From assembly GCA_943736015.1 (NCBI GenBank), contig OX031065.1, positions 43,572,992 through 43,636,991 of the forward strand: 64,000 nt of DNA, read 5' to 3'. Source of the DNA: Tridacna crocea. Lineage: Eukaryota; Mollusca; Bivalvia; Cardiida; Cardiidae. The notes under the pieces were generated by a model. It saw nothing but the letters and a program-made list of their open reading frames with translations. It did no database searches and had not been told where the DNA came from. Below, in pieces: positions 1 through 64,000 of this stretch. A program made the position numbers and the translations under genes. How positions within the stretch are numbered: position 1 is the stretch's first letter; each line of letters starts with the position of its first letter.

Positions 1-50
1 TTTTTTTCTACACTATCAAAGACAAATTCAACAATTGGATCATATTCAAA

Positions 51-113
51 TTGTCGTCTGCAAATGCTTTGAACTTGGACAAGTCTACTATTTTGTCGTT
101 TGGCAGAGTTTAG
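51..113 (+). repeat. Family A (TTAA hairpin MITE), 3' terminal fragment
   Basis: Only the terminal arm is present: the GTCGTCTGCAAATGCTTTGA stretch and the end GTCGTTTGGCAGAGTTTA. The hairpin core is missing, so this is a truncated copy. Confidence 0.7.
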
Positions 114-496
114 AAGTGTTTGACGGAGTCATCTACTGCAAGTTCAAATCGGCATCCTCATCCCCGATATCATCAGAGAAACATAGGGGGTAGGGAGGGT
201 TCCTGTGTGGGTCAGTTATAAAGTGTAAGACCGCGATAAAGTTTTTTTTTTTCATGACGTTTCCGTGGGTAAAATATTCCGGACAGACCCCTAACCTAGT
301 ACCTCTGAACATATGACATAAATGGATGTGTGTGCTTTCAACATGAATAGACTATTATAATGCTGAAAGCGGCATTAAATACCATTCAATCAATGCAAGA
401 TGGTTTAAAAAGGCAGTCTAGAAGTGTCCCGTCAAAGAGAATACATATTTAACTTCGGAAATGCTTTAACTTTCGACAATCCTATAATAAATCGGC
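114..496. other. Unassigned AT-rich sequence
   Basis: No open frame of note, no repeat recognised elsewhere in the window and no RNA-like structure. It ends where a family B MITE starts. Confidence 0.5.
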
Positions 497-759
497 TTGC
501 AAAACGCGAAAATTGGCATTCGGACATTTGCGTACAGTGTCGTCTCGGATCAGCCTGCGCAGTCTGCGGAGGCTGATCCGAGACAACACCTTACGACAAC
601 ATTAGTTTTTGCGTCATAGTAGACGTGCACAAAACTGAAACTTACCGAGTATATAAAAACGGGAAACCGTTATTTCGGATTAGCCTGCACGATCTCCGAT
701 GGCTAATCCGAGACGACACTTTACGCAAATGTCTGATTGCCCCTTTTCATGTGTTGCAG
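497..759. mobile_element. Family B double-palindrome MITE
   Basis: Terminal inverted repeats read TTGCAAAACGCGAAAA at the left and TTTTCATGTGTTGCA at the right. Two internal hairpins lie at about 540-593 and 670-724, each with a GGAT(C/T)AGCCTGC arm and a matching GGCT(G/A)ATCCGAGAC arm. Same design as the better copy at 13921-14183. Non-autonomous; superfamily unknown. Confidence 0.8.
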
Positions 760-825
760 ACTAAATCAGAGCACAGCTTTACCTGATACTGCTGTCATGA
801 TTGACATATACTCGTTGGTCCTTTA

Positions 826-915
826 CATCTTCGCGCGGCAAGGTTACGATCACTAGGTGAGTATTAGAGTTTAGAGTAGCCTAACTTGGATCGTCACCCT
901 TGGCTTGCGAAGATG
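826..915. mobile_element. Mutator-like MITE (family M), internally deleted
   Basis: A 90-bp remnant made almost only of the two ~30-bp TIRs (CATCTTCGCG at the left, CGAAGATG at the right). It is flanked by GGTCCTTTA (817-825) and AGTCCTTTA (916-924), a 9-bp target duplication with one mismatch. The same family occurs at 14620-15010 and 37073-37998. The 9-bp duplication plus long TIRs suggests a MULE; no transposase is present. Confidence 0.8.
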
Positions 916-1050
916 AGTCCTTTAGGGAAGCAACAATAGGAGGACAAAAATTATCGGAAAGAAATAAAACGAAATCGAAATTTTTTTTTCGGATGGAAAA
1001 CTGGTCTAAACTCCATAGATACTCATTTTGACATATCAACAACAGACAGC

Positions 1051-1122
1051 TTTTGAAAACATTGTGAGAAAAGGAGAAATTGCTCGTAACGAGCAATTTT
1101 TCCTTTTCCTACAATGTTTTCC
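1051..1122. repeat. Family A hairpin core, diverged copy
   Basis: GAAAACATTGTGAGAAAAGGAGAAATTGC pairs with GCAATTTTTCCTTTTCCTACAATGTTTTC around a CGTAACG centre (quoted as two arms). The outer arms of the element are too diverged to place the ends. Confidence 0.65.
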
Positions 1123-1319
1123 ACTCAATCAGATATTTATATCCTCATTTGTCCATATTTTTGACATCATATCTTTATTTGCTGCTGAAATGAAAGAGCC
1201 TCAAATTGGCATATCAGGTTAAGAGTTAACCATAACGACCTCTAAAACCTTTACACTGCAACAAAATTATAAACTTTAGACTTAAAGGATAGAGCACCTG
1301 AATTAGATTCGTCTCTGAA

Positions 1320-1475
1320 ATCGGGTGTATTCGGCAAAGAGTCGGACAATCCGTAATCTATACGGAGAACCAGCGTGTATCGGCCGATCGATTACGGATT
1401 ACCCGTGTCATAGCCGAATCCTTAATTTTTTTCTTCATCAATGAAAGGCGATGTTACAAGAATCCCATATGGGTG
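1320..1475. repeat. Palindromic repeat (family D), partial
   Basis: Contains AATCCGTAATC near 1348 and its complement GATTACGGATT near 1391, a TATCGGCCGATCGATTA centre and the arm GAAAGGCGATG near 1443. The same arms occur in a more complete copy at 62508-62675. Confidence 0.55.
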
Positions 1476-1482
1476 TCTCCTC

Positions 1483-1700
1483 CTTATAGTCCGGTCTGTT
1501 AACTCAATTTTTTAGCAAAATGTTTACACTCCGGACGAAAGCAACAAATTTTGCATACAGTTTATAGACATAATTCCGAGTCATTTGCACCTGGTGTGCC
1601 CGATTTCAGTGGCCTAGTTCATTAATTACTGCCAATTTTATATTCGGATAGATGTAGTGTCCGAATACTCTTCCTTTGTACTTTCAGAACACATGCATTC
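1483..1700 (+). repeat. Dispersed repeat family E, copy 1
   Basis: About 215 bp starting at ATAGTCCGGTCTGTTA and containing GGTGTGCCCGATTT and GTCCGAATACTCTTCCTTTG. It is the inverse of 5095-5309, with several short deletions. No coding capacity is seen. Confidence 0.65.
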
Positions 1701-2092
1701 GTATCTCTCAATGATTTGATCACTGAGGGTTGATCATAACGTTTCATATTTAAGAGTATTTCATTTTTTTATCGAAATTTTGTTTTTTATTTACTTTGTT
1801 GGTGGATTTTGATTTATTTTCAGTAATATAGAAATGAATAAATCCTATATGAGACTAGGAATGGGCACTTTTATTTTATTTTTTTTCACTTTTATGTTAA
1901 GTTCCGAAATTTTCTAAAGGCCAAAAAACCTGAAAACGGCCGTGCCGGTAGTTTGATTGATTATCGAAGACACATACAAAAAAAGAACTGTCGTTTTATC
2001 AATCTTAAGGTAGACTTCAGAGAGTAAAGCGGTTCCATAAGCGCTGTCTCCTGTCGGGTGTGTTAATAGAACTTTTTGTATGCAGACTGCAT

Positions 2093-2225
2093 TAACCCTT
2101 AGGCTGCCAAGTGCGACTCAGTGATCTTTAGCATACAGTATAGATCAAGATCAGACAACGAAGAACGTGCAGTCTGATCCTAGATAATCTACACAGTCCG
2201 ATAAAGATCACCAACTGACGGTGAA
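2093..2225. repeat. Diverged hairpin repeat (family C)
   Basis: TTAACCCTTAGGCTGCCAAG is followed by TATAGATCAAGATCAGAC and, after a short loop, a GTGCAGTCTGATC arm. This relates it to the near-perfect hairpins at 8931-8998 and 46016-46080. The stem is degraded here. Confidence 0.5.
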
Positions 2226-3008
2226 ATACCGAGATCAAAAGAACACCCAGCTAACCCTTTAGTAGCTTTCCAATGGAAACAAGTATAGCACGTATTTGCC
2301 TACTGAATATGAATCTCGAACTCCTGTGAGGTTTGAAATTTGAAATTTGTTATTACGATAGTCAATTGATAAAGTAGTTCAAACAGGAACATAACAGCAA
2401 TAATTGCAACTATAGAGATTTTAAATGTTATTTCAGAGTCAGGATTTTCGCAGTAAATTAAAAATGTATATAATGTCCCAGTTTATTGGTAAATAGACTG
2501 TCTCTGTCTATTTGCAGATACAGAAACGATTTTTTTAAAACAAAAATTATCACATTAATAGTTTAAATAAATCAAACCACAGATTCCTTGATTTTGAGCC
2601 TATACGTTACAAATTTAGCTACGGAATTCGGCAAACATTAATTGACCAATCAGCCATAAAAATAGGAAAGGTCTATTGCAGTTATATGAATGTTATTTTT
2701 CCCCCTTTTGTCTTATTTTTTTAAAACACTGAATCTTCATTTAGTCTTTACCAAGCGAAAATTCGAGACTTGCCCAAATTACAAGCCTTTACAGACAACA
2801 ATTTGAATGTGACTTAAATAATAAAATTTTCTATTAGAAGGATAACAAATGGAAAAGGAGAAAGTTGTGGTTACTAGAACTTTATCCCTTTTCAACAACA
2901 TTTTTAAAAACTATATTTCTAAGGGTTATTTGATACAGGGTTTTAGACAGTTACCATGAATGTTTTCACCCGACGAGAATACTTTGGACTTGTCCATATT
3001 CTTAGCGT
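2226..3008. other. Mostly unassigned; one eroded family A core
   Basis: AT-rich. Around 2848-2915 a degraded family A core is visible (GGAAAAGGAGAAAGTTGTGG, then CCCTTTTCAACAACATTTT). Nothing else is recognisable. Confidence 0.45.
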
Positions 3009-3557
3009 ATAGAGGGGAAGGACAAAAACCCACTGGAACAAAAGCCCACTAGAACAAAAACCCACTGGACAAAAGCCCACTGCTAATTTTGACGGGGAGG
3101 ACAAAAGCCCACTCCTTATAAAAAAGTGTCAGAAAAACATTTTATAATCATTTTTGTAGAAAAAACACATTAGAGATCTAATGATCAGAATAATAATAAA
3201 GCTTTTCTTTCATCTCAGTGTTTAATTCTCTGCCACATTTCCCATACTTATAACAACCATGTGAAAGAAGACTTGACAAGAATGTAAGAAATGGAGAAAA
3301 TGCTGGACTTTTGGGAACAGTGTGAGAGAAGAAGAAAATGCTGCCTATCGGCATTTTCTGTTTTTCACATAATGTTTTCTACTTTTCTAAAGACATATAT
3401 ACGAAACTTTTTAATTGAATACATGATTAGAACCAAAAGTGGGCTTTTATCCTAGTGGGCTTTTGACCCAGTGGGCTTTTGTCCTGGTGGGCTTTTGTCC
3501 AGTGGACTTTTGTCCTAGTGGGCTTTTGTCCCAGTGGACTTTTGTCCTACACCCTAT
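3009..3557. mobile_element. Foldback-like element with minisatellite inverted arms
   Basis: The left arm (about 3013-3113) is a run of ~17-bp units of the form GGACAAAAGCCCACT. The right arm (about 3436-3557) is the inverse, units of AGTGGGCTTTTGTCC. The outermost bases also match in inverted order (ATAG...GGAC / GTCC...CTAT). The ~320-bp centre holds a diverged family A hairpin at 3290-3380. Inverted arms made of short tandem repeats are the hallmark of foldback elements. No transposase or clear target duplication is seen. Confidence 0.65.
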
Positions 3558-3591
3558 GGGGGGATAGAATAAAGGTGGGTCAAATGGTTAT

Positions 3592-3690
3592 AATTGTCCT
3601 TGAAAAAGTAAAACATATTGTTGATACAGGAGAAAATGCTTATTGCAAGCCCATTCCTTTTTTTCCCAATATTTTCTCTCTTTGAAAAGT
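3592..3690. repeat. Degraded family A hairpin core
   Basis: Arms GAAAATGCTTATTGC and CCCAATATTTTC are still recognisable around a broken stem. Confidence 0.4.
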
Positions 3691-3777
3691 CATTTTTCAC
3701 AGATATTTCTGAACTATATATTGATTTTTTTTTTTTTTTGAGGGGGATGGGGAGGGTGGTGGTGGCGGTGTTAAGGT

Positions 3778-3955
3778 CAGGTCCGTAGGAACAGGGGTGG
3801 GCGCTCTGGGGGCTCAGCCCTCCCCCCCCGCAATAAGTTTGAAAATCATAGTAACTAAAATATGAGCTTTTAGTGCAATGCAACAACAACACAAAAAATC
3901 TCAGTATTTCGAAGTTCCCCCCCCCCTCCATCTTGAAATGCCTCCTGCGTGCCTG
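3778..3955 (-). mobile_element. Short G/C-tract MITE with CAG..CGTAGGAA ends
   Basis: Ends read CAGGTCCGTAGGAAC and, inversely, CAGGCACGCAGGAG. Inside are CCCCCCCC runs and a stretch with AAAATCATAGTAACTAAAAT. It is the inverse of 42889-43055. A weak 5-bp duplication (AAGGT/TAGGT) flanks it. Open frames across it are low-complexity. Confidence 0.65.
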
Positions 3956-4025
3956 TAGGTTGAGGAAGTCAGACAAAAAACAGATAGTGGGACAAATCTG
4001 CCCCCTTTTTTTCCGGGTCACCAAG

Positions 4026-5094
4026 ACTCGAAATACTTTGGTAAAAGGTGAAGTAACTATCCAATGTCTTGAGAGAGACAGGGACAGTCCATTTACAGCA
4101 CTATTACAAACCGTCTTTGTGCACTTTCAGGAATGTTCCTATTGACAAATAAATTTATGTTATAGATCATGAACAGAATAAACGTGGCTTCAGATCAAAT
4201 TTCAAACCTTCCATACCTTCGTCACAAAATATTTAATTAAGCTTCATTTTGAGTATTTCAAATTGTGTAATTATGTGTCTAATGAAGATTTACAAAGAAA
4301 AATGGTGATGGTTAACTCGGTGTTCCTTTGGTCTCGGTATCGCACTGCAGGGTGACCTTTAGAGAGTTATAATGGATTGGCTTCTTACAGATTAACACAC
4401 ACGTGTCACATTAATTTGATTCTTCTTATCTTTTGTTTCACATTAATTTACCTGTGTGGTGATCGGTATTGAACGGGATTATGAAATTTTACACAATTTA
4501 CAGAGGGTAAGTTCATTCTTAGTCTCCACATGCTCTTTATTTCAATACGATCTCATAAAATGCATATTTTGTCTGTTCATGATTTTTTTCCCCGAAAGCA
4601 ACATTATGAAATATTATTAAATTGTGTAAGAATTGATTTCCTCTAGATTTTTTGTTTTGTCATTTTCTTTTCAGTTGTGAATTTGTCCAAATGTAAAGGA
4701 TATGCGAACGGGACATACAGTATTTGTCATTGAAATAATCCTTCGTTTGTTCGGTGTCACGTGATACTTTCAGTGCGCCGCTTGGGATAAAAAGGAATTA
4801 TCCCTTTTATCAAATGTAATTGGAATATAGTCTATTGCATTGTATGCGGAAAATCTGAAGGAAATTTGAATTGTCCAGCCGATCGACCAAATTCAAAGCA
4901 ATCCTATACGCGAAATTCAAAGTCAGTTCTTTTTAAGAATGTAAAGTGCAAGCAAATGACACCAAATGGACGGGCATAAAAACAGACAGATACGAAAAAC
5001 ATATAACATATTCATAAAATCAATCCCTTAATCCAGCAGTGCCTTTAAAATTGCAAAATACTTCTGAAACAACATTTTTGACGATCATACATTG
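4026..5094. other. Unassigned AT-rich sequence
   Basis: I see no conserved open frame, splice-bounded exon, palindrome or repeat shared with the rest of the window. Confidence 0.4.
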
Positions 5095-5309
5095 TGACTA
5101 AACGGGAAATAACAAAATTACTATTCTGCAAAGGAAGAGTATTCGGACAGTATAGTTATCCGAATTTCAAATCGCAATAAAAATTGATCTAGGGCCCTAA
5201 AATCGGGCACACCCCTGTTTTTCATCTTAGAAACGTATTGTTTCCACCATATAAAATTTTCATACTTTCGTCCGGCTGGTAAACATTTTTGAACTAACAG
5301 ACCGGACTA
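5095..5309 (-). repeat. Dispersed repeat family E, copy 2
   Basis: Inverse of 1483-1700: CAAAGGAAGAGTATTCGGAC, AAATCGGGCACACC and GTCCGGCTGG occur in reversed order. Its right end abuts the TTAA of a family A MITE at 5310. Confidence 0.65.
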
Positions 5310-5545
5310 TTAACCTTTTACCACACAATGGCGACTTTTGACGACTCTGAGGTAGACGCCTTTTGAAAACATTGTGGGAAAAGAAGAAAATGCTGGTAAC
5401 CAGCATTTTCTCCTTTTGCCACAATGTTTTCCCACACTTCACAAAACAAAATTAATATCAAATTTTCAGTCACTTTTATTTTGTCATCTGCAAATGCTTT
5501 CAATTTGGACAAGGCTGAAATTTTGTCGTTTTGGTAAAGGGTTAA
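5310..5545 (+). mobile_element. Family A TTAA MITE, full length
   Basis: Bounded by TTAA on both sides (5310-5313, 5542-5545). The left end is CCTTTTACCACACAATG and the right end is GTCGTTTTGGTAAAGGG. The hairpin core GAAAACATTGTGGGAAAAG...CACAATGTTTTC lies at about 5366-5430. Ends and target fit a piggyBac-type MITE. Confidence 0.85.
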
Positions 5546-5657
5546 AAGATATGTAGATGCACAATTAAATATTACTGAAATTGTAAATTTTGCCTATGAT
5601 ATGGTCCAAATTCTCCTTTTCCCAAAACGTTTTCAAAAGTCTGCTTTTTCAGCGTCG

Positions 5658-6016
5658 TTAAGGTAGTTATCCCGTTATACTTCTAGTGCAGCATGGAATC
5701 GAATTTCTTCATAGTTGATAAATACTGATTTATACAGGTATAATATTTTTGCACATTTTGACTGACCAGAAATTCCTTTCGTGCCTTTCTTGAAATCTTT
5801 TGTTGATACTTTTGTTAGTTTCCAGGAAAGGGAGGCAATTATCATCTCCCTTTGTAATGAGAACATATTGGTTTTAGATTTATGAATGATAATGCTAAGA
5901 AGGAAAAAAATGCTCGGTTAAAATAGTACAACAATACTCAGTTTTAATCATAGCAAACTTTGTAAGATAATATTAGAGTGAAAAAAGATGTTTTATATAC
6001 GGGTATACTGCCTTAA
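5658..6016 (-). mobile_element. Family F MITE (TTAAGGTAGT ends), copy 1
   Basis: TTAAGGTAGTTATCCCG at the left is mirrored by CGGGTATACTGCCTTAA at the right. The 359-bp body is the inverse of 53253-53613, sharing CCTCCCTTT and TTTTAATCATAGCAAA segments. An open frame that both copies share (IIASL.WKLTKVSTK) follows from common ancestry and is not good evidence of a gene. Confidence 0.7.
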
Positions 6017-6256
6017 AAGTCCGGGTTGTTCGAGAAATGGTCAAGTCGAACGTTTACCTAATGTATAATGTATTACAAAGTACCTTCCGTCCCAACCGGG
6101 AGCGTAATTTGGTGAGGCACAGGTGTGATTTATGAAGACATATTAGAACAGACTCGATAATTAGATTTTTAAGACGTCTCCACGATGTCGTTTGCACAGA
6201 CACATTGCACATCAGGGATGCCCCAAAGGACATGATTAAGTAAGAATATAGATTAG

Positions 6257-6375
6257 CCATGCCCTGTCAAAAAAAGGGGGGGTGGCAAAATGCATCTGCG
6301 AAAAGTATCGACCCAGGTCAGCCTGCGCAGTCCGCGCATGCTGACCTGGGCCAAAACTTTTCGCTATCCCTCAAT
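6257..6375. repeat. Palindromic repeat, GACCCAGGTCAGCCTGCGC type
   Basis: Hairpin at 6299-6363: CGAAAAGT, GACCCAGGTCAGC, a GCGCAGTCCGCGC loop region, then GCTGACCTGGG and ACTTTTCG. A degraded relative lies at 14241-14365, starting with the same GAGCCATGCTCTG leader. Confidence 0.65.
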
Positions 6376-6893
6376 TTTCTCTATGTCCAAGGGTCAGTGT
6401 ACCCCAGGGTTGAGTCTATTAGGGATCAGTAAGTATGTGAAGGCTTGTTTGGTGCCATAAATCACGGAGATGCATTAAGCCCCCTTTTCACAGAGCATCT
6501 CCCAATTAACAGTCGCAGACAACGGATGTTCCGTCAGATTCATATATCCTATTCCGAAGTAAGACTCAGACATAACATTGCGTCAGTTGCGGGTGACAAT
6601 GGGTTTATCTTCAAAAATAATTTTGCATTTATTCTACGGTTGCTAAACGCGACTCGGTGAACATTTGTAGAAATTATAGAACAAGACCTGACTGTACAGA
6701 ACGTGTTAGCTAATCTTGAATTTACAAGTTTGAGTGTCCGATGAAAAGATATTTTTTTTTTATCCGAAAAATATGTATGAAATAACAATTTTAGTTTTTT
6801 TCTCCAAAAAATATGTATGAAATAGCAATTTTCAGGCTTTAACTAACATTTTGAAAGTTTCATTTTTGACCATTCAGCAAGTAAATCTTATTT

Positions 6894-7104
6894 CTTGACC
6901 ACACAATCCTAACTTTAAAGAGCCACAGGAATACGTTTTTGAAAACATTGTAGAAAACGGACAAAATGCAGGTATCAAGCATTTGTCCTCTTATTTCTAC
7001 ATTGTTTTCTACCCCAGATATTATCATATTAGTAGGATTAAAGTTGTCGTCTTCAAATGCTTTGAATTTGGTCCGGCCAAAAATTTATTGTTTGGTTTAT
7101 TTAA
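6894..7104 (+). mobile_element. Family A TTAA MITE, diverged, abutting the next copy
   Basis: Starts as TTGACCACACAATCC (decayed TTAA) and ends at TTAA 7101-7104. The core arms TTGAAAACATTGTAG and CTACATTGTTTTC are present. The right TTAA is also the left TTAA of the copy at 7101. Confidence 0.75.
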
Positions 7105-7330
7105 CCCTTTAGCAAACAGTCCCTGGTTTTTACGACCCTGAGATAGAAGCCTATTGAAAACATTGTGGGAAAAGGAGAAAATGCTGGTACCCAGCATTTT
7201 CTACTTTTCCCACAATGTTTTCCACCCTGTTGGAAACAATTTTCAATTTCTGAGTTATGTTTATGTTTTCTGGTCTGCAAGTGCTTTCGATTTGGACCAA
7301 TCTAAAAATTTGCCGTTTGGGAAAGGGTTA
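7101..7330 (+). mobile_element. Family A TTAA MITE, near full length
   Basis: The left end is TTAACCCTTTAGCAAACAG and the right end is GCCGTTTGGGAAAGGGTTA (last base of TTAA changed). The core hairpin is nearly perfect with a GGTACC centre. Confidence 0.85.
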
Positions 7331-7334
7331 CGAG

Positions 7335-7394
7335 TTAACTCTTTACCAAACGACAATATTTTAGGCTTGTCCAAATCGAAAGCATTGCAGACGT
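7335..7394 (-). repeat. Family A terminal fragment, opposite orientation
   Basis: TTAACTCTTTACCAAACGAC then TTGTCCAAATCGAAAGCATT. It breaks off before the hairpin core and lies 4 bp after a full copy in the other orientation. Confidence 0.7.
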
Positions 7395-7449
7395 TTTCTA
7401 TGTAATTTTCTGTTTTTCACAAGTTTACGGTATCAAAACTATCTTATAT

Positions 7450-7552
7450 TGTTGTTTAGTGCCGTGTCGGGTAAGCCTGCGCGAACTGCGCATGCTGATC
7501 CAAGACGACACTTTACACAAATTTACGAAAGTTCCCTTTCGCGTGTTAAAAA
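7450..7552. repeat. Family B MITE, right half
   Basis: Shows one GCCTGCGCGAACTGCGC hairpin followed by CGACACTTTACACAAAT and TTCGCGTGTT, the right TIR of family B. The left half is missing. Confidence 0.65.
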
Positions 7553-8076
7553 TCATATAATATAAGGATGTTCTCAAGGTTGGCGGATGCGAATTTTTTT
7601 TTTACAAAAATAACGAGCTAACCGAACGCCTTGGCATTCTGCCATTAACAATCTGTATTCCTGCGCATTGATATAAATCTGTAGCGCCCTTAATAAAATT
7701 TTGTAATTGCTAAATATAAAAATTTTCTATTTTTAACCTTATTTATATTTCACCAAAGACAGTATTGTTACCTGAAAATTAAATAAGATCTACAGAATGT
7801 TAATATTGTTAAGTTTTGTAATGTGATGAATGGAAGGAAACAAAATGTGCCTTTCTCCCTTTTTTTTTCGTAATCCTTAATATGCTTTTTTTAATGCATG
7901 TGCAAGCGTGATTAAATATACTCATAAAACTATATGGCAGGATGACGCATATTCAGAGATTTTCTTTTCAATTCACCATTTCTAGCAATTACCGTTGACT
8001 GGCGCGTTATCGATTCTTGTAAATCTTTACACTGATTGATTTGCCTTTTTCCGATGGGACAGGGACGTATCTATCA

Positions 8077-8261
8077 TTACTCTTTATACCAAACGACAAA
8101 GTTTTAGAATGATCCAAATTCAAAGCATTTGCAGACACCAAAATAAATGTGACTGAAAAACTGAAATTTGTTTTGGGAAGTGTAAAAAACACTGTGGGAA
8201 AAAGAGAACGTGTTAGTTACCAGCATTTTTTTCTTTTCCTATAATATTTTCAAACGGTTAA
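8077..8261 (-). mobile_element. Family A TTAA MITE, shortened
   Basis: TTACTCTTTATACCAAACGAC at the left; GTGGGAAAAAGAGAACG and TTCTTTTCCTATAATATTTTC form a worn core; it stops soon after the core at TTAA 8258-8261, so the distal arm is lost. Confidence 0.7.
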
Positions 8262-8930
8262 ATTTCCAATCACAACTTCAGTCCCCTTGCTGACGGTACA
8301 GATTAAGATCATACTGTTAGAACACACATTCTGATATTTGATCTACATTACCTGATTACACTCAACCATAGTCGCCCCCCCCCTTCTTCTGGGAGAAAAA
8401 ATGACAGGAGTTTCTTCTTTTCGCCTGCACTTAACAATCCTTTGACTCGAACCCGCAGAGCTGAATAAATATTAATTTTCATCTTCTTTGATTTCGTAAA
8501 CGTGAAATATAAAAGCAACATAATATTCAATAAAGACATGAAAAAAAAAAATGGAATACGTTTTTTTATTGACTAAAACATCACTTTCTTTGTTTTGAAT
8601 CGTAGTAGTCAAATAAATAATAATTTTGATCGACTTTGTATTTTTCTAAATAGGACATTTATGCAAAAAAGTATGGTAATCCGTGGTAAATTTCGTAATA
8701 TTATGAATGATTTCATTCTTCACTTTCATAACTTGATACAATTTCGAGATCGAAATACCATCTCAGAGTTGGTTCCCGTGCTCTTCTGGCGAAATTATAA
8801 ACCCTCTATCACAGAATCCCAATATTTAACCCTTAAAATGCTGTATTAAAACAAGAGACATTTTTAAAAAGGAAAAACATCTGAAATATTGCTGTACCAA
8901 GGTTTTTTTTGCCAGAATATGAACAAAATA
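8262..8930. other. Unassigned AT-rich sequence
   Basis: A short C-run near 8376-8384 and A-rich stretches. No credible gene or shared repeat. Confidence 0.4.
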
Positions 8931-8998
8931 GTGGACAGTGTAGATCCAAGATCAGACTGCACATTCTGTGCAGTCTGATCTTGATCTACACTGTCCAC
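8931..8998. repeat. Near-perfect 68-nt hairpin (family C)
   Basis: GTGGACAGTGTAGATC, a single extra C, AAGATCAGACTGCACA, a TTC loop, then the exact complement of both arms. The same bulged C occurs in the copy at 46016-46080. It could be a small MITE core; a transcribed form would fold as a long stem. Confidence 0.8.
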
Positions 8999-9151
8999 AA
9001 AAACAAGTAAAGTTGGTTCCAGCGCTTTACATTGAAAGGGCCATTAAGAAAAACTTTCACTGTGGTCTTAAACGTCAGGTTTCTCAAATGCCTAGAATGT
9101 TTGCCCCTCATGCCGCTCGCTCAATATCAGACACTATTTGCTTCAACGACA

Positions 9152-10499
9152 AACAAGAGGGGCATGATAGCCCTGGTTCGCTAACATGCGTCAATAGGCG
9201 AAATTCACTCCATATGCATGATTCAATTTCTGATAAATTGTCAGGTCAGTTGAGCTTAAAATGGGGCCTCTAGAGCGTCCACAAGAAATTTCCGTAAGTT
9301 GATCTAGTGACCTAGTCTATCACCCTACGTGACCCAATTTAGAATTCATTAAAAACCTACCAAGACAAATATTCTGAATAGTTTTCAAGTTAATTGAGCA
9401 TTGAATGTGGCCTCTAGAGTGCCCACAAGACATTTCTTAAATTTAACTAACTGACCTAGTTTATTACCCCAGTTTTGAAGCCATCCTACGGTTTATTAAG
9501 ACAAACATTGTGACGAATTTTCAAGTCAATCGAACAAGAAATGTAGCCTTTAGAGTGCCCACAAGGTAAAATAAGACCCCAGGGGACCCAATTTTGAACC
9601 CATCCTAGATTTGACCAAGACAAATATTTCTATAATTTCCAAATCAATTGAACAATAAATATGGTTTCTAGCGTACCCAAAAGGTATTTCTTCAACTTGA
9701 CCTAGTGACCTACTTTGAAATCCCACATGACCCAAATTCACACACATGTGAGGTTTAATTAAAACACATATTCTGACTAATTTTCAAGTCAATTACGCAT
9801 ACAATGTTGTCTCTAGAGTGCCAACAAGGTAGTACTTCAATTTGATCCCAGGTGACCCAATTTTGAACTGACTGAACATCTGTGCCCAGGTTGGCTGTAC
9901 ATTTGTGCCAAGGTGGGCTAACAAACTTAGAACAAGTTCACTATATACCAAATAACAAAGCTCTATGACTTCCAGTTTTAGAAAAGAAGAATCTTAAAGT
10001 TTTCCTTCTCTGTTCCTCTGTTCGAACTTGGGACCCCCTGGCTGGGCCAGTTTTGACCCCAGCGGCATCATTTGAAGAAACGTTGTAGAGGTCTACTAGT
10101 AGTTGCTACACGCCAAATATCAAAGCTCCACACCTTCCAGTTATAGAGGAGAAATATTTTAAGGTTTTCCTTCATCGTTCCTATGTTCGATCTTGTGGCC
10201 TCTGGGGCGGGGCCACTTTTGACCCCAGGGGCATCATATGAACAAAACTCGTAGAGGTCCACTAGGAGATGATACGCATCAAATATTCCCCTTTTTATTG
10301 CCATGGCAAGAACAGTTATGGCTAGAATTCAATTTTTTAACAACTTCGGTAGAGCTTCACCCAAGGAACATCTCTGCAAAGTTTCGTCAAGACTGGCACA
10401 GTGGTTTACGAGAAGGAGATGTTTAAAGAAACTGCTGACGGACAACGTGACCCATCACAATACCTCACCTAAGCACTTCGGGCTCAGGTGAGCTAAAAA
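9152..10499 (+). mobile_element. Pearl-like/HINE element, complete but diverged
   Basis: Starts AACAAGAGGGGCATGATAG and runs to GCTCAGGTGAGCTAAAA. The body at 9260-9860 has about five diverged ~140-bp units, each marked by CCTCTAGAGTGCCCACAAG. A second body section (10020-10300) has two ~180-bp units about gene-free 'TTGACCCCAG' text. The 3' end has a TAAGCACTTCGGGCTC hairpin just before AGGTGAGCTAA. Start, internal tandem units and 3' hairpin match pearl elements, non-autonomous Helitron-like repeats of bivalves. No coding capacity. Confidence 0.75.
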
Positions 10500-11538
10500 G
10501 AAATTAACTATCAAGAAGAGATGTGCTGCGTAAAACACATATCCCTAGCAGAAGCGGGGCAAACTGTTCTTCAATAGAATCGGTAGGAGAGACGGGACCA
10601 AAGAATAAAGACGGACGGAAAAAGCCATAACATTATCTCGTTATCTTTCGACGGGAATAAACAGAATAAGTGTTAATAAATACAAGACTTTTTACCATTA
10701 ATAACGCCCTCATATAAAAAGCCAATGTCAATTTACCCCTAAAACATTCTACGGTAATTCAAAGAAATTCGGGTCTTGAACGTCAAAATAAAACACGATT
10801 TCAAACCATTTATCATTGATAAATAGACAAACCGTCTCGTTTGCTTTATTTTATACTATTTACCAATCGTGGAACTTGCAACTAACCGTTTACAATACAG
10901 GTTTGTTAGACGCTGTGGCTGATACAATGATGCAAATGAGAATTATTTTGGGAAAACGGGAACGTTTGAATGAGACGAAAAGCGTTTTTTTTTTTTTAAT
11001 CCGAGGTAAAAAATGTTAAAATCCATGTTATAAACAGTGAATCTTTTTCAAAAAGGGTTTCAAAGATCTGTTAACTAAAGGGAGATAAAAGGTTTCAAAA
11101 ATCTGTAACCTAAGGGGAGATAAAATGGCATATTAATGTGTGAATGCCTTAAAAAAAGGCACTTAACACCTATCCATGTGAAATAGATCATTTTTCCTTG
11201 ATATTATGAAAGCTCCGCCCATCTACCGATCAAAAGCCAAACCGGCATAACGAGACCAACTTAAACTAGCCATCTGACATCTGATTGGTTGAGACAAAAT
11301 CTCATGGGGTAGAATAATATCCACTTCTATAGGCATGTTACCTGCCTTGATACAGTTTACATGTATGTACAGTAGCGACCATTTAACCAACTCATAACTC
11401 ATGCTTGTCACAAACAGTTACTATGGCTGGCCGCTATGACCGCTTTAATCCAGCCAATGATCGCATTAATTTATTTAGAACTCTACAGCATAATATTCAC
11501 ACAAACCAAAGACTTTGACAAAAATATAAAGGAAACAC
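10500..11538. other. Unassigned, with a 35-bp two-unit tandem
   Basis: At 11055-11125 a 35-bp unit (GGTTTCAAAGATCTGT...GGGAGATAAA) occurs twice. Otherwise AT-rich with no recognisable gene. Confidence 0.5.
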
Positions 11539-11630
11539 ATTTGGTTTAGCCAATCAAAAGTTATTTTACTTTCAAATTTAGAAAATATGTAAGACTACGA
11601 CTGCTCCTTAGAATGGTTGGTGAATACGGA
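11539..11630. repeat. Family G palindromic MITE, right half
   Basis: TTTGGTTTAGCCAATCAAAAG, then TTATTTTACTTTC, then CCTTAGAATGGTTGG and TGAATACGGA. This is the right arm of the complete copy at 63022-63233; the left arm is missing. Confidence 0.7.
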
Positions 11631-11962
11631 CTCTTGGATCCCGTGACCCACGAGACTTCAGGTGGTATAATCAGTCTGGTGAACCTCTGAACTAAAGCAT
11701 TCCTTTCTCTCTGACTTCAAAGGATATCGCTCTAGATCGTTTTTCTTACAAGGCGACCCGACAGATTCATTCTACCGTGATAATCATATCTTTGTAAATG
11801 AAGTTAAGGCTGTTTACGAGACATCAAAATTGATTAAAATTACGACGGTTCGTTGCCTGATTGATTTCTGTATTACGTGCTTTTTGGAGTAAGGCCGGTC
11901 TTCAAAGAACACGGTCTGAATGCATGCTTGATAAGGTGTTGTCCAATTAATGCGTGGGTTGC

Positions 11963-12174
11963 TTAACTCTTTACCAAACGACAAAATTGAAAGCATTTGC
12001 AGACGACACAATAAACAGAAATCAAAAATTGAAATTTGTTTCCAGCAGGGTAGAAAACATTGTGGGAAAAGGAGAAAATGCTGGTTACCAGCATTTTCTT
12101 CTTTTCCCACAATGTTTTCCAATGGCTTCTATGGCGGGGTCGTAAAAACCAGGGATTCTTTGGTAAAAGGTTAA
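11963..12174 (-). mobile_element. Family A TTAA MITE, full length
   Basis: TTAA at 11963-11966 and 12171-12174. Ends CTCTTTACCAAACGAC and TTCTTTGGTAAAAGG. The core hairpin at about 12053-12120 is nearly perfect around GGTTACC. Confidence 0.85.
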
Positions 12175-12606
12175 CAGAAAAGCAAAATAGTCACAGAAAC
12201 CCGAATTCTTTATAACAAACACAGATTGGAGCCCCGTCCTTTTACGAGTTATTTCAGCGACAAATAGACAACTGTGTTACGGCCTTTTGCAACTAATGAC
12301 CGCAATCAGCCAAATATGGCAATATTACCCAAAAACAACAATAAATAGAGACATTAGCAGCAAACAATATCTATCATTTTTCACTTACATCCAAATGTTT
12401 TAAGATATTGTTCCAGTTCAGTTTGTTTGCATATTGCAACCTTGACAAATAAGGAGATTTTTTAATTATTTGATTGCATACTATTCAATTTTCACTGACA
12501 AAACAGCATCAAGTGCTACGTTTGATACAGGTTTGAAAACCGTCATGTTGACAATGCCATAACCCTGCTCTCTCAAAGACTTGCACGGATTAAAAAAAAA
12601 AAATCT
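12175..12606. other. Unassigned AT-rich sequence
   Basis: No gene or shared repeat recognised. Confidence 0.4.
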
Positions 12607-12823
12607 TTAACCCATTCTCTACCTTAGACGCCCCTGAGAAAGAAGCTTCTAGAAAACATTGTGGGAAAAGGAGAAAATGCTGGTAACCAGCATTTTCTCC
12701 TTTTCCCACAATGTTTTCTACCCTTCACAAAACAGATTGCAAATTGTCAGTCACCTTTATTTTGTCGTGTACAAATGGTTTCGATTTGGACAAAACTAAA
12801 ATCTTATTGTTTGGTAATGAGTT
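12607..12823 (+). mobile_element. Family A TTAA MITE, near full length
   Basis: Left TTAACCCATTCTCTACC, right TTGTTTGGTAATGAGTTT (decayed TTAA). The core stem at about 12651-12720 is perfect by eye, with a GGTAACC centre: one of the best hairpins in the window. Confidence 0.85.
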
Positions 12824-13026
12824 TCTAGATACCTTGGCACAATACGGCCATCTACCGTTTTGCTGGACAAAATGAAAAGCTGATCAAAATGTAAAAGAGG
12901 TTAAAAAAAAAAGATGGACGTCTTTTATTACGTAGTGTGAGACAATAAGTGGAAAAATTAATTAAATTTGGCGTCATCCATATTCTTATCTCAATAACGC
13001 CATGTCAAAATTTCTGAGAATATTAA

Positions 13027-13150
13027 AACAAGAGGTCCAAGAGGGTCAAGCTATACCTAACTAGTCACGAAACAATGAACCTGTGATGTTTCTATACAAA
13101 CATCGTGTAAGCAGGCAAAGCTTGCGGTCTCTTTGTGAAAAAAATGGATT
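13027..13150 (+). repeat. Pearl-like 5' fragment
   Basis: AACAAGAGGTCCAAGAGGGT is the start motif of the pearl-like family; the similarity fades after about 100 bp. The usual GCTCACCTG follow-on is changed. Confidence 0.55.
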
Positions 13151-13182
13151 CTTGATGGAGAGACAAACTCGAAAAAAAGTGA

Positions 13183-13262
13183 TTGATTGATTGTATGGTG
13201 TTTGATGCCGTTTTCAACATTATCACAGTAACTTCACGACGGCCAGTCAACTAATCCATATT
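13183..13262 (-). repeat. SINE 3' body fragment (SINE-1)
   Basis: GTGTTTGATGCCGTTTTCAA followed by a CACGACGGCCA segment, shared with 60314-60600. The tRNA-related head is not present. Confidence 0.5.
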
Positions 13263-13432
13263 TTTCACGAATTTATTATACTAGGACTACATACAGTACT
13301 CTTCCAAAGTCACTGGGTTTTTTCTGACTTAAACCATCTTTCGATTGATCAGAGGTACGGGTGGAATTAATCTGGTCGCAATGACGATCGTCAATCTTTG
13401 GAAATTGAAAGAAATTAGCCGAGCAGGGGAAT

Positions 13433-13664
13433 AAATTCTTTACCAAACGACAAAATTTTGGACTAGGCCAAATTGAAAGCATTTGCAGACAGCAAAATAA
13501 ATGTGAATTAAAAAATGAAATCTGATTTGGAAATTGTAGAAAGCATTGTGGGAAAAGGAGAAAATGCTGGTTACCGGCATTTTCTCCTTTTTCCAAAATA
13601 TTTTCTGAAAGCTTCTTTCTTAGGGTCGCCAAAAGCAGGGATTGTGTGATAAAAGTGTTTAAAA
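13433..13664 (-). mobile_element. Family A TTAA MITE, near full length
   Basis: Starts AAATTCTTTACCAAACGAC, ends GTGTGATAAAAGTGTTTAA; both TTAA sites have decayed. Core stem with a GGTTACC centre and a few mismatches on the right arm. Confidence 0.8.
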
Positions 13665-13879
13665 AATACTTCATACCCGGAATTAAAATTCAAGACTAAA
13701 ACTTCTGAAAAAATAATCTCTTCAGAAAAGATTATTTCAAAGGGCCCTATTTCGAAATCGAAAATTGAATTTCTTCATTTTCGATAGGATTAAAGTCTTT
13801 CTTAAGGCAATAGTTCTCGAAACAGTAAAACGATTCAGATAAAAAAAAAATAGCGCACTTTAAACATAGGCAAAATAAT

Positions 13880-14236
13880 ATCGTTGGTTTACTTTAAAAA
13901 AATCGTAACTATATAATAATTGGAGTGCAACACGCGAAAAGGTGCATTCGGACATTTGCGTAAAGTGTCGTCCCGGATTAGCCTGCGCAGTCGGCGCAGG
14001 CTAATCCGAGACGGCACTTTACGACTACATTAGATTTTGTACTACAGTAGACTTGCGTAAAACAGAAAATCACATAAAATCGGAAAGTGTCGTTTCGGAT
14101 TAGCCTCTGCGGACTGCACACGCTGATCAGAGACGACACTTTACGCAAATGTCCGAGTGACCCTTTTCGCGTGTTGCACTCCATATACAGCTAGTTTCAA
14201 GCTGTAGTTACGAGGTTTTTTATGTAAACCGACGAT
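13880..14236. mobile_element. Palindromic element split by a family B MITE
   Basis: Outer arms ATCGTTGGTTTACTTTAAA (left) and TTTATGTAAACCGACGAT (right), with AGCTAGTTTCAAGCTGTAG inside. An uninterrupted version is the 75-bp palindrome at 54999-55073. The interruption is the MITE at 13921-14183. Confidence 0.75.
13921..14183. mobile_element. Family B double-palindrome MITE, best copy
   Basis: About 50-bp TIRs: TGGAGTGCAACACGCGAAAA at the left is mirrored by TTTTCGCGTGTTGCACTCCA at the right, followed by matching GACATTTGCGTAAAGTGTCG segments. Two internal hairpins lie near 13967-14020 and 14090-14150. Flanked by TATA-containing sequence; the exact duplication is unclear. No coding capacity. 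Confidence 0.85.
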
Positions 14237-14240
14237 ATGA

Positions 14241-14365
14241 GCCATGCTCTGTGAGAAAAAGGTTTAATGCATCTGCCAAAAAGTACAGACCCGGGTCAAC
14301 CTTTGCAGTCCTCCAAGGCTGATCTGGATCTGAACATATTTGTCAATTTTCTGCATGTCAAAGGG
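14241..14365. repeat. Degraded palindromic repeat (relative of 6257-6375)
   Basis: Shares GAGCCATGCTCTG, TAATGCATCTGCCAAAAAGT and ACCCGGGTCAACC with the copy at 6257. The stem is only partly kept. Confidence 0.5.
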
Positions 14366-14619
14366 CCTCCTGACTCTATAGGCGGCCATAGAGGTAAAGA
14401 TTATCAATGGGTGAGGCTTAATCCTAAGATTAAGATTTCTCCTTGAAGTCTATGTTGTGGTTATTCACTTGAATGGTCTGCATGAGACAATACAAATGTG
14501 TGCAGACAGCACAGATCTAAATTTTTAGGGAATGAAGCATGCCTTACCAACCAATCTTTTAAACCAAACCATTATCTTGTCTGTTTCTCTTACCAAAGGT
14601 CATTATATCTTAAGCTGCT

Positions 14620-15010
14620 CATCTTCGCGAGCCAATGTTACGATCACTACGTAGATCTTACCTTGGCTGATTAAGCCCGATTTCCAGATTCCTGCGATGC
14701 GCCCTCTATTGGATGCTGGTTATTACCCCCCTTTACATCATATTTCTAAAAGCCAATGAAATCTCGTTTTACAAACCGCTTACGAATACAACTATTCAAC
14801 ATGGAGCGATAAGCAGACATCCACTTGGATTTCCATGTTTACCATCTATTCTATTTTTATCAAAGATGAAATGCTACGATCGATTTCATTTGTTGCAGTT
14901 AGAGCTGGCTGCATCCAATGAAAACGCGTATCGGGGGAATGTAAAAATCGAGCTCGATCCGCCAAGGGTAGAGTAGCGTAGTGAATCGTCAGCCTTGGCT
15001 TGCGAAGATG
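14620..15010. mobile_element. Mutator-like MITE (family M), uninterrupted copy
   Basis: 391 bp. The left TIR CATCTTCGCGAGCCAATG and the right TIR CTTGGCTTGCGAAGATG are inverted copies over about 30 bp. Flanked by TAAGCTGCT (14611-14619) and TAGGCTGCT (15011-15019), a 9-bp duplication with one mismatch. The open frame inside is not kept in the other copy. This is the empty-site version of the element at 37073. Confidence 0.85.
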
Positions 15011-15187
15011 TAGGCTGCTAGGCGTGATCCCAAATCATTTTGGGGACAGGGTAGATTCAGATCGTAGAGCTGCTACACTGTTTGACTAGGAGATATTTTT
15101 TCAAAAAAAATATTCTTAAAAATGCAATATTTGAGTAATTTACTATTGTATAGAAAGTTCTATTGATCTTATTCAGCAGGTAAAGGT

Positions 15188-15416
15188 TTAACCCTTTCCC
15201 AAACGACAAACTTTTGGACTAGACCAAAATTGAAAGCAGTTGCAGACGACAATTCAATTCTTGCTGAAAAGATGACTTCTGTCTATGATAGGGTAGAAAA
15301 CGTTGTGGGAAAAGGAGAAAATGCTGGTTACCAGTATTTTCTCCTTTTCCCACAATGTTTTCAAAGGGCTACTATTCTAGACCAGTAAAAACCAGGGATT
15401 GTTTGGGAAAGGCTCA
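15188..15416 (-). mobile_element. Family A TTAA MITE, near full length
   Basis: TTAACCCTTTCCCAAACGAC at the left, GATTGTTTGGGAAAGGCTCAA at the right. Core stem with GGTTACC centre, one or two mismatches. Confidence 0.85.
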
Positions 15417-15697
15417 AGTATAAAGGCTATTAGACACGGAATTACACTGTAACGTTTCCTAAATTAATTTGTCCTATTACCTTGCCCCACTTCACTCGAG
15501 ATAAATAGCTAGTTTACTGATGAAATCTCTCTTTATCACACCGCATTTGCATTCCATTTGTCGAACCTTCGATACCGGTCACTGAGAAGTGACTTACTTT
15601 ATCTCCCCTTTTCAGTTTTTCGGTCTGAACTTCCACTATTTTCACACTCTGTCTCTCTCTCCCTACCCTATTCTGTTTCATTTGTTCACTATTTTCA

Positions 15698-15700
<3 letters not shown>

Positions 15701-15755
<55 letters not shown>
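15701..15755. repeat. (TC)n microsatellite
   Basis: An uninterrupted run of about 27 TC units. Open frames across it are pure Ser/Leu repeats and are not genes. Confidence 0.95.
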
Positions 15756-15756
<1 letters not shown>

Positions 15757-15929
15757 GCCGACGAATCCGTAATAGAGAGGACATTAGCCAAAAAACCGGG
15801 ATCTGAGGACAACCATTTCTGAGTGTTTTTCGCATAACTCTCTTTCAGTTTTCACTTCTACCATCCAAAAGGAACCTTGTTGTGGCTTTGGCTTGAAATC
15901 ATCATAAAAAAAGAGAGTCGCTAGAGTCA

Positions 15930-16275
15930 CTGTGTGGACAATATTGTCCTCACGTTACATTAATCTCTTTTTTCTCTCAAACTGTGTGAGGACAGTGTCC
16001 TCACATTACAGCATCTCTTTTTACTCTCTTTTTTGTAGGGACAGTGTCCTCACGTTACAGCATCTCTTTTTACTCTCTTTTTTGTAGGGACAAGTGTCCT
16101 CACGTAACAGCATCTCTTTCTCTCTCTTTTTTGTTGGGACAAGTGTCCTCACCTAACGGTATCTCCTTTTACTCTCTTTTTTGTAGGGACAAGTGTCCTT
16201 ACGTAAGAGTATCTCTTTTTTCTCTCTTTGTTTGCAGGGACAATTGTCTTCACCAAACAGCATCTCTCTCTCTAT
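15930..16275. repeat. 50-bp minisatellite with GTCCTCAC motif
   Basis: The word GTCCTCAC or a near variant recurs at 15946, 15997, 16046, 16096, 16145, 16195 and 16246, a period of 49-51 bp. Units run GGGACAAGTGTCCTCACGTA, then ACAGCATCTCTTTT and a CTCTCTTTTTTGTA stretch. Confidence 0.9.
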
Positions 16276-17259
16276 CTATGATTTGAACTAGTGATCTTTT
16301 TTACCATACCAAATGCAATCTTAAACTGGCCTGAGATATCATCAAGATAAACATACTTAGCACGTTTTGCTATGATTGCTTGAAAATTGTGTCTGCTAAG
16401 ATTTTAACGAGATCTGTCTAAGATTAAATGAAATGAGCTACTTTTTAGGCCTGGCTAATCCCAAATTCAAAGTTGACCTAGACATCATTGATCTAAACAA
16501 TACAATACATTTTATTTGCTCCAATGTAGATTTTATTTGCTCCAGTGTACATTTTGCAAAATAACAATAATTAAACAATGTAGTAGTCAACGTGACTTTT
16601 TGAAACTATTAAAAGGGAAAGAGAGTTATATAGTTAATCAAAGAGTGAAAACGCTATTCTGTAAGTAAAAAATATACGTGACCTGTTTTGAATGAAAATT
16701 ATTGTCCATTTTATTTTGCGAAATTGGGATGATTCTATTGCTGAGAGAATAGTTTGAATTATTTTTGTAGTATTTATATCGTATTCAACATTACTCCAAT
16801 TATATCACACTAACAAGTGCACTTATTCATGCTCTCTTGATTTCCTTTACACTTACGCTTCACCGTGAATAATCTTTCTAAGAAACTGGCTGCTTTTCAA
16901 GTATGTACATACATATTGTCGAAAAACAATGTTCATTTTATATTAAGAAAATACATATACTTTTTTTTCTTTCTTTTAACGAAGGATAGAAAATGCATAT
17001 AAAGAGACTTTCTATAAAAAGACTGATATGAGACTTTATACCACCTAGTGACCTGATATGCACGCAGTATAGAACATTACTGTTAAATATAGACCTTTCT
17101 TTTTGTACTATATTTATATTTGATATCAGCATAAAATTTTAATACAACTTCATCTATATACTAAACATTATAAGGGAGATTTGAAATTCTTTTGTCTAAC
17201 ATGAGACTTTGTAAAGCCTGCATAACAGTATATACAAACGATCTTTTATACTTTTTAGA
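16276..17259. other. AT-rich; one eroded pearl-like unit
   Basis: 16280-16420 has a single unit of the kind found at 17755-18440 (ACTAGTGATC..., ATATCATCAAGATAAACAT). The rest is AT-rich with no gene I can support. Confidence 0.4.
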
Positions 17260-17620
17260 GTAATGCTTTTGAAAACACTGTGATTTCTACGCTCGTTTAG
17301 AGAAAAGCTATTGAAAACATTGTGGTAAAAGGTGACGAAGCATTTTATCCTTCTTTAGAACAGTGCTTTTGAAGACATCGCTATGCGTGCATTTTTAAAG
17401 GACAAGCTATCAGAAATATTGTGGTAAAAGGTGACATAAAGGTTAATATATTTTGTGCTACTTTCGTGTCAAGCTTTTGAAAACATTGTAGCAAAAGGAG
17501 ACAAATCATCCAGATGTCAATATCTTATAATTCTTCGAATGAAAGCCTTTGAAAACATGCAATTTTGGTGCTTCTTTAGTAAAAAGTTTATAAAACAATT
17601 TGGCAAAGGTGATATATCAT
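17260..17620 (+). repeat. Tandem of eroded family A half-hairpins
   Basis: Seven words of the type GCTTTTGAAAACATTGTGG occur near 17267, 17307, 17367, 17407, 17474, 17547 and 17590, several followed by TAAAAGGTGAC. The complementary arms are missing, so only one arm of the family A core seems to have been multiplied. Confidence 0.5.
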
Positions 17621-17754
17621 GCTAATGAAAACGGGAAAGTAGAAAGCTGCATAAATCAGCAAAGTTAACATACATACATTATACAATATACATCTATCCA
17701 AATATCTTTTGAAAAGCAATAACGTTATTTACCTGCTTGCTTATAAGCACACAA

Positions 17755-18500
17755 ATATTTGAATCAGTGACCTATCTTTTTACCCAGCTGAACCCATATT
17801 CAAACTTGGCCTAGATATCACCAATATAGATATTCTGAGCAAGTTTCACAGCATATAAGCCAAAATTGTGGACTTTAAAGTATTAATAAGTCTGAGCAAG
17901 ATTCACAATGATAAAATTGTAAAAAGATTATTCCTACTTTTTTATCAAGCTAAAACTAGTTGGCCTTGAAAACACTGAGCAAGATTCACGATTGAGCATA
18001 AATTGTGGTCCCTTGAGTGTTAACAATGGTTTTTCTTAGATTTGACCTAGCGACCTACTTTTTATTAACATTCTGAGCAAGTTGCACCGTGAATAAAAAT
18101 GAGACAAAATTGTGACCTCAAGAGTGCTAACAATCTTTTTTCTTAGATTTGACCTAGTGACCTACTTTTTGACCAGGCCAGACCAATATTCAATCTTGAC
18201 CAAGATATCTTTGACATCAACATTCTTAGCAAGTTGCACAGTGAATAAGAATGAGACAATATTGTCTGGAACGTTAACAAGATTTTTTTTAGATTTTACG
18301 TTGTGAAATATTTTTTGATCCAGCCAAAACCATGTTCAAACTTGATCTAGATGTTAACAAGATAAACTTTCTGAGCAAGTTTCACAATGAACGAGCCTAG
18401 ATTGTGACCACTGTATTGTTTACACCAGAACTGTCTAAGACAACTGGAGGATGCACAACAGACATCAACAATCGCAAGAGCATTGTGTGCTCAGGTGAGG
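17755..18500 (+). repeat. Pearl-like body with 3' end
   Basis: About five diverged ~130-bp units, each with TTCTGAGCAAGTTTCACA and TTGACCTAGTGACCTACTTTT words, ending at GAGCATTGTGTGCTCAGGTG, the usual 3' hairpin zone. No clear 5' start. Confidence 0.6.
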
Positions 18501-18501
18501 T

Positions 18502-18809
18502 AACAAGAGCACTGCAAGTAGGTGCTACGTTCGGCTATAGGTCCTGGATAGTGAAAAATTCTAAGTCAAAATAGGGGAATAATTCTGGCAAAAATGCATT
18601 TAAAGTTATCTCCCTTGTTAGTATAGATTGCTCTTTAGATAGTAAACATATCTTCCAAGTTTCAAGTAAATATCTTCAGATATAAGCGAGGTATAGCCAA
18701 GGTTAAAGTTTGTCACGTCAACAACCATGCCGCCAATGCCTACAAATCCAATGACACAAGTATGATGACACTACCTCGACTTTTTGTTCCAAAACAGTCG
18801 AGCTAAAAA
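18502..18809 (+). mobile_element. Short Helitron-like repeat, AACAAGAG...GAGCTAAAAA
   Basis: 308 bp with the start AACAAGAGCACTGCAAG and the end CAGTCGAGCTAAAAA. The 3' end has inverted CTCGACT/AGTCGAG arms just before CTAA. Placed directly after the 3' end of the previous pearl-like body, in the same orientation. Confidence 0.55.
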
Positions 18810-19383
18810 GCTGCATACCTGTAACATAATTACACTACTTTGAGTTACTTCCCTTAAAATGCATTGTCCTTTGATAGAGAACACATATTCTGAGTTTAAA
18901 GTAAATATTTTCAAACTTCAGATTTTTTTGCAAAACTTGAAAGATTTTGCACAATAACAATGCCAATGCAATAGCAATACCTTGGGTTTTCCCTGCAAAC
19001 AGCTGGTCTAATCTAATGAAAGATTCAAAAGTGAAAGCAAGTTTATTCCATTTCAGTAATATACAGTCACGAAAAGCTAAATAGGGATTTAATTCTTATT
19101 CATATTCAAATGTGCACAGCAATTGGATGTCAATAGTATGCAACATGAAAGTTAAACCAATGCATCACTTGAAAGAAAACTTTCCAAACAGATGAAACTA
19201 CAACTGTCACGAGCTGACATATACCCCCACTGACACCTTGTGAATGGAACATCACTAAAAATCAAGTCAGACTTTTCCTAGGTTTGTTCTAATGGAGTAT
19301 GGATTATGGAGTTTCGATTTCTAAAACTATCTATACCTTAAAAGTAATACCCTGGACATAATCCTTTAAAGTATAACTAAGAA
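18810..19383. other. Eroded relative of the preceding element, then unique
   Basis: 18825-19015 shares the TTACTTCCCTT...CATTGTCCTTTGATAGAGAAC layout with 18502-18809. After that nothing is recognised. Confidence 0.4.
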
Positions 19384-20336
19384 AACAAGATGTGTTTGTG
19401 AAACACTAATACCCCCGTAATAGCTAATTTTAAGAAGTGTGACCTTCATAAATGACATTGACAGATGACCTTGAACTTGTCACCAGCAGATGCATAACAA
19501 TGAGATACACCTACATACCAAATATGAACCTTGCATCTTGCAAAGCCTTGAAGTAATGGGGAATATTAAGTTCTTTAGTTAAGTTTTGATAGGATTTTTT
19601 TTAAGATAATGGGGTTTAAAATTTTGACCTTGACCTTGGACATATAACCCTCATTAGATGCATATTGATGAGGTATACCTAAATACCAAATATCATCTTT
19701 GTTTCTTGAATAGCCTTGAAGTAAGTGGACTCCCCGTGGGGTCACGGGGGTTTTTTAGTTTATAGAATAGGACCTCGGCCTTTCTCTATGGCATGTCGTA
19801 GAAGGCGACTAAAATTAGAGACAAACTGCTGCTTTCCTCGTAATTCGTAGGATTGCAGCAGGCTGGGTAGTTCTTATTCCAAATCCTATACATATTTTTT
19901 TTTCTTGCTGTAAATAGGGTTTGGAATGGGAATCAATTGGCCTGTGGGACCCCGTGTGGTTTAATCGGGGGTATAAGAATAAACCACTGCAGTCCCGCGA
20001 TCGTCACATCTGCCATTTCATCTGGTGGAACAAAAGTGACAGCATGCATGTTGTAAAAGGCGACAAAAGGGGCATCATTTTGTGTTTCATCCATTCCTCA
20101 TTTATCATGTTTGTCTTATGTTGTTGTACATGTATGTTATTTTCACCTCGCATTATTGTTTACTAAGTAAGTGCGCCCAATATGACCTAAGTTGTCGATG
20201 GGCCATAAAACACTATTCATTCATTGAAGTAAGTGGAAATGTTAAGTTTTTCTGCTAAGTTTTGCCGACAGAGGGAAAGACAGACAGACAATGGTAAAAC
20301 AATATGCCCCAATTGCTTGATGCAGGGGCATAAAAA
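19384..20336 (+). mobile_element. Interspersed repeat AACAAGATGTG...GGCATAAAAA, split
   Basis: Starts AACAAGATGTGTTTGTGAAA, has two ~170-bp units with TTGACCTTGACCTTG and ATACCAAATAT words, then a GACAGACAGACA run and the end GCAGGGGCATAAAAA. The layout resembles the pearl-like group. It is interrupted by the retroposon at 19730-20223. Confidence 0.6.
19730..20223 (+). mobile_element. Dimeric SINE-like retroposon with 14-bp target duplication
   Basis: Flanked by TTGAAGTAAGTGGA at 19716-19729 and again at 20224-20237. Two related halves are visible: CCCCGTGGGGTCACGGGGG...CATGTCGTAGAAGGCGAC and CCCCGTGTGGTTTAATCGGGGG...CATGTTGTAAAAGGCGAC. The 3' tail is a short ATTC repeat. No reverse transcriptase. 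The long duplication and simple tail indicate retroposition by a LINE. Confidence 0.8.
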
Positions 20337-20482
20337 ATGTTAAAAATATATAATCATCATGTATAAGACATCCACAAAGGTGTTTTCCATCAAGGTATAT
20401 AGATTACAATCCGATAGAAGGCAGTGCTTAACAAAGCTTTATCCCACTGCCATCATGATATACACAAAAAAATGAAAAATGT

Positions 20483-20880
20483 TGGATTACTGTCACTCTC
20501 TATATATCCAAAGCAGGGATTTTTACTTCAAAACTAGTTCTTGGCCGGTTAACTAAATATTGACAGTTGACTGTTTGAATGATTAGGTGGATTACTGTCA
20601 CTGTCTATATTTGATGGATGGATTTCTGCCCTAAAACTGGTTGTAGGCTGGTTGACTGTTGACTGTTGGGACGTTTGATTGAATTACTGTCACTGTCTAT
20701 ATCCAACGCAGGGATGTCTGCTTCAAGACTAGTTGTTGACTGGTTGACTGTTAACAGCTGAATATTGGAATGTTTGGCTACTGCTGAAATTGGATGAATG
20801 GATCTCTACATGAAGACTAGTTGTTGGTTGGGTGACTGTTGACAGCTGTCTGTTGGAACTTTCTGAAGCTGCTGTTGACA
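20483..20880. repeat. ~100-bp minisatellite, four units
   Basis: Units start near 20483, 20586, 20680 and 20785 with GGATTACTGTCACT.TCTATAT (first three), then GCAGGGAT.T.TGCTTCAA, CTAGTTGTTG and GGTTGACTGTT. Units are diverged. Confidence 0.75.
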
Positions 20881-20941
20881 TACTTCTTTCAACAGGTGAC
20901 AGAACATCTTGGACCTCTGGAAAAAGTCAGGAGTTTTTTTA

Positions 20942-21177
20942 TTAACCCATTACCACACAATCCTTACTTTTGACGTCCCTGAGAAAGAAGCCTTTAGAAA
21001 ACATTGTGAGAAAAGGAGAAAATGCCGGTAACCAGCATTTTCTCCTTTTCCCACAATGTTTTCTACTCTTCACAAAACAAATTTCAAATTTTCAGTCACT
21101 TTTATTTTTCCATCTGCAAATGCTTGAAATATGAACTAAAATATGCTCTAAAATATTGTTGTTTGGTAACAGGTTAA
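20942..21177 (+). mobile_element. Family A TTAA MITE, full length
   Basis: TTAA at 20942-20945 and 21174-21177. Ends CCCATTACCACACAATCC and GTTGTTTGGTAACAGG. The core stem is nearly perfect. It belongs to the subtype with ACTTTTGACG after the left end. Confidence 0.85.
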
Positions 21178-21249
21178 TAATACTCTCGATGCATGCTGAA
21201 TCTCTTCCAAATTTGGTTTGAAAGCTTTGATTATTACTTGGTCAGGGTT

Positions 21250-21745
21250 CAATCTAGAATATAAAATTTGGTGGGACATTTGGGCCCTTCAGTGATCTCT
21301 GTAAAATCTGTTATCCCACAGCATAGGGCTAATTTTGATCATAGAGTGATAACTTGAATGAAGTATTTTGGTAGAGGACTATAAGGCAATGCTACATTCA
21401 TAATTTGAAAGCTCTAGGCCTAATGGTTTGAGAGGAGAAGATTTTTAAAGATTTCCTTCTTTACCTACCAATGCAGGATCCCACAGCATAGTGCTAATTT
21501 TGATTGTAGAGTAATTATTTTAAGCATTTTGATAGAGGACCATGAGTATAAATTATGCTATATTGCAAAACTTGGAAGATCTAGGCCTTCTGATTTTTAA
21601 AAGATTTCCTTCTTTATCTCTACATAAAATACAGGATCCCGCAACATTTGGCTAAATTTCATTATAGAGTCATTATACTCTATATATATAGATATATTTT
21701 GGTAAAGGACCATAAGGCAACGCTACATGCCATATACCTGTGCCT
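21250..21745 (+). repeat. Pearl-like body, ~190-bp tandem units
   Basis: Three diverged units with GGATCCCACAGCATAG, GCTAATTTTGAT, GAGGACCATAAGGCAA and GATTTCCTTCTTTA words. No terminal motifs. Related text recurs at 55345-55839. Confidence 0.55.
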
Positions 21746-21939
21746 AAAGGCAACAGAAAAGAAGAGCTGTCATTGACGGTTAATGTTCCCCGAACCAGTA
21801 CTTGTCACAAAATGTATGACATAATTTGAAATCCTCAGCTGTTTTCCTACATAAGATCTATTTGTGCACAGAAAATTAAGTGAAAAGTCAAACGTAAGAT
21901 AAAACATAAAAAAATGTCATTAAATCCCCTTATCCCATA

Positions 21940-22970
21940 ACACTGTTTTCATTAATGAAATATAAAGAGTATATGGTCAGGAGCTTTTGATGAATAAGTT
22001 AAAAGTGAAATTTCATGAAAATATGACCAAAAATTTAGAAGATATTAGAGAAAAACAAATTTAAACATGGAACCCCCTTTTCCCACAACACATTCTTAAT
22101 TCTTTACCACACAATCCCGACTTTTAACAACCCTGAGAAAGAAGCATTTTGAAAACATTGTGGGAAAAGGAGAAAATGCTGCTAACCAGCATTTTCTCCT
22201 TTTCCCAGAATGTTTTCTACCCAGCTGGAAATAAATTTCGCTTTTTGAGTTTCATTTATTTTGTCATCTGCAAATGCTTTCAATTTGGACAGGTCTAAAA
22301 TTTTGTTGTTTGGTAAAGAGTTTAATTGAGAATCAAGTGTAAACTACTCTTTCTCTCAAAGCAATCTATCTGTCTATAAAATTTCAAGTAAATGGCTTCA
22401 GCTTTTCCAGAGATATTTTCCTTATAGGAATAAATTCTTCAAAAAATCAAAGGGGGATAATTTCCCTAAAAATTTTGATAGAGTTTTGGTTCTTGTTGAA
22501 TAGCTATCTGTGTATCAAATTTGAGACTAATGGCTGTAATGCTTTTGAAGTAATTGCCATCACAAACTTTCATCAACACCCCCCCCCCAAAAAAAAAAAG
22601 AAGCATAAAGCTATAATACATTAAGTCCCCTTTTCCCGTAATACACTTTTGTGTAAATGAACTACAAATAGTGCATGGTCTGGGGCTTTTGATGAGCAAC
22701 TTAAATATGAAATTTCATAAAATTCTGACCAGTAATTTAGGAGATACTAGAGAAAAACTAATTTTTACATTAAGTCCCTTTTTTCCAAAACACAGCCTCA
22801 AATTGAGAAACAAGGAAAATGGTATCTGGGAAATGTTCCAAGAATTTGATATATGAAGTTACATCCAATTTAGTCAAGGGGTTGTGGAGAAATGGCTTCG
22901 GACAGACAGACGTATGGATGGACGGACAAACAGACGCACAGCATGGCAACTATACTCACCAAAATTTTTT
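21940..22970 (+). repeat. Interspersed repeat body, split by a family A MITE
   Basis: Diverged units with TTAAGTCCCCTTTTCCC, CATGGTC.GGGGCTTTTGATGA and GATA.TAGAGAAAAAC.AATTT words, closing with a GGACAGACAGACG... stretch at 22897-22945. The MITE at 22096-22325 interrupts one unit; the homologous unit at 22775-22815 shows the site without it. Confidence 0.6.
22096..22325 (+). mobile_element. Family A TTAA MITE, full length
   Basis: TTAA at 22096-22099 and 22322-22325. Ends TTCTTTACCACACAATCC and GTTGTTTGGTAAAGAG. The flanks ACACATTC / TTGAGAATC match ACACAGCCTCAAATTGAG near 22792, an uninterrupted paralogous site. Confidence 0.85.
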
Positions 22971-22984
22971 CAGCCAGCATAACA

Positions 22985-23066
22985 AAAAGTACCATATAAG
23001 TTGGACAACATTGTGAGAAAAGGAGGAATCGGTTACCAGCAATTTCTCTATTTCACATGTTTTCCT
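22985..23066. repeat. Eroded family A core
   Basis: ACAACATTGTGAGAAAAGGAG, GGTTACCAGCA and TTTCACATGTTTTCC remain of the hairpin; no ends. Confidence 0.5.
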
Positions 23067-23239
23067 AAATATCATCATTAAATGGCATCAAAAAGGCCAC
23101 TCTGTTCTCAAAGAATACCAAAGTAGTCCCCTACTCCTTTTTTCAACTAGAACTGTGGGCAAAGCGTACAAATACATAACCCCTCTCCCATACACACACA
23201 CTTTAAGAAAGTGCTATGACAGAAGGGAACAGTTTCTAA

Positions 23240-23590
23240 AACAAAGTTCATTTATTACCTTGACCGGTGCAAGTTGGATGTATATGACCCAAAAACAATG
23301 AGGCACTTCCTTGGGTCATAGGCAACATTAACATAAAGTTCAATGGCCATAGGTCAAATGGCTTTTGAGTTAGAGCCCAAAAATAGTTTTCAAGCCAAGT
23401 TCACCTGTTACCTTGACCTTTGACAAATGAGACCGATATTTATAGGGCACCTCACGGGCAACAATTTGTAAAGTTTCATGATCCTAGGTCAAAATTTAAT
23501 GGATTTTGAGTTAGAGCATGGAAAGGAAAAGTCTACAGAAGGACAGATGGATGGACAGACAGACATGGTGAAATCAGTATACCTCCTCCA
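23240..23590 (+). repeat. Two ~160-bp tandem units plus GACAGACAGAC tail
   Basis: Each unit has TTACCTTGACC, GGGCA.CT, AGTTTCATG or its variant and TTTTGAGTTAGAGC. The array ends in GATGGATGGACAGACAGACA, the tail layout of pearl-like bivalve repeats. Confidence 0.6.
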
Positions 23591-24315
23591 CTTTGTATTT
23601 GGGTTTAACTATTTACTATTAGTAAGGATCAATCATGTCAATGTTAAAATACTTGCCCTTTTCGCACCACCAAAGGTTGTTTTCATCTCCATAATCAAAA
23701 GAATGTGATGCAAACTCAAGAAGTCTTGGTTTGTACTTGAATGTAAAGTTTCATTTTAGAATTACATGATGGTTGTCCTTCTTTGGCATCATTTACGTAC
23801 TGTGCTAGCCATCCTTTTGAGTAAGTGGCATCAATGCTGAAAAATAAGAAATTAAGAAAGAATTATGTCTTACAATCATTGAAGCATTTTTTTTTAAGTC
23901 CTCCTGATAAAGGAAAAGCACTTGGCGACAGAATATGCTTCCTGAACAAGTGCTTGTCACAAAAAGTTTCACATAAATCCAGTGAGGTACTACGGTGAGT
24001 GTATTAACTGTTAACAGTTCATTTTTTTCATTCAAACATGATCTCCCTTTGAGGAAAGTTTCATGTCAAATTTTTTTGTGTGCTATATATGTTCAAAGCA
24101 TGTTCCATCAGTGTGTGTGTGTTTCAAATTGGTGGCTTGCATGCTTAAGAAGATAAGGCCTGGAAAACAATTATCATAACCAAGAGCCGTCAGAGAGAGA
24201 TTATGCTCCTGAACAAGTTCTTGTCACATATAGTATGACATACATTGACTGAGGTACTGACAGCCAGAGATATCATTCTAAAATATTATTTTTATTCCAA
24301 CATATTTAAAACTAG

Positions 24316-24680
24316 AATGATTATCCAAGGACAACTGGTGTCAAGCCCACAAATAGTTGAACTTCATGTGTGACTTGAGTTTTGACCTACCTGAACAAAT
24401 GTTTCAAATGGCAATCTACTCATGATGGAGAACAATTGTGTAAATTTCTACTGAAATCTATCCATAAATGTAGGAGTTATGGTCCCTACAAAACTTTAAC
24501 CTTTAGCTGTGACCTTGATCTTCAACCTATGGAACAAATGGTTCCAATGGTACATCTACTCATGATGGAGATCAATTGTGCCCATTTTTTTTAAAATCCA
24601 TCCATAAATGTAGTAGTTATGGTCAGGACAAATTCGGACAAACAGGCATACACATAAACTAACACACATACACTAAACTG
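24316..24680 (+). repeat. Two ~150-bp tandem units (copy 1)
   Basis: Units with AATGTTTCAAATGGCA, CTACTCATGATGGAGA.CAATTGTG and ATAAATGTAG.AGTTATGGTC. Homologous to 28390-28810. Ends with ACACACATACACTAAACTGT. Confidence 0.7.
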
Positions 24681-24860
24681 TCTTTGTGTCAACTTGTCTT
24701 GCTCAATGCAAGTGGGCTCTACAAAAACCGGGTAAAAGTCATCTGCACAATATCATAAGGAGTTTGTATGTGAAGTTTCATCCAATTGGGTCAAAGGGTT
24801 GTGGAGAAATTCCTTCGGACAGACGGATGGAAAGAAGGATGGACGGACAGACCAAGCAGT
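24681..24860 (+). repeat. Repeat tail with GGACAGACGGATGG run
   Basis: AAGTTTCATCCAATTGGGTC, GGTTGTGGAGAAAT and then CGGACAGACGGATGG, as at 22855-22945. A truncated 3' end of the same class. Confidence 0.55.
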
Positions 24861-24984
24861 GGCTATATGCTTGCCCTTCAGAGAGCATAATAACAGATAC
24901 TAAGTGTAACGTTACCATAAAAGAATGCTGGCTGAGCCGCGTTTGAACTTTCGACCCTAGGATTGAGGGCACCATATTTTACCA

Positions 24985-25591
24985 AGTGATCTAAGTGGGC
25001 TTGGCTCATCAATGATCTAGTAATGAATATTGTTATGAAACTTAATGACTGGGCTGGTGCCACTCCTTATTCCTTGCAAATTTGGAGAAGATTGAGCCCA
25101 AGCAGTGACTCCTAAAGTGTAAAAAGAAATTGTCATTTTTCCCTTTTCTATCATGTTTTCATATTTAATGATCCATTTTCAATAAGGTCCATCCTCATGA
25201 CCATGCAAACATTTTGGGCAAGTTATAAAAAAGACAGCCAAAATTGTGATCTCTACAGTGTAGACAATGGCATTGTCTTCACGGCCCTTTTCCTCATGAT
25301 TTCATATGGAATGACCCCCATTTTTAAGAGACTTCAACCTGATGATCTGACAAGTATTAAGTCAATAGTGTGATCTCTAGAATGAAACAAAGAAACTGTC
25401 AATAATATCACACCTTTTTGTGTGATTTCAAATGAATGCCATCACTATCAATTAGCGTTCATCCTCATAACTTGACAAACATTTTGACCAAGTTTCAAAA
25501 GGATTGGGCCAATAATGTTGCTGCAAACATTCAAGAATCACAAAAGCTCACCATTACCATGTTTTGCTCAGGTGATCAGGTGAGCTAAAAA
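24985..25591 (+). repeat. Pearl-like body with 3' end
   Basis: About three diverged ~130-140-bp units with AACATTTTG..CAAGTT and TGATCTCTA..GTG words, ending GATCAGGTGAGCTAAAAAG at 25591. The 5' end is missing. Confidence 0.6.
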
Positions 25592-25783
25592 GTGCATATA
25601 GTCACCAGACTGCAAAGTGTCAAATATAATTATTGGTGACAACACTGTAGCAGCCTATGCAAAGGCTCTAGCAACATGTAAGGTGTGTTCTTTACATCGA
25701 GATTTCCTCAGAATTTTTAAAATTTTCATTCAGAATATCTTGCGCATGATCATTATAGAATTTCTTCTAAATCACACAAGCCA

Positions 25784-26010
25784 ACATTCTTTCTGACATT
25801 TGACAAAAGTCATTGTGAAATGTGTAATTTGTCTCTCACAAATAGGCGAACAATAAGTATTGCGTCTTAGTGGGGTGAGCAGCTGGTGGCTCAGATTGAA
25901 TGTTGTGATTGTACTGGTTTGAGAAACGACAGAAAGCCATCGTTAGGTACACCAGCACCAGCACTGAAATACTGTTGAAAGTGCCAATAAACCCCATACA
26001 ATCAATCTGA
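25784..26010 (+). mobile_element. SINE-2, 5'-truncated copy
   Basis: Begins inside the family at GCCAACATTCTTTC, lacks the tRNA-like head, and ends ACCCCATACAATCAATC. Aligns to 36730-36955 with scattered substitutions. Confidence 0.7.
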
Positions 26011-27077
26011 ATCAAACAAAATATGGCAAATGAATCTTTAGAAATCTTAAACATCTTGATCTAAGGAACACAACTGACTTTTTCTCAGAAAAAAGCTAAA
26101 TAGGTTGATTGAGGTTGACTTTATAATATGACATACCTCATATGAAAGTTCATCTATGCAATATGGTTTGACAAAAGATTTCTGAAATTTTAACTATAAT
26201 TATACAAGCCTTCAACCATTTTATCCCCTTTTGTTAACAAGAGGACCATGATGGTCCTATATCGCTCACCTGAGTACCAAGCAGCAAAGGTCTACAATAA
26301 ATATAAATACCAAATATCAAGGTTCAAGGCTAAATGATAATGAAACAAGAGCAGCGATTTGTCGCAATTTGACTTGAGACTTTGAAGTTCCATTCCAGAC
26401 AAGCAAGAAATACTGTAAGAATGAAGATCAATGAGAAATTACATAAAGTTCGCACTAGGTACAGTTATTGTTCTTGCGCATTGTACTCTGTAATACTGCA
26501 ATAAACATGCATACCAAGTTTGAAGTCGTTCTGACTTGAGATGACAAAGTTATATTCCAGACAGGCACTAAATGCTGTAAAAATGACATTAAAAAAAAAT
26601 AACTCGACAGCACGAATTAGAGTTACAATTCTTGTGCACTGCACTTCCAAATATTGCACCAAATAATTATACCCAATGTCAAGTCATTCCTACTTAAGAT
26701 GACAAAGTTTTGCTCCGGACAAGCAAGAAATGATATGAAAATGAAGTTCAAAGGGGAAATAACTCAAAATTCAAGCTAGGAAGAGTTATGGTTCTTGTGC
26801 ACTGCACTCCATAAATATACAACAATCATGCATATCAAATTTGAAGATGTTCAGGCTATAGATGACAAAGTTATATTCCAGACGAGCAGAAAATGCTGTA
26901 AAAATGACAATCAAAGGGAAATAACTTACAGACAGTATAAGGTAGAGTTATGGATCTTTCACATTGCACTCTGCATTATTGCAACAAACACAAATGTCAA
27001 GTTTCAAGTCAATCAGACTGGAGATGACAAAGTTATGCTCTGGATTAAGAACTATTATAAAGAACTTTCTAATTCAA

Positions 27078-28013
27078 GGGCAAATAACTCCAGTTGTTTG
27101 CATCCGATTACACCCATAATTAAACTCATCCAAGATCTTATGGTTATATATATTTTGGCCAAGTTTACAGCTGATTGGTTAAAACTTGTAGATGCTAGAG
27201 AGTAAACAAAGTGCAGTATAGCAATTTTTCTAATTCAAGGGCAAATAACTCCAGTCGTTCTGCTCAGATTAGACCCAAAATCGAACTCATATGACATCTT
27301 ATGGTCATATATATTTTGATCAAGTTTGGTGCTGATTGGTAGATATTTGTAGATGCTAGAGTGTAAACAAAGTGAAATACAGCAATTTTTCTAATTCAAG
27401 GGCAAATAACTCCAGATGTTCTAGTCCGATTAGAACCAAAATCGAACTCATCCGAGATCTTATGGTCATATATACTTTGACCAAGTTTTGTGCTGATTGG
27501 TTGATATTTGTAGATGCTAGAGTGTAAACAAAGTGAAATACAGCAATTTTTCTAATTCAAGGGCAAATAACTCCAGATGTTCTGGTCCGATTAGAACCAA
27601 AATCAAACTCATCCGAGATCTTGTGGTCATATATACTTTGACAAAGTTTTGTGCTGATTGGTTGATATTTGTAGATGCTAGAGTGTAAACAAAGTGAAAT
27701 ACAGCAATTTTTCTAATTCAAGGGCAAATAACTCCAGATGTTCTGGTCCGATTAGACCCGAAATCGAACTCATCCGAGATCTTATGGTCATATATACTTT
27801 GACGAAATTTGGTGTTGATTGGTTGATATTTGTAGATGCTAGAGTGTAAACAAAGTGAAATACAGCAATTTTTCTAATTCAAGGGCAAATAACTCCAGAT
27901 GTTCTGGTCCGATAAGACCCGAAATCGAACTCATCCGAGATCTTATGGTCATATATACTTTGACCAAGTTTGGTCCTGATTGGTTGACATTTGTAGATGC
28001 TAGAGTGTAAACA
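27078..28013 (+). repeat. 161-bp tandem array, ~5.8 units
   Basis: The word GGGCAAATAACTCCAG starts at 27078, 27239, 27400, 27561, 27722 and 27883: every spacing is exactly 161 bp. The last four units are nearly identical; the first is the most diverged, showing a gradient from old to young along the array. Confidence 0.95.
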
Positions 28014-28025
28014 AGAAAATGTGAA

Positions 28026-28082
28026 TGGACGGACGACGGACGGACGGATGGACGGACGGACGACGGACGCCGACGGACGGTG
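28026..28082 (+). repeat. ACGG/ACGACGG microsatellite of the pearl-like element
   Basis: GGACGG and GACGACGG units in a row, just before the 3' hairpin. Pearl elements typically carry this ACGG-type stretch. Confidence 0.9.
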
Positions 28083-28389
28083 AGTGATCACAATAGCTCA
28101 CTCTGAGCACTTCATGCTCAGGTGAGCTAAAAACAGAAAGAACTATAACTGTCAATTTGCTGTTTAATGATAGTTGCTGCTAACAAATTTGAACAATAAT
28201 ATATGTGTGTTGCATAAAAACAGCAAAATTTGTTTCTGTAATAATTTTACTTAATATCCTTAATCTGCAAAATTGACACATACCAAGGGTTTGATAAGTC
28301 AATCAAACTTTCAAAAGTATAATCTACAAACACTGGCTTTTTGTTTTGTGCACAATATTTAGGTTTCTTAGGATGAACATTTAATTTCA

Positions 28390-28810
28390 ATTAGAATGGT
28401 TGTCCAAGGACAAAAGGTGTTCAGCCTACAAAGATTTTTTTTTATTTATATTGGACACTTTGAACTTCAAGTTTGACCTTGACCTTTGACCTATCTGATC
28501 AAATGTTTCAAAGGGCTCTTCTACTCATGATGGAGAATAATTGTACAAATTCATATTGAAATCTACCCATAAATGTAGAAGTTATGGTCCTGACAAAACT
28601 TTGACCTTCAGCTGTGACCCTGACCCTACCTAAACAAATGTTTCAGATGGCACATCTACTCATGATGGGGAACAATTGTGCAAAACAATTGTGCCAAGTT
28701 ATCTCGAAATCCGTCTACACTTGTAGAAGTTATGGACTGCACAAATTCGGAAGGACACACATACTAACTTAACACTAATGCACATACACTGAACTGTCGA
28801 GCCTGTGTGT
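28390..28810 (+). repeat. Two ~150-bp tandem units (copy 2)
   Basis: Same units as 24316-24680 (CTACTCATGATGG, AAATGTAGAAGTTATGG), same closing ACATACACTGAACTGT. Between them the text TTTGACCTTGACCTTTGACC is typical of these molluscan repeats. Confidence 0.7.
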
Positions 28811-29605
28811 TCTTGAGTAAACAGATAAAGAGTTGTGTTCATTTAACAACTTTTGAGTTGGGGATTTGAATGTAATAGGTCTGCCATTTTTACCAGTATT
28901 TTGTATGGCAATCAGCGGTATTCAAATCGCAAAACAGTATTTTTCATAATGTGACCAGGTCAGACTTTGGATTTACATCAACAGCTACCTAGAAGTTACA
29001 TTTTTCCTGCTGAATAGCCATGCAGTAAGTTCTTTGATGAATCTTGGCTGTCTAGGCCTCTATCAAAGCACTGTATCCAACATTTCGCAAAGTTGCTTGA
29101 TTCAAGACATATGGACTGAAAATATGGACCATAACATTATGGTTACCTTAATCACAGGAATCTGACATTCTATAACCAAAATAAATGATAAAATATGGAA
29201 AAAAAAATCCCTCCCTATATAATATAAACACAAGGAGTGCAACGTCTCGATTGCTGGCGGGAGCGCCCGACAGCCTTTCCCAACCAAAATCACCCATGAA
29301 ACAAACATTGATCATAATCTCCTTCAGCCTAGCGATAGACAAGACATTAATGTACCTGCGTCATCCGACGATACCTCAGTAGACACCTTTCAACCGGAGA
29401 TATCTGTCATGTTTTACAGCTCTATCAGGACATTTTGATTTATCCGAATGGCCATTCGCTGACGTCACAAGAAATGCAAGGAAGCATATTTTTGTATTAC
29501 TTAATGCTATTATTTTTTTCGATTTTAAGACATTTATGGACATCAAATGATACTAAAGATTCTAGAAAAATCTGTAGTATCATGTGATAAAATTATTGGA
29601 GGGGC
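28811..29605. other. Unassigned, with a locally GC-richer part
   Basis: 29240-29470 is richer in G+C than its surroundings and contains TGACGTCA at 29460-29467. No open frame with recognisable domains crosses it. It could be a promoter/5' exon remnant, but nothing supports a gene directly. Confidence 0.3.
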
Positions 29606-29643
29606 CTGCCCCCCCCCCCCCCCCACACACACACACACACCCC
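29606..29643. repeat. C-tract and (CA)n microsatellite
   Basis: About 18 C followed by ACACAC... and CCCC. Simple sequence, prone to assembly error. Confidence 0.95.
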
Positions 29644-29904
29644 CTGTACATATCAAATATCTATCCTCTAAGCCTTCTGATTTCTAGAGCAAAGGAATTA
29701 TTTTCAAACAAACTAAATCTGGGACCTAGAACCTTTTACCTATGTGACCCAAAACTTTGATGGCACCTACTAGAATCATGGTCAACGGTTGTATGAAGTT
29801 TCATGTTCCTACTGCCTTAGAGCCATAATTAGGCCAAAATTACAAATTTCCAGAGGAGATAATTCTTGAACCGATTGCAGTGAGTCACAAAAGTTTGATA
29901 TATG

Positions 29905-30465
29905 TACATCTTCTACATGTATTTACTATGTAGACTGTGTCCTCAGAAAACAAAAATGAGAGTTACAGTTGCATGCACTCTATGGACAATGTCCTCACAA
30001 AACAGAATAGAGAGATAAATGTATTTACTTTGTAGACTGTGTCCTCACAAAACAAAAATGAGATTTACAGTTGCATGCACTCTCTGGACAATGTCCTCAC
30101 AAAACAAGATAGAGAGATAATGACAATTTCAATGTGGACTGTGTCCTCACAAAAACAAAAATGAGAGTTACAGTTGCATGCACTCTCTGGACAATGTCCT
30201 CACAAAACAGAATAGAGAGATAAATGTATTTACTTTGTAGACTGTGTCCTCACAAAACAAAACTGAGAGTTACAGTTGCATGCACTCTCTGGACAATGTC
30301 CTCACAAAACAAGATAGAGAGATAATCACAATTTCAATGTAGACTGTCCTCACAATACAGAAAAGTGAGTTACAATTGCATGACATACATGTATATCCAC
30401 ATTTTTATAAAACAGAATAGAAAGACAAAATTTACATTTACTAAATTGTAGATTGTGTCCTTACT
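29905..30465. repeat. ~102-bp minisatellite with alternating units
   Basis: GACTGTGTCCTCA starts at 29933, 30035, 30137, 30240 and 30342 (spacing 102-103), with a decayed unit at 30451. Unit variants alternate in the later part: one carries AAATGTATTTACTTTGTAG, the other CAATTTCAATGT, giving a ~205-bp higher-order period. Each unit also holds GGACAATGTCCTCAC. Confidence 0.9.
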
Positions 30466-30498
30466 AAAAAGAAAAGAATATAATGATACATTTTCCAT

Positions 30499-30727
30499 TT
30501 AACCTATTACCACACAATCCCTACTTTTGACGCCCCTGAAAAAGAAGCCTTTAGAAAACATTGTGGGAAAAGGAGAAAATGCTGGTAACCAGCATTTTCT
30601 CCTTTTCACACAATGTTTTCTAACCTTCCCAACACAAATTTCAAATTTTCAGTCACTTACATTTTGTTGTCTGCAAATGCTTTCGATTTGGGCAAGTCTA
30701 ACATTTTGTCGTTTGGTAACGAGTTAA
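30499..30727 (+). mobile_element. Family A TTAA MITE, full length
   Basis: TTAA at 30499-30502 and 30724-30727. Ends CCTATTACCACACAATCCC and GTCGTTTGGTAACGAG. Core stem with one or two mismatches around GGTAACC. Confidence 0.85.
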
Positions 30728-31570
30728 GACTTTATCGTTTCTGTCAAGTTAAAAAGATATAAACTTTATCTGTTTTATATTAAAATTATAATAAATGATA
30801 TGCTTAATCAATCCTATCATTGCTTCATTGAAAAAGACATTGTATTTTCTTTAATTAGAATGAAATGGTCTCATGGTCTTTTTCTCAATAGAATGTTCAT
30901 ATTTAACAAGAACTAATCTCTCAAAATGATGTTCTTTTGACAGAAAAAAATCTTGGGATCACCATGTTTTAGACTTGATAAAAATAAGATCAAGAATACC
31001 ATTCTTACCATATTTGAAAAGATTTTGTAGCTGACTAGCTGTTCCTCAAAATTAAATTTGATTGCCTTACATGGTGCATTGAATATCTTTACCCACGTCA
31101 GTTTATAATCAGAGCTGAATTATGTGGGCTGCCAATTTTCTCAGTTTGGCCTCCAGTGACCCTTTTGAACACTACATGTTTGTGTAAAAATTGAGTATTC
31201 CTGGGTCAAGGTAAGATATAGAAAAAAATGAAAAAGTCACACAGATACAATTAAAAAACTTAATCTTATTGCCAACCAGTTTCGCTTTGCTCCTCAGGGC
31301 AATAGATACAATTGTATGTACATGTATAATATATGTTATATAGAACAAAAAATCCAAATATATGCCCAAACAAGAATTATATGAATAAAGTCAAATGACA
31401 CTAGAAATTATTATTGTTTGATGTCTGGACCTGTTTTGTGAAACCAGTCATACCACAAAAAATAACAACAATTCAAGCCTTGTTTCTTTGTTTTAATATA
31501 TAAAGTGGTTTTAAAGAAGAATCTTTGAACAAAGGCATTTCCTGACTGCATATTTTAAATAACACCCACC
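30728..31570. other. Unassigned AT-rich sequence
   Basis: No gene, repeat or strong palindrome recognised. Confidence 0.4.
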
Positions 31571-31581
31571 CATAATAAAGG

Positions 31582-31839
31582 TTGGTTGGTTGTGTTGGGG
31601 TTTAATGCCACTTTAACAGCCAAGGTCATATCATGGCAGTCGGTGATGCACATGTGTCCTCTGGCTTTCTCATACCAGTACTAACACTACTTTCTTTCCT
31701 AAGTCACTACTTTTCTCGCATGCTTCAGCATAGGTGAGACGCGATAATACGCCAGAAGGAGGTTCGCCTCAACTGGGTATCGAGCTCACAACCACCAGGT
31801 CATGAGTCCGACATGCTCACCAGTGTCACCACTCAGCCA
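31582..31839 (-). mobile_element. tRNA-derived SINE (SINE-1), full length
   Basis: Read on the minus strand: GTGGCTGAGTGGTGACAC carries an A box (TGGCTGAGTGG) and GAGCTCGATACCC a diverged B box. The body has TAGTGTTAGTACTGGTATG and the tail is GGCATTAAACCCC. Flanked by CATAATAAAGG at 31571-31581 and 31840-31850, an 11-bp target duplication. Transcribed by Pol III if active; mobilised by a LINE. Confidence 0.85.
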
Positions 31840-32269
31840 CATAATAAAGGCTATTTTTTAATTTGATCTAATTTTCTCAAGAAACTAACTTCAAACTTGT
31901 AATTGAAAGCTCTTGTAAAAGAGACAACATGCTGCTGGCCTTATTTATCTTTGCTGAAATATATTTTTACTAAATTTAAGATCCCTTCAAACAAAACTCT
32001 TCTGTTTCCTAAGCTCTTTATCATTAATGAAATTTAGTTTTTTAGGTTTTTAGGTTTGTAATATATGACTTGACATTTGTCAACATTGAATTTAAGATCC
32101 CAATCGTTGTGCATGTAAAAAATTAATCTTGATTTTTTGTAGGATTTGAGAGTATACTTACTTAGTATATAATGTTTGATACTTCACCAAAACCCCTGAA
32201 TTTGAGGTTATTCTATTAGTCTGATCGTTAATATCTCAAATAAAAAGAGGACTGTTATTGTCCATAATC

Positions 32270-32590
32270 ACCCCGACTGCTGAACGCAATACTATGCTAA
32301 GTCATTTTTCATGATTTTTCAGGAAGAGGAAAAAACATTTTTATTTTTTTTAATAAAAGTGAGAATGATTTGAAATTTTCACATGATTTAGTGTGTTATG
32401 TATTAGTTACAGTTATACATTCATTTTGTTATACATTTAGACAGTAAGAGAAAAAAATGGTTTTTTGGACTTAGAATAGTATTGCAGGCAAAATTTGTCC
32501 ATTTTGAAGTAACTTTTTTCCCGCAATACTATTCCAAGTTGAAATAAAACAATATTGCACTCAAAAATCTAAGAAATACTTACTGCAATA
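32270..32590 (+). repeat. Inverted-repeat arm, left
   Basis: CGACTGCTGAACGCAATACT then ATGCTAAGTCA at the outer end, with AGTATTGC/GCAATACT palindromes repeated at about 32478-32535 and 32580. The inverse lies at 36350-36647. Inner parts are diverged. Confidence 0.65.
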
Positions 32591-33459
32591 CTGTTTTATT
32601 TTCTACATTTAGGTAGAAAATGGCTCTCAGGCAATTGTTTTTAAACAAAATAATCTTTAAAAATGTGAGATGAAATAGATAAACAGGAAGAAATGAAACA
32701 AATTCACTAAAATATCACTGCATAAACTTTAATCTTACTGATTCTTACTGTATAACTTGATAAATTTTATTCATTGCATCTCCTTTGGATATAATCTCAT
32801 CTTGCAACTCTTACAATCTGAACATTATAACCTTGTCAATACAGTATAGTAGAAACCAAAATGGTCAAAAACAGGTCTTGCTCATTGAATGAAATTAATG
32901 CTTCTCTCAAAATGACTTTGAAACTTAAGCTAGACCCTAGAGGCATATTTAGGTTGCATATTATGCACAGTCCTTGTCTGCAATACATTAAAGTGTTTCA
33001 GCTAGCTGGGAATAGAAGGGCAATTTGGTGCCCTGCCTCCCTTTCTAGAAGCCCTGCCTGCTATCTAGATGTCTTGCCCTTTTTTTGACACCCTGCAGCA
33101 AAATATGATGTCCAAGGAAAATCATACTGAGTATCTTGCATCAAGTTACAGTGTACAGAATTAAATCAAGGGTGTGTAAATGATAAAATTACCCTTTTGC
33201 AGTGTGTGCTGATCAAAAGCAAGGCAACTTATTCTTAGATTTACTCCTGGTTTCAAAAATGATTGATAGTTAAAACTTGTGTATCTTTGATTGGTCAGCA
33301 ACTTAAACTATCATAACTTATAAAATGGTGCATTCATGTCTTAAACAGTGAAGTATACCACAGCATATTATTCACTTACATTTAAAGCCTTGATATAACA
33401 AATGCCAGTTTTACATGCTGATCAGAGACACTCCAAACTAACTTCCCGGCTTCAATAAT
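32591..33459. other. Unassigned AT-rich sequence between the inverted arms
   Basis: No gene or shared repeat recognised. Confidence 0.4.
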
Positions 33460-33552
33460 GGTTACCAGCATTTTCTTCTGTAAGTTTTCCCACAATGTTT
33501 TCTATAGGCGTCCTCCTAGGGGTCATAAAAAGTCGGGATTGTATGATAAAAA
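33460..33552 (-). repeat. Family A right-half fragment
   Basis: GGTTACCAGCATTTTCTTCT, CCCACAATGTTTTCTATAGG and GTCGGGATTGTATGATAAA: the right half of a minus-oriented copy. Confidence 0.65.
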
Positions 33553-33741
33553 AGGAAAGAGACTTAAAATTATTTTTTCATGAAATGAAAAGTACCCAGA
33601 AAATGCCATTAGAAGGGGTATGTCTTGCCTTGCCACACTGGAATATAGAAACAAGTGTAATGAAAGGAAGTACTTTGCAAAACTTATGAAACCTTTAACA
33701 TTTATCCATAATGTTCAATGAGAAGTTGCTCAATAAATACA

Positions 33742-33941
33742 AGGGCCCGTTTCACTAGTTACAAACAAAATTTGTGTTTGATTTACGTAACTATAGTATA
33801 GTGGCATAAATCTGCCATGAGACGCATGAAAACTGTCATGATAGTTTTCATGTGTCTCGTAGCAGATTAAAGTCACTTTACTATATTCATGTAAAACTTA
33901 TGCAAATTTTGTTTGTAAGTTCCTTGGTAAAACAGAGCCCT
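33742..33941. mobile_element. 200-bp palindromic MITE
   Basis: AGGGCCCGTTTCACTAG and ACAAACAAAATTTG are mirrored by CAAATTTTGTTTGTAAG and AGAGCCCT. The centre CATGAAAACTGTCATGATAG folds on itself. Only copy in the window; no clear target duplication. Confidence 0.65.
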
Positions 33942-34017
33942 GTTCTTTACAGATTCAAATCTCTGTAACTTGAACACTATGAATTTTAAAGTAAAAAGAA
34001 AAAGCACAGTATTCTTC

Positions 34018-34075
34018 ATGGGCGGATCCAGGGGAGGGGGGGGGGGGGGGAACCAGGGGTCTGGACCCCCCCCGG
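34018..34075. repeat. G/C-tract repeat terminus (GGGCGGATCCAGG)
   Basis: GGGCGGATCCAGGGG, a long G run and GGACCCCCCCCGGG. This motif is common at the ends of short DNA elements in invertebrates; no partner end was found here. Confidence 0.4.
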
Positions 34076-34299
34076 GATTTTGGCAAAAATTTGGTTATGA
34101 AAATGAATTTAAAAAAAAAAATTCTAAATGTGGAGAACTCCTCATGGTTAGAACTGGAAACATTGACTTTTCTTATAAACGGCTAACATCAGCTGAAATC
34201 CGGAAATCAATTAAAGTATCATATAATAAGACGAGTGCGTTTTTGGTGGGACCTGCCCTGAGAAAAATACCTCGATCTGCGCATGTTCTTACATTGCAA

Positions 34300-35361
34300 T
34301 AAAAGAAAAATGTTGTTAAAAGGTTGATTATGTTAGTGTTTATAGCTAATGCTTGTCTTGCTTTTAGTACCTGCAGAGCACTGAAAAAGCAGAAGACCTC
34401 TATTGTAGGGTATCAAGTCTGTAGCTCAATGGCGTGAGGCTTTACGAAATATTTTGTGAAAAAGAAAAAAAATGCTGGTAACCATTTGTTTTCAGCAATT
34501 GGCTTTGAAATTGAAGTATGTTACATTTATCTGGTACAGAGTTAAATGGTGGCTATGATACGAACTACCGGTATATGTGCTTGTATTACTCCTGGACCTA
34601 GCTAAACCATTCTTCTAAGAAACTGCATTATTCATCATGAAAAAGTGAAGCTGGAAGGTCTCTAATTATAAGCCACAATAACAGACTTATTTTTCTTTTA
34701 AAAATCTCTCATTTTATGTCAAAAGTTGCAGGATACACCGTCAGTAGGGTCCACATTTACAAAATATTTGGTTTGCACATGCTTATTAGATCTCAAACTG
34801 TTTGTTGTCTTTCAAGTTTAGGAATAATACTAATTTTCTGAAAAAAAACACACCAGGACCTTGCATTACTATAGGAGGTCATTTCAGCTTTGCCATTTGG
34901 AGCACATATATCATTTTTATCATGCCTATGGGAATCAAAGAAATAGAATGCATGATTTGATTTAAAAAAGGCACTTGAGTAGCATGTGCAACCCTTTCTA
35001 AAGATGCAGCCCATCCAAGATTTACTGTTTCTGTCCCAAAGATTTTGGTAATAGCATCTTTTAATTATAATGATTCTTTTGTTTGAGAATTAGGGCAACA
35101 GTCCATACAGAAATTTGAAACAATAAGCCACATCTCTTGGTATATCATCAGATTCTGTTGTCAGGTATTTGACACAGATTGAGTTGTAATTCTCTTGTAC
35201 AGAAGGTCACCTTCTTTAAGAATTTTGTCTATAGATGCACTGTCCCATGTGGTTGGCTTAAAGTAATAAATAAAGTACTGCAGTAATTGCATTATGCCAA
35301 ACTCTGTTTCCATTTTCCGCAAATTTGCTTTAACATCATGTATTTTTTTGTCTAAACTATG
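34300..35361. other. Mostly unassigned
   Basis: An eroded family A core near 34452-34492 (TTTTGTGAAAAAGAAAAA, ATGCTGGTAACCA). Otherwise no support for a gene. Confidence 0.4.
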
Positions 35362-35530
35362 TAAACCCTTTACTACATGGTAAAGTTTTATATCTGTCCA
35401 AATTGGAAGCATGTCATAGTGGCTAAAATGACATACCGGGTAATTTTCTTTGACAGAGTAGAAAACAATGTTTTCAAAAGTCTTCTTCCTCAAGGTTATT
35501 AAAAGTGATCATTGTGTGATGAAGGGATAA
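35362..35530 (-). repeat. Family A MITE with hairpin core deleted
   Basis: TAAACCCTTTACTACATGG and GTCCAAATTGGAAGCAT at the left; AGTAGAAAACAATGTTTTC and TCATTGTGTGATGAAGGGATAA at the right. The stem is cut down to AAAACAATGTTTT. A deletion between the hairpin arms explains it. Confidence 0.7.
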
Positions 35531-35879
35531 ACAAATGGTATGCTTCAAAGAAATAACACTGACTTTTTTTCTTATATCAATAGGCACAATGCATTAAATG
35601 AGGTCAAATTTTTTTTTTTTTGAAAGAAGAAAGAAAAACAGAGAAAAAGTCAATTACTTCTTTTTGTCTTTCTCCACAATATTTTGAAAAGCATTAATTT
35701 TTTAGGGCCAGCAGTTAGCATCCATTTTGTTCAGTATAGTACAGGGATGAAAATGTTAAAATAGACTATTAGTTTTTGAAATTCAAGCAAGGAAGTTGAT
35801 TGAAAGTACATTGGTATTATAATCTTATCAACTGGGTCAAAACTTCAGAATTGTTCAAGTTAAAAGAATTCACAGAAAA

Positions 35880-36003
35880 TAATAGTCAGAAAAAAAAGAA
35901 AATGCATCGACTTGCGAGTTTTTCTTTTCTCATAATGTTTACTAAAGCTTTCTTTTTCAGAGTCTTGAAACCTCAGAATTGTTTTAGTAAGGGTTATGAT
36001 AAA
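35880..36003 (-). repeat. Eroded family A copy
   Basis: AAAAAAGAAAATGCATCGAC, TTTCTTTTCTCATAATGTTT and GAATTGTTTTAGTAAGGGTT keep the order core-right arm-end. Confidence 0.45.
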
Positions 36004-36349
36004 GCTTAGAGAAGTGAATTGTTTCTAGAATTCGATTTGTCATTAATTGAAAGGGCTATTTCTGATAATGCTTTAAAAATGGAAAGACTAAAAGTAAGGA
36101 AAAAGAAAAGGAGGAAAACAATAATTGGTAGTTTTTCCTTTACCAGATGTAAGAAAGGCTTTGAATCTTGTTGTATGAATTTGGTCTTACAGTTGCTAAA
36201 ATATTTTTCTTTGAAGACCAAATCTTGCAATGACAGGTTTGTAAATCTTAAAGTCATACAAAAAGATGTCATGAATAGCTCTTCATGATGAAAGCTGGTC
36301 ATTTATGATATCTAATGAGTAAATATGATGTACACTAGCAGAAAAATCA

Positions 36350-36647
36350 ATACAAAATAAGTACACTTTTGTTATAGAATAGTATTGCAGTAAAAAAATT
36401 ATAATTTTCTGTACATTTTTTCAAGCAATACTATTCTATGTTGACTTGGAATTGTATTGCAGGAAATAAAAATCATGTTTTGAGATAGAATATTATGGAA
36501 ATTAAGAATAACTAAAAAAAATTTTTGATTTCAAATCTGAAATTTTGCCAAAACCTGTAATGATAAAAAACATAAATGATAATGACAAAAACCCATTTTT
36601 GGAAAAAAGTGACTTAGCATAGTATTGCATTCAGCAGTCGACCTATC
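36350..36647 (-). repeat. Inverted-repeat arm, right
   Basis: Inverse of 32270-32590: TGACTTAGCATAGTATTGCA then TTCAGCAGTCG at the outer end and several AATAGTATTGC palindromes inside. It ends exactly where a SINE head begins. Confidence 0.65.
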
Positions 36648-36960
36648 TTAGTTGGCTGAGGTCGTAGTGCAGTTGGCAGGGCAGTGGACTGCGAATCATG
36701 GGGTCACGGGTTTGATCCCCTAGCCAGGCCAACATTCTTTCCAACATTCTTTCCAACATTTGACATAGTCATTTGTCTCTCACCAATGGGTGAATAATTG
36801 CCCAACTGGGATGAGCAGGAGGCTCGGATAGGATGTTGTGGTAGTACTGGTTTGAGAAATACCAGGAATCCATGGGTAGGTGCTGTAGCCCATATGACTT
36901 AAATCATGTTGAAAGCTGCATTTAACCCCATACAATCAATCAAACCAACCTGAATCTCCT
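36648..36960 (+). mobile_element. tRNA-derived SINE (SINE-2), full length
   Basis: Head with A box TAGTGCAGTTGG and B-like box GGGTTTGATCCCC (36665-36720), then a GCCAACATTCTTTCC body shared with 25784-26010, and a CAATCAATCAAACC tail. The head folds roughly like a tRNA but is not a functional tRNA gene. Confidence 0.8.
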
Positions 36961-37405
36961 TGTGCATAAAAGCACCAAATAGGACCCAAAAGGCATTATT
37001 CTAACAACTGTTATAAGCGGTCATCAGGTGATGCAACATGCAACATTCAAATATGAAACTGGGTGGTGCAATCATCTTCGCAAACCAAGGCCGATGATTC
37101 ACTAAGTTACTCTACCCTTGGTGGCTTGAGCTTGATTTTTATGTTCACCCGATACACTTTTTCATTGGATGCAGCCAGCTCTAGCTGCAACGAATGAAAC
37201 CGCTCGTAGCATTTAATCTTTGACAAAAATAGAACAAGGTATCTACCTTTCGAAAAAAAGGTAAAACATGGAAACCCATGTGGATGTCTACTTATCGCTT
37301 CATGTGTATTCGTAAGCGGTTTGTAAAACGATTTTGTTTTTAGAAACATGATGTAGCTCTTAGGGGAGTCATAACCAGCATCCAATAGAGGGCGCATGAT
37401 CGCAG

Positions 37406-37611
37406 CCTTACGAACAAAGTCCGTAACAAAGAAACAAATGAATAAATGCATGGCAGAAATAAGGTACCGAGCGGGATTCGAACCCCGAACTCCCGGACGC
37501 AAGGCCAATACCTTAACCACTGAGCCAAAGAGATATCTCCCTGACGCAGTAGCCAGGTATTGTATTTAAATCGGGAGAATGCCATGCAGGAAGGAGTGGT
37601 CTCCCGTAACA
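37406..37611 (-). repeat. TRIM-1 3' LTR
   Basis: 206 bp. By eye it differs from the 5' LTR at the terminal base and two inner positions, so insertion is recent. Contains an A box (complement of 37517-37527) and a B box (complement of 37474-37484). Confidence 0.88.
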
Positions 37612-37709
37612 CACCCCCTCTTAAAGTCATCATTTATTGATGACTCAAAGCCTTATTAGGCAGGAAGTCCGATTTTGGACAACAAATGGGATTAATGGCT
37701 CAATGGCCA

Positions 37710-37727
37710 ATCCCGGACAAGCCCCCA
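37710..37727 (-). promoter_or_regulatory. TRIM-1 primer-binding site, tRNA-Pro type
   Basis: Minus strand TGGGGGCTTGTCCGGGAT, immediately after the 5' LTR. It complements the 3' 18 nt of animal tRNA-Pro with one mismatch. Confidence 0.88.
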
Positions 37728-37933
37728 TCTTACGAACAAAGTCCGTAACAAAGAAACAAATGAATAAATGCATGGCAGAAATAAGGTACCGAGCGGGATT
37801 CGAACCCCGAACTCCCGGACGCAAGGCCAATACCTTAACCACTGAGCCAAAGAGCTATCTCCCTGACGCAGTAGCCAGGTATTGTATTTAAATCGGAAGA
37901 ATGCCATGCAGGAAGGAGTGGTCTCCCGTAACA
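37728..37933 (-). repeat. TRIM-1 5' LTR
   Basis: 206 bp, starts TGTTACGGGAGACC, ends CGTAAGA. Its end is not the usual CA; both TRIM copies share this, so it is a family property. Confidence 0.88.
37796..37849 (-). promoter_or_regulatory. Internal Pol III promoter (A and B boxes) in the TRIM-1 LTR
   Basis: A box TGGCTCAGTGG (complement of 37839-37849) fits TRGYNNARNNG fully; B box GGTTCGAATCC (complement of 37796-37806) fits GGTTCGANTCC fully. Spacing is that of a tRNA gene. The surrounding ~75 nt looks tRNA-like, but the T-stem pairs poorly, so it is a derived module and not a working tRNA. It points in the same direction as the element. Confidence 0.85.
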
Positions 37934-38019
37934 GCAGGAATCTTGAAATCGGGCTCAATCAGCCAAGGTAGTGATCGTAAACTTGGCTCGCGAGGATGTG
38001 GTGCAATATGCAAAAGTGT

Positions 38020-38340
38020 AAATCTCTAGGCCTTTATTTGTCATAGGTTGTTTGAAGATATTACCTTTATTTCAGCCTTTCTGTTACCATGACAACCAGA
38101 GATTTTGACAGAATTTAGAATTTTTTATTTTCATTACATGTATTGTTTTTTTTATAACTTTGCTGTAGCTTCACCAAACGAACATCCCCGTCAAATTTCA
38201 GCTTGATTTGCTCACTGGTTAAGGAGGAGAAAATTTTGAAAGAAAACATAGACAGACAGATGGACAGACAACAGACGATGACTGATCACAATAGCTCACC
38301 TTGCACATAACTCTGCACTTCATGCTCAAGTGAGTTAAAA
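38020..38340 (+). repeat. Pearl-like 3' end fragment
   Basis: TTTACCATGACAACCAGAG-type text, GACAGACAGATGGACAGAC, GATCACAATAGCTCACC and the closing CATGCTCAAGTGAGTTAAAA. Confidence 0.65.
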
Positions 38341-40704
38341 TGGAATGGTCCATTTACACTTCCCTGCAGGCACAAATTTTAACATAAATCATACTCAGTA
38401 GAGTACTTAATTGACAAGGAGGCATTCAAATTATTAATAATTCCTCAAAATCCTTTTAAAAAGCTAACAATCATAAATGGCATGCAAAAGGCACCCGACA
38501 GAACCTCTTCTACACTTTTAAAAGCTGGACATCATACCATGGCCTTACAAGTTCATATGTCTGTGTCGTTTTTAAAACTATTTTTGTTTCTGTTGTTTGA
38601 AGTATTTATATGTCTTCAGTGCATTAAACATTTTGTTTGACAATCTGGTCCACCCGATTTCCATGCACATAAGCATTTTAACGGTTACCTTATCTACTAG
38701 GAAAATCGAGTAATTTATGTGTAAATGCTCTCAAATATTATCTAAGTATCTCACATAATAATAATAACACCAGTATTTGTAGATTCTATCTGAACTTGGT
38801 TAATTTCTATGTTCTTTTCATCCATTGGGCGCTTGCACACTGAGTTTTAACCATTTACAACACATTTGATTGGCTGAAAGCATTCATAGACTGGGAACAT
38901 CATATCAGACTGGGAACATTTGTTTCATGAAAAAGCCTCTCATAATTATTAGATATAAGATCAAACAAAAAAAGTGTCAAAGGGTCGATACAAGGGTGTG
39001 TAGATCTTGTTCAATACTTTCTACTTTGATGAGATAATTTATAAATTCTACTAAAATGAATCCAGTTTTTATGAATTTTGTCTTTAATCAAGTATCATTG
39101 AGTGTTCAAATTCTGTGAGTATCCTTGAACTGGTCACACGGTATTTCAGGTTGTGATGCTTGCCAAATATTTAGATGTGTTTTTGCAACTGAATATCACC
39201 ACAATTCAAGCTTAAAAAAATAACAAGTTGCCAGGGTTACTGGAAACAGAGGCCGTTTTTCTTATTTCCAAATAGCGTCCTAAATCCAAAAATATTGTGG
39301 CCAATTACCATATATGCACGACAATAAGACACATTTTTTCCCTAGAATTTTCAGCTTGAAACACCTACGGGAGCTTCTTATAAGTGCATAATCAAAGGAC
39401 TTTGTGAAATGTGAAATTCCATCTGAAGAATGTACTAACCAGCCAATCAGTAGGAATGAAAAAAAAAACCTCAAGAATGAGTAACGCTGATGTAAAGCCA
39501 TAAGTGACTAAGTAAAAGTTGTTATTATCACCTATTGTGAAGAAATAAAAGTTTAGAACACTCAGTTTTTGTTCTTTACTTGTAAGTTTAGATTGAAAGG
39601 ACAGGTATTTGACTCTAATTCAATACTCTTACTGTTTCAGTTTTAGTCAATCTAAATACGGCCCACTAGTTCACTGTAATATAGATAACCGTATGGTCTA
39701 CTGATTGACCCTTTTTACAATTCTAAAATTCAAAGATGAATCAGTACACTTTTCAAAATCAAATGCATTCAGAAAATTGATCAGTTTTGGCATTGTGACG
39801 ACTTAGAATGATGTAAAAAGACAAGTAACCAAACTGGGGTAAAGATTTCCAAAGCGCAATCAGGGCTGAAAAATAGTGATAGAAATAGCTGGGCCCTTAC
39901 AACAGGAGGGTACGAAGTATACTTGGGCATGTCCAAATTGACCACTGTCCCACCCCACACACACCTCCAAAAAATCCCTTACTGAGTACCATTTCAATTT
40001 ACTTTTGCTCTTAGTGCCTTCAGTTGAAGACAAATATACGTCAGGCACATAGGAAGCATTTACAATTAGCACTGTTATGATGACCAAAACAAAATTTGCA
40101 ATTTCACATATTTCTTTTGTGTGTGTTAGTCAGAGTTGAACAGTTGCATTGTGGGACGAAACCCACGACCAACTTTCAATTTGATGTTCAACGAACCAAC
40201 CCTATCTTTGTTCTTATACTTTCTATCTACCTCTAGTTATGTAGCTCTGTTCTATTTTCTCTCAGCGTTTTCTGTGTCAAATTTGATGACGACCAAGGTT
40301 TAAATATGCATTTTATCGTAAGCTTTTAGCAAAAAGTGCAGACGTTATATTCATAGATTTTAACTGGCTTCACCACTGGCAACTATTACTGATGTCAGGT
40401 AAACTGGGAACCAGGGAAAACTGTTGATATTACAATGACTTAAATAAGTCAATGTCATAGCGTTCTCACACGACCGGTGTACCGAAAAATCTCGAAGTAG
40501 TTCACTTTCACACAAAGATAATCCTAAACAAACAGACTCAAATTTTCATTAGAATTATTACTCTTAATTCAACCCAATTAGTCATTCTGAATTTATTTCT
40601 GGGCATCAGACTTTTTACCATGAAGACTGGGCAGGTCTGACCTCCATTTTGACAGGTCCATCGGACCCTCGCCTTGTTTTTTTCCCCCGGTCCGATCTCC
40701 ATTT
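38341..40704. other. Longest stretch without recognised repeats
   Basis: AT-rich, low in palindromes, no open frame above ~75 codons and no domain I recognise. It may be unique intergenic or intronic DNA. Confidence 0.45.
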
Positions 40705-40712
40705 CAGTAGGT

Positions 40713-41880
40713 TAGGGCTCCGTATCGGTCAGTTTGATCGATACAACATTTGTATCGATACAAAAGGATGGATATTCGATATATCATATGATATTTCAAT
40801 TTTCAATAAAAGAAAGAAAAGAATGCGAAAATTGTGTTTGTTCTTTTTTCAGCATACCTGAAAAACAAAATACTGCAAACTTAACACTATAGATTGCATT
40901 GAAATTTCATAATTATTTAGGCCTAAATTAATATGAATTCTAACTAGATCTACATTTACTACTCATTAAAAAGCTGAAAAGACAGTCTAAGAGGACTCTG
41001 ATCGGACAATGTCAAGGAGACATTTTGTTGTGTCATGGGTTTCCGTGTTTTTTTTTTCACCGAACAATTTTTCATGCGTGTTAATTTCTGGACAGGTATG
41101 TTCGCATGATTCGACATAGATTTCTCAATAAGGATTAGAACTACATGTAGCATCAAAACCTGTTTACTCACGATAAACAGATAATGGCCTTTTTTGTCCA
41201 TGTTTTTTCTTACGTGAGGTCTCGCGTGTGATTAACATTTGTAATGCAAATTTCAAGTATATAAAATGATTTACACAATAATTTACGCGAGTCGGAACAC
41301 TGATTTCAGATAAACTAACGGAAAAAGAGATTTGATTTTCGAACCACATTTTTCGGCAATATTAAAAGATCGACCAAATAAAATCTTAGGAAGGTTGAAA
41401 GGTCACAGCTTCAATTATTTCCATCGCTACCTCTCGATCACATCACGAGATGTTCATTACCTTTCTTTAATCAACTATATTGACCAATTATCAGCATAAA
41501 TCTGTCTGCAATCTGCTGATTGATGCATAATTTGCAGATTTCAAACAACATGACGGGGGAACGAGAATAGGGGTATTAGCTAATTGTCATCCATTGTGTA
41601 ATGGGTACAGGGCGAGTAATAAAGAATGACGCATTTCGATTGGTTTTAAGTTTCCCAGGTAGCCACACCTACCTCTACTACTCGACTTTAGAGATTACCT
41701 AAGGTAAACTTGTAATGAATTTTGCCGTTAAAAACAACTAAATTGGGTATTTATATGCTTTACTTTTATTTTCTTTTGATGATCGATATTTTGTTCGATA
41801 CAGAAACGTTCGATCCGATATATCTATTGAATGTAAAATACCGGTTTTAGATATATATCAAGTACCGGTACGGAGCCCTA
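40713..41880. mobile_element. hAT-type non-autonomous transposon, 1168 bp
   Basis: TIRs TAGGGCTCCGTATCGGT and ACCGGTACGGAGCCCTA. Flanked by an exact 8-bp duplication CAGTAGGT at 40705-40712 and 41881-41888. An 8-bp duplication with short TIRs defines the hAT group. Subterminal GATCGATA/GATACA words are repeated near both ends. No transposase: the largest open frames are below 85 codons. Confidence 0.92.
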
Positions 41881-42039
41881 CAGTAGGTCCCGGACCTCGG
41901 ACCAGCGCTTTTTCTTCAGCACTGGCAATTCAGATCTAAAAAGAAATTATAAAGCATTTATTAGTTGATAGTCGAGGTAAGGGTTGTGACTGCAGTGTGT
42001 ATTTTCCAACACAGTACACACCCACTTTTAAATGATTTA

Positions 42040-42424
42040 CAGCAAGATGTTAAACTTTTACAGATTAAACTTGTTGTCTGCGCATGTCATATTTTTTGAA
42101 GATTCGACTGTCTTATATGACGCATCACTAGCCCAGAAAGCGGGCTGACTGTAATATTACGCTGAAAGTAGCAATGTTGAAAATAATTTTTATCAATACA
42201 TTTGAGGAGAAATGAGACCTGCTTTAGCTTCAGATTTCTCTAAACTGCTTATAATAGCTGAGTAAATTGCATGAGGTAGGGTTTTATTGATTAACCTTTA
42301 TTCAAATTTTAAATTCAAAGTAACGGTTGTCTCGTAGGAAAGTGATTCGGTTCAGTACCCAGGATGCCCATATTAGATAAATGAATATTTATAGAATGCC
42401 ATCTTGTGGGAGATAATGAGGTTA
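42040..42424 (+). repeat. Dispersed repeat, copy 1
   Basis: GTCTGCGCATGTCA, CAAAGTAACGGTTGT and TTTATAGAATGCCATCTTGTG in this order, matching 46200-47465, which carries an extra ~850-bp insertion. Confidence 0.65.
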
Positions 42425-42476
42425 AACTATCAAGGACAGCAATCGATAAATTAGTGCAGGTTACAGCAGACTTTAT

Positions 42477-42702
42477 TTAACACTTTTCCAAACAACATAA
42501 TTATCTTAGACTGGTCCAAACTGAAGGATTTGCAGACAAAAAAATTAACTTGGTTCTAAGATTAAAGCTTGCTATTGGAGGGCAGAACACATTGTAGGAA
42601 AAGGGAAAATGCTGGTTACCATCATTTCAGCTTTTCCCCCAGTGTTTTCAGTGGCTTTTTTCTCACCGTCAAGAAAACTCGAGATTGTCTGGTTAAGAGT
42701 AA
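42477..42702 (-). mobile_element. Family A TTAA MITE, diverged
   Basis: TTAACACTTTTCCAAACAAC at the left, GATTGTCTGGTTAAGAGTAA at the right. The core arms are kept with several mismatches around GGTTACC. Confidence 0.78.
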
Positions 42703-42726
42703 CACAGCCTAGAGTTACAGAAAGAT

Positions 42727-42778
42727 GATTGCTTATTATATAATTTAGATTTGATTGCTTATTATATAATTTAGATTT
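42727..42778. repeat. 26-bp perfect tandem duplication
   Basis: GATTGCTTATTATATAATTT plus AGATTT occurs twice back to back. Confidence 0.95.
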
Positions 42779-42864
42779 GATTAGCAAGCATTACAATCTC
42801 ATTCTCTTTTGTGATGACTCATCATTTATGGCCAGAAAGTATCCTTGCAATATGATTCGACTAT

Positions 42865-43171
42865 TTAACCTTTTACCAAATAATTCATCAGCGACGTAGG
42901 AAGGATTTCAAGATTGGGGGGGGCTAACTTCGAAATACTGAGGTTTTTTGCGTGGTAGTTTCATTGCGCTAAGAACTCGTATTTTAGTTACTATGATTTT
43001 CAAAATTATTGGGGGGACTGAGCCCCCCCTAGCCCCCCTTGTTCCTACGGGCCTGTTCATGGTAATTACAACTTGAAACAAAATTCTGTTTTTGAGTCCG
43101 GTACTTCTTGTAATTTTCAAATCCTTTCAATATGGACTGGTCCAAATTTCTTTCATTTGGAAAAGACTTAA
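42865..43171 (+). mobile_element. Family A TTAA MITE interrupted by a G/C-tract MITE
   Basis: TTAACCTTTTACCAAATAAT at the left, then an insertion (42889-43055), then GGTAATTACAACTTGAAAC..., TTTCAATATGGACTGGTCC and TTGGAAAAGACTTAA. Most of the hairpin is lost. Its right TTAA (43168-43171) is shared with the next copy. Confidence 0.7.
42889..43055 (+). mobile_element. Short G/C-tract MITE with CAG..CGTAGGAA ends
   Basis: 167 bp, CAGCGACGTAGGAAGG to GTTCCTACGGGCCTG, flanked by TTCAT on both sides (42884-42888, 43056-43060). Inverse of 3778-3955, with GGGGGGG runs and TTAGTTACTATGATTTTCAA inside. Confidence 0.75.
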
Positions 43172-43386
43172 CCCTTTACCAAACAATCCCTGGTTTTTAC
43201 GACCCATAGGAAGAAACCTTCTGAAAACATTTTGGGAAAAGGAGAAAATGCTGGTAATCAGAATTTTCTCCTTTTCCCACAATGTTTTCTACTCTTCTGA
43301 AGTCAACTTTCAATTTTTGAGTAACTTTTATCTTCTCATCTACAAATGCTTTCAGTTTGGACAAGTCTAAAATTTTGTCATTTGCA
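43168..43386 (+). mobile_element. Family A TTAA MITE, near full length
   Basis: TTAACCCTTTACCAAACAAT at the left, TTTTGTCATTTGCATTG at the right where the end has decayed. Core stem with GGTAATCAG centre. Confidence 0.8.
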
Positions 43387-43681
43387 TTGTACTGAGCGTA
43401 ATACAGTTTAGTACTTCAGTCCGTTGATTTAACTCTTCCTGTCCGCACGTAGATTCTGTAGGGTAATAGGGTATACCCATTGATAAATTAACAGTATGAG
43501 CTAACAAGTGGTCAAAGGAATCATTTTAACGAAAAATGTGTGTTGTTTTGTCTATGCCTTAAATTTTTATCATGTCATTTCAAAAAGAAATTAAAGTATT
43601 ACTGCCGAGTTGCCAGATATTAGGTCACGCCATTTTGGCTCAAGGAGGCCAACGGCATGTTCGTTTTTAAGCGGCTGACTG

Positions 43682-44032
43682 TTGAAATTAACATCAATTT
43701 TTTTACATGAAAACGATCAGAAAGGATTATTTTATGCAGACAAGCACTTTCTTCTTACTATTCCTCTCGAAACTCTTTGTTCTATTTTGATGTTTCCTTA
43801 TCATCACGGAATTCGAACACTCAAGGCTATCATGAGAGCATCGATTGAATTTTGGAACACTACTGGTACGTACGATGACACAACGAAGCAAGAAACATTC
43901 TTCACATTTTCCACTCATACTGAATTAATCTGGCTTGTACTCGTCGAAACTGGTAGAAATTCAATAAAAAATCAACAATTCATGGATAAAATCGATATCC
44001 TGTACAAATATAAAAGTAAATTATGGAAATAA
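43682..44032 (+). CDS. Unrecognised 116-codon open frame, doubtful
   Basis: Starts at an ATG in AAATTAACATC context and ends in TAA. The translation has a mixed composition and is not derived from any repeat I recognise here, which sets it apart from the other open frames. It has no motif, signal peptide or membrane segment I can name, and no clear splice sites, promoter or polyadenylation context. It may be chance, or a fragment of an exon or transposon. I would not annotate it as a gene without expression or homology. Confidence 0.12.
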   Translation: MKLTSIFLHENDQKGLFYADKHFLLTIPLETLCSILMFPYHHGIRTLKAIMRASIEFWNTTGTYDDTTKQETFFTFSTHTELIWLVLVETGRNSIKNQQFMDKIDILYKYKSKLWK

Positions 44033-44192
44033 TTACCTTTATTTCAGTATTTCGCTTCAATTTCATCCCGCCATCAAAGCATATATGCACATCCGGTTCC
44101 GTCTGGTACCCATCCTTTGATCCACGGAGTAAGTGACTGGTATCCGTCCAATTCTACTCAACATTAGAATTGAAAATTCACGTCACGGTCAA

Positions 44193-44400
44193 GAGAGTGA
44201 GAGAAATGACTATGAGGACTTGTGTCCTCACAGCAAAAAAAAGTTTTAAAAATCCATTTTGAACTATGCAGAATGTAAATAGACATAGTAATAGTGAGGA
44301 CAAAAATTGTGTCCTCACTTTCCCATAGTGTCCTCACGACGAGGGTCTGAGAGCGTTGATTTGTCCTCACGACGCGGTAAGTGTCGGCCCTCTCTCTCTC
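44193..44400. repeat. GTCCTCAC-rich cluster
   Basis: GTCCTCAC occurs near 44225, 44312, 44329 and 44364, with inverse GTGAGGACA near 44294. Followed by CTCTCTCTC and TTCTCTTTCATTTGTTC, the same neighbour sequence as before the 15.9 kb minisatellite. Confidence 0.65.
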
Positions 44401-44578
44401 TTATCCCTTATTCTCTTTCATTTGTTCCCTCCCGTTCGTTTCCCAACCCCCTTTTTTCTTCTTACACCTAAAATTGTTCCAAACTTAAAATGATACATCA
44501 TCTTTATATGCAAACTGTTGGACGCCAGGGTGAGTTTACCATAAAACAATAAAATTTTTCATGAATTGAACTCCTCCT

Positions 44579-45385
44579 TTTGTTTGTGAGTTTAACGCTG
44601 CTTTTAATAGATTAGGTAAAATCACGGCCAATTAGTACATCTATACATTTGTCTCCTGGCTTCCTCACATCAGTACTGAAACAAGAAAATATTGATGCAT
44701 CACATCAATGGCGCCGCAAATCAATTGTAGGCACATTACAGCATTTTAAATTGACCGAAGTACATTTTTGCAGAACTCAGTGAGAGATGAGCTGGGAAGC
44801 CCTAAACAATCCTTAGAATGCAACTTAAAACTTAAAAAAAGAACCAATAATGGTAAGGCACAATCATACCCATTCTTCGGCGAAATTTAACATCAGTTCA
44901 ATTGGAGCTATGTTCAAAAGCAGTTGTCATTCGAGAAACAACACAAGAACATGGTAAACTAGGTTACCAAATTACCAAACTGATATTAAAAACTGGATAT
45001 GAATTGGTCAAAGTGGGTAAGAAATGATCGAAGTAGGTATGAAATGACCAAAATATAAAAAGAATAGGTGGGTATGCAGTGACAAAAAAATTGTACGAAA
45101 TGGCCTTGGTACGAAATGACCTAGTTACGAAATGACTTGAAGCCGAATAAACAATATGGCTGCCTCCATAGGTACTTCCCAAAAGCGAATAAAAATATAG
45201 TGCCGCCACTCATGCGGCGCCACAATAACTTTCTTTCCAAGCAACATAGTACCTTTCTCACATGCCCCAGAGGTCAGAGGAGGAAAATCGCCGAAAAGGA
45301 AAGTTTGCTGTAACAGAGCATAGGATCCGCAACAACCAGGTTACGAGTCCGATACACTTACCACTGTTCTAACCGGTCGGAGAAA
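44579..45385 (-). mobile_element. SINE-1 copy split by a TIR element
   Basis: Left part 44579-44690 (GTTTAACGCTGCTTTTAATA, CTGGCTTCCTCACATCAGTA) and right part 45225-45385 (CTTTCTTTCCAAGCAACATA, ACGAGTCCGATACACTTACC) align in order to 31582-31839. The gap is filled by 44709-45222. Confidence 0.7.
44709..45222. mobile_element. 514-bp TIR element inside SINE-1
   Basis: TGGCGCCGCA at the left and the exact inverse TGCGGCGCCA at the right, flanked by CAA on both sides (possible 3-bp duplication). Inside, four TACGAAATGACC-like words lie near 45025-45140. No coding capacity; superfamily unclear. Confidence 0.7.
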
Positions 45386-45397
45386 TGAATTATTCCT

Positions 45398-45629
45398 TTA
45401 ACCCTTTCCAAAACAATCCCTGGTTTTTGCGGATCTGGAATAGTAGCCTTTTGAAAACATTGTGGGAAAAGGAGAAAATGCTGGTAACCAGCATTTTCTC
45501 CTTTTTCCACAATGTTTTCTACCCTATTGTAGACGGCAGAAATCATCTTTTCAGCAAGAGTTGAATTGTCGTCCGCAAATGCTTTCAATTTGGTCTGGTC
45601 CAAAAGTTTGTCGTTTGGGAAAGGGTTAA
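45398..45629 (+). mobile_element. Family A TTAA MITE, full length, well kept
   Basis: TTAA at 45398-45401 and 45626-45629; ends CCCTTTCCAAAACAATCCC and GTCGTTTGGGAAAGGG. The core stem at about 45452-45520 is almost perfect. Confidence 0.9.
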
Positions 45630-45689
45630 AACCAGGGGGTTGCCAGTTCGATATACGATTGAGACAAAGTTTCTTTTCAGCGAAGTTTC

Positions 45690-45856
45690 GTCTCTCATCT
45701 CCTATGCATGTGAGGAAAGTATTAAGGGACGTGGAAAGAAAACGGTTTCAGTACTGGTGTGAGAGAGCCAGGAAACGTATGCGTGAGGGCACTGGTCACT
45801 GTGATATGACATTTATAAGCTGCCAAAACGGCGTTAAACTCCGAGACGAAGGAATA
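45690..45856 (+). mobile_element. SINE-1 copy, plus orientation, truncated
   Basis: GGTTTCAGTACTGGTGTGAG, GAGCCAGGAAACG and AAACGGCGTTAAACTCC are the inverse of the other SINE-1 copies. Head missing or eroded. Confidence 0.6.
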
Positions 45857-46015
45857 TAATTCAGGAATGTCACTTTGACGTCAATACAAATTAACAATAA
45901 GTGTAACTATCGAATGCGAAGATAATGGTATAACACGTGCATCTATAAGACTGTCCAAGAAATATTGCTACGCCAAAGTTATGTTTTTTTGGGGGGGAAT
46001 TATGGGCTCCTTATC

Positions 46016-46080
46016 GGTCAGTGTAGATCCAAGATCAGACTGCACGTTCTGTGCAGTCTGATCTTGATCTTCACTGTCCG
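46016..46080. repeat. Near-perfect hairpin (family C)
   Basis: CAGTGTAGATCCAAGATCAG, ACTGCACG, TTC loop, TGTGCAGTCTGATCTTGATC and TTCACTG. Carries the same one-nucleotide bulge as 8931-8998. Confidence 0.8.
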
Positions 46081-46199
46081 CAAAAGGCCAGTGAGTCGAG
46101 CTTACCAGCCTTAAGGTTAGTAAAGATCAGACTTTAAAGAAAACTGCTATCCATGAAATGCATCCGGTTTAAAAACTCGAGTCTGGCGACGAGTTCTCG

Positions 46200-47465
46200 G
46201 CTGTGTCGAAAGCCATTGTCTGCGCATGTCAAATACGTCGAAGGATCGACCTGTCTGCTATAATGCATCACCAATCCCCCAATACTTGGGAAAATTAGGG
46301 CTTACACCGAAGCTCAGCAGTGTTGCATCCAGAATTCTGCCAAGAGGGGGGAGATCCCCCATGGAATTTTCGAAATGGGAGGGGGGGGAGTAAAAATTTT
46401 CGGGGGTGGGTGAAAGAAAATTAAATATACACAAAATATGTATTTTTCTGGTCGATTTCCTTTTTTGAATGGAAATGAATACCGTCTATCATTAGTTTCA
46501 AAGGCAGATCTATATTTTTACGGCCGACAGGGGAGGGTTGATGCCTACTGGGTTGATCTTACTAGATTTCTAGCACAAAACATTATAGATTCTTTCTTGA
46601 TTGATAATGTGCATCTATAGATGTACACATCAATTTTTGTTCACGATTACGATACATCCTCAGTAGTAAGTCAAAATCTGGGGCCGAATAAACTTAAGTT
46701 TATTCCCCGCTGTTTTCACTGAATTCTTTCCATAATATCATCGTATGAATCATCGGCGTCGGCAAAAGAACCATTGAAAGTCTTTGACATATTTCGGTCG
46801 GTGGAATACATAACAAATCGCAAGTTTAAAATCGCCGGGTTTTTCACTTCGTAAGCATTATGAAAGTAAACATTAAATGCGCATGCGCAGATATATTTTT
46901 TCCCCGCTTCAATAGTAACTTCACTACGACATCGGAAACCACCTGGAACAGTCTACATGTAAGGAAACATTGTCGGACTTCCGATTATTTTGAAATGACT
47001 TGAAACCGGACCCGACTTTTTTAATTTCTCTTTTATGCACGCAGCTGGGTCCCTTTTTTTGCGCGAGTTACACCGGTATTGCGCAATTGCTCCCCCATCA
47101 CATTCCCGGAATTGCGTGACGGCAAAAAATAAAGCGTGAATCCCGCAATCGCGCGGCCTGGATGCAACACTTTAGCTGTTGGCCAATTACCCAAGTATGT
47201 ATGGACTGATTTAACAAATTATGCATAGGTTATATTCTAGCCGATCATAGACAGTAAATCGCACCAAGTAGCGTTTTATTGAGTAAACGTTTATATATCA
47301 TTTTGATATACAAAGTAACGGTTGTTGTAATGAAAAATTAGTCTGCTTCTGTACCCATAATGCCCAAATTAAATAGATGTGTATTTATAGAATGCCCTCT
47401 AGCGGGAGATAATGCTACCAGGGCTAGTTACAGTCCTGTTCAAAGAGGTCACTGTGACGTCATTG
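46200..47465 (+). repeat. Dispersed repeat, copy 2, with an ~850-bp insertion
   Basis: 46200-46318 (GTCTGCGCATGTCA) and 47172-47465 (CAAAGTAACGGTTGTTG, TTTATAGAATGCCCTCTAGC) follow the order of 42040-42424. The tail 47385-47465 is also present inverted at 48618-48692. Confidence 0.65.
46319..47171. mobile_element. Putative ~850-bp TIR element
   Basis: AGTGTTGCATCCAG at the left and CTGGATGCAACACT at the right, a 14-bp inverted pair that splits the dispersed repeat. G-rich runs at 46346-46410. No transposase and no convincing target duplication; the CAGTGTTGC-like start would fit hAT, but this is weak. Confidence 0.6.
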
Positions 47466-48202
47466 AAAATTATCACTTCGGTTCAACCGTCCAACTAAAT
47501 TAAACTTTCACAGGTAAAGCACATGGTGACAACACGTGAAGCATTGAGACTCTATGTTTCCGCTAAAAGTGCATTACATTACTATGGGTCCTTTAACCAA
47601 CAGCATAGTCTATGATCATTAGACAGTAAAAAACTTGCAGTCTAATTTTGAATCAACCATTGATTGTAAAAGTTTATTGCAGTTTCAGGAATAAGTAATT
47701 TTGCCTTGTTACGTGGGACAAAACACTATCACATTTACTTTAGATCAAGCGAGTAAAAAGGCCTTTTGATCACGGTCTCTGCCGTATAGGTGTTCCGCTT
47801 TTTACGTCACCAAAAACGGTGACATGATTTGCCTAGCCCCACTACCAGCCGAATTTCACTTAAGTGCATTTTCTTTTTCTTAAATCTTTGTTCAACACTT
47901 TCTACAGGGGCTTAAGGTCGAGACTACACTATGTAGTATTCACCAACCATTTCAAAAAGCGCTTCGATTTTTATTTCCTAAGATTTAAAAACATGAAAGT
48001 AACACTACCTCTGATTGGCTAAACAATTTGAAGAATAACACAAAGATTGTTCTTAAGAATAGTAATTGGCAAGTACAGAACCTGGTAACTTGTTCACCAA
48101 TCGTTTTCAATTATATTCCTGATCCTTATTTGAGATTCAGGAAGTAACGCAACATCTGAATGGCTACACAATGTGGTAGCGAATCACCCCAAACAATTTG
48201 GT

Positions 48203-48424
48203 TTAACCCTTTACCAAACAATCCCCTTTGTTTAAGACAGCAGCCTTTTTGAAAACATTGTGGGAAAAAGGAGAAAATGCTGGTAACCAGCATTTTCTCC
48301 TTTTACCCAATGTTTTCTAACCTGCTGGAAACAAATTTCAATTTTTGAGTTACTTTTATTTGGTTCTCTGCAAGTGCTTTGAATTTGGTCCGGTCCAAAA
48401 TTTTGTCGTTTGGGAAAGGGTTAA
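48203..48424 (+). mobile_element. Family A TTAA MITE, full length
   Basis: TTAA at 48203-48206 and 48421-48424; ends CCCTTTACCAAACAATCCC and GTCGTTTGGGAAAGGG. Core stem good, with small gaps. Confidence 0.88.
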
Positions 48425-48519
48425 CCGATGAAACGTAGCCTTATTTTGAATTTAAAGAATTGATGAAAATCTTACGGACAATATTATACAGAATGCCTTG
48501 TGGACATGGCCCCAGTCAC

Positions 48520-48760
48520 ATGATTCTAGGACAATTGTCCCCCCTGGACAATTGTTCCTTCAGGACAATCCCCCCCCCCGGGACTATTGCCCTCCCCCGG
48601 GCCATTGCCCCCGAGGACAATGACGTCACAGTGACCTTTTTGAACAGGACTGTTAGCCCTGGTAGCATTATCTCCCGCTAGAGGGCATTCTACAAATGTC
48701 TACAAATTGTCCTGGGGGGGGGGGGGGGGCGATTGTCCGGAGGGCAATTGCCCTGTTACG
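48520..48760. mobile_element. Foldback-like element with GGACAATT arms
   Basis: Left arm: GGACAATTGTCC, GGACAATTGTTCC, GGACAATCCCCCC and GGGCCATTGCCCCC units (48528-48615). Right arm: inverse units ATTGTCCTGGGG, GATTGTCCGG, GGCAATTGCCC (48704-48755). The centre (48618-48692) is an inverted copy of 47385-47465. The G/C runs and the nearby source of the centre suggest a local rearrangement. Confidence 0.55.
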
Positions 48761-49774
48761 CAGTCACATACATAAGAAGTACTTTAAAGATAAAATACGT
48801 AATAGTTGCAGATGCACCCTTACAGCTAGAGAGTCAAGAAACGCTGTTAAAACTTTACAGTGTTTAGAATCTAGATAGTCCTGTAAATGTAGACGAAAAA
48901 AGATTTCAATGATATGGAATAAAGAGACATCGGCGATTTTTCTTAGATTTAAACTACAAAGTGTTGTTGTTATATCCATGGATAGCTGGAAATGAATGGA
49001 ATGCATTATCTATCCGTGGTAATTTGTGCAATCTTGCAACAATAAGTGGCAATTTTTGACAAGAAGGTACAAGAATGGTTATAATTTCATAAAATGGGGG
49101 TAAAATTGGTTACAATACTGGATGAAAACAAGTAAAGCTTATTAAAAGAAAAAAAACGGTGGGTTATGGAGCAAAGGCTTTTCGCGTGCAACTGGTCCTT
49201 TTTCCCGACATGTATCGCAAACATGAGTTACAAGTCTGTGAAAGATTGTGCTTCGAGTTTGTCTTGAGGATTTCAAAGACAGAAAGTTTTAATTCCTTTT
49301 TTGCTGCTGAATCCTATTTCGGAAGTAAACCGCCTTTTTTTCAAACACATAGTCCAGCTACATGTATTATAGTTTAACTTTTTGACTGCTCGCTTGCTCA
49401 CTCGATTGGTATTAGACATAGCAATGACCTTTGTGATAAGAATTCTTCGTTAACTCGAGTAAAATAAATAAAAAACCTTTCAGAAGGTGAATATATACAA
49501 ATATGGATAAATACTTAATGCAAGGAGCTTTGAATACGAATGAACAAGACAGGAATTTGATCAATAAATCATTATTACTACTATGGCATGCAAGCCTTCT
49601 TTTTCAAGATAGAGAAGAGCTCTATACAATTGTGAATATTTATTCAACTCTCTTAGGTACGAAAAAAATGTACACGACTATTCTTTTCGGAAGTTGACAA
49701 CATGGAACTTTTAGGATGAAACACCTTAGGTTTCTACATAGAGCTAGCACTTACCACATTATCTAAAGTTTTAT
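48761..49774. other. Unassigned AT-rich sequence
   Basis: No shared repeat and no credible gene. Short open frames lack any recognisable feature. Confidence 0.4.
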
Positions 49775-49940
49775 AGACCCCGAAAGAGAATGCGATTTAA
49801 GAAATTGTTGGAAAAGGAGAAAATGCGACCACCATTTCTCTTTTTCTCTCATAATGATTTCCAACCTTTCAAAACCAAATCGCATCATCTGAGGGAATGG
49901 TTTTACTTTGGGAAAGTCTAAAATCTTGTCATAAATTTTA
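49775..49940 (+). repeat. Eroded family A copy
   Basis: AGAAATTGTTGGAAAAGGAG, AAAATGCGACCACCATTTC, CTCATAATGATTTCC and GGGAAAGTCTAAAATCTTGT keep the family order; ends lost. Confidence 0.55.
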
Positions 49941-50404
49941 ATGAAATTATCCAGCCGATTTGTAAGGACCAGATATTGTAATTTCAAAGTTTCTTTCCTC
50001 AAGAAAGTCTCCAAGATCAGGCTGCACGTTTTCCTTCTTAAACACTTTTTGTGCACATCTGGAGATGACCTGGCTGGAGTGTGCGGTCATAATACGGCCC
50101 GACCTGAATCTTCACAGCCTACACGTCTACAATGTTTGCATTGAGGTTCAACCTTTTCCAGCACCATATCAAGAGCGTGTCTTTTCCAGAGGTATGCGAA
50201 ATCTTACTTGGACAGTCCATGTCTTGAACTTATAAAATCGGGTTTGAATATCAACAAGTCAGGATATTCCAGTAAGGAACAACTACTTAATGTTGTTGGC
50301 CTATATCCAGACCTGCGTATTTCTAGATGATATATACTGCGGAAAGTAAAGGCAAAGATCACTCGCTGAGTGTAGGCAAAGGTCAGCTCGCACATAAGTG
50401 TACT

Positions 50405-50560
50405 CTGACCATGACCTACACTTTCCACCACTGCAATGCCGAGCTCGGTAACGTGTACTAGGTCAAGGGGAAGGGGTCGCTGGTTCGAGTTCCCAGTTGG
50501 GCAAAATCGTTTCCGAAGACTACTGATTGTCATTGCGACAAGATCAATTCCTCTCTCACA
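50405..50560 (+). repeat. tRNA-like SINE head, eroded
   Basis: TGCCGAGCTCGGTAACG resembles an A box and GGTTCGAGTTCCCAG a B box about 45 nt later. The extra length between them recalls a class II (Ser/Leu-like) tRNA. It is not a working tRNA gene. Confidence 0.4.
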
Positions 50561-50564
50561 GCTG

Positions 50565-50998
50565 GGTCCGTATTCACCAACCATTCTTAACTCATTACCA
50601 AACGACAAAATTTTAGACTGGTCCAAATTGATACCACTCGCAGACGACAAAATAAAAGTATCTCAGAATTGAAATTAGTTTCTAGCAGGGTAGAAAACAT
50701 TGTGGGAAAATGGAGAAAATGCTGGTTACCAGCATTTTCTCCTTTCCCCCCATATTCTTTTTAAAACGCTTCTATTTAAGTCGTAAAAACCAGAGATTGT
50801 TTGGTATAGGGTTGAGAATCTTCTTTGTCTTATTCTTCATGATTGTCTAACTGTGAAAGTAACAGAACTTCTGATTGGCTAAACCTTTGGTTTATCCAAT
50901 CAGAAGTTCAATTACTTTCACAACGACGAAATGCTAAAGAATAGTAAGACTAAGAATACTCTTAAGAATGGTTGGTGAATACGGATGAATACGGACTC
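50565..50998. mobile_element. Family G palindromic MITE split by a family A MITE
   Basis: Left end GGTCCGTATTCACCAACCAT, right end GAATGGTTGGTGAATACGGA. TCTGATTGGCTAAACC and GGTTTATCCAATCAGAAG form the inner stem near 50870-50910. The inserted family A copy (50587-50813) sits in TTAA of ATTCTTAAGAAT. The complete counterpart is at 63022. Confidence 0.85.
50587..50813 (-). mobile_element. Family A TTAA MITE nested in family G
   Basis: Left TTAA (50587-50590) then CTCATTACCAAACGAC; right GATTGTTTGGTATAGGG then TTGA (one change from TTAA). Joining its flanks gives CATTCTTAAGAATC, which is the mirror of the other end of family G. Confidence 0.88.
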
Positions 50999-51393
50999 TG
51001 CAGGTCATCGTATATCAAACACCGTACCGGGTGGACTTTTTCAGGCACAAATTTATAGTGAAATGCTCATAAAATTTAACGAAGGCTGTCTTTGCGCTTG
51101 ACCGAGCAATAATATACATCTTCTAGATAATGGCGATACGCACCTTACTTATATAGTCCCCTGCGTATTTCGTATGAGAAGAACTGACGTAAACTAGACG
51201 ATCTTATCATGCAATGAGTCTTTTATCTGTATACAAACCATTTACAACGTTACATTATTTCATAAAGGCCTTATCAGTTCATCGCTTTCCGTCATAAACA
51301 CAGTCAGTAGCGCATAGGCCTTTGATGCCAAAGCAACTTCGATTTTGGTTAGAACTGTTTGATAGTGTTTATTTGAACTGGTTTCCTTGCCCC

Positions 51394-51620
51394 TTAACCC
51401 TTCACTACGCCATTAGAGTTTTGACGACAATGGGGGAAAAGCTTTCCAAATACATTGCATGGGAAGGAGAAAACGTAGGTTGCCACCACTTTGTCCTTTT
51501 CAAAAATGTTTCTTAACATTTTAGAGATAATTCAAATCATTTCACCCATATATCTCTTGTCGTTTGAAAATGCATTCGATTTGCGAAAGTCTAAAATTTT
51601 GCCGCATGGTAAAGGGTTAA
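51394..51620 (+). mobile_element. Family A TTAA MITE, old copy
   Basis: TTAA on both ends (51394-51397, 51617-51620); ends CCCTTCACTACGCCATTAG and CCGCATGGTAAAGGG. The core is heavily diverged but ordered. Confidence 0.72.
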
Positions 51621-52449
51621 AATTCAATTTTCAACAATATCTCTCTGACTCATATCTCTACACTGATTCCTGCCTTATGTAAGTTTCACTGTTACTGGAG
51701 TGAAACTCTGCAGTGCCTTACCCAAGGTAACTCCGACTTAATCAGCGCTACGTACGGAGACTGACCAAAAACTCGTCTAACCAAGAATGAAGTTTAAAAA
51801 GTGGAAAAGAATTTCATGAGACCGTCTGTACTACTGAAGGTTTTGATATCTAGCAACTAAAGGAAGTCTGAACGTGTGCATCATATAGAGCTAAATAAAC
51901 GTCCGATAGAAGAATATTATTTTTTTTCCGTTTGCTTGCTGAGCGACCAACCCTCTCTAGGTGCATTTACATGTAAGATGTAAGCTGGGATTTTTCATTG
52001 TCGTGTACATATTATACAATCTCTTTTTGTTATCGATAATGTTCGTGAAAATTCGTAGAAATTTGCTCTTGTTAGATTTTATGATGATTATTGTCACACA
52101 CGACACATGAACACAAGCATGATAAAATAACTTATGTATTACAAGGGCCACTTTTATTTTAGTATACGTAATAAAGTATGTCTACGTCTTGTTGTGAAGT
52201 AAAGAAATAAAGGGAAAAAAAATACATTAGATCAGAAAATAACGTTATTACATCGGTTGTATTTCTAAAGATTATGCAATTTAGAAAATAAAGAGTGTTT
52301 GTAACGGCAATATTACAGAAAGCTATATAAGTCCTGGAGACGCAACTGCGAAATTGTCTGCTTGCCTTTTGTTTAAATAAATGAAAAAGAATGATACCAC
52401 CCCAAGAAATATTATTTGTACTTCTAAAGATTTTAAAACCTAGAGAACA
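51621..52449. other. Unassigned AT-rich sequence
   Basis: Nothing I can support. Confidence 0.4.
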
Positions 52450-52545
52450 ACAGTTTTTGAAATGGTAGAAAACAGTGTAGGAAAAGGAGCAATACAGAAA
52501 GCTGAGGCATCAGCTTCTTTCACGTCACAGATTATGGGCTGGATA
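52450..52545. repeat. Eroded family A core
   Basis: TTTTTGAAATGGTAGAAAAC, GTGTAGGAAAAGGAG and a GCTGAGGCATCAGC palindrome remain. Confidence 0.4.
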
Positions 52546-52557
52546 ACAGTAAATCTC

Positions 52558-52587
52558 AACCTTCGGGACGTCAACCTTCGGGACGTC
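52558..52587. repeat. 15-bp tandem duplication
   Basis: CAACCTTCGGGACGT occurs twice in direct succession. Confidence 0.85.
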
Positions 52588-53252
52588 TTAAATTATAACG
52601 ACAGCACTGGTAAGGTCTTCCTGAAGCCATCATTGATTTAAGTTGTGGAATTTGTTCCACAATCGGTGTGAATATGTAAAAAAGCATTTTTACAAATAAT
52701 TGTTTTACATCCGCAGTTATCATGGACGATAACCTAGGGGCGCAGCAATACGTATTTATAGAGTGAAATTTACAAGACCCGTGGGAAATAAACATGAAAA
52801 CCTACTGTTTACAACTTTTAAAAGAAGCTAGTGAATGCCATCAGAATAAATCAATCATGATAAAAGCTTGTTTTCAGTGAGAGTCCTTTGCGATTTATGT
52901 CGAATTTATTCTCTTAGCAAATTACACCTGTTAGGGAACAGCTTTGGCAAACAACAATGTCTCGATTCTTAAGTCCAAGGTTAACTATCTGGTTGGCTAA
53001 GACGTTCTGTTTCAACCAATCAGACAGCTTGTCCTAAAATATTGCACCATAATTACCAATCATAAGTAGCAACTATTCCAAAATCAATTGAAATGACATG
53101 TGATTGGCCGAGACGGTTTGTTATGGCCTTTCAAATTACAAGCCTTGGTAACAAACTTACAATAATATTTATCCTTCTACTAAGCAGATATTCATGCAAT
53201 AATACCTGTGTGACATTTGGATATTTATAGAACATAAACGAATTTTCCAGGG

Positions 53253-53613
53253 TTAAGGTAGTGGACCCGTAATAAAAAACAGCTATTTCCGCTATAATAT
53301 TATCACACAAAATTTGCTATGATTAAAAATGAATATTATTGTACTAAATTCACCCAGCCACTTTTTCCCTTTTGTCCTTAGAATTATCATTTATAAATCT
53401 GAAACCTCTATATTAGAAAGGGACATAATAATTGCCTCCCTTTTCTGGAAACTAACAAAAGTGTCAACAAAGAATATCAAGGTAGACATCAAAGGAATTT
53501 CTAATCGGAAAAAAATGTGCAAAAGTGTCATTTCTGTATAAATCTGTATTAATCAGCTATCAATAAATTTTATATCATGCTGTGCTGGAAGTATTATGGG
53601 TCTACTACCTTGA
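53253..53613 (+). mobile_element. Family F MITE, copy 2
   Basis: TTAAGGTAGTGGACCCGTAA at the left is mirrored by ATGGGTCTACTACCTTGA at the right. 361 bp, inverse of 5658-6016. TTAA at the left, TTGA at the right. Confidence 0.72.
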
Positions 53614-53756
53614 ACGTAACTTTTTATGACCTAGTCAACATCATCTATGACGTCATTATCACAGCCTATAAGTATTCGAGTAAGCTGAATAGATCTATTT
53701 CGCTTAAAACGACGTAAATTTTCCACTTCTATTTCACAAATATTCAAAACCAGACG

Positions 53757-54006
53757 TTAACCCTTTACAAAACGATCCAAGTTTTTTACGACCCTGAAAT
53801 AGAAGTCTTTTCAAAACAATGTGGGAAAAGGAGAAAATGCTGGTAATAATGCTTTTATACCCTGCTGGAAACAAATTTCAATTCTTGAGTTACTTTTATT
53901 TGGTTCTCTGCCAGTGCTTTCAATTTGGACCAGTCTAAAATTTTGTCGTCTGCAAGTGCTTTGAAATTAGACCAGTCTAAAATTTTGGTCGTTCGTTAAA
54001 GGTTTA
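53757..54006 (+). mobile_element. Family A TTAA MITE with duplicated right arm
   Basis: TTAA at 53757-53760 and 54003-54006. The left core arm is kept, but much of the right core arm is deleted. The subterminal GCTTTCAATTTGGACCAGTC segment is present twice (about 53913-53950 and 53957-53995). Confidence 0.8.
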
Positions 54007-54402
54007 AATGAAAGAAAGAAAACTTAATAATAGTGTTGTCGTATACTGAAAATATCTAACTCAGTTGGAAGAATTCATAATTTGTCTCGTGAAGGCCCGA
54101 CACCTATCAATTCTCCCAACCTCGTTCTACGACTGGGCTATTCGCCTATTCTCCATTTCGTCAAAAAACGAAACTGAGGCTTCATTATCAGCTTTGATCA
54201 ATTTGGTTAGAGTACTTATTCCCCTGTAACAAATATCTCGTAAACTACGCAATATTTCGCGTGTTTACAACAAATTGAAAGAGTAACGTAAACACAGTGG
54301 GAAGGAAAAAATAAAATACATCTAGATCTATTCCATTACTGGATTGCCTCAAAATTAAAGAATAATATTGTAGTCTGTTTAACGTTTGAATGTATAGATC
54401 TA

Positions 54403-54631
54403 TTAACCCTTTCCCAAACAATCCCTGGTTTTTACGGGTCAGGAATAGAAGCCTTTTGAAAACATTGTGGGAAAAGGAGAAAATGCTGGTAACCAGCATT
54501 TTCTCCCTTTCCCACAATGTTTTCTACCCTACAAAATAGAAAAATCATCTTTTTAACAACTGTTAATTTGTCATTCGCAAAATGCTTTCAATTTGATTTG
54601 GTCCAAAATTTGCTGTCTGGGAAAGGGTTAA
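54403..54631 (+). mobile_element. Family A TTAA MITE, full length
   Basis: TTAA at 54403-54406 and 54628-54631; ends CCCTTTCCCAAACAATCCC and TGTCTGGGAAAGGG. Core stem nearly perfect. Confidence 0.88.
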
Positions 54632-54731
54632 GAGACAGGATTAGTTTAACAACAGTTTCGATCAGAGCGTAAGAATATTGAATCCCAAGTGTCAATTTTA
54701 GACGCCGCCGTAGCAGTCCATTTGAAAACTC

Positions 54732-54962
54732 TAAAACCTTACCAAACAATCCCTGGTTTAAATACGACCCTGAGATAGAGGTCTTTTGAAAACCTTGAGG
54801 AAAAAGAAGAAAATGCTGGTAAACAGCATTTTCTCCTTTTCCAACAATGGTTTCTACCCTGCTGCAAACAAATTTCACTTTTTGAGTTAACTTTCATTTT
54901 TTCGTCTGCAAGTACTTTCAATTTGAAGCAGTCTTAAATTTTATCGTTCGGTAAAGAGTTAA
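54732..54962 (+). mobile_element. Family A TTAA MITE, near full length
   Basis: Left TAAAACCTTACCAAACAAT, right ATCGTTCGGTAAAGAGTTAA. Core stem with several mismatches; lies 100 bp after another copy in the same orientation. Confidence 0.8.
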
Positions 54963-54998
54963 CAAGCTATGTCAACTACATGACCAACAAGAGATATC

Positions 54999-55073
54999 AT
55001 CGGTTTACTTCAAAAACCTCATAATTACAGCTTGTTACAAGCTGTAGTTACAAGGTTTTAGAAGTCAACCGAT
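54999..55073. repeat. 75-bp palindrome (empty site of 13880-14236)
   Basis: ATCGGTTTACTTCAAAAACC pairs with GGTTTTAGAAGTCAACCGAT around TACAGCTTGTTACAAGCTGTA. It matches the flanks of the family B MITE at 13921-14183. Confidence 0.75.
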
Positions 55074-55344
55074 GGTACAGATGATACAGCCTTTATTGCA
55101 CATTTTTTGCGCTTAAAAAGAAATAGATCTAATAATGATAAAAATAGTAGCATAAATGATGATGACGATGATGATCTATAGATTTCCAACATTGTAGGCC
55201 CATTTAAATTGTCGTCGACAAATGTGACGCGAAAAGGGACCATCTGGGAATTCCGCACATCAATTAGATGAAAACGGATTAACAATAGTGAAGTCACTAA
55301 ATTGATTGTTCAAAAAATATTATATAACAAGGTAGAATGACCAT

Positions 55345-55839
55345 ACAGAAACTATAGTAAGAGCGAAAAGTTTCAAACCTGGTCAGACTGGTAGACACCC
55401 ACTTGATAAAGGTACATGCCAAATTTGGTAGCCCTATGGCTAGGTGGTACCAGAGCGGTTTTAAAGTTTTCCCTATATAAGCCCATATAAAACTTTTGAC
55501 CCCCGGGGCCAGGCCAATTTTGACTCCAGGCCTATTTTTTGAAGGAACTTGGTAGAGGTCCAATAGATAAAGCTACATGCAGAATTTGATAGCCCTAAGT
55601 GTTATCGTTTCAGAAAAAAAGATTTATAAAGATTTTCAATATTTTCAGTTTTGTTGCCATGGCACCCAGAATTTTTGAAGGAATGATATTGTTTCAAGGA
55701 ATTCTAAAGAGGACCATGGCAGGATTATTTTTGTGAAGTTTTATCAAATTGGATGGGTAGTTTCAGAGAAGAAGATGTTTGAAATAAAAGTTAACGCACA
55801 CACGGACAGACGCACGATGGACACCGGTGGAGCTAAAAA
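55345..55839 (+). repeat. Pearl-like 3' part
   Basis: GGTAGACACCCACTTGATAA, TTTGACTCCAGGCC, GTTGCCATGGCACCCAGA and a CACGGACAGACGCACGATGG tail, ending GGTGGAGCTAAAAAT. The 5' end is missing. Confidence 0.6.
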
Positions 55840-56249
55840 TCGCTATTTTTAAAGCATTTCAGGCGGTATTACGTAAAATATATTTCGACTAAGTCTTTAG
55901 CAACGATACAAAGTGAATTACTCCGTCAAATTAGTCACTTTGGCCGAGGAAAATATCAATCAAATGTCATAAAACGTCGCCTTCCGTACACATAATCAGG
56001 GAACTTTTAGACAGGTCCTACGTAAAGATGATAAATGTATGAATAAATAGGTGTCGCGTCTCTCCGTTCCTGTTTAATATTCTACGGGGTTTCCTTGATA
56101 CCGCATTCATTCTATTAACCAGATATGATTGAACGCAAACTTGAAAAGATTGCATAAATCGAATGCCTTCTTTTGTATTTTATTCCGACTTATACACATT
56201 AAAGGCCCAACAGCGGCAAAAACTTAACAATGCGGGTGTTAAAATCCTT
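55840..56249. other. Unassigned AT-rich sequence
   Basis: No gene or repeat recognised. Confidence 0.4.
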
Positions 56250-56472
56250 TTACCTCTTTACCAAACAACAAAATATTGGACTAGACAAAATGGAAAACAT
56301 TTGAATACGAAAAATTATTTACTTTTTTTTTGGTTTAAATTTGATTTGGGAAGGGTTGAAAACATTGTGAGAAAATGCTGGTAACCAGCATTTTCTCCTT
56401 TTCCAACAATGTTTTCAAAAGGCTTCCATCTTAGAGTCGTAAAATCCAGGCATTGTTTGGTAATAGGTAGAA
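56250..56472 (-). mobile_element. Family A TTAA MITE, left core arm shortened
   Basis: TTTACCTCTTTACCAAACAAC at the left, GGCATTGTTTGGTAATAGG at the right. The left core arm GAAAACATTGTGAGAAAATG has lost a GGAAAAGGA segment that the right arm keeps. Confidence 0.78.
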
Positions 56473-57131
56473 TTTAAAAATTCCATTTAAAATTGTACAA
56501 ATTATTGACAAGGTGACAACCTGTTATTTTGCAGTCGGACCAAGGGCTGGCCGCCGAGAGAAAAATGAAAGTTTAAGCCAAGTGAAAAGTACAAAAATAG
56601 GGAGTGACCTGGCAATTCCTTTTTCCTGCCACGGACTAACACTTTGACTGACTGTAAAATACTAGATTGTCATCTAAGTAATAATTTCCATACTTTAAGA
56701 ATGCATTCCAACACCTATATTGTTTACTGTTGGCCGCTATTGGGCCTTTAAGGTCATAAAATTCGTACGGATTAATATACATGATAGGTTAGATTAACAC
56801 AGATTACTTTTTTTGTGGCCGATTCCGCCATATCAGAAGATACATTTCAGAGGTCTCCATAGCAGAATGAGGTTAAAGTTCGGTGGCTTCTGTCATAATT
56901 ACCAATTTTTGAGTAGAAAATCATCAATGGAAGAGTTTGGAATAGGAAAAAAACGTCTATTGCGTATAAATATACGGACAATAGGACACATTGTGTCCAC
57001 TTTTACCAACCGTTATCCAGGATTTTCCGAGTTCTATTCTCAAAAGTGTTTGTAAAATGTAACAAAGCTTCTGATTGGGTACTCAGAATGTTTCAAGGAG
57101 GTTGCGTTAGTTTAAATGTAGAATAAGAATA
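56473..57131. other. Unassigned
   Basis: A weak family G-like TTTTACCAACCGTTA lies near 57001, with TTCTGATTGGGTA near 57069. Otherwise nothing. Confidence 0.35.
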
Positions 57132-57301
57132 TTAATCCTTTACCAAACAATTCCTGGTTTCTACGGCCCAACGGAAAAGGCCTTCTAAAAACGTTGGTTT
57201 CTCAAAGCTTTAATTTTTTGAGTCACGTTTTATTTTGTCGTCCGCAAATGCTTTCAATCTGGACAAGTCTAAAATTTCTCGTTGGGTCATGAAAGAGTTG
57301 A
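57132..57301 (+). repeat. Family A MITE with hairpin deleted
   Basis: TTAATCCTTTACCAAACAAT at the left and GTCGTCCGCAAATGCTTTCA then GGGTCATGAAAGAGTTG at the right. The core arms are gone between about 57190 and 57200. Confidence 0.7.
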
Positions 57302-58004
57302 GGATGAAAGTTAAAATTCAGAAACCTAGACTCCACTCGGAGTCAAACCTACAAAAATGTAAAGTGCACTTCTTTAAAGATAAATCTGTACTCGTTTTCA
57401 AGGTTTTTAACCAGTAACACATTTCATCTTAAAGGCGGCCCTTCATATTTTGGACGAAAATTTTACAAAAATATAAACAAATCATCCTTATACTCCAAAA
57501 GCCTTTTAATTTTCATTCATAAAAGCCCAGTAGCTGAAAACTATTCGACAACAAGAGAAATTAGAGATTCAAGACGCCCCAGGTCGACACCGACGGGAAA
57601 CACGGTCTATTTTTACATGACCAACTCGCTCATTTATATACCGGGAATACACAGACGAAGCTTCAAACATAGCATCCGAAGAAGATATTATGGAAAATAA
57701 TTACATGTTTGTTTTGTTACTGAATTTAAGTAAATTTACTCACGTGCCAGTCACTTGACATTCTCACAGTGCTTTTTTTTTAATATTTTGGGTGCGAAAT
57801 CTAACAAGAGGGCCAAGATGGCCGTGGATCGCTCACCTGAATTTTTGAGAGGATCATAGCCTTTTTCTTTAGAGGAATTGAAACATTGGAAACAAAATCA
57901 TTATTTTGCCATGCAATTTTGAAAAGGTCACCTGTAAAATCATTTCAAATTCTGACCATCAGTTTCAGAAAAGAAATTTTTTTAAAGAATTTATGAATTT
58001 CCAT

Positions 58005-58210
58005 TCTTACGAACGAAGTCCGTAACAAAGAAACAAATGAATAAATGCATGGCAGAAATAAGGATCGGAGCGGGATTCGAACTCCGAACTCCCGGACGCA
58101 AAGCCAATACCCTAACCACTGAGCCAAAGAGATATCTCCCTGACGCAGTAGCCAGGTATTGTATTTAAATCGGGAGTATGCCATGCAGGAAGGAGTGGTC
58201 TCCCATAACA
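58005..58210 (-). repeat. TRIM-2 3' LTR
   Basis: 206 bp, TGTTATGGGAGACC start. A box is the complement of 58116-58126; B box (AGTTCGAATCC, one change) is the complement of 58073-58083. The purine tract AAGATGGGG lies just inside on the minus strand. Confidence 0.88.
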
Positions 58211-58309
58211 CACCCCATCTTAAAGTCATCATTTATTGATGACTCAAAGCCTTATTAGGCAGGAAGTCCGATTTTTGGACAACAAATGGGATTAATGGCT
58301 CAATGGCCA

Positions 58310-58327
58310 ATCCCGGACGAGCCCCCA
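58310..58327 (-). promoter_or_regulatory. TRIM-2 primer-binding site, tRNA-Pro type
   Basis: Minus strand TGGGGGCTCGTCCGGGAT, with no spacer after the 5' LTR. It is the exact complement of the 3' 18 nt of animal tRNA-Pro, CCA included. Confidence 0.92.
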
Positions 58328-58533
58328 TCTTACGAACGAAGTCCGTAACAAAGAAACAAATGAATAAATGCATGGCAGAAATAAGGATCGGAGCGGGATT
58401 CGAACTCCGAACTCCCGGACGCAAAGCCAATACCCTAACCACTGAGCCAAAGAGATATCTCCCTGACGCAGTAGCCAGGTATTGTATTTAAATCGGGAGT
58501 ATGCCATGCAGGAAGGAGTGGTCTCCCATAACA
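58328..58533 (-). repeat. TRIM-2 5' LTR
   Basis: 206 bp, same as the 3' LTR by eye. A box complement at 58439-58449, B box complement at 58396-58406, in the sense direction of the element. Confidence 0.88.
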
Positions 58534-59225
58534 CCATATAGTACAAGTAGCCCCCATTCACCTCACCCTATTGAAAAGGGTCACCCATGGAACATTGCTG
58601 TGAAATTATTTTAAAACCTGACCAGGGGTTTCAGAGAAGAAGAATTTTCAAGAATTTCTTCATGTCCGTATAGTGCAAGTAGCCCCCATTCACTAGAGCC
58701 ATGTTTCTTGACGGATCAAAATTTCGCGAACAGCTTTTGAAAAGGGTCAACCAAGGAATATCTCTGTGAAATTATTTCAAAATCTGACCATCCATTTCAG
58801 AGAAGAAGAATTTTTAAGAATTTCTTCATGTCCGTATATTGCAAGAAGCCCCCATTCATCAGGGCCACGTTTCTTGACGGATCAATTTTCGCAAACATTT
58901 TCTTAAAAGGGTCATCCAAGGAACATCTCTGTGAAATTATTTTAAAATCTGGCCAGCGGTTTCAGAGAAGAAGATTTTTAAATAATTTCTTAGAAAATTC
59001 CATTTGGTTGCCATGGCATCCAGAGTTTTTGATGGAATCAAATTCTGTGAAAACGTTTTAAAGAGGACCTCCGAAGGAACATTCCAGTCAAGTTTGGTCC
59101 AAATTGGCCCAGTGGTTTAGGAGGAGTTGATGTTTAAAGAATTGTTGACGACGCACGACTGACGACGAACACCGGCTGATCCTAAAAACTCCACTTGAGC
59201 ACGTTGTGCTCAGGTAAGCTAAAAA

Positions 59226-59841
59226 TACATGAAGAGGCTACGTAGCCTTTTAAGGGAATACCATCAATTTTTTTTTGTAATTATATGATTCTTAATTATT
59301 GATGATTTGTGTGTGTGTGTGTTTTTTTTTTTGTTTTGTTTTGTTTTTTTCATATAAATTTCTGTGATATATATATGTTATCTTGTGTGATATATATATC
59401 ACATCCTCACCAAACTAATATATATACATTAGTCTGATATTGGTCTTCACACCTGCGCTTCTTTACCAATCATTTCAATCATACATCCTCAATCCATGCA
59501 AGTCAAATCATATGAAACTCTTACAAATTGACGCTTCTCAATTTTCCGGATGCATTCTTATTCCTGTCAGTAAATATTTGAAAACGAAAAGGTTTCTCAG
59601 TGTAGTTATACAATATATTTTTCCCTGAACCATAAACTCCCGCTGTTTACGGTCGAAAACAAATCTTCGTTTACTTTTACAAGAAATCTCAATGAAGAAT
59701 CAGGCAGACTCATCAAAGAAATTCATTATAAACGATCGACCAAGCCTGTTTTTCAATAACCGTTTGATGTTCAAAAAACGTCTTTGAAAAATAGTTTCCT
59801 CTTCCGTTTTTGACGTGAAAAAATGTTTGTTCTATATGTCA
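59226..59841. other. Simple repeats and unassigned sequence
   Basis: TG and T runs at 59309-59350; TA-rich inverted words GTGATATATATATCAC and CTAATATATATACATTAG at 59380-59432. Then unique AT-rich sequence. Confidence 0.5.
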
Positions 59842-60025
59842 TGCAACACGCAAAAAGGTGCTTTCAGATAATTATATGCATAAAATCTGCGCAGGCTAAT
59901 CCGAGACGGCACTTTACGACTACATTAGATTTGTGCAACAGCAGACTTGAGCAAAACAGAAAATTACATAAAAACGGAGACGACATCTTACGGAAATATC
60001 CGAATGCCCCTTTTCGCGTGTCGCG
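59842..60025. mobile_element. Family B MITE, internally deleted
   Basis: TGCAACACGCAAAAAGGTGC at the left and GCCCCTTTTCGCGTGTCGC at the right. One hairpin arm (GCGCAGGCTAATCCGAGAC) and ACTTTACGACTACATTAG remain; the second hairpin is deleted. Confidence 0.7.
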
Positions 60026-60313
60026 GGTCATTTATTATCAAATTTCAAGGCCGTCTTTGCGTTTCATCATGTAAAGTACTTTCAGAACTGTATATCATAC
60101 ATTTCCGGCGAAATCAAGTGGATGGATCATAACAAAAGAGAACACACAGAATGCAAGAAATCAATAGGGTGAAAGTTTATATCTCCGCCCAGCTAATATT
60201 TCTTTGGACTGATGAAAAACATTGCAACAGGACTATACTTTTATTTTATTCAAAGAAGAAGCAGCCAGTGACTTGGGCAGAGATAGAACTAGGCCTGGTA
60301 TCAGTTACGGTAG

Positions 60314-60600
60314 TGAATTTGTTTGTTTATTTGGAGTTTAATGCCGTTTTCAAAATTATTTTAGTCGTATCACGGCGGCCACTGCACCTATCCAACATAA
60401 TCGATAAATATGGTATGCAGGATAAAGAAACCCGAGAGATTTGTGCTCCATTATCAATCTGATAAGGCCAACTATGCTTCTTATTATGGTCACAAGAGGA
60501 CGAAATGCATTGTCTATCGGTCCTTATCTGTGCCACCATGCAACCGTCAGCGGCAAGGTTTATCATGAAGATACAGAATGATTTATAGTTTCATGAATAA
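60314..60600 (-). mobile_element. SINE-1 relative
   Basis: TTTGGAGTTTAATGCCGTTT, CGTATCACGGCGGCCA and TCACAAGAGGACGAAATGC. The tail end matches other SINE-1 copies; the head region (CCACCATGCAACCGTCAGC) is diverged. Confidence 0.55.
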
Positions 60601-61368
60601 AGATGAAATGGGTTTAAAAAAACTGGCTGAGAACGAGTGAAGATGGTATCTTTAAACACAAAACAAACAGTAATTCATTTTCTGTTGCCCCGTAATCACC
60701 AACAGTTTTTGAGGACGTTTTTAGCTTTTGTATCTGAGATTTTCTAAATTTGAAGGTAGAAAGACTTCCCACTGGCTTTTATTACATAATTATGCCCTTC
60801 CTCATCCACCGGAACAAGAGCTCAGAAGCTTCCTTTGTCAAAGAATATTTCCACTAAAGCAAGCCAAGATTAAACTTTGGACATCGTCTTACAAATCCAA
60901 GGGCTTGGTCACCTAGTCAACCCCGCTGTTTTCTTGTAATATCGCAAGACAAAATTCAACGAAGCGTAAAGAAAGAGGCTGGTGGTAATATTGTCCCATA
61001 GTGTTTTATTGCTTAACAGTAGTTTGGGGTTTTCCATTTAATTGCAAAAGTATCGGAAAGCGATAGGAGATTAATTGTAGTCTATTGTTATGACACGGGC
61101 GGTTCACAGCTGTCGTCTTATGGTGTGACTACCTTGGTGACATTGTTTTAAAGGTGTAAAATGATTCTGGTTACAATAGCTATCTTTGTTACAATATTTA
61201 TAGAGCTTCATATTCCTGAGATTTCTATGACGCATTACTGTAATTCGTTGAGACGAGAGGAATGGAGAAGTACAGTGAAGCATCGTCCTTGTCCTTAGCC
61301 AACGAAGCTTGCCTGGGCATAACTCTTTCAGCACCAAATATGTACACATGTTCTCTCATGCCCACTGC
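60601..61368. other. Unassigned AT-rich sequence
   Basis: Nothing I can support. Confidence 0.4.
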
Positions 61369-61596
61369 TTAACTCTTTACCAAACGACAAAAGTTTAGAC
61401 TGGTCCAAATTGAGAGCACTTGCAGACGACAAAATAAGTGAACTCAAAAATAGAAAATTCTTTCAAGCAGGATAGAATACATTTTAGGAATAGGTGAAAA
61501 TGCTGGTAACAGCATTTTCACCTATTCCCAAAATGTTTTCAAAAGGCCTCTACCTCAGGATCGTAAAACCCGGGGATTGCTTGGTAAAGGGTTGAA
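61369..61596 (-). mobile_element. Family A TTAA MITE, near full length
   Basis: TTAACTCTTTACCAAACGAC at the left, TTGCTTGGTAAAGGGTTGA at the right. The core differs from the norm (TAGGAATAGGTGAAAATGCT) but the two arms changed together, so pairing is kept. Confidence 0.85.
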
Positions 61597-61653
61597 ATAC
61601 CATCCTTTGAGACTGAGAGATTTTTACGTCATCGCCTTTACAAAACAAACGAA

Positions 61654-61715
61654 CGGCATAGATTAGAGATCAGACTGTACGTTCTGTGCCGTCTGATCTT
61701 GATCTATATCGTCCG
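61654..61715. repeat. Family C hairpin, diverged
   Basis: AGAGATCAGACTGTACG, TTC loop, TGTGCCGTCTGATCTTGATC, with imperfect outer stem. Confidence 0.65.
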
Positions 61716-62507
61716 AAAAAAATCCCTGTTCATCCCATATGGAGCTGAGAGCGTTAACGTGCTCTCATTACAATGTTCAACAGATATTAAAGGCGCCATT
61801 CAAATATATTTCCGCAATGAAAAGTAAACTGTTCAAGTACTCTTCTATTGTTACGAGCACTATCATGCAAAAATGAGATGTGATATTGTGAATTGTCGAG
61901 TGTTTGACTGAAACAAGAGCTGATGCCACTTAAATATTAATGAAACGTCTAGTCAAATCACAATATTTACAAAATACCTCATCAGAGAACTGGTAGCATA
62001 TGCATAAATGATAGGAAACATTTCCGAACGTCTGCCGGGCAACAATATTTCTACTATGATGTGCTTTAATATCTCCAGGGCAAACGTGCAAAATATCAAG
62101 CATAGTTCAGTGTAAGGTACCTGCTGTGGTTGGGTCAAAGTTTGGTCAGTATTAGCCCTTGCCTAACCTTATGCAAACACTCGCGATGCTGCCAATGTTA
62201 GCGATAAACCTAGCGATAAAGCAGTCAGCAGCCACCGTGGTAATTCGGTTGCGAGGCCAACAACTGTCAGCACACAAACCGAGGTTAATATGCAGTTTCA
62301 AATTTGCATGAAAATTCATGTAAAATATGTGACCGGTAAGTCCTTGGACGTGATGTGATCACTGTTCTTTAGGACACAATAAATGATTATATATACAAAC
62401 AGTATCACTCTTTCTCTTGAGGTAACCATGTTTGTAGTTTCTAATTCAAATTCGGCCAACACAATTCAGTGGCCCTCTGGGAAAAGGTGGCGTAAGGATA
62501 GGGCACT
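61716..62507. other. Unassigned
   Basis: No gene or shared repeat recognised. Confidence 0.4.
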
Positions 62508-62675
62508 CTAATGGAGATTCGTAAAACATCGCCTTTCCTCGTAAGGATTCGGCTAAGACTCGGGTAATTGCGTATCGATCTCGGGATCTAGCGTACATCG
62601 GCCGATCAAGTAGGCCGAATCCGTACGTTTTTCGGCTATGAAAGGCGATGAGCAGTACAGGAATCCGCATTAGGA
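62508..62675. mobile_element. Family D palindromic repeat, fuller copy
   Basis: CTAATGGAGATTCGTAAAAC and ATCGCCTTTCC at the left are mirrored by GAAAGGCGATG and GGAATCCGCATTAGG at the right; ACATCGGCCGATCAAG lies near the centre. Relative of 1320-1475. Confidence 0.65.
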
Positions 62676-63021
62676 TGCCTTAATGCATCTTCGTAATGAA
62701 GTGTACTAAGCATGTCATTGCATAGGTCTCAAAACCGGCGGTATCATGAGTAATGATGGTCCTGAGACAACCCGATAATTTACCAGTGGCAAAAGTTCGA
62801 TCCCGGTCATTTGGCAGGGACTGCACAGGCAAACTTGATCCATTACTTTTAGCAGATGCTTAAACTTACCTTTTCACAGAGAATGGTTCAACTTCAATGG
62901 AAAGATAACCATTTCTAAAAGATTCATTACTCACACATTGTTTTAATACATTGTTTAAGGGCACAGTTACTAATGGTTTGAAAGAAAGAATTGCGCGTGG
63001 TACTGGACAGGAAGGTACGCA
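62676..63021. other. Unassigned, with a B-box-like word
   Basis: AAGTTCGATCCCGGTC near 62795 resembles a Pol III B box, but no matching A box is evident. Possibly an eroded SINE head. Confidence 0.3.
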
Positions 63022-63233
63022 GAGTCCATATTCACCAACCATTCTAAAAAACATTCTTAGTCCTATTCTTCAGAATTTAGTCAATGCCAATGTCAATGTG
63101 AAAGTAACAGAAATTCTGATTGGCTAAACCGAATTCGGTTTAGCCAATCAGAAGTTCTGTTACTTTCATATTCAGGCAATCTTGAAGAGTAAGGCAAAGA
63201 ATGTTCTTAAGAATGGTTGGTGAATGCGGACCC
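63022..63233. mobile_element. Family G palindromic MITE, complete
   Basis: AGTCCATATTCACCAACCAT at the left, ATGGTTGGTGAATGCGGACC at the right. The central stem at 63097-63168 (GAAAGTAACAGAA, TTCTGATTGGCTAAACCGAA, then its inverse) is almost perfect. No coding capacity. Confidence 0.88.
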
Positions 63234-64000
63234 TAGACAAAATACATGTATGGCCAAGTGTCAGCCGTTTCGATATGTAGCGAAAATCACCCAGGGTCTT
63301 GTTGAAAATAGTGTTAAAAAAATAAAGGCACAGCAAATAAAGCATTTGTGGCAACAGACGACAGATGACGGGATGAAATGATCAAGACGCTTTTCTTCTG
63401 AGTTTTTGAAGACTAATCTTCGTCATCATTAATCTAGTTTTAGAGACTTATACATGGCATTCAGGGCCGTCTAGCGGCTTTCTTATTTATTGTATGGTAT
63501 TCCGCAAACTTAGCCGTAATAATGTTAAGAGGGTGCGCCATAAGACGTGTTTATTTCATCTAATCTTTACATTATTGACAGGTGACGTAATTAGTTGTCG
63601 TAACATGGAGTTATAAAGCCGGAAACGCCAAACATGGACTTACTTTATTAACAATATGGAAGCCTAGCTTTATCTAACGTTCTCTGTGGAAAGTCTAGTC
63701 TAGATCAAACTATACAAAACGTGCATTCTGATGTTAGATCTACACAGAATATTTTTGTAACATAACCTGACAAATCAAACAAAAGCGGGCTTGACATATC
63801 CGGTTTTTCAACCTGATGAAAATACCACTTTATTTAGCTATCGCTGAAAGGATGAAGATGAGAAAAAGCGACTATAAAATCGGATTCCGCAATAATTGGC
63901 ATAATGACGGTGTTTTTTATTGAATATTTGTGAGGTATCTAACTAAGGTCTTATCGGTAACGAAGTTCCTTTCGCCAGTTTTGCCGCAAAATCGATAAAT
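63234..64000. other. Mostly unassigned; eroded family C words
   Basis: Near 63690-63748 CTAGTCTAGATCAAACTATA and GCATTCTGATGTTAGATCTA recall family C. No gene seen to the window end. Confidence 0.4.

Follow-up and report, generated by a model that had tools for sequence, protein, structure and literature searches.

The 64,000-nucleotide stretch of Tridacna crocea DNA analyzed here, referred to throughout as the window, carries on its minus strand a non-coding miniature LTR retrotransposon (TRIM) of the Helenus kind, assigned by its features. We consider it probable that, taken as a whole, the life of this element follows an unusual course in which its RNA would be initiated by RNA polymerase III (Pol III) within the LTR, would read through the entire unit and would be mobilized in trans by a Gypsy element that shares its primer binding site (PBS). 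Three sets of observations extend beyond the published work that our searches located: a likely Gypsy partner together with hybrids joined at the PBS, fold-back insertions resembling strong-stop DNA, and the absence of TTTT from the sense strand of the focal unit.

The structure of the element was resolved by direct-repeat and structure analysis, and a second full copy is present in the same window. The features of both are as follows.

37406..37933, minus strand: whole TRIM, Helenus kind, 528 bp
37728..37933, minus strand: 5' LTR, 206 bp, TGTTACGG...TTCGTAAGA, its end fixed by 4-bp duplications in 46/49 copies
37885..37892, minus strand: TATA-like motif TTTAAATA, LTR 42-49, 31 bp upstream of the predicted RNA start (putative function)
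37852..37861, minus strand: LTR 73-82, fold-back point and predicted RNA 5' end
37839..37849, minus strand: A box motif TGGCTCAGTGG of the 5' LTR, at LTR 85
37796..37806, minus strand: B box motif GGTTCGAATCC of the 5' LTR, at LTR 128
37710..37727, minus strand: PBS of tRNA-Pro type, also present in the partner element
37612..37727, minus strand: internal domain, 116 bp, with AATAAA and a predicted 9-bp hairpin
37612..37623, minus strand: polypurine tract (PPT) TAAGAGGGGGTG, abutting the 3' LTR
37406..37611, minus strand: 3' LTR, final base G in place of A
37517..37527, minus strand: A box of the 3' LTR
37474..37484, minus strand: B box of the 3' LTR
37402..37405, no strand: target-site duplication GCAG, left
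37934..37937, no strand: target-site duplication GCAG, right
58005..58533, minus strand: second full copy, 95.6% identical, B box AGTTCGAATCC, sense strand without TTTT
58001..58004, no strand: target-site duplication CCAT of the second copy, left
58534..58537, no strand: target-site duplication CCAT of the second copy, right

All of the parts named in a preliminary description of this DNA, namely the 206-bp LTRs, the tRNA-Pro-type PBS, the purine tract, the GCAG duplication and the consensus A and B boxes in the sense direction of each LTR, were recovered at 37933..37406. The direct repeats at 37407-37611 and 37729-37933 share 99% identity, and the paired LTRs mismatch at three of 206 positions, one of which is the final base. 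LTR 73-82 reads GAGATAGCTC in the focal 5' LTR, whereas the 3' LTR and the majority of sampled copies have GAGATATCTC. The focal PBS, TGGGGGCTTGTCCGGGAT, directly follows the 5' LTR with no spacer; most chromosome-1 PBS sites among those listed have TGGGGGCTCGTCCGGGAT instead, which we take to be complementary to the 3' terminus of animal tRNA-Pro, and the general form within the family is TGGGGGCT(C/T)GTCCGGGAT. Both boxes lie on the sense strand of the element with a spacing of 43 bp in the two focal LTRs, and a spacing of about this length resembles that of a tRNA gene. ARAGORN reported no tRNA across the window and Rfam gave no match in 36400-39000, so that the LTR module is best regarded as a promoter-like relic and not as a recognized tRNA gene; the latter identity was rejected on these results and on the folding of the 77-nt module, which was no better than that of shuffled sequences (z -0.43).

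A single stop-to-stop frame of at least 110 aa touches the TRIM (37107-37565, 152 aa), running from the 3' LTR into the flank. The window as a whole (1-64000) holds 11 frames of this minimum length, the longest being 190 aa, and the frame at 45358-45747 includes an NPFPNDK... stretch that by eye appears repeat-derived. The downstream flanks of the two copies share only 71 bp at 72% identity (38174-38244 and 59071-59141), a stretch that is probably an old repeat of no relation to the TRIM. Whether a related SINE adjoins each copy (at 38207 and 59104, with an 18-bp A-box-like match) was also considered, and these sequences were judged to be unrelated.

Helenus (TRIMp3) was described by Kojima in 2024 (PMC10886601) as a TRIM with tRNA-like A/B-box sequence in its LTRs, a size range of 311-1263 bp and 51 named families in bivalves. 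The focal element has a length of 528 bp, is non-coding when checked at frames of at least 110 aa, carries A and B boxes in both LTRs, a PBS after the 5' LTR and a PPT before the 3' LTR, is flanked by 4-bp duplications and has its PBS in common with a Gypsy element. The correspondence with that account extends to tRNA-like LTRs, PBS, PPT and 4-bp duplications in animals, to tRNA-Pro among the bivalve primers, to tandem arrays in one Helenus family and to the suspicion of a Gypsy helper. The account draws its animal Gypsy link from PBS similarity, whereas here hybrids tie the TRIM to one Gypsy family; its main text mentions no Helenus terminator, and fold-backs were not found there. Our literature search for Helenus or TRIMp3 returned this paper and one meeting report only. 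The preliminary description had left aside whether the family was known; since the kind was published in 2024, its headline was correct but not new.

Its comparison with the plant Cassandra elements is likewise supported, as a tRNA-like A/B-box module is built into both LTRs. Cassandra, too, is a TRIM whose LTRs contain a Pol III promoter, but its module is 5S rRNA and, as stated in PMC10886601, its transcription has been shown and its transcript ends inside the 3' LTR, whereas the focal TRIM has a tRNA-like module and no TTTT inside the element. The biv-TRIM elements (PMC6934838) resemble it in their bivalve hosts, terminal repeats of 202-218 bp and tandem arrays; they are described there with an internal domain of 77-80 bp, the PPT GGGGAGA in most and no clear PBS. 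By this description the focal TRIM, with 116 bp of internal sequence, the PPT listed above and a clear tRNA-Pro-type PBS, is set apart. Nor does it have the single unit, LINE-type tail and variable long duplications of a tRNA-derived SINE.

The genome containing the window comprises 1.05 Gb in 31 contigs. The abundance of the element is well above anything that chance would give. Scoring of 40 among 2,059 candidates yielded 42 matches at 98-100% identity, each spanning about 527 bp, and LTR-PBS junctions with at most three mismatches numbered 2,928 genome-wide, with control matches at zero. If each junction represents one element, the TRIM would occupy roughly 0.15% of the genome. The preliminary description had raised the balance between full elements and solo LTRs: LTR 5' ends (at most two mismatches) numbered 5,822, giving only a rough ratio to the 2,928 junctions, and solo LTRs look like a minority. 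Two overlapping samples of copies were scored. One comprised 60 chromosome-1 regions (three further listed sites were left out), four of which lacked a complete element, and yielded 56 complete elements, 50 simple and six tandem; the other yielded 49 complete copies from 78 overlapping loci, 38 of which were best matches or exact PBS matches. The 4-bp duplication first noted as GCAG proved to be general, with exact duplications flanking 52 of the 56 copies (shuffled pairs gave a mean of 1.2 and a maximum of 6) and 46 of the 49. The median divergence between outer LTRs is 1.0%, with no difference at all in 18 of the 56 pairs, which points to recent insertion. Tandem arrays bear exact duplications on their outside in 9/9 and 6/6 cases of the overlapping samples, a pattern that fits either inserted multimers or growth in place.

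Older relatives (L019, L026, L030, L038, L053) have LTR ends, PBS and internal domain in common with the young family; their A and B boxes lie 63-67 bp apart, about 20 bp more than the 43-44 bp of the young family. One locus (L011:40-311) contains head-to-tail repeats, with a 69-bp period, of the tRNA-like LTR segment (42-111). Variants of a palindromic repeat around GGAAAAGGAGAAAATGCTGGTAACCAGCATTTTCTCCTTTTCC, which looks like a MITE, occur in or beside older TRIM copies (L011, L012, L015, L025, L030, L036).

Sites with the same PBS and a preceding base other than A numbered 778, with T preceding in 96 of the 100 listed. Twelve such sites were chosen and fetched, revealing nine copies of a partner element, two TRIMs and one hybrid. 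The partner has a 561-bp LTR (TGTTATGT...TCGTAACA) followed by a 5-nt spacer, the PBS of the TRIM and a gag frame; its LTR contains TATAAAAG at 202 and AATAAA at 494, and a regex search of this LTR found no A or B boxes. Separate searches of its pieces returned a SCAN match, sub-threshold zinc-knuckle matches, an integrase and then reverse transcriptase (RT) and RNase H; in the PDB, the RT piece matched Ty3 best. An integrase domain upstream of a Ty3-like RT is the arrangement reported for Gmr1 (PMC6238403, PMC3587641), and the likeness to Gmr1-type Gypsy elements is one of domain order. Partner LTR 5' ends (at most one mismatch) numbered 1,817 and, among those listed, the starts are often paired at 5.6-5.9 kb; others lie about 9 kb apart. 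The preliminary description had proposed a search for an autonomous LTR element using this primer site and having matching LTR ends. An element of autonomous type with that PBS was found; its LTR agrees with the TRIM LTR at only a few terminal bases, and the internal starts of the two elements share about 21 bp. On the sequence evidence, this Gypsy partner is the likely agent of TRIM mobilization.

At some loci, the R-U5 portion of the TRIM LTR (LTR 73-206) occurs as an inverted pair with its junction at GAGATATCTC. The fold-back center, CCAAAGAGATATCTCTTTGG, has 44 exact sites and 112 sites with at most one mismatch. Fourteen fold-backs, hand-picked along the list, were fetched from the 41 exact sites not previously examined and were combined with L039, L117 and L122 to give a set of 17: nine were scorable, four had an end outside the fetched sequence (L158, L159, L117, L122) and four were decayed and left unscored (L154, L155, L161, L162). 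The TRIM LTR was present in both orientations in all 14 fetched loci, and exact duplications flanked all nine scorable ones. Four are stand-alone hairpins with U5 at both ends and the duplications AGAC, ATCG, CCCA and TTCT. Four fold-backs and L039 run on as PBS, TRIM internal domain and TRIM LTR, with the duplications TTAT, CTTT, ATTA, AGAG and TTTT (the last of low complexity); in L117, L122 and L158, partner sequence follows the PBS.

These palindromic R-U5 insertions look like integrated, self-primed strong-stop DNA. Minus strong-stop DNA would end at the RNA 5' end; were that end at G73, A74 or G75, the cDNA 3' end could pair within GAG-ATAT-CTC and would then copy itself back to the U5 end. 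The strong-stop reading would thus place the RNA start at LTR 73-75, 10-12 nt upstream of the A box, and the fold-back point would mark the TRIM RNA 5' end. We lean, somewhat beyond an even judgment, toward the full sequence of events in which TRIM RNA starts in the 10-bp palindrome, its strong-stop DNA self-primes, and the resulting U3-less hairpin with integrase-ready U5 ends is either inserted alone, as a palindromic, MITE-like unit, or passed on, at the PBS, to cDNA of the TRIM or its partner. The inversion turns where the sequence is palindromic, and it is conceivable, if doubtful, that fold-backs form there on account of the palindrome, where the enzyme pauses, and carry no mark of the RNA 5' end. 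Self-priming nevertheless requires a cDNA 3' end within the palindrome, and in the nine scorable fold-backs the outer inverted end falls precisely on the U5 terminus, as strong-stop DNA predicts. The position also fits a tRNA-type start, which lies 10-12 nt before the A box. A narrow literature search, covering titles and the starts of abstracts, found no report of strong-stop fold-back insertions among the papers listed.

Judged from its sequence, the TRIM is likely to be transcribed by Pol III. The 322 unique bases of the focal unit contain 11 TTT runs and no TTTT on the sense strand, as is expected if Pol III must read through. The proportion of T-runs reaching four is thus 0/11, against 0.41 in the window (P=0.003), 12/26 in the partner's LTR plus leader (P=0.007 versus the focal unit, Fisher test) and 1/3 on the other strand of the unit. 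Absence of TTTT was infrequent in shuffled sequences (P=0.0046 for dinucleotide and 0.028 for trinucleotide shuffles), and only two of 324 overlapping window segments with an equal number of T-runs were free of it; the avoidance was spotted after the fact and is weaker under the stricter null. The sense strand is TTTT-free in 52 of the 56 chromosome-1 copies, and the other strand contains TTTT in 55 of the 56. A universal avoidance was rejected for the older relatives, as 7 of 17 older LTRs have TTTT in the interval separating the A box from the B box. Conservation among young copies is 0.998 for the A box, 0.979 for the B box, 0.984 for U3 and 0.982 for U5, which puts the A box only slightly above the latter two regions and the B box no higher than them; box conservation was discarded as functional proof because the young copies are too alike. 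In the 17 older LTRs the TATA-like motif is kept in six and the A and B boxes in eight each, and this about equal, patchy retention means that conservation lends no support to Pol III. The median distance to the first TTTT beyond the 3' end is 67 nt, against 69 nt to the nearest one upstream, so no terminator is placed by design.

The opposing view is that of an ordinary Pol II TRIM, in which TTTAAATA serves as TATA box and the tRNA-like module is an idle remnant of a SINE. The distance of 31 bp between this motif and the predicted start would suit Pol II as well, the partner LTR appears to be of Pol II type (in the hybrid L158 its first base is position 231, which is 29 nt past the TATAAAAG of that LTR), and the TTTT found in some older relatives points in the same direction. 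However, the LTR has no AATAAA and the sole copy in the element lies in the internal domain, before the 3' LTR, so that a Pol II RNA would be left without a 3' R, whereas a read-through RNA ending in the flank would still have R near its 3' end. Together with the strand-specific depletion of TTTT and the integrity of the A box in 46 of 47 young copies, this makes an ordinary Pol II TRIM unlikely.

Hybrids between the two elements occur at 19 loci, comprising 13 sites at which a TRIM LTR and PBS join the partner leader and eight at which a partner LTR and PBS join the TRIM internal domain; two loci carry both types of join. Seventeen of the 19 were fetched (C8:33406099 and C4:66389416 were left out), and both ends were visible in eight. 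Exact duplications flank six of these (CTTG, ACGT, CCAT, ATGG, ATAT, GAAG) and are lacking in L148 and L123. The C5 hybrid consists of partner LTR, PBS, TRIM internal domain and TRIM LTR with ATGG on both sides, and is the exact prediction of plus-strand transfer between two cDNAs at the shared PBS. The ACGT and CCAT hybrids read TRIM LTR, PBS, partner leader/gag, TRIM internal domain and TRIM LTR; the ATAT hybrid reads TRIM LTR, a piece of partner LTR, PBS, TRIM internal domain and TRIM LTR; the CTTG hybrid is a mixed unit; and in the C17 hybrid (GAAG) a TRIM unit sits at the PBS of a partner element, about 2.4 kb inside this hybrid being unread. A partner LTR was present at the expected 3' position in two of seven hybrids (L140, L144) and was not found at that position in L139, L141, L142, L143 and L145. 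At the position of the common partner's 3' LTR, L139 (C2:4648700-4649950) has a 416-aa open frame with no Pfam match. The L150 hybrid is decayed (73-80% identity), which suggests that the link between TRIM and partner is old. At L119, L121, L124 and L126 (C9, C17, C13 and C18), hybrids directly after a TRIM internal domain lie inside longer mixed arrays.

It could be argued that hybrids and fold-backs arose after integration, by ectopic recombination or gene conversion, or are assembly errors, and are thus uninformative on shared particles. The roughly 21 bp common to both elements at the PBS would be enough for rare crossovers, and the two hybrids without duplications would accord with such an origin. 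A crossover between two loci does not, however, give matching 4-bp duplications, and these are present in the six hybrids, the nine scorable fold-backs and the sampled tandem arrays, and flank the C5 hybrid despite its partner LTR at one end and TRIM LTR at the other. We therefore regard a post-integration origin or an assembly error as very improbable. Complex LTR insertions with intact duplications are known from cereals, where Sabot and Schulman (2007, PMC1950507) explained them by template switching between co-packaged RNAs; the complexes described there involve related elements (Angela, Squiq, Opie) and a switch proposed at R, whereas the present hybrids link two elements whose LTRs are unrelated, the TRIM and its partner, with the join at the PBS, and fold-backs occur in addition. 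That the element is merely a tRNA-derived SINE duplicated by chance around a spacer, as its tRNA-like A and B boxes and its kin with longer tRNA-like modules might suggest and as the preliminary description had allowed for, was refuted by the copy survey and has practically no standing beside 2,928 LTR-PBS junctions and samples dominated by two-LTR copies with PBS, PPT and fixed 4-bp duplications (46/49; 52/56).

Taken together, the probable explanation set out at the beginning would proceed as follows. RNA would begin at LTR 73-75, just upstream of the tRNA-derived A box, most likely via Pol III, would cross the TTTT-free element and would stop on meeting the first T run of the 3' flank. Such a start, combined with such a stop, would place R at both ends of the template without the need for a poly(A) signal in the LTR. 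The partner, a Pol II-type Gypsy encoding gag, integrase, RT and RNase H and using the same tRNA-Pro-type PBS, would package and reverse-transcribe this RNA in trans, and its integrase would insert the TRIM cDNA with 4-bp duplications. We infer that termination takes place at the flanking T run and that partner proteins carry out the packaging, copying and insertion of the TRIM.

Kojima (2024, PMC10886601) left open both Pol III use by Helenus and the identity of the mobilizing element. A single genome now provides a TRIM-helper pair with dozens of hybrid and fold-back insertions, and from it come a prediction of the RNA start to within three bases and the prediction that internal termination is absent. 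Integrated strong-stop hairpins, if confirmed, would represent a class of repeat that may be mistaken for MITEs, and would allow RNA start sites to be read from genome sequence alone. Indeed, should the fold-back reading be true, these loci would constitute an unrecognized class of insertion that records both RNA starts and shared particles, and would depict a Pol III TRIM living inside the particles of a Pol II Gypsy element.
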